NCBI GenBank assembly: GCA_014874175.1
Contig: JACWAD010000003.1
Coordinates: 1 to 34,605 of the forward strand
Source: Thermoleophilia bacterium
GTDB lineage: Bacteria; Actinomycetota; Thermoleophilia; BMS3ABIN01
Direction: 5' to 3'
Length of the DNA stretch: 34,605 nt
Shown: one piece after another, positions 1-34,605 of the stretch
How the letters are laid out: each line of letters begins with the position of its first letter
Position numbering within the stretch: position 1 is the first letter of the stretch
Made by a program: the position numbers and the translations under genes
Notes under the pieces: generated by a model
Told to the model about the DNA's origin: nothing
Databases searched by the model: none
Seen by the model: the letters and a program-made list of their open reading frames with translations, nothing else

Positions 1-288
1 CACAGGGTGAAAGGAATGCTGGCCATGGCGGGCCCCGACATACATTCGGGGGACCTGGGGGAAGCAAGCATCCTGGATTTGGCGCCAACAGTCGGCGTTC
101 TGCTTGGTCTTCCGGGCCAGGCTGACTATGATGGCTCAATTTTGGGGAAAGCTCTTGTTAAAAAGCCAGACAGATCTTCGTCTGCGAACAATCATAACCC
201 GCAATCAGGTTCTCCCGGAGAGAAGGCATACAGCCAGGAAGAAGAAGAAGCCATGCGTTCAAAGTTGCAGGGCCTCGGATACATTTAA
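1..288 (+). CDS. C-terminal end of a sulfatase / type I phosphodiesterase superfamily protein (partial)
   Basis: The reading frame is open from the first base and ends at a TAA at 286-288, so only about 95 C-terminal residues are present. The segment GDLGEASILDLAPTVGVLLG followed by GSIL is the usual last conserved block of alkaline-phosphatase-superfamily sulfatases and phosphodiesterases (a DLAPTIL-like motif), and the protein ends in LQGLGYI, a very common tail in this family. The catalytic residues lie upstream of the window and cannot be checked. In surface-glycan clusters such proteins usually remove or transfer sulfate or phosphate groups on sugars or lipids; that role here is inferred from the neighbouring flippase and polymerase genes. 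The last ~45 residues are a polar, Ser- and Glu-rich linker. Confidence 0.75.
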   Translation, partial: HRVKGMLAMAGPDIHSGDLGEASILDLAPTVGVLLGLPGQADYDGSILGKALVKKPDRSSSANNHNPQSGSPGEKAYSQEEEEAMRSKLQGLGYI

Positions 289-443
289 GCAGCTTTTGGC
301 GAATATTCCTCCAATGTTAGCACTTCCCGTTCGATATCTTTCTTGCGGCCCCCTTTCGTTCATGCTTAACTGAGAGTAGTGGCTTAAGGTGCGGCATTCC
401 CTTAATTTAAATTAGAAACAGACTGGCAGCTTTGAACCGGAAC

Positions 444-740
444 ATGGAAAATCTTGATGCCTTGAAAAAGGCGCAGGGCCCAGGGAGCAGTCACCGGCTT
501 ATCTTCCACGTGCAGCCAAAGGTGTCTAAATTAATCTCTTCGGTGTCGCAAGCAGGGCAATTCTTCTCTATGTTTACACGCCGCACTTGCCAGGATTCTG
601 TCTGCGACTGAGCTAGGGCGGTACTACATTTTATTTGGATCATCGATATAGTGGTACCGATTGCTGTCATAGGCCTCGATTCAGATTGGTTACGGTACCG
701 ATGAAGAGAAAGTTATACTCGTGCGATTAAAGATTTAGGA
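444..740 (+). pseudogene. Broken N-terminal fragment of a Wzx-type flippase
   Basis: This stretch is a decayed relative of the N-terminus of the intact flippase that begins at 763. In one frame, 488-523 reads QSPAYLPRAAKGV and then a stop at 527-529; the intact protein has QTSAYLPRVAKGA. Directly after the stop the same frame reads INLFGVASRAILLYVYT, against INLFGAASRSLLLFGYT in the intact gene. A frameshift near 580 then gives LARILSATELGRYYILF against LARSLSAEQLGQYFIMF. Similarity fades after about 700; a last patch reading YTRAIKDL near 714-737 may match ETRKIL. A possible original start is ATG at 444 (MENLDALKKAQ), in yet another frame. At least one stop and one or two frameshifts make it non-functional. 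It is either a partial tandem duplication or the remnant of a related flippase gene replaced by the present one. Confidence 0.8.
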
Positions 741-762
741 TACATTTAGATTTGTAGCGATC

Positions 763-2331
763 GTGGCCTTCAACGTAAATCAGACATCAGCTTATCTTCC
801 CCGTGTTGCTAAAGGTGCTTCAATCAATCTTTTTGGAGCCGCCAGCAGATCTCTTCTTCTTTTTGGTTATACATTGTTGCTTGCTCGGTCTTTGTCAGCA
901 GAACAATTAGGGCAATATTTCATCATGTTTAGCATGATCAATATCATGGGGCTTGTGGCGACGGTAGGCCTTGATTCTGGCGTTGTCCGTTATACATCCA
1001 TGTTGACAGGAGAGGGAAGATATGGGGAGACTCGTAAAATACTGAGCGCAGCCGTCATGTTAGGGGTTGGCATCAGCATAATCGTTACTGTCGCTATTAT
1101 TATCCTGGCTTCTTGGCTATCAGCAATCTTTCTCGACGGCAGCATACCTGCCGTGATATTGGTGCAGATTTTTGCTATTTCCATTCCGTTCTGGGTAGCT
1201 GCCCGTCTGTTTAATGCGGCTACTCAGGGTGTGCATCGGATGCAATATCAGGTTTATAGCCGAGATATTGGTGAACAGGTCCTCAAATTTGTTTTTTCGA
1301 TTGTGGCGATTGCAGCAGGTGCCGGTCTCGCCGGCGTCGTGTGGGCTAATGTTGCTTCTGTGGTGATAGCGATGGGGATGTCGCTATGGTTTGTGATACA
1401 GGTGCTTCCAGGAATGAAGGGGCGCGTCAGAGTCAGGCGCATTGAAGATGAACCAGGACTGGCCGGCCGTATGCTCCGGTATTCATTCCCTTTGGCTTTT
1501 TCCAATATTTTTGGGATGGTTCTTCTTTATACTGACTTGTTGCTTCTTGGTTATCTTGGAACCGCCACCGATGCTGGTTATTACGGTACGGCATTACGCC
1601 TAATCACCGGCAGCCAGGCTATTTTGCTGGCCTTCGCGACTGTTTTTACACCAGTTATTGCAGATCTTTATAACAGAGGCTGCAAGTCCGAATTGCAATC
1701 GTTATTTAAAACTGTCGGTCGCTGGATATTTATGTGTAATTTACCGATCTTTTTGATTTTGGTTCTTTTTGCTGATTCGGTTATGCATTTATTTGGTAGC
1801 AACTTTGGCGCCGGCAGCGGTGCGCTGATAGTGTTGGTTTTGGGGCAGCTTGTTAATTTTGGCACTGGCACCGCGGGCCTTATGGTGCTTATGTCTGGTC
1901 ATTCCAGAATGGAACTGTTTAATGTAAGCACTTCATTACTGTTCAATATCGTTCTTTGTTTCATACTTATTCCTAGTTATGGAATCATTGGGGCTGCAAT
2001 TGCGAATGCTATCGGTATCGGCGTTATCAATGTAATGAGAGCACTTGAAGTGTGGATAATTATGCGGATGCATGCCTACGACTTTCAATATTTAAAACCG
2101 GCGCTGGCCGGCCTCGGGGCAGCGCTATTAGTGCTTCTGGAAAAACGGTTCATAAACCATGGACTGGGTCTCGCACCGCTGGCGAGCTCAATCGTCGCAC
2201 TGTTGATTTCTTATACTCTGCTAACTTTTGTTCTTGGTGTAAATGAACAAGACAGAACTGTGCTACAACTCATTAAAAGTCGTCTGGCAAGGTCGAATCT
2301 GCCAGATGAAATAAATGAACAAACCGAGTAA
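763..2331 (+). CDS. Polysaccharide flippase, Wzx / MATE-like (MOP superfamily)
   Basis: The 522-residue protein is almost entirely hydrophobic, with about 12-14 predicted membrane segments, the usual size and layout of Wzx/RfbX-type flippases. The N-terminus (AKGASINLFGAASRSLLLFG, then LLLARSLSAEQLGQYFI) is the characteristic first helix pair of the polysaccharide biosynthesis protein family. Such proteins move undecaprenyl-linked repeat units from the cytoplasmic to the outer face of the membrane before polymerisation. The start is a GTG at 763; no convincing ribosome binding site precedes it, and the frame is closed by a TAG at 736. The 3' end overlaps the next gene, an O-antigen ligase-like protein, by 17 bases, so the two are probably co-translated. 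Substrate cannot be told from sequence. Confidence 0.9.
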   Translation: MAFNVNQTSAYLPRVAKGASINLFGAASRSLLLFGYTLLLARSLSAEQLGQYFIMFSMINIMGLVATVGLDSGVVRYTSMLTGEGRYGETRKILSAAVMLGVGISIIVTVAIIILASWLSAIFLDGSIPAVILVQIFAISIPFWVAARLFNAATQGVHRMQYQVYSRDIGEQVLKFVFSIVAIAAGAGLAGVVWANVASVVIAMGMSLWFVIQVLPGMKGRVRVRRIEDEPGLAGRMLRYSFPLAFSNIFGMVLLYTDLLLLGYLGTATDAGYYGTALRLITGSQAILLAFATVFTPVIADLYNRGCKSELQSLFKTVGRWIFMCNLPIFLILVLFADSVMHLFGSNFGAGSGALIVLVLGQLVNFGTGTAGLMVLMSGHSRMELFNVSTSLLFNIVLCFILIPSYGIIGAAIANAIGIGVINVMRALEVWIIMRMHAYDFQYLKPALAGLGAALLVLLEKRFINHGLGLAPLASSIVALLISYTLLTFVLGVNEQDRTVLQLIKSRLARSNLPDEINEQTE

Positions 2332-3703
2332 GAATTCAGAACTGATGCGAGCCGCCGTGGCGAAGCGTGCTGCTGGTGGTAGTTTGTTCAACGTAGCTCT
2401 CGTCACCATTGTTATTTTGGTTGCGGCGACGTTGCTCTATCCCGAATCCTATTCGAGTTTAAAGCTAAGCATCGGCGGCGTCCGCATAATACCCATGTTA
2501 GTTCTCTTTGCTTTGGCGGCTTCACCAGTCGCATTTTATTTATGGCGCCATCGCCGGAAACTCCATCTGGGCACGATTGATCTGGCGTTGTTGGCGAATG
2601 TCTGCTTTGTGACTGTGACGGGCCTCCTTTTTGCTACCAGCGCCAGCAATATGGGGTTAGTGCTGGCTCTTGCCGGCTATACGGTATTGCTTTATTACGG
2701 GGTTGCTGTCGTTGCCCAAAATCCAGTTGCAGTGAAAACAATCTTTTATACCTTGGCGATGTTGGGAGTGATCATTGCCAGCTATGCCATTGTTGAGCAT
2801 TTTGTTGGGAAAAACATCATTTATGGCGGAATAACTGCTGAGAAAGTTCCGATAAAGGCGGAGAGTGCACCGTATCATCGCAGCAGCTCATCGCTAGGCA
2901 ACCCGCCAGCTCTCGGATTATTCATGGTGCAAGTAGTCCCATTCCTGCTATTTTTTTTCGTGCGCGCATCTGCGCGTCTGAAACAAGTTCTTTGGGGGGC
3001 TGCGGTGATGATGACTTTGGCTGCCTTGCTGTTTACGTTTAGCAAGGGTAGCTGGATTGCCGCGTTGGTTGTTCTTGTATTTGCACTTTTCTTTCTTGCT
3101 CGCCAGCGACGGCAGATTTCCTCTCGTTTGAAGATAAGCTTGATTGTTGTTTTCGTTAGCTGTCTAGCAGCGATGGCGACAGTGGGCCTGAGTGCGTATC
3201 GCGATCTTAGCTATAACGTTGTTTCTCAGCAACGGCAGATGGAGAGTTTTGGTCTGCGCTGGATCCAATGGAGTCATTCCCCGGCTTCTATTGCTGCGCA
3301 CCCATTGATCGGCGTTGGCGTATGGCAGGGAGCTGAGAGTGTGTTTCAAATCATGGTTAGGGAAGGTGACCAGCATCCAGAAAAAGCCATTCCTGTGGAC
3401 AACCTTTATCTCAACACGCTGGTGGAGGAGGGGCTGGTGGGTTTTTTCCTGCTTGGTGCTACGCTGGCACTGATTGGCATCCAGGCCTGGCGATTAATCC
3501 GGAAAGGCTTGAAATATTCCGGCGCGGTTGTGACCATTGCGGCCAGCATGGCGGCGGTTCTCATAAATGGCTTCACCGTCGATATATTGCTAACCTGGCC
3601 GATCATGGTCGTTTTTTGGATGTCAGCCGGAATGGTCAGAGCCCGGGCGGAGATTTCAGCTGCGCGAGGCGAAACACCAGTTTGTCTTCCGGAGGAGCCG
3701 TAA
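2315..3703 (+). CDS. O-antigen ligase / Wzy polymerase-like membrane protein (first copy)
   Basis: This is a 462-residue integral membrane protein with roughly 10-12 hydrophobic segments, typical of the O-antigen ligase (Wzy_C) family. A large hydrophilic loop lies at about residues 285-365, followed by the family signature region: VDNLYLNTLVEEGLVGFFLL matches the conserved (H/D)N-x-yl-x-l-x-e-x-Gl-x-G pattern, though the usual His before Asn is Asp here. Family members either polymerise undecaprenyl-linked repeat units or ligate glycans to a lipid or protein acceptor on the outer side of the membrane. The ATG at 2315 lies inside the end of the flippase gene, indicating an operon. A second protein of the same family is encoded at 5357-6805, so one may polymerise and the other ligate; the sequence does not decide which. 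Confidence 0.85.
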   Translation: MNKPSKNSELMRAAVAKRAAGGSLFNVALVTIVILVAATLLYPESYSSLKLSIGGVRIIPMLVLFALAASPVAFYLWRHRRKLHLGTIDLALLANVCFVTVTGLLFATSASNMGLVLALAGYTVLLYYGVAVVAQNPVAVKTIFYTLAMLGVIIASYAIVEHFVGKNIIYGGITAEKVPIKAESAPYHRSSSSLGNPPALGLFMVQVVPFLLFFFVRASARLKQVLWGAAVMMTLAALLFTFSKGSWIAALVVLVFALFFLARQRRQISSRLKISLIVVFVSCLAAMATVGLSAYRDLSYNVVSQQRQMESFGLRWIQWSHSPASIAAHPLIGVGVWQGAESVFQIMVREGDQHPEKAIPVDNLYLNTLVEEGLVGFFLLGATLALIGIQAWRLIRKGLKYSGAVVTIAASMAAVLINGFTVDILLTWPIMVVFWMSAGMVRARAEISAARGETPVCLPEEP

Positions 3704-4280
3704 ATTCGTTCAGATGATTTGGCCCGCGCTGAATGCTTGGAATTTCAATTTGATTTGTTTACTCTAGTTATATGAATGTGCAGTCAGATGAAGCCTTGGA
3801 AGCATACTTGGGACTCAGAAACCAGCAGTATCAAAATACTGTCTTTGGGTTTAGAAACCCAGTAACTGCAACTGGTAGGCTGACCGAACGGCTTGGCTGC
3901 TTCTTGCTTAAGTGGTTGGTTAATATTGCCGAAACCGACAACGCAGCTAGGCAAGATAGCGATATTTCGGAGCGGATTCTCGACGAGAAAAAGTAAGCTC
4001 ATAGATAATATCGAAATAGTATGCAGGGAGCTTAACGCTTGGAACATAGCTGATCAACTCGGACCTGCTGGCGTGGCTGTACCCCGGGTTTTACCAGAAG
4101 GTTTTTTTAATGCAACGCAACCTTCGATCAGTATTAAATTAAGTGATCTCCGCGTCGGTTTGAAGTTTCGATGCAGGAGGAATAGCTTTTTTCTGCTTGA
4201 CTGATGGAACTTGGGCGAAAAAGGTGGGGAATCAAAAAGATAAATTTGTATTTGTTTAAACAAGACATGAAAGGAAATTA
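3704..4280 (+). other. 577-base gap with decayed coding sequence, no intact gene seen
   Basis: No complete gene is evident. A 74-codon open stretch at 3772-3996 begins MNVQSDEALEAYLGLRN and has protein-like composition. After it stops, a second frame continues with a protein-like stretch from about 3990 to 4204 (containing ADQLGPAGVAVPRVLPEG), and a third frame is open from about 4171 to 4260. Three successive open segments in three frames over ~490 bases suggest a single gene broken by frameshifts, but I do not recognise its family. It could also be non-coding sequence. The last bases (4270-4280) hold the AAGGA ribosome binding site of the following Wzz-like gene. Confidence 0.35.
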
Positions 4281-5054
4281 GTGGATCTCGTTGAGTTTAT
4301 TGGAATAATTAGAAAATGGAAGTGGATGGTGCTGGTGGTTGTGGTTGTCGTGACTGCGTATCTTGTGGTCTCAGTTATTCGTAGTCCGGCTTCCTACGTT
4401 GCGGAGGCCAAAGTAATGCCAGGGTTGACCCAGATTGCCTCATCGAACGTTGCCGGCGTCAGCTTGGCTCAGGGTGGCGAGCGTGTTGGCGATGTGTATG
4501 CAGAGCTTGTTACATCTCAACCAGTGATGCAAGCGGCGCTGGATAAAGCCGGACTGGGCTGGCCCGTTGAGCGGTTACGCACGCTTGTATCTTCTTCAGT
4601 TGCGCCGAATACTCCCGTGATAAAAATTGATGTGTCTGATTCTGATTCTCAACAGGCCAAGTTACTGGCTAACTCGGTCGCAAATGCTTTTGTGGATTAT
4701 ATTAAAGATGCAAGCAATTCTGGCGCCGCCAATGCTCAGGGGGTAGTCTTAAAACAATTGAATGACGTCAACACCCAAATAAGCGCCCAAAATGCTAAGA
4801 CTCAACCTGATGAGAGCATGATTAAAGCACTGCAGGATCGAAGAGATTTAATAGTTAAAGAGTACCAAGATCTGCTGGATCAGCAGGCAAATGCAGCCGA
4901 CATACGGGTGGTAGACCCGGCGACCACCTATTCAGGTTCTGGAATGTCTGGTACGCAGAAGGTGGCCATCGGACTTATAATCAGCGTGGTTGCCGGAATA
5001 GTATTGGCTTTCGTGGCCGAGGCGGTGCGCAAGTCGTGGCGGCCCGTCCCTTAG
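4281..5054 (+). CDS. Wzz-type chain-length determinant / polysaccharide co-polymerase
   Basis: The 257-residue protein starts at a GTG with AAGGA six bases upstream. The topology is that of a Wzz-domain protein: a short N-terminal cytoplasmic stretch (DLVEFIGIIRKWKW), membrane segment 1 at about residues 15-35 (very Val-rich), a ~190-residue extracytoplasmic region with a polar, Gln- and Asn-rich helical part (about 145-205), and membrane segment 2 at about 228-247. Such proteins set the length of the polymer made by Wzy and often assist export. There is no tyrosine-kinase (BY-kinase) domain after the second membrane segment, only ~10 residues, and no separate kinase gene is nearby. It sits between the two Wzy/ligase-like genes, fitting a Wzx/Wzy-dependent pathway. 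Confidence 0.85.
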   Translation: MDLVEFIGIIRKWKWMVLVVVVVVTAYLVVSVIRSPASYVAEAKVMPGLTQIASSNVAGVSLAQGGERVGDVYAELVTSQPVMQAALDKAGLGWPVERLRTLVSSSVAPNTPVIKIDVSDSDSQQAKLLANSVANAFVDYIKDASNSGAANAQGVVLKQLNDVNTQISAQNAKTQPDESMIKALQDRRDLIVKEYQDLLDQQANAADIRVVDPATTYSGSGMSGTQKVAIGLIISVVAGIVLAFVAEAVRKSWRPVP

Positions 5055-5356
5055 CGTTGATTCGGTTTCAGTAGGAGCCAGGGCTTGGTAAGCAAACAGG
5101 GGGTAACGCGACAGTTCTCGCAATGGTATCTTCGTGAAAGCTTGCTTGCTCTGGCCGTACCCTCGTTTCAATAAGAAATGGATAGTCAAGTCCCTGCCTT
5201 TCTATCACAAGCTGATGCCCGGTGGTCAGGCCTTGCTCTACTAGGCGGGCACTAAGCTTGACGAGCATTTCGAATTGTTCAGCGATTGCCATCCATTAAC
5301 GGGATCTAGAGTGTGAGGCTGAGAACAGTTTCGCAAAGTGATTTAGAAGAATTGAC
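5055..5356. other. 302-base gap; possible minus-strand gene remnant
   Basis: No plus-strand gene is seen. On the minus strand, 5292 down to 5068 encodes 74 residues beginning MAIAEQFEMLVKLSARLVEQ and containing HQLVIERQGLDYPFLIETRV, which has a convincing protein-like composition, but there is no ribosome binding site before its ATG and I do not recognise the family. It could be a remnant of a gene inserted in the opposite orientation. The final ~60 bases before 5357 contain only a weak AGAAG ribosome-binding-like motif. Confidence 0.3.
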
Positions 5357-6805
5357 ATGAGCGGCTTTGAAAAAACTGAGGTAACGGAAAATCTTAAACC
5401 GGCAGCAGCCGGCAAGTTGCTGCTGGGGTTGATTGCCGGTTTAATCCTGATACAGATATTAAACCTTGGTTGGTTATTTTCTTTACTGCTGCTTGGAGTC
5501 TTTGTTCTATTCATTGTCAGCCTGGATGGCTATAACGCTTGGCTGGTCTTACTAGTTGCTACTACGATGAGTGGGTTAAGGTATTATGGTATTAGCGGTA
5601 CGCGCATTCGTCCCGACCAGGTTGTCTTGATCATTATAATGGCAGGTTGGATCCTGGCTTTGCTTATTGGAAAGAGGCGGTTCAATAAGGTGCCGCTTTT
5701 ATTTCCAGTGATTTTATTCATTGCTGTCAACTTCTTCGCCACTTTGTATTCACCCAATGGAGGGGGCAGGTATAAAGACGTCCTACTTCTTAGCGTCTAT
5801 GTGATGATGTATATCATAAGTGTTTCCGTTCTTCAGGATCACCCGGACAGGCTGAGAAGGGCAGTCAAAATCTTGTTGGCACTAGGGGTTGTTCAGGCTG
5901 CTTACGCGCTGGCTGCTTTTGTTGCTAATCACGCTGGCGTCAATTTGGGCGGCGTAGGCTCCCGTCAGGTAGGGACATTGAGCTTGCAGGGCACGTTTGA
6001 AGAGCCAAACTTCCTGGGGGCTTTCGAAGCAGTGATTGGCTTGATGTTTTTAAGCTTTCTGACCTCGCCAATAAATTTAATAAAAAGAGGCGTTGCCATT
6101 GTAAGTCTGATACTTATCCTTGTTGTGCTCGCATTGACTTTTACCCGCGCAGCTTGGGTGGGATTCGCTATTGCGCTGATGTTGCTTATTTTTCTCCAAA
6201 AGCCTGCTCGCAATATCTTTAATCCGCGCGCGGCAGTGGCTGCCTTGGCAATAACAGCAATTGTTGTCGTAGTTATTGTCCCATTTGCGAACAACCTCTC
6301 TTCCGGAGTGATAAGCCAACGGGTTGGGGCACTCCTGGATTTCAGCGGTGGATCAGGTCAAACTAGGGTACAGGCACAGAAATTGGCCATCGAAGATTGG
6401 CGCAGCTCCGCGCTTCTGGGCAAAGGCACAATGTCTCTGGATACTAATTCTCTTGAAAACGGGGCGTCTGAGGAGGAAAAGGCTAAATCTCAGGGGTGGG
6501 TCTATAGCTCTGTAATCCAGGCTCTTCATGACACCGGTATTATTGGTCTAATGATATTTTTGTGGATACAAGGCGGCATTTTTCTGGAAATAACAAGAGG
6601 GTACCTAAGGACTAAAGATAATTTTTATCGTGCTTCTCTGGTTGGATTTGGCCTTGGCAGCGTAGCAATGTTAATTTCTTCCCAGGCATCATCATTCATG
6701 TGGTTGGGATTCTTCTGGATATTTTCAGGGATGGCGGTGGCGGTATCCCAAGTTGCCCGCAGGGAAGGGGTTGCAGAATCCAAGTCGCAAGTCAAGGTTG
6801 TTTGA
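5357..6805 (+). CDS. O-antigen ligase / Wzy polymerase-like membrane protein (second copy)
   Basis: This 482-residue protein has about 11-12 hydrophobic segments and the O-antigen ligase family layout. Features include a loop with GTFEEPNFLGAFEAVIGL (residues ~211-228), a central run of helices with the LTFTRAAWVGFAIAL block (~255-270, a typical family motif), a large loop at about 320-390, and then SSVIQALHDTGIIGLMIFLW, matching the conserved x-l-x-dtGliGl block. It lacks close similarity to the first copy at 2315, so it is a distant paralogue rather than a recent duplicate. Likely role: polymerising or ligating glycan chains at the outer face of the membrane together with the flippase and Wzz-like protein. 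The ATG at 5357 is preceded by weak AGAAG. Confidence 0.85.
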   Translation: MSGFEKTEVTENLKPAAAGKLLLGLIAGLILIQILNLGWLFSLLLLGVFVLFIVSLDGYNAWLVLLVATTMSGLRYYGISGTRIRPDQVVLIIIMAGWILALLIGKRRFNKVPLLFPVILFIAVNFFATLYSPNGGGRYKDVLLLSVYVMMYIISVSVLQDHPDRLRRAVKILLALGVVQAAYALAAFVANHAGVNLGGVGSRQVGTLSLQGTFEEPNFLGAFEAVIGLMFLSFLTSPINLIKRGVAIVSLILILVVLALTFTRAAWVGFAIALMLLIFLQKPARNIFNPRAAVAALAITAIVVVVIVPFANNLSSGVISQRVGALLDFSGGSGQTRVQAQKLAIEDWRSSALLGKGTMSLDTNSLENGASEEEKAKSQGWVYSSVIQALHDTGIIGLMIFLWIQGGIFLEITRGYLRTKDNFYRASLVGFGLGSVAMLISSQASSFMWLGFFWIFSGMAVAVSQVARREGVAESKSQVKVV

Positions 6806-7043
6806 AGTTGCAACTTTGTCCTTCCAGGAGATCCATTTGAAATACTCCCCTGTCCAGAAACAGGTGTCAGTCCGTACGGGGAGCTTATGATTCCAAGCTT
6901 GCAGTTAAAAAATGGTTTTTAAGATTAGGGTTGCAGGCGGATTGGTGGTAACTATGTTCCAGGACTGGCTAGTTTTAGTAATCACAAGCACAATCGGTGC
7001 AATTCAGTGGGTTTATGACTGAGAAATTTTCTTAGGTATCATC

Positions 7044-8285
7044 ATGCCACATCAACCGGATTCCAACGTCTTTCTTCCAATTGGCAGTGCCGAGTGGTGG
7101 CTATTGGTTTCGACGGCGCGGCTACATCTCGCTGATCACAGGCTTGCCGAGTTGGAGCGCTTGCTGCGTCAAGAGATTGACTGGGATAAAGTTGTTCCCG
7201 CGAGTATTTATCATGGCACTGCCGGCTTGTTATTAAAGCACTTGTTATCGATTCCTGCCAAGAAAGACATACCCGCTGCAGTTATTGATAGGTTGCAGTC
7301 ATTCTACTTGAGGATGACCGCCATGGGGATGAAACAGTTGGCGCAGTTTCAAGAGGTTGCTGAAGCCTTAAATCAAGCTGGAGTTGAGTTGATAACGCTA
7401 AAAGGAGCTGTCTTGGCTGAGACTCTCTATGGCGACCTGGGGTTACGGCCGCTTTCTGATGTTGATGTTATTGCCAGGGAGTCAGACTGGCAAGAAATAT
7501 GTAACGTCCTGGCGAAGTTGAACTATAAATCGCTCGCGGATGAGTTGAAGCCTTTACCTCCGAAACTAACCCGCTATGATGTGAAGACGCATGTTCAGTT
7601 TGTCTCGCCGGCGGGAACCTACCTCGAGTTTCAGTTCGATTTATTTACCGTGGGTATTGGCATGCGAGACATGGCTGGCGTTTGGGATCGTTCTCGCTGG
7701 GTCGAAATCGGCGGCGTGGGCAGGAGGGTATTGGGGGCAGAAGATCAGTTACTTCACCTGTTGGTGCATGCAAACAGGCACGGCTGCTCCCGATTAAAAT
7801 GGATCGTAGATATTAATGAATATTTGAATGAGAATCAGGATCTTGACTGGAATTTGTTTGCGTCGATTGCGCAAAGAGAGAAAGTCATTTCCTTTGTATT
7901 TCAGACACTCGTTTACATCGAGCAGTTATTTGATACTCCCCTGATCAGTCACGAAGTGCTTGAGCAGCTTAGGCCTAATAGTTTCCAGCAGGCTTTGTGG
8001 CGGGCGGTTTGGCCACGCAGGCAGCTGTATCATTTTCGTGGACGTGATGAGGATGCGATATGTTATTATTTTTATAAGCCATTTAGTGGCTGGAATCTGA
8101 TCAATTTTGCCCTGGCAGGGCGCGTGCGGGACAAGATAGGTTATCAAGCAAGATGGATCGTGCCCTCTTTCGATTGGATGGCACAGGTTTACCAGCAGCC
8201 TAAGTCTCTTGGTCTGATTAAGTATTATCCGCTGCGGCTGATGGAGCGTTCGCGAAGCCGAAGCCAAAAAAAACAAAAAAATTGA
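7044..8285 (+). CDS. Nucleotidyltransferase-fold protein (PF14907-like)
   Basis: The 413-residue protein carries the polymerase-beta-like nucleotidyltransferase signature: GVELITLKGAVLAETLYGD (about residues 113-131), then LRPLSDVDVIAR with the SDVD acidic pair, as in the uncharacterised nucleotidyltransferase family PF14907. Downstream it has HLLVHANRHGCSRLKWIVDI (about 236-255), also typical of that family. The substrate is unknown. Members occur in exopolysaccharide clusters and in several peptide-tailoring (lasso peptide) clusters, and both contexts occur within this window. The ATG at 7044 has no strong ribosome binding site. The gene runs toward the minus-strand glycosyltransferase, with only 13 bases between the two stop codons and no terminator-like hairpin there. 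Confidence 0.75.
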   Translation: MPHQPDSNVFLPIGSAEWWLLVSTARLHLADHRLAELERLLRQEIDWDKVVPASIYHGTAGLLLKHLLSIPAKKDIPAAVIDRLQSFYLRMTAMGMKQLAQFQEVAEALNQAGVELITLKGAVLAETLYGDLGLRPLSDVDVIARESDWQEICNVLAKLNYKSLADELKPLPPKLTRYDVKTHVQFVSPAGTYLEFQFDLFTVGIGMRDMAGVWDRSRWVEIGGVGRRVLGAEDQLLHLLVHANRHGCSRLKWIVDINEYLNENQDLDWNLFASIAQREKVISFVFQTLVYIEQLFDTPLISHEVLEQLRPNSFQQALWRAVWPRRQLYHFRGRDEDAICYYFYKPFSGWNLINFALAGRVRDKIGYQARWIVPSFDWMAQVYQQPKSLGLIKYYPLRLMERSRSRSQKKQKN

Positions 8286-8298
8286 CGCGTAAATTTTA

Positions 8299-9465
8299 TC
8301 AGACATCGCATGCGTCGAGGTTCGTAGGTTGCGATCTGTTGGCAACAAGCAGAGCGCGGTAGACTCTCATTGTTTTTAAGGCTGTCTTTTCCCAGGTAAA
8401 TTTACTTGATCTTTCCAGTCCATCTTGGATTAGTTTATGGCGTAGCTTGGCGCTTGTTAAGAGCTCCTGCATCTTTGCAGCGATGTCCGGGACATTTACC
8501 GGATTAAAGTAGAGAGCCGCCTCTCCCAGTATTTCAGGAATGCAGGGCGCTCTCGAAGCGGCAACCGGCAGCCCGAAGCTCATCGCCTCCAAAGGGGGGA
8601 AGCCGAAACCCTCACAAAGCGATGGATATACAAAAAGTGAGGCATTTTCATACAGGGCAGCCAGCAGAGAATCGGAAACGTGCCCCAGGAATATAACTTG
8701 GTCATTAATCTTTTCTCGATTTGCAATTGATTCCAGTAGACCTTGGTCGCGGCCCGGGGGCCCGGCCAGTACAAGTTTATGTCCCAAATGCTGGTCTTTT
8801 TTGCAGATGTTGACATATGCTTTTACCAGGTTCCCCAGGTTTTTATTGGGCTCGGTGGCTCCGACTGAAAGAATGTACGGCTTTAGACGTGATGCGATCA
8901 TATAATCTTCAGGAGAAGCTTTACGGTGAGGGAGCCCGAGGGGGATCACGTCAATATTAACGGGGTTTGCCCCCAGCAGCCTGACAATTTCGGCTTTGCT
9001 TGAATTTGTGTCGCAGATAATGCGGCTGGCATGGCTCGCTGCGTATCGGAAGGTCCTGTCGGCGTAGAGCCGCCATAAGGGATCGCGCCCCTGGGGGTTA
9101 GTGATGAAATGCGCATCGTGGATGGTGCAGACTTGCGGGATACGCAGCGTTGGAGAAACAGCATTTGCTGGAGAATGAAATAAATCCAGCTTCAGGCGGT
9201 GAGCAACGAGGGGTAATAGCACCGTAAGCCAGGTGACTTCGATTCCAAAATTGCCGAATTTTGTCAGGATGTTTTTCCGGGGCAGCGGCCTGGGGGCTCT
9301 TAACGCGATGAACTCGAGACCTTCTGGTTCGAGGGCTCTAAGGGCTTGAAATAGATGGTGGGCGTAAACACTGGTTCCCGTAGTTATGCGGTCTAGAATT
9401 GAGAGATCGATTCCGACTCGACGGACGGGCGCCACTGACGATGTATTTACGGGCTTACAAACCAT
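8299..9465 (-). CDS. Glycosyltransferase family 4
   Basis: A GT-B fold GT4 enzyme of about 388 residues. The N-terminal acceptor domain starts with VRRVGIDLSILDRITTGTSV, and the C-terminal donor domain has PYILSVGATEPNKNLGNLV and EGFGFPPLEAMSFGLPVAAS, which contains the E-x7-E motif (EGFGFPPLE) for the nucleotide-sugar donor. It is closest in style to mannosyl- or rhamnosyl-transferases acting on lipid-linked sugars; donor and acceptor are unknown. The frame stays open back to 9600, but residues encoded above 9465 do not look like protein, so I prefer the ATG at 9465-9463; no ribosome binding site helps. It is the only minus-strand gene inside the glycan locus, which suggests separate transcription or a local rearrangement. 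Confidence 0.88.
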   Translation of the reverse strand: MVCKPVNTSSVAPVRRVGIDLSILDRITTGTSVYAHHLFQALRALEPEGLEFIALRAPRPLPRKNILTKFGNFGIEVTWLTVLLPLVAHRLKLDLFHSPANAVSPTLRIPQVCTIHDAHFITNPQGRDPLWRLYADRTFRYAASHASRIICDTNSSKAEIVRLLGANPVNIDVIPLGLPHRKASPEDYMIASRLKPYILSVGATEPNKNLGNLVKAYVNICKKDQHLGHKLVLAGPPGRDQGLLESIANREKINDQVIFLGHVSDSLLAALYENASLFVYPSLCEGFGFPPLEAMSFGLPVAASRAPCIPEILGEAALYFNPVNVPDIAAKMQELLTSAKLRHKLIQDGLERSSKFTWEKTALKTMRVYRALLVANRSQPTNLDACDV

Positions 9466-9647
9466 GACAAATCTGCAACACGATTTTAGCATGTTTAAAG
9501 CTTTTAAAACGCCGAGCGGATTTAATGAAATGGAAAACAATCCATTCGCTCTGAGTCCAGATATTGGGGTGGCTGTTGCGCAGATTGTCAAATCCGGCAA
9601 TAAGAGCCATAAAGCTGATCTTGTTGAATAGTAGAAATTAAGGTCGA

Positions 9648-10808
9648 TTGTCCACCTTGTCAGGAAAAAAAATCCTGCTGGTCCATTCCTCTGCAGAGCT
9701 CTATGGCTCAGATCGATGTTTGATCAGCATTGCCCGAGGGCTTGCGGATAGCGGGGCTGCGGTTCATGCGGCGCTCCCTTGCCCGGGGCCTTTGGTCGAC
9801 CAGCTAAGAAATGCCGGTACAGAAGTTCATATTATCGACACCATAGTTTTCAGGCGTGACATGGTTAATGCCCGTGGTCTTTTCAAGCTGCTTTTTAAAG
9901 CTCCGGTTTCAATATTCAAGTTGGTATGTTTGATACGGAAAGAAAAGTTTGACCTGGTGCATACAAATACCGGCGTCACACTGGGCGGCGCATTCGCAGC
10001 CGCTGTGACTCGCACGCCGCACGTCTGGCACTTTCGCGAGGTCTTAAGTGAATTTGGATTTTTTCTGCAGCTTCATCAGCCGTTGGTACGGTTACTATCC
10101 CGGCGTATCATCTTCATCACCGCGGCAGTACAGGACCAGTTTAATTCTGATCGTCTTAAGCAAAAAGGCATAATAATTCATGACGGAATTAATATCCAAA
10201 ATTATGAGGTTGGCCAGGAGAGCGATGATGGACAGGTTGTGATCACGACGGTGGGACGCCTGGCTTCTTATAAGGGTCAAAATGTGTTGCTTGAGGCTCT
10301 TGCAAAAGCAAAAGCCGGAGGCCTTGGCTTGAAAGCGTATATCGTCGGTGATATTTACGGTAATCGCTTTGCGTTCAGGGATAGCTTAAAAAGACAAGCA
10401 AAAGAGCTGCTTATCGAGGATTGTGTTTTCTTTACAGGATTTCAAACAGACATACGGCCTTTTTTGGAAAAATGCAATTTGTTTATTTTGCCATCAGTTC
10501 GTCCGGAGGGGCTGGGAATTGTCATATTGGAAGCCATGGCGGCTAAGCGAGCGGTAATTGCTTCTGACTCAGGAAGTGCCCGTGAAGTTATTAATCATCA
10601 GGAGGACGGTTTCCTGGTGCCTCCAGGAGACAGTGACAGTATGGCTACCGCGATTTTAAAACTGGCAAATGATCAAAAAGAACGCCATCGGTTGGCCGCA
10701 AGCGGAAAAGCAAAAGTGGCGCATAAGTTTTCCGAAGAAATAATGGTCGGAGCTGTGATGGCTTTATATGACGATGTGCTTGGAAGCCAGAGCGGAATGG
10801 AATGTTAG
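9648..10808 (+). CDS. Glycosyltransferase family 4
   Basis: The 386-residue GT-B enzyme starts at a TTG (9648) preceded by TTAAGG. The N-terminal motif KKILLVHSSAELYGSDRCLI is the typical GT4 opening (glycine loop, acceptor side). The donor domain includes VTTVGRLASYKGQNVLLEAL, FFTGFQTDIRPFLEKCNLFI and PEGLGIVILEAMAAKRAVIA, the last containing the E-x7-E donor motif (EGLGIVILE), followed by the SGSAREVI loop. It should add one sugar to a lipid-linked glycan at the cytoplasmic face of the membrane; specificity cannot be read from sequence. It is divergently arranged from the other GT4 gene (8299-9465), with 182 bases between the two start codons. Confidence 0.9.
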   Translation: MSTLSGKKILLVHSSAELYGSDRCLISIARGLADSGAAVHAALPCPGPLVDQLRNAGTEVHIIDTIVFRRDMVNARGLFKLLFKAPVSIFKLVCLIRKEKFDLVHTNTGVTLGGAFAAAVTRTPHVWHFREVLSEFGFFLQLHQPLVRLLSRRIIFITAAVQDQFNSDRLKQKGIIIHDGINIQNYEVGQESDDGQVVITTVGRLASYKGQNVLLEALAKAKAGGLGLKAYIVGDIYGNRFAFRDSLKRQAKELLIEDCVFFTGFQTDIRPFLEKCNLFILPSVRPEGLGIVILEAMAAKRAVIASDSGSAREVINHQEDGFLVPPGDSDSMATAILKLANDQKERHRLAASGKAKVAHKFSEEIMVGAVMALYDDVLGSQSGMEC

Positions 10809-11345
10809 AAGCGAGCCAAGGCTTAATACTGCGCCGGTTTTGTCTCGATTACGGCGGTAATTGAACGGCAAACACTGGGTAGCATAATTTTTAATATCTT
10901 ATCTTCTATCGGGTCAAGGCACTTTATACGATTCAATATTTGTCTGCCCCAATGTGGTATTGGCAATGGCACCGAATCATAAAGATAATTCCAAAACTCT
11001 CATAGCAGCACGAATTGTTTCGTAGGTCATTTCACTTTCAAAAGCACCACTTCGTCGGGATATTCATAAGGGATATGTTCAATTTATTTTGACATGCTTG
11101 TAAGGCTTGAAGCTCCGATCAATCTTGGGTTTCGTATAGAGATGGACCTGGAAGATTCAGGAAAACCGCCAGCCCCGGAGAAATTCCCGCGCTCGAGAGA
11201 TATAAAGGTAATGTTAGACGGTGACTTCCATTAAATCAGTATTGCCTTTCAGAGCAGGCTCTCAGATCAGGAGGTTGTGAGCAATAGCGAACTAGAAATG
11301 TAATTTTATCAGGCTCCGTGCCGAATCTATTAATGAAGAATTATC
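10809..11345. other. Long gene-free stretch upstream of the riboswitch
   Basis: About 540 bases with no supportable gene in either strand. Short open stretches are present (for example a 16-codon minus-strand run MTYETIRAAMRVLELS around 10981-11031 that resembles a protein C-terminus), suggesting decayed coding sequence. A TTGACA at 11089-11094 has no partner -10 element at proper spacing. I see no terminator after the glycosyltransferase stop at 10806-10808. Confidence 0.5.
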
Positions 11346-11382
11346 TTGAGGCTGGTGCACACGGGCTTTCATATTGTGTGCA
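11346..11382 (+). promoter_or_regulatory. Candidate promoter with overlapping inverted repeat
   Basis: TTGAGG at 11346-11351 and CATATT at 11370-11375, spaced 18 bases, resemble a weak sigma-70 promoter that would start transcription about 40-50 bases before the riboswitch aptamer. A perfect 7-base inverted repeat, TGCACAC at 11356-11362 and GTGTGCA at 11376-11382, spans the spacer and the -10 region, as an operator would. Both elements are proposed by eye, with only 4/6 matches to each consensus hexamer. Confidence 0.3.
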
Positions 11383-11419
11383 TTAAGGGGAGGCGGTGCT
11401 CACGCACCCACGCACTTAG

Positions 11420-11501
11420 CTTCAGTTAAGGGCAAACCTGTCGCGAGGCAGGGGCGCAAAACCAAGGGTCTCTTTGGAGACAGCCTGGTTGCCTGAAGGA
11501 G
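11420..11501 (+). promoter_or_regulatory. Cyclic di-GMP-I riboswitch (GEMM-I)
   Basis: The aptamer matches the GEMM-I consensus in primary and secondary structure. P1: GGCAA 11431-11435 pairs with TTGCC 11489-11493. P2: CCTGTC 11437-11442 pairs with GGCAGG 11447-11452 and is closed by a GCGA tetraloop at 11443-11446. The conserved GGGGCGCAAAACC linker follows. P3: CCA 11462-11464 pairs with TGG 11486-11488, and GTCTC 11468-11472 with GAGAC 11477-11481, with the tetraloop-receptor strands AAGG and ACAGCC between them. P1 can be extended by CTTCA 11420-11424 pairing with TGAAG 11494-11498, which covers the first half of the GAAGGAG ribosome binding site (11495-11501) of the gene starting at 11508. 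No poly-T terminator lies between aptamer and gene, so control of translation start is likely. The ligand c-di-GMP is established for this class; ON or OFF direction is not shown. Confidence 0.93.
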
Positions 11502-11507
11502 TTAAAA

Positions 11508-13220
11508 GTGCACAGGAGCTTCCCGCTTTTTCCGGTCATATTGGCCGTTGCTTCCACTGTGAGTTCTTTAACCCTCATTTTCGGGCTTTCTGCTGAAAAA
11601 GCAGATGCAACACCCAGCCCTTTAGTGATTTCTGAGGATTCTGTTAACGGGCGCGTTACAGTTGAGGGCGATACTGTAAAAGCTGTTTGGCATTATAAGG
11701 CTCTGCCCTCCGAGAATTACAATCAGGGCGGTGGAAACTTATATGAGCTTTATTACAAGCCAATGGACCCGTCGGAGGGTCGGAACTTAGTCTCCTTTAC
11801 AAATTATGGGAATCCAAACTCAACGACGATCTGGGCCGGCATTGGCGGCGTTGGCGGGACAGATATTTATGCAGACGATTCCGCCCCGGGCGCCGATCAA
11901 AGTAATGGTTTTGCTGACTTGATTTCGGACAATAACGCCAGCGGCACCGTTGTATCTCACTCGGCTTACACAGACGGTCAGGGCGACGCCGTCCTGAATT
12001 TTGTCATAAATGTACACAATCAGTCAACCGGAAAGGACTGGTACAGTGTTTCAAAGACTTGGACGGTCGAGCCAAGCGGTGCAATTCACGAAGCAGAAAC
12101 CTGGACAATTATAAATTCCGGATATTTTGCGGAGCCGGCCCTTCGCTCGGGCTGGAGTTATTATGTTGGCTGGGACCGCTTCAGTAAATATGGCCGCAAC
12201 TGGTACGATCCAAATAACGCAACTTACTTGTTGGGGCACGATAATATAGAAAACGAAACGGCCCAGTCCTGGGACATTCTAAATGCATTTCATGCCGACT
12301 GGGTAGCCTTTACCGGCTCACCAATTGCGCCAACTGTAAAAATGACTGCAGACAACAATGGACAGGGTTTTCGGGGAAGCGGCTTATATAAGCTGAGTGT
12401 GCAAGTTTGGGGCTCAGGGAGTCAAGCAATTGCTGAACAATGCTCTGAATTAGGAGGTGTAACGGGCGCCCAGGAAATAAACTGGATGGCTTGGTGGGGA
12501 GGCAATCCTCCCGAAGGCAACCGTTACAAGTGGCTTTCCGCTGGGACGAGCTGGAGCGACAGCTATCGTATCGACCTGTTCCCGGGGACACCCGGGGGCG
12601 GCCCTGATATTTCTAATGTAAATGCGCAAAATAACGGAAGTGGTTCTGAGCATATTAGCTGGACTACCGATGTTGCTTCCGATTCCGAGGTGGACATTCT
12701 TGACCCAAACGGGCTCAGGTGGCCAGGCAATTGGAATAACTCAGGCGCAGACGGCTCCCTTACGACAGGTCACGCAATTCAGATTTCCGGGTTGCAGCCG
12801 GGATCCTCATATATATTCGAGGTTAAAAGCCGCGACGCAAATGGCAATCTGGCGGTTAGCAGTGATTACCAGTTAAGCGTTCCGTATGCCCCCAGCTTGG
12901 ATCTTGCAGTGAACAACCAAAATGTTTACTGGAAAAGTTATCAGGATTATTTGAACAATCTGTTATCTGTTGATTTCATTGTTAAAAACCAGGGGATAAA
13001 ACCGGTAAATTCAGTTGCCATAGGTTCAATTGCAGCTTCGAGCAATGTATTGGCCACAACGGCAATGCCGTTATTTCTGGGAGATATAAATCCTGGCGGT
13101 GAAGTAAAATTTACTGTCGCTTATCAGGTGCCGACCGGTGTCGACAAATTTTTCACATCGTTATCCGGGTCGGGTACCGGCCCAAACGGAGAATCGCTCG
13201 ATTTTCCCTCGAAGAGCTAG
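11508..13220 (+). CDS. Large secreted protein with FnIII domain, under c-di-GMP riboswitch control
   Basis: The 570-residue protein starts at a GTG seven bases after a strong GAAGGAG site. A Sec signal peptide is clear: positive start (MHR), hydrophobic core about residues 8-27, likely cleavage after a KADA-like site near 34. Residues ~35-360 form one Trp-, Tyr- and Asn-rich region without a motif I recognise, probably all-beta. Residues ~366-457 look like a fibronectin type III domain (SEHISWTTDVASDSEVDI, then GLQPGSSYIFEVKSRDANGN). Residues ~460-570 resemble an Ig/CARDB-like beta domain (LLSVDFIVKNQGIKPVNS). No sortase motif, membrane anchor or catalytic signature is seen. With the riboswitch and the surrounding glycan genes, a biofilm-matrix or glycan-binding/processing role is a reasonable inference only. 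Confidence 0.8.
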   Translation: MHRSFPLFPVILAVASTVSSLTLIFGLSAEKADATPSPLVISEDSVNGRVTVEGDTVKAVWHYKALPSENYNQGGGNLYELYYKPMDPSEGRNLVSFTNYGNPNSTTIWAGIGGVGGTDIYADDSAPGADQSNGFADLISDNNASGTVVSHSAYTDGQGDAVLNFVINVHNQSTGKDWYSVSKTWTVEPSGAIHEAETWTIINSGYFAEPALRSGWSYYVGWDRFSKYGRNWYDPNNATYLLGHDNIENETAQSWDILNAFHADWVAFTGSPIAPTVKMTADNNGQGFRGSGLYKLSVQVWGSGSQAIAEQCSELGGVTGAQEINWMAWWGGNPPEGNRYKWLSAGTSWSDSYRIDLFPGTPGGGPDISNVNAQNNGSGSEHISWTTDVASDSEVDILDPNGLRWPGNWNNSGADGSLTTGHAIQISGLQPGSSYIFEVKSRDANGNLAVSSDYQLSVPYAPSLDLAVNNQNVYWKSYQDYLNNLLSVDFIVKNQGIKPVNSVAIGSIAASSNVLATTAMPLFLGDINPGGEVKFTVAYQVPTGVDKFFTSLSGSGTGPNGESLDFPSKS

Positions 13221-13349
13221 TCTGCAACTAAGCCATGCTCTGGGCGGGGCGGGCCGCTTGAAGCCCTTTGCTGGTAAGATAACAAGCTGCCAGTGAGCCT
13301 GTTGCATTATGCAGCGCTGGGTGAGGCCGCTCAGCGAAAATCGATTGTG

Positions 13350-13379
13350 TTGATCAAACCCTGATTCAGTGAGTACAAT
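13350..13379 (+). promoter_or_regulatory. Candidate sigma-70 promoter for the methyltransferase gene
   Basis: TTGATC at 13350-13355 and TACAAT at 13374-13379 are spaced 18 bases and match the consensus hexamers at 4/6 and 5/6 positions. Transcription would start near 13386, about ten bases before the TTG start at 13396, giving a very short leader, consistent with the lack of a strong ribosome binding site there. Confidence 0.4.
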
Positions 13380-13395
13380 ATTTTTGGCGATTTAA

Positions 13396-14160
13396 TTGAC
13401 CGAATCAACAAAACAACACTGGGATACCTTCTGGCTTTTGGACTCAGGCCATACTGAGCCAAATCACAAGCTCGTTAAATCCGTTTTGTCGCTGGGCAGC
13501 CCCTATGGCTGGAAAACCTTGGAAGTCGGCGCCGGGAGAGGAGCGGATAGCATCTTCCTGGCTCAAAATGGAGCAGAAAGTTATGTTTTGGATTATTCTC
13601 AAGAGGCGCTAAAAATGAGTGAAGCGCTGGCTAGCCAAGCCGGCATCGAATTGAACCTGGTGAAAGCTGATGCATTTGCCTTGCCATTTGAGGAAGGAAC
13701 TTTTGATCTGGTTTTTCATCAGGGATTCTTAGAGCATTTTCATGATCCGCATATAATCCTTGAGGAACAACGCCGCGTATTGAAAACCGGGGGTCACATT
13801 TTGGTTGATGTACCGCAGAAGTATAGCCTTTACACTCTTCGAAAACAGATTGCTATACGTCGCGGAACGTGGTTTGCCGGTTGGGAAACCCAGTACAGCC
13901 TGCGCCAGCTGGAGAAAATTATGGAGCGTAGCGGTTTCAGCGTAGTTAACACTTATGCGTGGGGTATGGCTGCCTCGTATGGGTGGGGGGTAAGGAATGC
14001 CTTGCATTGGATAAAAAGAATTTCTTCACGGTCTGGCGAAGCCAATGATGACGGGGACAGCAACAAAACCGGCGTGGAAAACAATATGAAAAGCTCGCTT
14101 TTCATATCGAGAGTTTTACCCTATCTGGCCGACAATATCGGCGTTATCGGCCAGAAATGA
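13396..14160 (+). CDS. Class I SAM-dependent methyltransferase
   Basis: The 254-residue protein has the Rossmann-type methyltransferase motifs. Motif I is LEVGAGRGADSIFLA (about residues 38-52), and an acidic strand end follows in YVLDYS (motif II). Next come LVKADAFALPFEEGTFDLVF (motifs III-IV) and then HQGFLEHFHDP, the EHxxDP-like block of Methyltransf_11 family enzymes. The C-terminal third carries the substrate-binding part. The substrate is unknown; in this context a sugar, a polyprenyl-linked glycan or a secreted product is possible. The start is TTG at 13396, weakly supported. It ends four bases before the stop codon of the convergent B2-type protease gene, without a terminator hairpin between them. 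Confidence 0.85.
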   Translation: MTESTKQHWDTFWLLDSGHTEPNHKLVKSVLSLGSPYGWKTLEVGAGRGADSIFLAQNGAESYVLDYSQEALKMSEALASQAGIELNLVKADAFALPFEEGTFDLVFHQGFLEHFHDPHIILEEQRRVLKTGGHILVDVPQKYSLYTLRKQIAIRRGTWFAGWETQYSLRQLEKIMERSGFSVVNTYAWGMAASYGWGVRNALHWIKRISSRSGEANDDGDSNKTGVENNMKSSLFISRVLPYLADNIGVIGQK

Positions 14161-14164
14161 TCCC

Positions 14165-14659
14165 TCAGGGAGTAGCTTTTCTTGGGAACGAATATGTTTC
14201 AGTAAACGCCCCGGGGCCTTCATTATCTTCCAGGAAGGGGTTACCATTTAATACCAGCCAGCTGTGGCCGGTGATGTTGAAGTTGCGGGTCAGGCTGACA
14301 GGAACTCTCCTCTCAACGCCCGCTGCGCCTGCTTCCGTCTTGCGCACGCCGAAATAAATTGACACCGGCCAACCCTGGAGGCGCAGGAAGCGAAACAAGA
14401 TCAAAGAGCGCAGCAGGCACTTGCCATATCGCTGAAAGACGCGGTACTTTAGCAGGGAATCCACAAGCCCTACAGTTTTTTCCAGCTTTGCCTTGTCCCG
14501 GGGAAGGCTGCTTATCCCGGGATCAATCTCCTTAAGCAGGACAGGCAGACTGAGGCGCCCGATCCTTCGGGGAAGGATTACCAGCATTGACAGGATCTGG
14601 AGGAAAAGCCAGAGGTCGCGCGGGTCTTTAAGCCGGTTGAGGGTCCTGAGGAGCTTCAC
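14165..14659 (-). CDS. B2-type transglutaminase-like leader peptidase (lasso-peptide B2 family)
   Basis: The 164-residue protein matches the Transglut_core3 / lasso peptide biosynthesis B2 family in length and motifs. The catalytic Cys is C81 in YGKCLLRSLILFRFLR, followed by LQGWPVSIYFGV, and the His is H132 in GHSWLVLNG. The third residue of the triad, normally an Asp about 12 residues after the His, falls at E144 or D145 (PFLEDNE), so it may be shifted by one. Proteins of this family remove the leader from ribosomally made precursor peptides after the PqqD-like B1 protein has bound the leader. It is the last gene of a three-gene minus-strand operon, overlapping the B1-like gene by 32 bases. 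No precursor or cyclase (asparagine-synthase-like) gene is seen nearby. Confidence 0.85.
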   Translation of the reverse strand: MKLLRTLNRLKDPRDLWLFLQILSMLVILPRRIGRLSLPVLLKEIDPGISSLPRDKAKLEKTVGLVDSLLKYRVFQRYGKCLLRSLILFRFLRLQGWPVSIYFGVRKTEAGAAGVERRVPVSLTRNFNITGHSWLVLNGNPFLEDNEGPGAFTETYSFPRKATP

Positions 14660-14930
14660 TTAATTTCACCAGGCCCTCTTTTTCCAGCTGCGTTGCCAGG
14701 TCGGCGATGTCTTTTTCTGCCTGCTCCTGCGAGATGTCAAATTCTTTTGTAATGGTTCTGGCGAGGTCTGCGATGGTTTTGCTGCCGTCGCTCAGCACCC
14801 AGATACGGGCGCCGACCCGGTTTAAACTGTAGTAGTCGCCGCGCTCAACGTGCAGCAGCACGGCATCCTCCCCCATGGAGGTAAACAAAACCTGGCTATC
14901 CTTGATCAGATAATGCTCTTTGTTAATCAT
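14628..14930 (-). CDS. PqqD-like peptide recognition protein (B1 / RRE type)
   Basis: The 100-residue protein is a full-length PqqD-family protein. It has an N-terminal beta hairpin region with DAVLLHVERGDYYSLNRVGA and then RIWVLSDGSKTIADLARTIT, the hallmark wHTH-like fold that binds leader peptides (RiPP recognition element), and a C-terminal helical part (EKDIADLATQLEKEGLV). In peptide-tailoring clusters such a protein delivers the precursor to the protease and other enzymes. It overlaps the upstream kinase gene by four bases (ATGA) and the downstream B2 gene by 32, so all three are co-translated. In some lineages the same trio acts in HprK-related systems linked to exopolysaccharide rather than in lasso-peptide synthesis; both readings are open. 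Confidence 0.87.
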   Translation of the reverse strand: MINKEHYLIKDSQVLFTSMGEDAVLLHVERGDYYSLNRVGARIWVLSDGSKTIADLARTITKEFDISQEQAEKDIADLATQLEKEGLVKLSEAPQDPQPA

Positions 14931-16072
14931 TCTTTCCTCTCGCCGGGGACCCCATGCTGGCTCTGCTTGAGCAGCGCCTCAAAAGAGCGCAAGGACTGAT
15001 CCTGATCCCTGCCGGAGCGCATCCGGCGGCACTCTGCCTGACGGACCAGCTCCGAAAGAAGCTCGAAGTGCTTCACAGTAGTGGACGGGTCTATAAAAAA
15101 TAACCCGAACCGCATACAAAAAGCCAGCGCCTCGGTTTTGCCCATCAGCAAGATTTCCGTCCTGCCCGCGTCCACGATTTCCGGAAATATCATTAACGTC
15201 GGCAGCGCGGAGCCGGTCACGCAGCCGGGAAAAAGCTCTTCGATGGCGAAAGATGACTTTTGACGCAACTTGTTTTCAGTAAAGTTCTTGACCTTTGCCA
15301 GATCGGGAAACATGTTCAACGTTTCATCGGTAACGTTGATCTCTTCCGGAAACGACAGCGCTTCCACCCCGCCTTCTGTTTGTCGTAAAAAGACCATGTC
15401 ATCGCCAAGCATCCTGTAGCCTTCTTTAAGCAGCCGCAGGGTCAGGGTGGATTTTCCACTGCCGCTACGGCCGGGTAGAAGCAGGGCTCCGCCGTTCCGG
15501 GCCAGTCCGGCCGCATGGAAGGGATAGACCCCGCACTCCTTAAGCAATTGCCCCCAAAGGGGGAAGAAAACCTGGTGGGCGATCAGCCAACCGGATTCAA
15601 GAACGCTGCCGAGCACGAACCCGGCCGCCTTGCGCTCACTGATGTCGGCGCATACCCATGCCTGCGGACCCATCTGCAGGTATCTGAGCTTTCCCCGGTA
15701 GTATATCTTGACAACGTCCCAATCATACATCATTGGCGTGCCGGCCGGCACGAAAGCTGTTTCATCATCGAGGACGTCTACTGCAGAAAGGAGCACCTCG
15801 ATATCAGGTGCGGTATCATGTGTGCCGCTCTTGTCGCCATCATCGAGCCTGAAAGCGCCCAGCAACTGGCTGACGGCGCCGGCAATGGCGGGCGAGTCGC
15901 TAAGCAGCCGGGTCCTGACACCATGGACATCAAATGTGTTGACAATCAGCCTGCCCGGAGCAGGGCGGTTTTTTAGCATCAGGGCAGAAACTGAAACAGG
16001 ATCGCCTGTTTGGTTAAAATTGGTAACAGATGACATAACTGGGAATGAAGCTCTGGCTGGCGTCAATGGCAT
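14927..16072 (-). CDS. HprK-like serine kinase / phosphotransferase of a peptide-tailoring cassette
   Basis: A ~381-residue protein with the HPr-kinase-type P-loop fold. GVYPFHAAGLARNGGALLLP precedes the Walker A GRSGSGKST (about residues 201-209) and is followed by LLKEGYRMLGDDMVFL, the conserved block of HprK-related kinases. The N-terminal half (DVHGVRTRLLSDSP onward) is the variable region of this family. It is not the HPr kinase of sugar catabolite control, which is shorter and has a different N-terminus. Homologues sit beside PqqD and B2 proteins and, in studied lasso clusters, phosphorylate the C-terminal residue of the precursor. The frame is open to 16162, inside the divergent hemW, so I prefer ATG at 16072; ATG 16036 is an alternative, and neither has a clear ribosome binding site. 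First gene of the minus-strand operon. Confidence 0.82.
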   Translation of the reverse strand: MPLTPARASFPVMSSVTNFNQTGDPVSVSALMLKNRPAPGRLIVNTFDVHGVRTRLLSDSPAIAGAVSQLLGAFRLDDGDKSGTHDTAPDIEVLLSAVDVLDDETAFVPAGTPMMYDWDVVKIYYRGKLRYLQMGPQAWVCADISERKAAGFVLGSVLESGWLIAHQVFFPLWGQLLKECGVYPFHAAGLARNGGALLLPGRSGSGKSTLTLRLLKEGYRMLGDDMVFLRQTEGGVEALSFPEEINVTDETLNMFPDLAKVKNFTENKLRQKSSFAIEELFPGCVTGSALPTLMIFPEIVDAGRTEILLMGKTEALAFCMRFGLFFIDPSTTVKHFELLSELVRQAECRRMRSGRDQDQSLRSFEALLKQSQHGVPGERKE

Positions 16073-16132
16073 TTCAAATGCAATGATAACATAGAAGCAA
16101 AAATCCGGACCAGATTTGTTCTTTTTTTGATT

Positions 16133-17263
16133 ATGACAAAAGTCACCCATTTGTATGCGCACGTGCCCTTTTGCGCCAGGCGCTGTGATTATTGCGATTT
16201 TTATTCCACCGCCGGATCGCTGACGCTGGCGCCTGCATATGTCGAGGCCGTCATTCGTGAGCTGAAAGAGGAAGATTCACTTATTGGCAGCCTGGAGACG
16301 GTGTATCTGGGAGGGGGAACGCCAACACTGCTGGGAGAGGATTTGCTCCTGAAACTGCTGGCCGGCCTGTTAGAAAAATCGGGTAGCGGCGCCGAGGTGA
16401 GCGCAGAGGCAAACCCCGCCACGATTACCCCCAGGCTGGCGGCACGGCTGGCAGCCGCTGGCGTGAACCGGGTGTCGCTGGGGGTGCAAAGTTTTAGTGT
16501 CCGCCTGCGCGCAAATCTTGGACGGGCAGGTGATGCGGCGCAGGTGGGGGCCGCCATGTATGCTCTTCGGGCTGCGGGGATTGACAACCTGGGCCTTGAC
16601 CTGATCTTCGGCATTCCAGGCCAGTCCATACCCGATCTTGAAAGTGACGTGCGCCGGGTGATGGCTCTTGAGCCGAAACATGTTTCCTGCTACGAGCTCT
16701 CGGTGAAGGATGGGACCAGTTTTCAGCGGCAGTGGGCGGCAGAGCTGGAAAAGCAGGCTGTCAGCGCCCCGCGTTTTTATGAAATGGTTGTTGATACAAT
16801 GGTAGAGGCTGGCTATAACTGGTACGAGACCAGCAATTTTTCCCTGCCGGGATGGGAGTGCCGGCATAACCTGGCCTGCTGGGGCGGAGCCGATTATGTG
16901 GGACTTGGGGCGGGCGCCTGGAGCACGGTCGGGCTGGAACGATGGCGAAACGTGGAGGACATCGGCTTTTATATTGACGGCGGCTACAGGCAAGAGAGGC
17001 ACAGGGAGACGCTGACTCCCGCGCAAAAGGATGCCGAGTGGGCAATGCTGGGGCTTCGCCTTAAAACAGGAATAACCCTCGCAGGCTATAAAGGCCCAAT
17101 TGATCCCTTGCAGTTAAACCTCCTGCAACGAAATGGATTCCTTAAGACCGGCGGTGGTAAAATATATTTGACGCGCGCCGGGCGTTTTGTCGCCAATGAA
17201 GTATGTGCGCGTCTTTTGCAAAACTGGGAGGAAACGGCCGCAGGAGGCCGTGGCGCCGCCTGA
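16133..17263 (+). CDS. hemW: HemW, radical SAM heme chaperone (coproporphyrinogen oxidase-like)
   Basis: The 376-residue protein opens with LYAHVPFCARRCDYCDFYS, the HemW/HemN radical-SAM motif CxxxCxxC for the 4Fe-4S cluster. YLGGGTPTLL (about residues 60-69) and VSLGVQSF are further family blocks, and a HemN C-terminal domain is present (WETSNFS-like, LACWGGADYVGLGAGAWS). HemW delivers heme to apoproteins; it lacks the N-terminal extension of true HemN coproporphyrinogen oxidases. I chose the ATG at 16133 over a TTG at 16127. It is directly upstream of hrcA, a gene pair common in Actinomycetota and Bacillota, and starts the long plus-strand housekeeping run. It diverges from the HprK-like kinase gene. 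Confidence 0.92.
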   Translation: MTKVTHLYAHVPFCARRCDYCDFYSTAGSLTLAPAYVEAVIRELKEEDSLIGSLETVYLGGGTPTLLGEDLLLKLLAGLLEKSGSGAEVSAEANPATITPRLAARLAAAGVNRVSLGVQSFSVRLRANLGRAGDAAQVGAAMYALRAAGIDNLGLDLIFGIPGQSIPDLESDVRRVMALEPKHVSCYELSVKDGTSFQRQWAAELEKQAVSAPRFYEMVVDTMVEAGYNWYETSNFSLPGWECRHNLACWGGADYVGLGAGAWSTVGLERWRNVEDIGFYIDGGYRQERHRETLTPAQKDAEWAMLGLRLKTGITLAGYKGPIDPLQLNLLQRNGFLKTGGGKIYLTRAGRFVANEVCARLLQNWEETAAGGRGAA

Positions 17264-17273
17264 GCCAAGTTTT

Positions 17274-18296
17274 ATGGACGCTCTTACATCCAGACTGGAA
17301 AAATTGCTTATTGCCGTTGTTGAGCACCATATCGCCACGGGCAGGCCCGCCGGCTCCAAATACCTTTGTCGGGCCGGGAATTTTGGCGTGTCTGCTTCAA
17401 CTGTGCGCGGCGAGCTGGCTCGCTTGGAAGAAATGGGGTATCTTGATCATCCTCATACCTCGGCAGGCCGGGTGCCGACCGACAAAGGATACCGGTTTTA
17501 TGTTGACAGCCTGTTCCGGCAAAAGTGGCGTCCTGATTTGACCGAGGCAGTTGAGCCGAGCGATCTGGGAGAACAGGTGGAAGACGCACTCAAGCAGTCA
17601 GCGGCGCTGCTGGCAGAATCGACCGGCCTGCTGGCGCTTGTGTCTGCTCCGTCGCGCAACAATGGCGCGATCAAGCATGTGGAAGTTCTCAGGCTGCACC
17701 CGGACCTGATCATGGTAGTCATTATCACCACTTCAGGCGGCGTCGCCAAGAGGCTTTTCATGTTTGACAGGCCGGTGGATCCGGGACTGGTGGACTGGGC
17801 CTACGGATACCTGAACGAGGCTGTATGCGATATTGACCTGGGCAGCCGCAGGCTAAAGCTTCATTTTAATACTGATATTTCCGGAGTCGAAAACGAGTTC
17901 TTGAGCGCGATTGCGCCCGCCTTTATTGATTTGCCTGACGGAGGCCGGGGCAGCCTCTACCTTGATGGAGTCTCGGCTTTCTTTTCCCGCCTGGTTCGGG
18001 ATGGAAACGCCGGTATAGGCGGCTTGATGAGACTGCTTGACAGGCAGGAAGAGATCCTCATGCTGCTTAAGTCGGCCCTGGTGAAGCAGCGCATCTATCT
18101 CCTTATTGGCAGCGAGATGCCAACGGCGGCACTGCGCGATCTGAGCCTGGTCGCGGCCAACTACGGGCTCGGTCACCGCAACCTGGGTACGGTCGGCGTT
18201 CTGGGACCGACGCGGATGGATTATGAAAATGCAATCGTTAACGTTGAAAGCGCAGCCCGCTCCCTCAGCCATTACGTTGAGGAGATTTTTAATTAA
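17274..18296 (+). CDS. hrcA: HrcA, heat-inducible transcription repressor
   Basis: The ~340-residue protein has the HrcA layout. The N-terminal winged helix (SRLEKLLIAVVEHHIATGRP, then SASTVRGELARLEEMGYLDH and PHTSAGRVPTDKGYRFYVD) is nearly textbook, followed by a GAF-like inserted dimerisation region and the C-terminal segment with IGSEMPTAALRDLSLVAANY and GVLGPTRMDYENAI. HrcA represses heat-shock genes by binding CIRCE operators and is helped to fold by GroEL. I chose ATG at 17274, ten bases after the hemW stop; an in-frame GTG at 17250 has AGGAGG only two bases upstream, too close. No CIRCE (TTAGCACTC-N9-GAGTGCTAA) is visible before hemW, hrcA or dnaJ here, so its targets are presumably elsewhere. 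Confidence 0.95.
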   Translation: MDALTSRLEKLLIAVVEHHIATGRPAGSKYLCRAGNFGVSASTVRGELARLEEMGYLDHPHTSAGRVPTDKGYRFYVDSLFRQKWRPDLTEAVEPSDLGEQVEDALKQSAALLAESTGLLALVSAPSRNNGAIKHVEVLRLHPDLIMVVIITTSGGVAKRLFMFDRPVDPGLVDWAYGYLNEAVCDIDLGSRRLKLHFNTDISGVENEFLSAIAPAFIDLPDGGRGSLYLDGVSAFFSRLVRDGNAGIGGLMRLLDRQEEILMLLKSALVKQRIYLLIGSEMPTAALRDLSLVAANYGLGHRNLGTVGVLGPTRMDYENAIVNVESAARSLSHYVEEIFN

Positions 18297-18401
18297 ACGG
18301 CTGTTTGATGCTATTTTTTGTGCCGGAAGAGCAAAGGACTTACGGCTCGTGCCCAATTGGCAGGGGATGCTGTAAATTTTAAATCAGGACATGAGAGGGA
18401 A

Positions 18402-19520
18402 ATGAAACGCGATTATTACGAGATTCTGGGCATTCCCCGTACGTCCGGGGAAAAAGACATCAAAAAGGCGTTCAGGGACCTGGCACGTCAGATTCACCCG
18501 GACGTCAACAAAAGCGACCCTGAGGCGGAGGCAAAATTCAAGGAGGCGGCCGAGGCGTATGAGGTTCTCAGCAACCCGGAAACCAGGGCGACTTATGACA
18601 GCTTTGGCCACGATGGCCTGAAACGGGGCGGCTTCCAGGACTTTTCCCAGTTCTCTTTTGAGGACATTATCCGCTCTTTTTTTAGCGGCTCCCTGTTTGG
18701 CGAGGAGATGTTCGGGTTTTCGCGCCGGGGGCCTGTCAAGGGGCAGGATGCCGTTGTTGTGGTCAGTATCTCCCTGGAGGAGGCTGCCCGGGGGGTCGAG
18801 AGAGAATTGGAGTACGAGGCGGTAGATAACTGCGAGGCATGCTCGGGTTCGGGAGCGGCGCCGGGCGCGTCCCGGAAGGCATGCAGCGCCTGCGGTGGTT
18901 CCGGCCAGGTGCAGAGCGTGCAGCGGACGCCCTTTGGACAATTTGTGCAAAGAGGGCCGTGCCTGCGTTGCGGCGGCAGGGGAAGCACCGTGGAAAAGCA
19001 GTGCCCGGAGTGCAGGGGGCGCGGCCTCGCTAACATCCGCAAAAAGCTGACAGTGGAAATACCGGCTGGCATAGCCGATGGTCAGAGCATCCGCCTGCTG
19101 GAGAAGGGCAGCGCCGGGGAAAATGGGGGCAGGCCGGGAGACCTCTACGTGCAGGTGCACGTGGAGCCGCATGAACAGTTAATCCGGGATGGCGATGACC
19201 TCATCTACCATCTGCCCTTGACAATGACAGATGCCGCCGTTGGAGCCACGCTGACTGTGCCAACGCTGGAGGACAAGGAAGAAATTGCGGTCAAGGCAGG
19301 CACGCAGCCGGGGGAACTTAAGGTCGTCAAAGGAAAGGGCATGCCGTTTCTGCGCGGCCGTGGCCGGGGAGACCTGAAAATCATCATGGATGTGATGATT
19401 CCGCATCATTTAAGCACGGAGCAGAAGAAGCTGCTCAAGCAGTTCGCCGGCATGGCGACCGACAAGAATTATACCCGCGAAGAGGGGCTGATTGAGAAAT
19501 TGAAGGCTGCTTTTAGGTAA
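18402..19520 (+). CDS. dnaJ: DnaJ, Hsp40 co-chaperone
   Basis: The 372-residue protein has all DnaJ type I parts in order. The J domain (residues 1-70) carries the HPD motif at 32-34, which stimulates the DnaK ATPase. A Gly/Phe-rich linker (~72-115) follows, then a zinc-binding region with four CxxCxGxG-type repeats (CEACSGSG, CSACGGSG, CLRCGGRG, CPECRGRG), and the C-terminal beta-barrel substrate domains (KKLTVEIPAGIADGQSIRLL, GDLYVQVHVEPH). The ATG at 18402 is preceded by GAGAGGGA. Position after hrcA without grpE and dnaK is the arrangement of the second dnaJ (dnaJ2) in Actinomycetota; its DnaK and GrpE partners must be encoded elsewhere. Confidence 0.96.
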   Translation: MKRDYYEILGIPRTSGEKDIKKAFRDLARQIHPDVNKSDPEAEAKFKEAAEAYEVLSNPETRATYDSFGHDGLKRGGFQDFSQFSFEDIIRSFFSGSLFGEEMFGFSRRGPVKGQDAVVVVSISLEEAARGVERELEYEAVDNCEACSGSGAAPGASRKACSACGGSGQVQSVQRTPFGQFVQRGPCLRCGGRGSTVEKQCPECRGRGLANIRKKLTVEIPAGIADGQSIRLLEKGSAGENGGRPGDLYVQVHVEPHEQLIRDGDDLIYHLPLTMTDAAVGATLTVPTLEDKEEIAVKAGTQPGELKVVKGKGMPFLRGRGRGDLKIIMDVMIPHHLSTEQKKLLKQFAGMATDKNYTREEGLIEKLKAAFR

Positions 19521-19534
19521 GCTGAATTCCAGGA

Positions 19535-19548
19535 AATTGGCGCCAATT
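19535..19548. repeat. Perfect 14-base palindrome between dnaJ and rsmE
   Basis: AATTGGCGCCAATT is a perfect palindrome in the 51-base gap, flanked by further pairable arms (AGCTG near 19520 and CAGCT near 19552). It could be an operator or a stem at the end of the hrcA-dnaJ transcript; no T-run follows, so it is not a standard intrinsic terminator. Confidence 0.5.
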
Positions 19549-19571
19549 CTACAGCTCTGACCGGAACCGGC

Positions 19572-20300
19572 ATGAAGCATACTCATCGTTTTTTTATTTC
19601 CCGTCCATTGGCAGCCGGGCAAAAGGCCTGTCTGGAGAATCAGGATTCTTTCCATGCCGGCCGCGTGTTGAGGCTCAGGAGCGGAGACAGCGTTGAGCTG
19701 GCCGGCAGCGACGGCCGTGTTTTTATGGCCAAGGTTGGCCGCTCGGGCGATCTTGTGGAGGCAACGGCCTTAAGCGAGATTGAAGGCAGTTCTCAGCTGA
19801 AAGAGCTGGTGGTGGCGCAGGCTTTGCCTCAGGGGCGAAAACTGGAGGCAGTGGTTGAGAAGCTGAGCGAGATCGGCGTAGCCAAACTGGTTCCCCTTCG
19901 CACGGAAAGATCAGTTGTGCGGCGCCTGGATGGCGTGGCTGCCAAGCTTGATCGCTGGCGAAGAGTCGCGGCGGCAGCAGCAAAGCAGTCCAGGCGGGCG
20001 GTTATCATGCATGTGAGCGAGCCGGTCGCGATGGATGAGTGGGTGTCGTCGTTTTCGGGGCCTGTGATTGCGTTGACGACAGAGATGACAGGTTCTTCCC
20101 TGGGCGAAGCTGTTGCCGGCACCGGGCCGCCGCTGGCAGTGCTGGTGGGGCCCGAGGCGGGGTTTTCGGACGCCGAGCTAGACCTGCTTAAGAGAAACGG
20201 GGCCTGTTTCGCAAGCCTGGGAGGACAGGTCCTGCGAACCGAAACGGCGGCTTTGGTTGCTGCTTCGATCGTGATGCACCGGCTGGGATGGCTGGGATGA
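19572..20300 (+). CDS. rsmE: RsmE, 16S rRNA m3U1498 methyltransferase
   Basis: The 242-residue length and motifs fit RsmE, a SPOUT-class, SAM-dependent enzyme that methylates N3 of U1498 in the decoding region of 16S rRNA. The N-terminal PUA-like domain begins HRFFISRPLAAGQKACL. The trefoil-knot C-terminal half carries the conserved blocks VVEKLSEIGVAKLVPLRTER, AAAKQSRRAV, VLVGPEAGFSDAELDLLK and then SLGGQVLRTETAALVAASIV, which includes the SAM-binding LRTETA loop. The ATG at 19572 has GACCGGAACC upstream, a weak ribosome-binding signal. In Bacillota the same gene follows dnaJ-prmA, supporting conserved synteny; prmA is missing here. Confidence 0.94.
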   Translation: MKHTHRFFISRPLAAGQKACLENQDSFHAGRVLRLRSGDSVELAGSDGRVFMAKVGRSGDLVEATALSEIEGSSQLKELVVAQALPQGRKLEAVVEKLSEIGVAKLVPLRTERSVVRRLDGVAAKLDRWRRVAAAAAKQSRRAVIMHVSEPVAMDEWVSSFSGPVIALTTEMTGSSLGEAVAGTGPPLAVLVGPEAGFSDAELDLLKRNGACFASLGGQVLRTETAALVAASIVMHRLGWLG

Positions 20301-20667
20301 ACCTTTCACGTTTAACGTGGTAAATAGTAAAGGCAGGTGAAAAGTTTAAATTGCGGGAGAATGAAAAACCGTTCATCCATCACGTTAAGGAATGAGCTCA
20401 GGGCTTGCCTCGATCTGCCTATGTCCGGCGGGCTCCGCAGCGTCGGACGGCGATCACTGGCTGGAAAAACTTTTCTTACCGGCTCCGCAAATCGGCCCTT
20501 AAGGACCACAGACATGCTTGCCGGGAGAAAGTCTTGCAGTCAGCGCTGCCGTCCTCCTTGCTTCGCTTCGGCTTCCCTACGGCCAGATCTCGATACGCCC
20601 CTCGCATTATTATTTTTTCCTGACTATTCATGAGTAGGATGATCGGTAATAAAAAACTGATGCATGG
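20301..20667. other. 367-base gap between rsmE and mtaB, with heptad repeat and no supported gene
   Basis: The gap opens with TTTCACGTTTAACGTG (20304-20319), two heptad units that recur, expanded, before hisIE (29431 onward). The middle is GC-rich, with open stretches on both strands (for example 20337-20633 on plus), but none has protein-like composition or a recognised motif. The end (20600-20640) is AT-rich. I see neither a convincing promoter nor a terminator. Confidence 0.5.
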
Positions 20668-21921
20668 ATGAATGGTGACAGTTTTAAATCATTGGGCTGC
20701 AAGGTCAATTATTCTGACACCCGGGCCGCGGCAGCGCGGATTGCGTACGAAGACGGTAGGCCAGCCGAGGTGATTGGCACATGCTGTGTTACCACCGAGG
20801 CGGAAAAGCAGTCGCGCAAGGAGGTGCGCCGCGCCCTCAGGCGGGTGGGGCCGGGAGGCCGTGTTTATGTAACCGGCTGCGCGGCGCGGCTGGTCCCGGA
20901 CTCGTTTGACGTCATGTCAAATAATGTGACTGTTTTGTTGGATTATTTTCAGGAATCCGCTGCCTTGACTCGTGGACGCCTCCTGGCATTTCTTCCCGCT
21001 TTGGATGGAAATAGCCTTGATCGCCGCGGGAGCCGCCGCATCCGATTTTTCCTTAAAATCCAGGATGGTTGCGACAACATGTGCGCCTACTGCGTTGTGC
21101 CGCTGGTAAGAGGGCGGCCGCGTAGCCTGCCTCTGGCGCAGGTGATTAAGCTGGCCCGGGAGGTGGTTAAGGGAAGCTGCTTGGAGATTGTGGTTTGCGG
21201 TATAAACGTGGGAGCATGGCGGGATGGAAAGCACGGGCTGGCGGACTTGCTTGATGAACTAGCCCGCATTGAAGGGTTGGCGCGCATACGCCTAAGCTCT
21301 ATTGAGGCGGTCCATTTAAGCCCGGAACTGCTGGAGGTAATGTCCGGCAGCAGCGTTATCTGTCCTCACCTGCATGTGCCTTTGCAAAGCGGTGATGACC
21401 GCATGCTTAAGGCAATGGGGCGGCGTTACAACAGGGAAGAGTTTTCCCGCCGGCTCGCAGCCGTCCGGCAGGCGCTTCCCGGAATTAATTTGACAACAGA
21501 CGCTATTGTTGGTTTTCCTGGTGAAGGCAAGGCCGCCTTTGAAAAAACACTTGCTTTCGTGAATGCCGCAGGTTTTTCCAAAGTGCATGTTTTCTTATTC
21601 TCGCCGCGGCCGGGAACGAGGGCGGCGCAGCTTGACGACTGCGTGCCGGCGGCGGAAAAGAAGCGCCGCAGCAGGAAGTTGCTTGAGCTTTCCGGGCGCC
21701 TGGGAAATCGCCACCGGCAAAGGAAAGTTGGCTGTTTAAGCGAAGTCCTGTTGGAATCTGCCGTGGCGCCAGGAATCCTTGGCGGCTACAGCGCCGACTA
21801 TACCCGCTTTCGGGTTGCGCAGGCAGGCGCGGCAGGTCTGGTCAACGTTAGGGCCGAAGCGGTTTGTGGAGAATCTGTTTTAGGAAATATGGTCAATCGA
21901 GCGGGAGGAGACTTTGACTGA
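20668..21921 (+). CDS. mtaB: MtaB, tRNA t6A37 2-methylthiotransferase
   Basis: The 417-residue protein is a radical-SAM methylthiotransferase. The N-terminal UPF0004 domain binds one 4Fe-4S cluster through Cys in FKSLGCKVNYSDT, GTCCVTTEAEKQSRKEVR and VYVTGCAARL. The radical SAM domain carries C135, C139 and C142 in QDGCDNMCAYCVVP, followed by RGRPRSLPL and LHVPLQSGDDRMLKAMGRRY, strong family signatures. A short TRAM-like tail is present (EVLLESAVAPGILGGYSADY). The LGCKVN start and TTEAEKQSR block favour MtaB (t6A to ms2t6A in tRNAs reading ANN codons) over MiaB or RimO. The ATG at 20668 lacks a strong ribosome binding site. The gene overlaps the HIT gene by eight bases. Confidence 0.93.
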   Translation: MNGDSFKSLGCKVNYSDTRAAAARIAYEDGRPAEVIGTCCVTTEAEKQSRKEVRRALRRVGPGGRVYVTGCAARLVPDSFDVMSNNVTVLLDYFQESAALTRGRLLAFLPALDGNSLDRRGSRRIRFFLKIQDGCDNMCAYCVVPLVRGRPRSLPLAQVIKLAREVVKGSCLEIVVCGINVGAWRDGKHGLADLLDELARIEGLARIRLSSIEAVHLSPELLEVMSGSSVICPHLHVPLQSGDDRMLKAMGRRYNREEFSRRLAAVRQALPGINLTTDAIVGFPGEGKAAFEKTLAFVNAAGFSKVHVFLFSPRPGTRAAQLDDCVPAAEKKRRSRKLLELSGRLGNRHRQRKVGCLSEVLLESAVAPGILGGYSADYTRFRVAQAGAAGLVNVRAEAVCGESVLGNMVNRAGGDFD

Positions 21922-22273
21922 CAGCTGTATTTTTTGCCAAATTATTGACGGATCACTCGCTTCTGATAAGGTACTGGAAGATGACGACTTTGTTGCAATC
22001 AAGGATGCCCATCCAAAAGCGCCAGTCCATGTTCTTGTGATGCCAAAGCGGCACATTAAATCGCTTAACGAGATAGGGCAGACCGACGACGGGTTCTGCC
22101 TGGCCATGCTTGAGTTCGTCGTCAGGACCGCCGGTAAACTGGACGTTATTGATTCGGGTTACCGGGTGATCACAAGTGTGGGCGCCGGCGGCGGCCAGAT
22201 AATTTTTCATTTGCATTGGCACCTGATTGCAGGAAAATCTCTGGGGTTCGGCCAGTCAGGGCGGGAGGCATAG
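21914..22273 (+). CDS. HIT family nucleotide hydrolase (HinT-like)
   Basis: The 119-residue protein begins CIFCQIIDGSLASDKVLEDD, the classic HinT opening with the CxxC pair, and contains the histidine triad at H99, H101 and H103 in IIFHLHWHLIAG. HinT proteins hydrolyse adenosine phosphoramidates and acyl adenylates; the central His is the nucleophile. Length is normal for the family. The start is a TTG at 21914 inside the mtaB stop region, with GGGAGGAG just upstream, which decides the start despite the rare codon. It is immediately followed by the yqeY-like gene (stop and ATG adjoin), so mtaB-HIT-yqeY is a tight operon, as in many Bacillota and deep Actinomycetota. Confidence 0.94.
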   Translation: MTDSCIFCQIIDGSLASDKVLEDDDFVAIKDAHPKAPVHVLVMPKRHIKSLNEIGQTDDGFCLAMLEFVVRTAGKLDVIDSGYRVITSVGAGGGQIIFHLHWHLIAGKSLGFGQSGREA

Positions 22274-22741
22274 ATGCAGGCGGAGATTGCAGAGCGGGTG
22301 CAAAAGGATATGGTTGACGCCATGCGGGCGCATGACAAGGAGCGGGTGTCGGCGCTGCGCATGCTCCTGAGCGAGTTAAAGCTGGCGGCAAAGGAAGCCG
22401 GACCTGGCTTCGGAGAGGCCGAGGAGTTGGCGGTGCTTAGGAAAGAGAAGAAACGGCGCCTGCAGGCGGCAGACTCCTTCCGGGAGGGTGGGCGCGAGGA
22501 CCGGGCCGTCCGCGAAGAGGCGGAATCAGCCATCATCGATGTTTATCTCCCGCCGGCGCTTGACGTAAATGAGCTTAAAAGCATAATCAATGAAGCCATA
22601 GCCGCCACGGGAGCGGCCGGGGTCCAGGATATGGGTAGAGTGATGGCAGAGGTAATGAAGCGGGCCGGTGGCCGGATCGATGGCAGGGCGGCAAGCTCCT
22701 TGGTCAGGCAGAAGCTTGGCGAAGATAATGAAAATGTCTAA
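22274..22741 (+). CDS. GatB/YqeY domain protein
   Basis: The 155-residue protein is a stand-alone YqeY family member: RVQKDMVDAMRAHDKERVSA, LRMLLSELKLAAKEAG and then EDRAVREEAESAIIDVYLP and LPPALDVNELKSIINEAIAA are the conserved blocks. It is related to the C-terminal tRNA-binding domain of GatB amidotransferase, but the biochemical role of the free-standing protein is not settled; a tRNA-linked role is assumed. In many genomes the gene follows rpsU; no rpsU is found here. The ATG begins directly after the HIT stop codon. Confidence 0.9.
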   Translation: MQAEIAERVQKDMVDAMRAHDKERVSALRMLLSELKLAAKEAGPGFGEAEELAVLRKEKKRRLQAADSFREGGREDRAVREEAESAIIDVYLPPALDVNELKSIINEAIAATGAAGVQDMGRVMAEVMKRAGGRIDGRAASSLVRQKLGEDNENV

Positions 22742-22745
22742 AGAC

Positions 22746-22794
22746 GAATGTTGAATTTGTGATTGCATTTAACTTGGAACTTGAACTTTGAACT
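22746..22794 (+). repeat. Degenerate heptad repeat array before phoH
   Basis: Read in steps of seven, the gap contains GAATGTT, GAATTTG, TGATTGC, ATTTAAC, TTGGAAC, TTGAACT, TTGAACT and ends three bases before the ATG of phoH at 22798. The last four units keep one phase and share the core TTGAAC. No purine-rich ribosome binding site is left between repeat and start codon. It belongs to the same family as the arrays before dgkA-PAP2, trpG and trpD. Confidence 0.6.
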
Positions 22795-22797
22795 ATT

Positions 22798-23751
22798 ATG
22801 AGAGCTACTCTGGAATACGATAATGACGTTGTGGCCGAGCTAGCCGGCGAGCATGACGCAACTTTAAAAAAGCTGGAGGAACGGCTGGGGTGCGAGATCG
22901 GCATCAGGGGCAACCTGGTCTTTCTCGAAGGAGGAGACACTGAAGTCGAGCATGGGAGGGCGCTGGTGTCAGAGCTGGTCGAGCTGATTGAGGCAGGACA
23001 CGAAATTAATGCCGAAACTGTGGAGTCCGTAGGATCGATGATGGCCGCCGGCGGCCGGGGCGGCTCTGCTGCCGAGATCTTCAGCGATATCGTCTGGGAG
23101 CATCGCGGCCGCAAGATCGTCCCCAAGACGGTTAACCAGAAAAAGTATGTCGACGCCATCCGCAATCACAGCATCACGTTTGCCATCGGCCCAGCCGGCA
23201 CGGGCAAGACTTACCTGGCCCTGGCGCTGGCCGTCAGCGAACTGTTGACAAAACGGGTAAACCGGATAATCTTGACAAGGCCGGCAGTGGAGGCAGGGGA
23301 GAAGATTGGCTTCCTGCCAGGGACAATGCTGGAGAAAATCGACCCCTACTTAAGACCTCTTTTTGACGCGCTCTATGACATGCTGGAGCCGGACCGCCTG
23401 ACGACGCTGATGGAGAAGGGGGCAATCGAAGTGGCGCCGCTCGCTTTTATGCGCGGCCGCACGCTGAATGATTCTTTTATCATCCTTGACGAGGCCCAGA
23501 ACACCAGCCCGGAGCAAATGAAGATGTTTCTTACCCGCCTCGGGTTTGCCTCCCGTATGGTTGTTACAGGCGACATCACCCAGGTCGACCTGCCCGATAT
23601 CCGTTATTCCGGCCTGGCCACGGTCGTTGACATCCTCGGCGATGTGCCTGACATAGCGTTTATAAATTTTTCCAGCCAGGACGTGGTCCGCCACAAGCTC
23701 GTGCAAAAGATAGTAGCGGCGTACAAGAAGTACTCGGCGCTGCAACAATAG
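22798..23751 (+). CDS. phoH: PhoH family P-loop ATPase (PhoH-like)
   Basis: The 317-residue protein has the PhoH-like layout. A small N-terminal nucleic-acid-binding-like domain (RLGCEIGIRGNLVFLEGG) is followed by KTVNQKKYVDAIRNHSITFA, Walker A in FAIGPAGTGKTYLALALAV (about residues 128-146), and the blocks ILTRPAVEAGEKIGFLPG and LEKIDPYLRPLFDALYDML. Walker B is FIILDEAQNTSPEQMKMFL (about 227-245), with sensor region VVTGDITQVDLP. PhoH proteins are ATPases linked to RNA metabolism; phoH next to ybeY is a widespread association with rRNA maturation and 16S quality control. Here pgpH is inserted between the two, as in Bacillota. The start codon is preceded by the heptad array rather than a normal ribosome binding site. 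Confidence 0.95.
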   Translation: MRATLEYDNDVVAELAGEHDATLKKLEERLGCEIGIRGNLVFLEGGDTEVEHGRALVSELVELIEAGHEINAETVESVGSMMAAGGRGGSAAEIFSDIVWEHRGRKIVPKTVNQKKYVDAIRNHSITFAIGPAGTGKTYLALALAVSELLTKRVNRIILTRPAVEAGEKIGFLPGTMLEKIDPYLRPLFDALYDMLEPDRLTTLMEKGAIEVAPLAFMRGRTLNDSFIILDEAQNTSPEQMKMFLTRLGFASRMVVTGDITQVDLPDIRYSGLATVVDILGDVPDIAFINFSSQDVVRHKLVQKIVAAYKKYSALQQ

Positions 23752-23790
23752 GGAAACCCACAGGGAAACCATAGCAAAAAGCGGATCGCC

Positions 23791-26001
23791 ATGAATCCAT
23801 CAATTCTCCCGGGCCGAGTAATTCAAGGCTTGCGCCGGCTCTTAAACGCAATTGATGTCAGGGTCTTCGCCATCGCCATGGCGGGGGTCGCCTTTCTGTT
23901 CCTATGGGGGCTGATGGCGAGCGTATTCCTGCCCTCGCAATACAATCTCAAGACCGGCGACGTTGCCCAGGACCTTATCCGTTCGCCCCGCACTCTTACC
24001 TTCGAAGACAAGTCACAGACGGCAAAGCTGCAGCAGCAAGCCATAAACCAGGTACCGAAGGTGTATACATTTGATTCCTCCGTGCTCGCAGGTGTGGAAA
24101 AAAATATCGGCGGGTTTTTTGACAACGTGTCCCTGATTGTCTCACAGGAAAAGAGCGCCGCTCAAGCCAAGGGCCAGGCATATGATCCCAGCCGGGCGGT
24201 GGCGCGCATACAGGCCCTGCCGGGGCTGCCGTCGATTTCTCCGGCGGCGCTGACGACGCTGGCAGGGCTGGGAACCGACCGCCTGGCTTTGGTGCGCACC
24301 GCGGTGCTTGACAGTGAGCAGCTCATTCTGGAAGGAAACGTCACGGACGATTCCCTGCCGACCGACAAGGGCAGGCTGAAGGCAGTTCTGGGGACGCGGC
24401 CCCTAACGGGTCCTGAGCTTGACGCCGCCTCGGAGGTGGGGAGCGCTTTCCTAAAGCCCAATAATATTGTCAACCAGCAGAAGACCCAGCAGGCCAGGGA
24501 CCAGGCTGCCGCGCAGGTGCAGCCGGCGGTAATCACTGTACAGAAGGGGGAGACAATCGTGTCGCCGGGGCAGGTGGTGACGCCCGGGATCGAAAGCAGG
24601 CTGGAGGCTTTGGGCCTGACTCAGTCCGGCGGCAGGTATGGCACCCTGGTGGGCATCAGTTTGCTGACGCTGCTGGAAATATTGATGTTGAGCGTCTACG
24701 TTAAAAAATTCGAGCGGCGGGCAAGGGAATCACGCTCGCTCCTCTTTATTGGGGCCTCTTTGTTGATATTGTTTGGTATTATTGCCAGGGTCTCCGTGAT
24801 AGAGCCGCTGTCGCCGCTGATTGTGCCGATGGCGGCGCTGGGCATGCTGGCGACGCTGATGTTGCAAACCCGTCTGTCCGCACTGCTGGTTGTCATCTCC
24901 AGTATCAATCTGGCCGTAGTGGCCGGCTCCGATCCCCAGTTCATTCTTGTCGGCCTCTTGGGGGGACTGTCGGGAACTTTCCTGGTTACAAACGTGAGCC
25001 GCCGCCGCGACCTGATGGTGGCAGGGATGCTGGCCGCCCTGGTGGTTGTGGCCGCCGCGGCAGCCGCCAGCCAGATTAGCGAGACCTCGTGGTCCCGTGC
25101 TGGGGCGGCGGTCGCCTGGGGCGCCGGCAACGGCTTTCTCTCCATGGTGGCGGCCAGCGGATTGATTACCATTTATGAGTTGTTCTTCAACCTGCCCACG
25201 CCGCTGAAGCTCCTGGAGCTGGCGGATCCCACCCAACCGCTGCTCAAGGAGCTTATGATGAAGGCGCCGGGCACGTACAATCACAGTGTAATCATGGGCA
25301 ACATTGCCGAGACCGCGGCGGAGGAGATTGGCGCCAATCCGTTGCTGGCTCGGGCAGGGGCCTACTACCATGACATAGGCAAGCTGAACCGGCCAGATTA
25401 CTTTATTGAAAACCAGTTCCATATCAAAAACCCGCACGACCGGTTGACGCCGGGCCTGTCAAAGCTGGCAATCACGGCGCATGTGCGCGATGGCGTCAGG
25501 CTGGCCAAGGCTGAAGGATTGCCGCCTGAGATCCTGGATATCATCGAGGAGCATCATGGCACTACTGTGCTATCATATTTCTACCATAAGGCTCAAGTAA
25601 GTTCCGGCGGCCAGGTTGATGAAGAGACCTACCGCTATGCGGGACGGAAGCCCGCCTCCCGCGAGGCTGCCATCATCATGCTGGCCGACTCGGTCGAAGC
25701 GGCCGTGCGCTCGCTGAAAAATCCGACCATGAAAAATATAAAGGCGGTGATCCGGGAGATTTTCAATCAGCGGCTCCGCGACGGCCAGCTGAGCGAAAGT
25801 AAGCTTACCTTCGGGGATCTGGACAGGGTGAGGCAGGTATTTGAGAAAAGCCTGCGCGGCTTTGGCGCCACCCGGATCGCATACCCGAGCCGGAGGGATG
25901 TGCAGGCGGCCGGGCGCGGGGAAAAGATCAAAGCGGCCCCGGCGGCAGGAAAGCTGCAGCCGCAAAAAACAAGGGCCAATGGCGGCGAAAAGCGGAGCTG
26001 A
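23791..26001 (+). CDS. pgpH: PgpH-type 7TM HD-domain phosphodiesterase (c-di-AMP specific family)
   Basis: The 736-residue protein has the 7TMR-HDED / 7TM / HD layout of PgpH (YqfF). One membrane segment lies at about residues 28-52, followed by a ~230-residue extracellular domain (TLTFEDKSQTAKLQQQAINQ, to QKGETIVSPGQVV), a block of about seven membrane helices (~290-475), and then the cytoplasmic HD domain (~490-650). The metal ligands are visible in YNHSVIMGNIAETAAEE, YYHDIGKLNRPDYF, EEHHGTTVLSYFYHKA and IIMLADSVEAAVRSL. Characterised members hydrolyse cyclic di-AMP to pApA and so affect potassium and cell-wall homeostasis; substrate here is assigned by family. The 3' end overlaps ybeY by 23 bases. 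The last ~40 residues are a basic, Ala/Lys-rich tail. Confidence 0.93.
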   Translation: MNPSILPGRVIQGLRRLLNAIDVRVFAIAMAGVAFLFLWGLMASVFLPSQYNLKTGDVAQDLIRSPRTLTFEDKSQTAKLQQQAINQVPKVYTFDSSVLAGVEKNIGGFFDNVSLIVSQEKSAAQAKGQAYDPSRAVARIQALPGLPSISPAALTTLAGLGTDRLALVRTAVLDSEQLILEGNVTDDSLPTDKGRLKAVLGTRPLTGPELDAASEVGSAFLKPNNIVNQQKTQQARDQAAAQVQPAVITVQKGETIVSPGQVVTPGIESRLEALGLTQSGGRYGTLVGISLLTLLEILMLSVYVKKFERRARESRSLLFIGASLLILFGIIARVSVIEPLSPLIVPMAALGMLATLMLQTRLSALLVVISSINLAVVAGSDPQFILVGLLGGLSGTFLVTNVSRRRDLMVAGMLAALVVVAAAAAASQISETSWSRAGAAVAWGAGNGFLSMVAASGLITIYELFFNLPTPLKLLELADPTQPLLKELMMKAPGTYNHSVIMGNIAETAAEEIGANPLLARAGAYYHDIGKLNRPDYFIENQFHIKNPHDRLTPGLSKLAITAHVRDGVRLAKAEGLPPEILDIIEEHHGTTVLSYFYHKAQVSSGGQVDEETYRYAGRKPASREAAIIMLADSVEAAVRSLKNPTMKNIKAVIREIFNQRLRDGQLSESKLTFGDLDRVRQVFEKSLRGFGATRIAYPSRRDVQAAGRGEKIKAAPAAGKLQPQKTRANGGEKRS

Positions 26002-26458
26002 GGACAAGCCTGACCGGGTCGCGGTGACTGTTGAAAACCGCTCCGGGCTGCCGGTTGATGAGAGCCGCATCAAATGGCTGGTGGAGCGGCTACTCAAGCG
26101 TACCGGCCTGCCGCCGGGCGAGGTCGGCGTCACCTTTGTCCCTGCTTCAGAGATGAGCCGGCTAAACTGGGAACACATGAGGCGGAAGGGAGGCACGGAT
26201 GTGCTTTCTTTCCCGATTGACGCCGGGGGGGCGCCTGGCGAAGGCAGAGCAGGAGGACCGCTGCTTCTGGGAGATATAGTCATCTGTACGGAAGTCGCCG
26301 CCCTGCAGGCTGAGGATGCCAGCACGAGCCTGACCGCCGAGCTGTGTCTGCTTGTCATCCACGCCGTACTTCATCTTGCCGGTTTTGATCATGAGGCCGA
26401 TAACGGCGAAATGGATAGAAAACAAGCTGAGCTGTTCGATGATCTCTGCCGGGAATAA
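25979..26458 (+). CDS. ybeY: YbeY, endoribonuclease for rRNA maturation
   Basis: The 159-residue protein has the YbeY zinc site H-x3-H-x5-H at H128, H132 and H138 in HAVLHLAGFDHEA. The preceding family blocks are EVGVTFVPASEMSRLNWEHM, GTDVLSFPID and LLLGDIVICTEVAA. YbeY is a metal-dependent RNase required for 16S rRNA 3' end processing and ribosome quality control. The frame stays open upstream to 25841, but that part is the overlapping end of pgpH read in another frame, so I chose the ATG at 25979, giving an overlap of 23 bases. The phoH-pgpH-ybeY-dgkA order is a well-conserved cluster. Confidence 0.95.
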   Translation: MAAKSGAEDKPDRVAVTVENRSGLPVDESRIKWLVERLLKRTGLPPGEVGVTFVPASEMSRLNWEHMRRKGGTDVLSFPIDAGGAPGEGRAGGPLLLGDIVICTEVAALQAEDASTSLTAELCLLVIHAVLHLAGFDHEADNGEMDRKQAELFDDLCRE

Positions 26459-26472
26459 CGCAAGCTAAAGTC

Positions 26473-26521
26473 GCAACTGAAACTCGGAACTAGGAACTCG
26501 GGACTGGGAACTCGGAGCTAA
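26473..26521 (+). repeat. Degenerate heptad repeat array before the dgkA-PAP2 gene
   Basis: Seven successive heptads in perfect phase: GCAACTG, AAACTCG, GAACTAG, GAACTCG, GGACTGG, GAACTCG, GAGCTAA, ending three bases before the ATG at 26525. Consensus GAACTCG. A GGAG formed across the last two units (26514-26517) may serve as the ribosome binding site, so the repeat itself supplies the translation signal. Confidence 0.75.
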
Positions 26522-26524
26522 TTC

Positions 26525-27241
26525 ATGTACCGGCGCAGTACGCTAAAAAGCTTCACCTGGGCATTTGAGGGCATAGTCTATGTGCTGCGGACGCAGCGCA
26601 ACATGAAGATTCATTTTGCCGTTGCTTTTGGTGTTATCGTAGCCAGCCTGTTTTTTAATCTTTCCCGGGTTGAGCTAGGAATCTTGCTTGTCACAATCAG
26701 CTTTGTTTTGATTGCAGAAATGATAAATACGGCCGTCGAGGCAGCCATAGACACTTTCGGCACAGCTTTTGATCCGGCGGCAAAGATTGCCAAGGATGTT
26801 GCCGCCGGCGCAGTCCTGATTGCGGCTCTGAATGCCCTTGTCGTTGCCTATCTTATTTTTTATGACAAGCTGCAGGAGCCTTCGAAAAATCTGATCCGGG
26901 TTGTGCGGCAGTCACCCGCGCATCTGACTGTAATCGCTCTGGTGCTGGTCATGCTGCTGGTTGTGTTGGGGAAGGCGTTTTTTCAGCGCGGCTCGCCATT
27001 TTCGGGGGGAATGCCCTCCGGACACAGCGCCGCTGCCTTTGCCTGCTGGACGGCGATCACATACGTTTCCGCCTCCCTGCAGCTTACACATGGACTTCTG
27101 ATTTCACTGCTTGCTTTTTTGATGGCTTTCCTGGTGGCGCAAAGCCGGGTGGAGTCGGGAATTCACACCGTTTACGAGGCTTTTATTGGCGCCCTTCTGG
27201 GAATACTTGTGACCACGGTGCTGTTCCAGCTGTGGTACTAG
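26525..27241 (+). CDS. Fused DgkA-type lipid kinase and PAP2 phosphatase
   Basis: The 238-residue membrane protein joins two enzymes. Residues 1-~115 are a DgkA/undecaprenol-kinase domain: FTWAFEGIVYVLRTQRNMKI, IAEMINTAVEAAIDTFG and AKIAKDVAAGAVLIAALNAL carry the catalytic Glu/Asn and KxAKD motifs. Residues ~135-238 are a PAP2 domain: GGMPSGHSAAAF (motif with H167) and SRVESGIHTVYEAFIGALLG (second His motif), with shortened first motif before it. In Gram-positive bacteria DgkA phosphorylates undecaprenol, and PAP2 enzymes remove a phosphate from undecaprenyl pyrophosphate, so the fusion could run undecaprenyl-phosphate recycling, which feeds wall and glycan synthesis. Substrates are inferred. 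The N-terminus is normal for DgkA, confirming the ATG at 26525. Confidence 0.9.
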   Translation: MYRRSTLKSFTWAFEGIVYVLRTQRNMKIHFAVAFGVIVASLFFNLSRVELGILLVTISFVLIAEMINTAVEAAIDTFGTAFDPAAKIAKDVAAGAVLIAALNALVVAYLIFYDKLQEPSKNLIRVVRQSPAHLTVIALVLVMLLVVLGKAFFQRGSPFSGGMPSGHSAAAFACWTAITYVSASLQLTHGLLISLLAFLMAFLVAQSRVESGIHTVYEAFIGALLGILVTTVLFQLWY

Positions 27242-27245
27242 AGAA

Positions 27246-27258
27246 GTTCAAAGTTCCG
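27246..27258 (-). repeat. Single inverted copy of the heptad repeat core
   Basis: GTTCAAAGTTCCG is the exact reverse complement of CGGAACTTTGAAC, found at 31749-31761 in the array before trpG. It lies in the gap between the dgkA-PAP2 stop and the Mth938-like gene and shows that the repeat family occurs in both orientations. Confidence 0.5.
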
Positions 27259-27284
27259 GGTGGAGAAGAAGCGTGTAATTAAAA

Positions 27285-27623
27285 ATGCGAATCGACAGCT
27301 ATTCATTCGGCCAGGTAGTCATTGATGGAAAGAAGTTCACCAAAGACGTCATCATTTTCGCAGACCGTGTTTCTTGTCCCTGGTGGCGACGGCAGGGTCA
27401 TGTGCTGGCGCCGGAAGACCTGGAGGCCGCGCTGAGTGCGGCCCCGGAGATTCTGATCATTGGCAGCGGCTACTCGGCGGCCATGCGGGTTCCGGACTCG
27501 ACACTTGCCTTTTTAAAGACAAAGGGGATTGAAGCGCGGGTGGAAAAAACAGAAAAAGCGGTTGAGATTTTTAACCGCAGCGCCGGTTCCAATGTGGCGG
27601 CGGCGCTGCATCTTACCTGTTAA
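27285..27623 (+). CDS. Mth938-like domain protein (PF04430)
   Basis: The 112-residue protein is one complete Mth938-like domain: IDSYSFGQVVIDGKKFTKDV, then PWWRRQGHVLAPEDLEAAL, EILIIGSGYSAAMRVPDSTL and the C-terminal TEKAVEIFNRSAGSNVAAAL. Bacterial members are small proteins of unknown biochemical role; the fold is shared with mitochondrial complex I assembly factor NDUFAF3. No catalytic motif is defined. The ATG at 27285 has only a weak upstream GGAGAAGAAG. It is followed after 11 bases by the GNAT gene, suggesting an operon. Confidence 0.88.
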   Translation: MRIDSYSFGQVVIDGKKFTKDVIIFADRVSCPWWRRQGHVLAPEDLEAALSAAPEILIIGSGYSAAMRVPDSTLAFLKTKGIEARVEKTEKAVEIFNRSAGSNVAAALHLTC

Positions 27624-27634
27624 GAGCAAAAATA

Positions 27635-28165
27635 ATGAACGATGGCAAATTGGTTCAGGAGCCGGGTCCCGGGGTTGCGGCCGGGGCGGACGTTTCCGGA
27701 CAGGATGGCGGCCTGGCGGCCTGCCGGCTGACCATCCTGCCGGCATCCCTGCTTGAGGAAATTGAGAAATATGGCCTGGAATCCCTAGGCCGGTCGGCTC
27801 CCAACCGGTGGATGCTGCCGGTGATTGCCTCCTGGGGCCTCCTTTACGTGGCCAGGCTGGGCGCCGACATAGTTGGCTCGGCGCAGATAATACGCTGTCT
27901 GCAAAAGGGGGACCTTTTCATGGATGCTTTTTATATCCGTCCTGATTATCGCGGGGCAGGGCATGGAAAGGCGTTCCTGTCCGGGCTGAAGAAAGAGCTG
28001 GCAGAACTGGGATTTCAACGGCTGTTGGCGACATTGGAACCGGAAAACAGCGCCGGCGTTAGGCTTTATGCCGGTTGTGGTTTTGAGATTGTTGACAATC
28101 TTCCTGATTATTACGGCAAGGAGCGCCATCGTTTTTTAATCGCATCCTCTCTGGCTGTGATATAA
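27635..28165 (+). CDS. GNAT family N-acetyltransferase
   Basis: The 176-residue protein has a GNAT core at about residues 70-170. IVGSAQIIRC and DLFMDAFYIRPDYRGAGHGK contain the acetyl-CoA binding R/Q-x-x-G-x-G/A loop (YRGAGHGKAFL). LATLEPENSAGVRLYAGCGF is the conserved RimI-like motif B, followed by YYGKERHRFLI. The ATPENSAGVRLYAGCGFE pattern and YYxxxHRFLI end resemble the N-alpha or ribosomal-protein (RimI-type) acetyltransferases, but the substrate cannot be assigned. The first ~50 residues are a low-complexity, Gly/Ala-rich extension before the domain. The last codons overlap the -10 element of the deoC promoter. Confidence 0.85.
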   Translation: MNDGKLVQEPGPGVAAGADVSGQDGGLAACRLTILPASLLEEIEKYGLESLGRSAPNRWMLPVIASWGLLYVARLGADIVGSAQIIRCLQKGDLFMDAFYIRPDYRGAGHGKAFLSGLKKELAELGFQRLLATLEPENSAGVRLYAGCGFEIVDNLPDYYGKERHRFLIASSLAVI

Positions 28166-28166
28166 T
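28158..28166 (+). promoter_or_regulatory. Extended -10 promoter for deoC
   Basis: TGATATAAT is a perfect extended -10 element (TGnTATAAT). No good -35 hexamer is present at 16-18 bases upstream, which is normal for this promoter type. Transcription would start near 28173, giving a ~40-base leader that ends in the GGGAGG ribosome binding site before the ATG at 28213. Confidence 0.55.
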
Positions 28167-28212
28167 TGCGCCTCTGAAATCGGGTTAGCTGGAACAGGCG
28201 GGAGGCACGCCC

Positions 28213-28914
28213 ATGGCTTTAAGAGCAGAAGAGCTGGCAAAAACAATAGACCACACACTTCTTCACGCCAACGCCACGCGCATGGAGATCGAACAGCTTT
28301 GCGAGGACGCGCGCAAGTATCATTTTGCCGCCGTGGTGGTCTTCCCCTGCTGGGTGCCGCTTGCCTCGACACTGCTAAAGAGCCACGACGTCAAGGTTTG
28401 CACGGTGGTCTCGTTCCCGTTCGGAGGCGACACAACCATAACCAAGGTAAGGGCGGCGGAAAACGCTGTCGGGTCGGGCGCCGACGAGGTTGAATTTGTG
28501 ATAAACATTGGCGCCATGCTTTCGGGAAACTTTCGCCTCGTCAGGGATGAGATTGCCACTGTGGTGCGGGCCGTCAGAATGAAGAGCGTCAATGTGGGCA
28601 AAGGGCTGGTGCTGGTCAAGGTGATCATGGAGACCGCCTATTTTGACAAAAAGCTGAAAAAACTGGCCTGCCGCATGATTGAGGACGGGGGAGCAGATTT
28701 CGTTAAAACGTCAACCGGTTATGGTCCCACTGGCGCCACCGTGCCCGACGTTGAGCTGCTCAGGGATGAGCTTTCAGAGAACCTGGGTGTCAAGGCGGCC
28801 GGTGGCATTGTCACCGCCGAGGACGCGGAGACCATGATCAATGCAGGCGCTGCACGGCTGGGAACCAGCCATGCGGTTGAGATCATGGAAGGATTTTCAG
28901 AGCCAAAGGAATAA
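28213..28914 (+). CDS. deoC: DeoC, 2-deoxyribose-5-phosphate aldolase
   Basis: The 233-residue protein is a class I TIM-barrel aldolase that reversibly cleaves deoxyribose 5-phosphate to glyceraldehyde 3-phosphate and acetaldehyde. Family blocks in order: LAKTIDHTLLHANATRMEIE, VVVFPCWVPLA, VKVCTVVSFPFGGDTTITKV, ADEVEFVINIGAMLSGNF, LVKVIMETAYF and then ADFVKTSTGYGPTGATVPDV, where K165 in FVKTSTG is the Schiff-base lysine; the proton-relay Lys lies in GVKAAGGI. The start is fixed by GGGAGG upstream. The gene has its own promoter (28158-28166) and probably belongs to nucleoside salvage; no other deo gene is adjacent. Confidence 0.95.
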   Translation: MALRAEELAKTIDHTLLHANATRMEIEQLCEDARKYHFAAVVVFPCWVPLASTLLKSHDVKVCTVVSFPFGGDTTITKVRAAENAVGSGADEVEFVINIGAMLSGNFRLVRDEIATVVRAVRMKSVNVGKGLVLVKVIMETAYFDKKLKKLACRMIEDGGADFVKTSTGYGPTGATVPDVELLRDELSENLGVKAAGGIVTAEDAETMINAGAARLGTSHAVEIMEGFSEPKE

Positions 28915-29061
28915 CGCGGCTGGAAATGCACAGAAGCCGGCAGATGCAGGCGCGCCCGCCGCGCCTTTCTTATGCAATTATTTTTCTTTTCTGGATTAAT
29001 TTTTTACGAGGCGGGGAATTATACGGAAAAATCAGAACAAATCAAGAGGCGGGGCAGAGAC

Positions 29062-29361
29062 ATGATTGGATTTGGAACATTGTTCAAGAAAAATATATCA
29101 AATTTCGATCACTGCCACGATTCCATTCCCAGCAGCCTGCATTACAAGCAAAACCATTACGGGGGCGGCCGCGAGATCAGGCCGCAGCTTTATCAGGATA
29201 CCTGCGGCATTTGCGGACGCACAATTCTTACGGGTGAAACAACCGACCTGTTCAGGCACAACGAGGAAGCCAGGACAATTGTGGTTTGCGGGCACTGCCG
29301 GCCTGATGTGATGGAGCGCGGTTATAAAAAAATTGAGCAACCGCTGCCGAACGTGGCCTGA
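29062..29361 (+). CDS. Small double-CxxC zinc-knuckle protein, unknown function
   Basis: A 99-residue protein starting at ATG 29062 after AGAGGCGGGG. It has a basic, partly disordered N-terminal half (HYKQNHYGGGREIRPQLYQ) and then two CxxC pairs about 28 residues apart: DTCGICGRTILTGE and VVCGHCRPDVMERGY. This treble-clef-like pattern (CxxCGR...TG...CxxC) is seen in uncharacterised actinobacterial proteins, but I cannot assign a function. The frame is open upstream to 28972, but that part reads like non-coding sequence. It lies alone between deoC and hisIE. Confidence 0.65.
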   Translation: MIGFGTLFKKNISNFDHCHDSIPSSLHYKQNHYGGGREIRPQLYQDTCGICGRTILTGETTDLFRHNEEARTIVVCGHCRPDVMERGYKKIEQPLPNVA

Positions 29362-29368
29362 GAAGGGC

Positions 29369-29460
29369 GAACAACGAAAGCCGAATTGCGAATGAAACCC
29401 TCGTTCCGGGCGGCGGTTAAACCCTGAACGTTTCACGTTTAACGTTTAACGTTTAACGTG
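29369..29460 (+). repeat. Heptad repeat arrays upstream of hisIE
   Basis: Two arrays. Positions 29369-29396 read in heptads GAACAAC, GAAAGCC, GAATTGC, GAATGAA. Positions 29431-29458 read TTTCACG, TTTAACG, TTTAACG, TTTAACG, preceded by TGAACG and followed by TG. The second array contains a longer version of TTTCACGTTTAACGTG found after rsmE (20304-20319). The arrays end about 75 bases before the hisIE start. Confidence 0.65.
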
Positions 29461-29534
29461 ATATAGAAAGTTTTGCATTCCGCGTTGCCCCTTGGATTAT
29501 TCCTTATGCCTTCGGGTTTTAGTAGAATCGGTTC

Positions 29535-30164
29535 GTGCCCGAACCCGTATCCATAACCGAACTCACCTTTGACGAGCGGGGGCTGATTCCTGCGATCGTT
29601 CAGGACTGGCTTACCGGCGAAGTGCTCATGCAGGCCTACATGAACCAGGAGTCGCTGGCAAGAACAATCGAGACGGGGCGCACATGGTTCTGGAGCCGCT
29701 CGCGCAGGAAGCTTTGGAACAAGGGTGAGACCAGTGGTCACTTCCAGTTTGTAAAATCAATCCGCTATGACTGTGACATGGACACGCTGCTGATCCTGGC
29801 TGAGCAGCGCGGCTTCGCCTGCCACACCGGAGAGCATACCTGTTTTCACCGGTCGCTGGACGGATCGCCGCTGTCGCCCGCCGTTTACGAAACGCTCTAT
29901 CGCCTGTATAACCTGATCGAGGAAAGGAAGCGGCTGATGCCGCCCGGCTCTTACACCGCCAGCCTGTTTGAAAAAGGGACTGGCGCCATCATGGACAAGG
30001 TTGCAGAGGAGTCGGCGGAGCTGGCCGCGGCGGCAAGGGATGGGGACCGGGAAGAGATCGTTTACGAAGCCGCCGATTTGTTTTATCACCTGGGAGTCCT
30101 TCTGGCCGCCAGGGAAGTGGATCTGGTGGAAGTGCTCAAGGAGTTGCTTGAGCGATGGAAATAA
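29535..30164 (+). CDS. hisIE: HisIE, bifunctional phosphoribosyl-AMP cyclohydrolase / phosphoribosyl-ATP pyrophosphatase
   Basis: The 209-residue protein covers the second and third steps of histidine synthesis. Residues ~1-110 are His[41 protein letters not shown] and [20 protein letters not shown], then [11 protein letters not shown], with the zinc- and magnesium-binding Cys/Asp residues (YDCDMD and CHTGEHTC). Residues ~120-205 are His[39 protein letters not shown], the MazG-like acidic helices. It starts at a GTG (29535) without a strong ribosome binding site. It overlaps trpE by ten bases, making it the first gene of a his-trp operon; no other his gene is in the window. Confidence 0.94.
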
Positions 30165-31669
30165 CCGCGGCCGGCGGGCCGGGCCTTGACATTTTTCCTT
30201 CGCTTGAGGAAGTGCGCTCGCTGGGCAATAGTTACGGCCTGATTCCTGTTTACCACAGCTTTGTCTCGGATCTGGAGACTCCCGTATCTGCGTTCTTGAA
30301 ACTGGGCGGCAGGGAGAACTGCTTTCTTTTGGAAAGCGCCGAGCAGGGTGAGCGCATCGGTCGCTACTCGTTTCTCGGCATCGACCCCAGGGCGGTAATA
30401 ATCTTCCAGGATGGCGAGCTGGTGGTTGAGGAGAATGGCGACAGGAGTTCTCTTTCATGCGACGATCCCTTTGGTTTTATTGAGGAATACATGTCCCGCT
30501 ACCGGGCGCCAAAACTGGACGGGTTGCCGCCATTCATCGGCGGGGCAGTGGGGCTGTTCGGCTATGACCTGGTGCGCTGGATAGAGGAACTGCCCCCTGC
30601 GGAGGCCGATGCGCTGCGGCTGCCTGACATGGTTTTCCTGGTGACTGATTCCATTGCCATCTTTGATCATTTGAGGCATACCGTTATTCTGTTGGCAAAC
30701 GTGCTGGTTGAATACGGCGTTGACATTAAGGAATCTTATGATGACGCCTGCCGCCGCGTGGCTGGGCTCAAGCAGGCAATGCTGGAGCCGTTGCCGCCGC
30801 CAAGACGCCAAAGGCGGGGGCCGCTGGCAAGCCCGGTGTCCAATTTCCGCCGCCGCGACTTTGAAGCCGCTGTGAAGAGAATAAAAGAATATATCTATGC
30901 CGGCGACGCCTTTCAGGTGGTGCCGTCTCAGCGCTTTGAAGTCGAGACACAAACGTCAGCTTTTGGCATCTACCGAGGCTTGCGCGTCATTAATCCATCA
31001 CCGTATATGTATTACATCAAATTCAGGGAGTTCTCCCTGGTGGGTTCTTCACCCGAGCCTCTGATCAAGGTTGGCGGTGGCTGGGTAGAGGCAAGACCCA
31101 TCGCCGGCACCAGGCCCCGCGGCGACACGCCAGAGCGCGACAAGGAGCTGGCGGCGGACCTGCTCAACGATGAAAAGGAGCTGGCGGAGCACATCATGCT
31201 TGTGGATCTGGGGCGCAACGACCTGGGCCGCGTTTGCGTTCCCGGGACAGTCGAGGTTGTTGACCTGATGCGGATTGAATATTACTCTCACGTGATGCAC
31301 CTCGTCTCGGTAGTGGTGGGAAAACTGAGGCAAGGGTTGCAGGCCGCGGACGCACTCAAGGCCGCCTTCCCCGCGGGCACCGTCTCAGGAGCTCCCAAGA
31401 TCCGGGCAATGGAAATAATTAACGAACTGGAGCCGGTGAAGCGGGGTTCCTACGCCGGCGCCATCGGCTACCTCAGCTATAGCGGCGAGCTGGACACCTG
31501 CATCTGCATTCGAACGATATTAATCAAGGACGGCAAAGCGTACATCCAGGCCGGCGGCGGCGTTGTCGCCGATTCGGTGCCCTCGCGCGAGTACGAGGAA
31601 TCATGCAATAAGGCCCAGGCATTATTTTCCGCAATTGAGCTGGCCCAGGAACAGGAAGAGTGGGAGTAA
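30155..31669 (+). CDS. trpE: TrpE, anthranilate synthase component I
   Basis: The 504-residue protein converts chorismate to anthranilate with ammonia from TrpG. The N-terminal domain carries [20 protein letters not shown] and [13 protein letters not shown], containing the LLES-type tryptophan-binding (feedback) element. The catalytic domain has [79 protein letters not shown] and [20 protein letters not shown], all chorismate-binding signatures. The ATG lies inside the hisIE stop region (ATGGAAATAA), so translational coupling is expected. Feedback inhibition by tryptophan is likely from the LLES motif. About 105 bases separate it from trpG. Confidence 0.96.
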
Positions 31670-31729
31670 AGCAGATGCCGATACAGGATCCTGGATGCTG
31701 GCTTCTGAATAACCCCAAACCCTGATGGT

Positions 31730-31778
31730 GAACTTTAAACTTTGAACTCGGAACTTTGAACATTAAACATGAAAAATG
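31730..31778 (+). repeat. Heptad repeat array running into the trpG start codon
   Basis: Seven units in perfect phase: GAACTTT, AAACTTT, GAACTCG, GAACTTT, GAACATT, AAACATG, AAAAATG. The last unit ends with the ATG of trpG at 31776-31778. Consensus GAACTTT. No GGAG-type ribosome binding site lies in the 50 bases before the start codon. Confidence 0.8.
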
Positions 31779-32360
31779 ACTATGCCAAATGTCCTGATCA
31801 TAGATAATTACGACTCCTTTACTTATAATCTTGTCCAGTTTCTGGGTGAGCTGGGGGCGTCCATCGAGGTTTTTCGAAACGACAGGATTACCTGCGCCAT
31901 GATTGAGGATAAGGCTCCAACCCATATCGTGATCTCTCCCGGTCCGTGCACCCCGAACGAGGCCGGCGTTTCCATGGATGTGGTGAGAGCTTTTGGGGGC
32001 AGGATACCCCTGCTGGGCGTATGCTTGGGGCACCAGGCGATCGGGCAGGTATTTGGCGCCGAAATTGTCAGGGGCAAAGCGCCTGTGCATGGCAAGACTT
32101 CAGAAGTATTGCATGACGGCAGGACAATCTTTTCCGGTGTGGCAAGCCCCTTTAGCGCCACCCGGTACCATTCGCTGGTAGTAAACAGCCCGCTGCCGGA
32201 AAGCCTTGAGAGGTCGGCCCGGACGGAAGATAATGTGGTAATGGGATGCCGCCACCGCCAGCTGGCGGCGCTGGAAGGCGTGCAGTTTCATCCGGAAAGC
32301 ATCCTTACAAAGCCGGGCAAAGACATCCTTGGGAATTTCCTGAAGATGAAAATAGATTGA
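31776..32360 (+). CDS. trpG: TrpG, anthranilate synthase glutamine amidotransferase
   Basis: The 194-residue class I glutamine amidotransferase opens with VLIIDNYDSFTYNLVQFLGE. The nucleophile is Cys83 in LLGVCLGHQAIGQVFG, and the catalytic His/Glu pair is H172 and E174 in GVQFHPESIL; PSPGPCTPNEAG-like oxyanion sequence ISPGPCTPNEAG is present, as is RYHSLVV. It supplies ammonia to TrpE and may also serve PabB, as in bacteria with a single amphibolic amidotransferase; no second copy is in the window. The start is either ATG 31776 or ATG 31782. Both directly follow the heptad array, without a standard ribosome binding site. Confidence 0.95.
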   Translation: MTMPNVLIIDNYDSFTYNLVQFLGELGASIEVFRNDRITCAMIEDKAPTHIVISPGPCTPNEAGVSMDVVRAFGGRIPLLGVCLGHQAIGQVFGAEIVRGKAPVHGKTSEVLHDGRTIFSGVASPFSATRYHSLVVNSPLPESLERSARTEDNVVMGCRHRQLAALEGVQFHPESILTKPGKDILGNFLKMKID

Positions 32361-32390
32361 CATTAAAGAATATACCTGTGGCTTTTTCAG

Positions 32391-32427
32391 AAACTTTGAA
32401 ATTTAAAACTCGGAATTTTGAATTAAA
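32391..32427 (+). repeat. Heptad repeat array before trpD
   Basis: AAACTTT, GAAATTT, one extra A, AAACTCG, GAATTTT, GAATTAA, then A and the ATG of trpD at 32428. It is an AT-shifted, more degenerate member of the family in front of trpG, with the CTCGGAA junction kept. No ribosome binding site is seen. Confidence 0.65.
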
Positions 32428-33453
32428 ATGATCAATAAACTCCTGACAAATGCCATTGACCGCCTTGCCGACGGTCATGATCTTAAAGAGGCTGAGGCTG
32501 CTTCTGTGCTGGAGCAGATTATGTCGGGCAGGTCGAGCGATGTTCAGACTGCCGCCTTTCTTATTGCCCTGCGCACAAAAGGAGAACAGGTTGGTGAGAT
32601 TGTCGGCTTGGCAAGGACGATGCGCAGATTTTCTAAAAAAGTCAATGCGGCCGGCATGGAGCTGGTTGACACATGCGGCACCGGTGGTGACAAATCCCGG
32701 AGTTTTAATATTTCTACCACCGCTGCCTTTGTTGTCGCCGGCGCCCGGGGGCGCGTCGCCAAGCATGGGAACCGGAGCGCCACCAGCCAGTGCGGCAGCG
32801 CCGATGTGCTTGAGGCCCTGGGGGCAAACCTCGATGTGCCGCCGGCGAAGGTGGGGCGCATTGTCAGGCAGGTTGGCATCGGTTTTATGTTTGCGCCGCT
32901 GCATCACCAGGCAACAAGACATGTGGTGCCGGTGAGGCAGGCCCTGGGGGTGCGGACGATTTTTAATTTCCTGGGGCCGCTGACAAACCCCGCAGGCGCC
33001 ACACATCAGCTTGTTGGCGTATCCGACCTCAAGTATCTTGAAATCATCGCCAGGTCATTGAAGCAACTGGGCTGCCGTCATGGCCTGGTGGTGCACGGAA
33101 GCGACGGCCTGGATGAGATTACCGTCACCGGCCCCACCGACATGATTGAAATCGGCCCGCGAAAATTCAGGAGGTTCAGCGTCAGACCGGAGGATTTCGG
33201 TCTTAAGGCTGCGGTCTCCGGCGGGCCGTTGCGGGGCGGAGCCCCTGGAAAAAACGCGAATATCCTCAAAGAAGTGCTCAGCGGAAAGACGGGCCCCCGG
33301 AGGGATATTGTCGTGCTCAATGCAGGCGCCGCCCTGTTCGCCGCCGGTCGCGCCCGCAGCATCGCCACGGGAGTGAAGCTGGCGGAAAAAAGCATTGATA
33401 GCGGCGCAGCCGGACAGAAACTGGAGGAGTACGTAAAGGCGACCCAGGATTAA
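32428..33453 (+). CDS. trpD: TrpD, anthranilate phosphoribosyltransferase
   Basis: The 341-residue protein transfers phosphoribose from PRPP to anthranilate. Conserved blocks in order: DLKEAEAASVLEQIMSGRSS, ALRTKGEQVGEIVGLARTMR, the PRPP loop DTCGTGGDKSRSFNISTTAA, VAKHGNRSATSQCGSADVLE, FMFAPLHHQATRHVVPVRQA, RTIFNFLGPLTNPAGATHQL, and the GSDGLDEITVTGPT end piece. All match the family at full length. Its second substrate PRPP is shared with histidine synthesis, which fits the his-trp operon. The ATG at 32428 follows a heptad array. The trpC gene begins within 75 bases. Confidence 0.96.
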   Translation: MINKLLTNAIDRLADGHDLKEAEAASVLEQIMSGRSSDVQTAAFLIALRTKGEQVGEIVGLARTMRRFSKKVNAAGMELVDTCGTGGDKSRSFNISTTAAFVVAGARGRVAKHGNRSATSQCGSADVLEALGANLDVPPAKVGRIVRQVGIGFMFAPLHHQATRHVVPVRQALGVRTIFNFLGPLTNPAGATHQLVGVSDLKYLEIIARSLKQLGCRHGLVVHGSDGLDEITVTGPTDMIEIGPRKFRRFSVRPEDFGLKAAVSGGPLRGGAPGKNANILKEVLSGKTGPRRDIVVLNAGAALFAAGRARSIATGVKLAEKSIDSGAAGQKLEEYVKATQD

Positions 33454-33527
33454 GCCGCTCCTCGGCATTGCGAAGGGGTGACAGTTTCCTGAGCCAGCAG
33501 GCACTGAAAAACAAAAGGATCAACATT

Positions 33528-34355
33528 TTGGAAGATTTTTTAGGCACGATTCTGGCCAGGACGCGGCAGGATGTCGGGACGCGGAAATTGGAGCGGCCCC
33601 TTGAAGAGCTGAAAAACAAGGTTCGCACCGGCCCGGTTCGCGGCGGCTCCCTGATTGGCGCTGTGCGCCAGCCTGGCATGTCGGTTATCGCCGAGGTAAA
33701 GCGCGCTTCCCCATCGCGGGGTGATATCAGGACCGATCTTGACATAGCCGCCACGGTTGCGGCATACGAACGGGGCGGAGCCAGAGCGGTTTCCGTTTTG
33801 ACAGAACAGCATTTTTTCAAAGGGAGTCTTTCAGACCTTGAAGCTGCGCGTGCCGCCTGCAGGTTGCCGATTTTACGGAAGGATTTTGTAATTGATCCCT
33901 ACCAGGTTTGGGAGGCTGCAGCCATAGGCGCCAGTGCAATCCTGCTGATCGCCGCCGCGCTTGAACCAAGGAAGTTGCACCTGCTTTTCGGGGAGGCTTC
34001 GCGGGCAGGGCTTGAATGCCTGGTGGAGGTGCACAACCTGGCCGAACTTGCTTGCGCCCTGGATGCCGGCGCCGCCCTGGTTGGAATTAATAACCGCAAC
34101 TTGAAGACTTTCACAGTCAGTTTGGAAACAACGGAAAAAATCGTAGAATACGTTCCCGAACGGGTGGCAGTTGTCAGTGAGAGCGGCATTGTCGGACGCG
34201 AGGACGTAACGAGGCTGGAGGCGGCGGGAGTAGACGCAATCCTGGTGGGAGAAATCCTGTCGCGCAGCTCCGACCCGGAAGCAAAATTAAAGGAACTGCT
34301 GGGCGTGGAACGGAAGGTCTGTTCGAAAGACGCGGACAAGAGTCCGCCCATTTAA
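33528..34355 (+). CDS. trpC: TrpC, indole-3-glycerol-phosphate synthase
   Basis: The ~275-residue protein is a TIM-barrel IGPS. Key blocks: SVIAEVKRASPSRGDIRTDL (catalytic Lys in the EVKRxSPS motif), ARAVSVLTEQHFFKGSLSDL, LPILRKDFVIDPYQVWEAAA, GLECLVEVHNLAELACALDA, LVGINNRNLKTFTVSLETTE, VVSESGIVGREDVTRLEAAG and AILVGEILSRSSDPEAKLKE. The open frame reaches back to a TTG at 33468, but a TTG at 33528 has AAAAGGA nine bases upstream and gives a normal family length (~270), so I prefer it. Ends at 34355. TrpF, TrpB and TrpA would be expected next but are beyond the window or elsewhere. Confidence 0.94.
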   Translation: MEDFLGTILARTRQDVGTRKLERPLEELKNKVRTGPVRGGSLIGAVRQPGMSVIAEVKRASPSRGDIRTDLDIAATVAAYERGGARAVSVLTEQHFFKGSLSDLEAARAACRLPILRKDFVIDPYQVWEAAAIGASAILLIAAALEPRKLHLLFGEASRAGLECLVEVHNLAELACALDAGAALVGINNRNLKTFTVSLETTEKIVEYVPERVAVVSESGIVGREDVTRLEAAGVDAILVGEILSRSSDPEAKLKELLGVERKVCSKDADKSPPI

Positions 34356-34360
34356 AGGAA

Positions 34361-34510
34361 ATGGTGGCCATGCCGTTAAAAACCTGTCCGGGGCGGGTTG
34401 CCCTGTCAGTGACGGGAACGCCGGTATTTCAAGAAGAGGATAAGCCCCACGAGCCGTCGAAGTACCAGCAACTGATTAATATCTGCGAAAACACAAGCCT
34501 GATTTATTAG
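34361..34510 (+). CDS. Hypothetical 49-residue protein after trpC
   Basis: A short open frame ATG 34361 to TAG 34508-34510, or from ATG 34370, encoding a compact peptide with ALSVTGTPVFQEEDKPHEPS and a tail KYQQLINICENTSLIY. It lies six bases behind trpC, with AAAGGAA adjoining the first ATG (too close for that ATG, well placed for the second), and has protein-like composition, but I recognise no family. It contains no Trp codons, so it is not a trp leader peptide. It could be a small co-expressed protein or a chance frame. Confidence 0.4.
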   Translation: MVAMPLKTCPGRVALSVTGTPVFQEEDKPHEPSKYQQLINICENTSLIY

Positions 34511-34605
34511 TGGCGGGATTCTTTAAAAAGAAAAACAAGGATGCCGGCCTCAAAGAGGCTGGCTCCAAAAAGGCGGCGCCCGGAAATGACCGGGCGCCAA
34601 AGCAG
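34511..34605 (+). CDS. Possible start of another gene, cut by the window end (partial)
   Basis: A GTG directly after the TAG of the preceding small frame opens a frame that reads AGFFKKKNKDAGLKEAGSKK, then a short Ala/Pro/Asp-rich stretch, and continues to the last base. It is a basic, low-complexity N-terminus, as found before many cytosolic enzymes, but 31 codons do not allow identification. The same bases hold two strong stem-loops, so it may not be coding. Confidence 0.3.
34543..34598 (+). other. Two strong stem-loops in tandem at the window end
   Basis: First stem: GCCGGCCTC (34543-34551) pairs with GAGGCTGGC (34555-34563) around an AAA loop, nine pairs with one G-U. Second stem: GGCGCCCGG (34575-34583) pairs perfectly with CCGGGCGCC (34590-34598) around AAATGA. 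The second could be a terminator if a T-run follows beyond the window; only AAAGCAG is visible after it. Confidence 0.5.

Follow-up and report, generated by a model that had tools for sequence, protein, structure and literature searches.

The type example of the c-di-GMP-I aptamer family RF01051, Vc2 of Vibrio cholerae, contacts c-di-GMP through nucleotides G20, A47, and C92 (position numbering from PMC4744006). The Vc1 riboswitch, which precedes gbpA, shows a positive response to c-di-GMP (PMC4744006), and in C. difficile the class I switches are uniformly OFF whereas class II switches, including that of pilA1, are ON (PMC6366702). Furthermore, rare GEMM-I variants sense c-AMP-GMP (PMC7266159), and type IV pili of Rubrobacter are under the control of c-di-GMP via a sigma/anti-sigma switch (PMC8325347).

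Here we analyzed 34,605 nucleotides of a Thermoleophilia bacterium contig (JACWAD010000003.1, positions 1 to 34,605; hereafter the window), which carry an element of this known type in a little-studied host lineage. The element shares with Vc2 its fold, the tetraloop/receptor, the G20/A47/C92 contacts, and a position in the 5' leader, but its aptamer abuts the Shine-Dalgarno sequence, its flanking helix includes the start codon, and its host belongs to another lineage. Like the class I switches of C. difficile (PMC6366702), it is a class I aptamer with a predicted OFF effect on a surface function; however, the C. difficile switches act by transcription termination, whereas the leaders of the group to which the window's gene belongs (class A below) are without a terminator. 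Vc1 is likewise a class I aptamer before a secreted glycan-related protein (PMC4744006), yet it is an ON switch whose leader is long and shows no apparent anti-Shine-Dalgarno sequence, in contrast to the short leader and predicted OFF sign found here. We read the window element, with a probability of roughly 60%, as a canonical class I c-di-GMP riboswitch that would turn OFF the translation of a secreted and probably glycan-active protein.

The aptamer and its contact nucleotides

The first-pass annotation had placed a c-di-GMP-I riboswitch at 11420-11507, and a covariance search bore this out: RF01051 matched 11421-11496 on the forward strand with 65.8 bits (gathering score 35 bits; E=8e-13 for the genome) and over the full length of the model (positions 1-87 of 87), while 0 of 14 control genomes contained a match. 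Every aptamer part it had named was also present, namely P1 (strands CUUCAG/CUGAAG), a P2 tetraloop of the GNRA type (GCGA, 11443-11446), the linker GGGGCGCAAAACC, and the P3 receptor strand (ACAGCC, 11480-11485); the 3' end of the aptamer reads GGUUGCC. The site of the element held, with a small correction to its boundaries: because the aptamer flanks are predicted to form a helix that takes in the Shine-Dalgarno sequence and the start codon, the functional element spans about 11412-11511. The leader contains the following features:

11412-11423, forward strand: 5' strand of the flanking helix P0 (GCACUUAGCUUC), with 11498-11504 and 11507-11511 as its predicted partners and the pairing kept in orthologues
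11422-11497, forward strand: c-di-GMP-I aptamer, from the aligned RF01051 and RF03167 matches
11431, 11458, and the region of 11492 or 11493, within the aptamer: contact nucleotides G20, A47, and C92, the last in the GCC of the 3' end
11496-11501, forward strand: Shine-Dalgarno sequence AAGGAG, read from the sequence, with its GGAG within the P0 3' strand
11498-11511, forward strand: 3' strand of P0, including GGAG and the GTG start codon, with predicted pairing that is conserved in orthologues

In a scan of the whole of Rfam, a model of the same clan, RF03167 (c-di-GMP-I-GGC), matched 11422-11497 with 70.9 bits (cut-off 59 bits; E=4.7e-15 for the window), and after clan competition the top label was RF03167 rather than RF01051. 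Having this as the best-scoring Rfam model would favor placing the window aptamer in the GGC variant class, with a ligand preference of its own. The GGC variant was reportedly defined by Weinberg et al. in 2017, and we take its name to refer to nucleotides 20-47-92. Although the window resembles RF03167 in overall sequence, the two differ at contact position 47, where the RF03167 consensus (GACGCGAA) has G and the window (GGCGCAAA) has A, as do all 58 related aptamers. We therefore rejected membership in the variant class in spite of the score and regard a separate ligand preference on this basis as highly improbable; given A47, the RF03167 label seems to reflect general sequence likeness and not the binding site. 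Clan competition in Rfam can evidently give canonical aptamers a GGC variant label.

We next read the contact positions from an alignment of 59 aptamers (that of the window and 58 others) from the GTDB family, grouped by downstream protein. A47 and C92 were present in 59 of 59 and G20 in 56 of 59, and the window carries all three nucleotides of the c-di-GMP set. Judged by its contact nucleotides, the window element is an ordinary c-di-GMP aptamer. The remaining three aptamers have A20 instead of G20 (G003:C3:4894, G005:C10:35102, and G016:C24:25540), and in G003 and G005 the gene behind this aptamer is an orthologue of the one regulated in the window; the aptamers of G016:C38 and G018:C2 are G20.

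A20 in two orthologous aptamers could mean that the window aptamer, or some of its orthologous counterparts, senses c-AMP-GMP or both signals and not c-di-GMP alone, as a G20A change enables cGAMP binding by GEMM-I (PMC6274999) and some natural variants sense c-AMP-GMP (PMC7266159). The c-AMP-GMP aptamers of Geobacter (GEMM-Ib) have the same fold, and the three A20 aptamers of the relatives share their nucleotide 20. However, the GEMM-Ib class needs A at position 20, and the window itself has G20 along with A47 and C92; we rejected that class for the window and consider c-AMP-GMP sensing in this broader sense very unlikely. The G20/A20 differences between orthologous switches on the same gene could reflect a ligand shift from c-di-GMP towards c-AMP-GMP, and such orthologous pairs are material for work on possible ligand changes in cyclic-dinucleotide riboswitches.

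Two aptamers of the family are divergent in sequence (G013:C2:2616-2693 and G018:C2:14089-14166; 41-43 bits), with GGCGACC replacing GGCAAACC, and are followed by a gene whose 109-aa product has a tail rich in Ala, Glu, and Pro.

The flanking helix P0 and the predicted sign of the switch

In all eight complete orthologues (8/8), an aptamer ends 6-14 nt ahead of the start codon, the GTG of the window's gene at 11508 lying 11 nt past its aptamer, and all eight belong to class A, which comprises 18 large secreted proteins. The complementarity of the aptamer flanks, compared with shuffled sequences, had a mean z of -1.98 in class A, as against -0.11, 0.22, and 0.12 in the three classes with terminators. 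Consistent with this, the matched flanks of seven orthologues gave -16.7 kcal/mol versus -13.4 kcal/mol for swapped flanks (permutation test, p=0.002); when only the GH26/39 group was considered, significance was not reached (p=0.25). Terminators were found in 0 of 18 class A leaders, in contrast to 13 of 13 in class B, 10 of 12 in class C, and 11 of 11 in class D, and we accordingly dropped a terminator-type expression platform for the window gene. Thus, flank pairing and the missing terminators in class A support a translational switch in which the ligand, by closing P1 and P0, would turn expression OFF. P0 is compatible with the ligand-bound fold because it is nested outside P1. Since the whole leader in the window has an ordinary folding energy (z -1.03), it is these comparative tests, and not stability, that argue for P0.

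In the mechanism that we propose, binding of c-di-GMP would close P1, and the closed P1 would stabilize P0 stacked outside it, so that ribosome entry would be blocked; at low c-di-GMP, P0 would more often be open and the protein would be made. An OFF sign is likely for the window switch on these sequence grounds. If so, high c-di-GMP would lower the amount of the 570-aa protein, whereas c-di-GMP is usually expected to promote surface and matrix functions.

Folding models of the window RNA make both the switching range and the sign uncertain, because thermodynamic prediction already buries the Shine-Dalgarno sequence in the ligand-free state, and forcing the aptamer raises the mean unpaired probability of GGAG from 0.02 to 0.56 while the start codon is sealed (unpaired 0.001). 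The window RNA also has an alternative fold of near-equal energy, and its 5' strand forms a ligand-free hairpin (11415-11430) that is not conserved in orthologues. The greater exposure of GGAG would suit the same c-di-GMP riboswitch acting as an ON switch, whose Shine-Dalgarno sequence would be hidden by P0 or by a coding-region hairpin without ligand and partly freed when the ligand forces P1 in the CUUCAG/CUGAAG register; activation of Vc1 by c-di-GMP is a precedent (PMC4744006). However, the sealed start codon of the forced-aptamer fold argues against this, as does the finding that what the orthologues conserve is P0, a helix that the bound state can accommodate. We regard an ON switch as doubtful and continue with the translational OFF switch.

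The regulated gene, its product and its surroundings

The regulated gene lies next to a glycan locus, with the following features:

763-10808, strand unassigned: glycan locus, with Pfam matches to a Wzx-like flippase, two Wzy_C/ligase-like proteins, a Wzz-like protein, NTP_transf_5, and two GT4-type glycosyltransferases
11508-13220, forward strand: regulated gene with GTG start, encoding the 570-aa exported protein P0001 (open reading frame, orthologues in the family, N-terminal signal)
11616-12593, forward strand: N-terminal domain (residues 37-362, approximately), lineage-restricted and of no known family
12606-12857, forward strand: FnIII-like domain (residues ~367-450), from a weak Pfam fn3 match and the orthologue profile
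12870-13211, forward strand: C-terminal domain (residues ~455-568), recurring at many places in each family genome

P0001 has a hydrophobic N-terminal signal, which is its only membrane segment, and is without an LPxTG motif. The first-pass description of a signal-peptide protein with an FnIII domain agrees with this, the FnIII part being weak: the Pfam fn3 match reached 18.9 bits, under the cut-off of 25, and the orthologue profile matched solved FnIII domains with a best E of 2e-4. For the N-terminal domain, no homology was found in Pfam, NCBIfam, or PDB, nor did any of 296 genomes from the phylum have a match outside the GTDB family. The 8-23 matches per family genome fall mostly on the C-terminal domain, which is common to several sister targets; recurring as it does in many family proteins, it may be a surface-attachment or sorting module. 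Structure prediction of P0001 with four sequences was of low confidence (mean pLDDT 43.7), and the nearest named relatives encoding P0001 are Actinomycetota metagenome bins (Actinomycetes, Thermoleophilia, and Actinobacteria bacterium).

The glycan-locus setting claimed earlier was confirmed by the Wzx-, Wzy-, and Wzz-like and glycosyltransferase neighbors, and it is similar in two relatives (L133 and L134), where the orthologous gene lies near genes for a Wzy-like ligase, a glycosyltransferase, and a nucleotidyltransferase. The proposal that the riboswitch controls this one gene only is plausible, but no terminator was found between the gene end at 13220 and the next open reading frame at 13396, which makes polar effects possible.

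This setting, together with export and the FnIII-like domain, would also suit an adhesin or a structural protein of the matrix that sessile cells produce, and adhesins are among the known targets of c-di-GMP riboswitches (PMC6366702, PMC4933901). We consider such a role unlikely: secreted glycoside hydrolases are what the same riboswitch layout precedes in the sister targets, the switch is predicted to be OFF, and the LPxTG search found no anchor in P0001. The earlier term 'matrix-like' thus has nothing to sustain it, a structural matrix role being nowhere indicated. By analogy with the sister targets, P0001 is likelier to be a glycan-active or glycan-binding exported protein than a matrix-like one.

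The source genome (1.78 Mb in 107 contigs, 96% complete) has 15 GGDEF and 10 HD-GYP-type (HD_5) matches, from which the host can probably both make and break down c-di-GMP. No EAL or PilZ domain was matched in this genome, the one tested, and riboswitches may be a main c-di-GMP output of the host. The window also encodes, at 23791-26001, a 7TMR-HD protein with 7TMR-HDED, 7TM, and HD domains, a layout shared with PgpH-type c-di-AMP phosphodiesterases.

Riboswitches and their targets across the family

RF01051 exceeded its cut-off in 18 of 19 genomes of the GTDB family, and nearly all of the 59 aptamers precede genes for exported proteins. Besides the large secreted proteins of class A, the targets are 13 type IV pilins and one more that is truncated where its contig ends (class B), two small secreted families with 12 and 11 aptamers (classes C and D), and a single pair (class E), while two further aptamers fall outside all classes. 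Class A also includes matches to GH26, to GH99/GH71, and to PslG (E=7e-8), a biofilm-polysaccharide glycosidase of Pseudomonas. In front of a paralogue in G007 (C81:37934) no aptamer match was found. As predicted from sequence, this is a lineage-wide riboswitch regulon of exported proteins, with secreted glycoside hydrolases, type IV pilin, and two small secreted families as its targets. The view that such regulation is little described in the lineage may hold for the literature, our search having found no description of c-di-GMP riboswitches there, but the aptamer itself is common, being present in 129 of the 296 genomes sampled across the phylum. The regulon of c-di-GMP riboswitches in these uncultivated actinobacteria is well supported, and no published account of it was found.

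The pilin switches point to the same sign by another route. In class B, the terminator has a 5' arm (UGUGGUUUGCC) with complementarity to GGCAAACCAC of the aptamer itself (mean z -1.94), which suggests OFF, since the ligand would hold the aptamer and thereby free the terminator. This differs from C. difficile, which has a class II ON riboswitch before its pilin gene, whereas the pilin switches described here are of class I with a predicted OFF sign. With P0 and the pilin terminators both pointing to OFF, low c-di-GMP would favor pili and glycan-active enzymes. More tentatively, and with less likelihood than not by a wide measure, OFF riboswitches acting on the exported proteome may carry most of the c-di-GMP output in the family, with orthologous switches shifting toward c-AMP-GMP; if the exported-proteome part of this were true, a low signal would turn on pili and the remodeling of surface glycans.

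The host genome itself carries a second aptamer (C73:32036-32129), upstream of a type IV pilin. It lies within a type IV pilus gene run (L131 20-4643; G000:C73:28019-32642) in the order pilB-like, pilT-like, pilC-like, a SigB/F/G-like sigma factor gene, riboswitch, pilin, and minor pilins. The sigma factor in this run recalls the c-di-GMP sigma switch on the pili of Rubrobacter (PMC8325347). Furthermore, six genomes (G006:C7, G009:C39, G010:C8, G011:C208, G013:C6, and G018:C17) share an arrangement of two divergent riboswitches separated by about 5-10 kb, one of the pair preceding a gene for a GH26-type or related secreted protein and the other a gene for a small secreted protein of ~180-206 aa.
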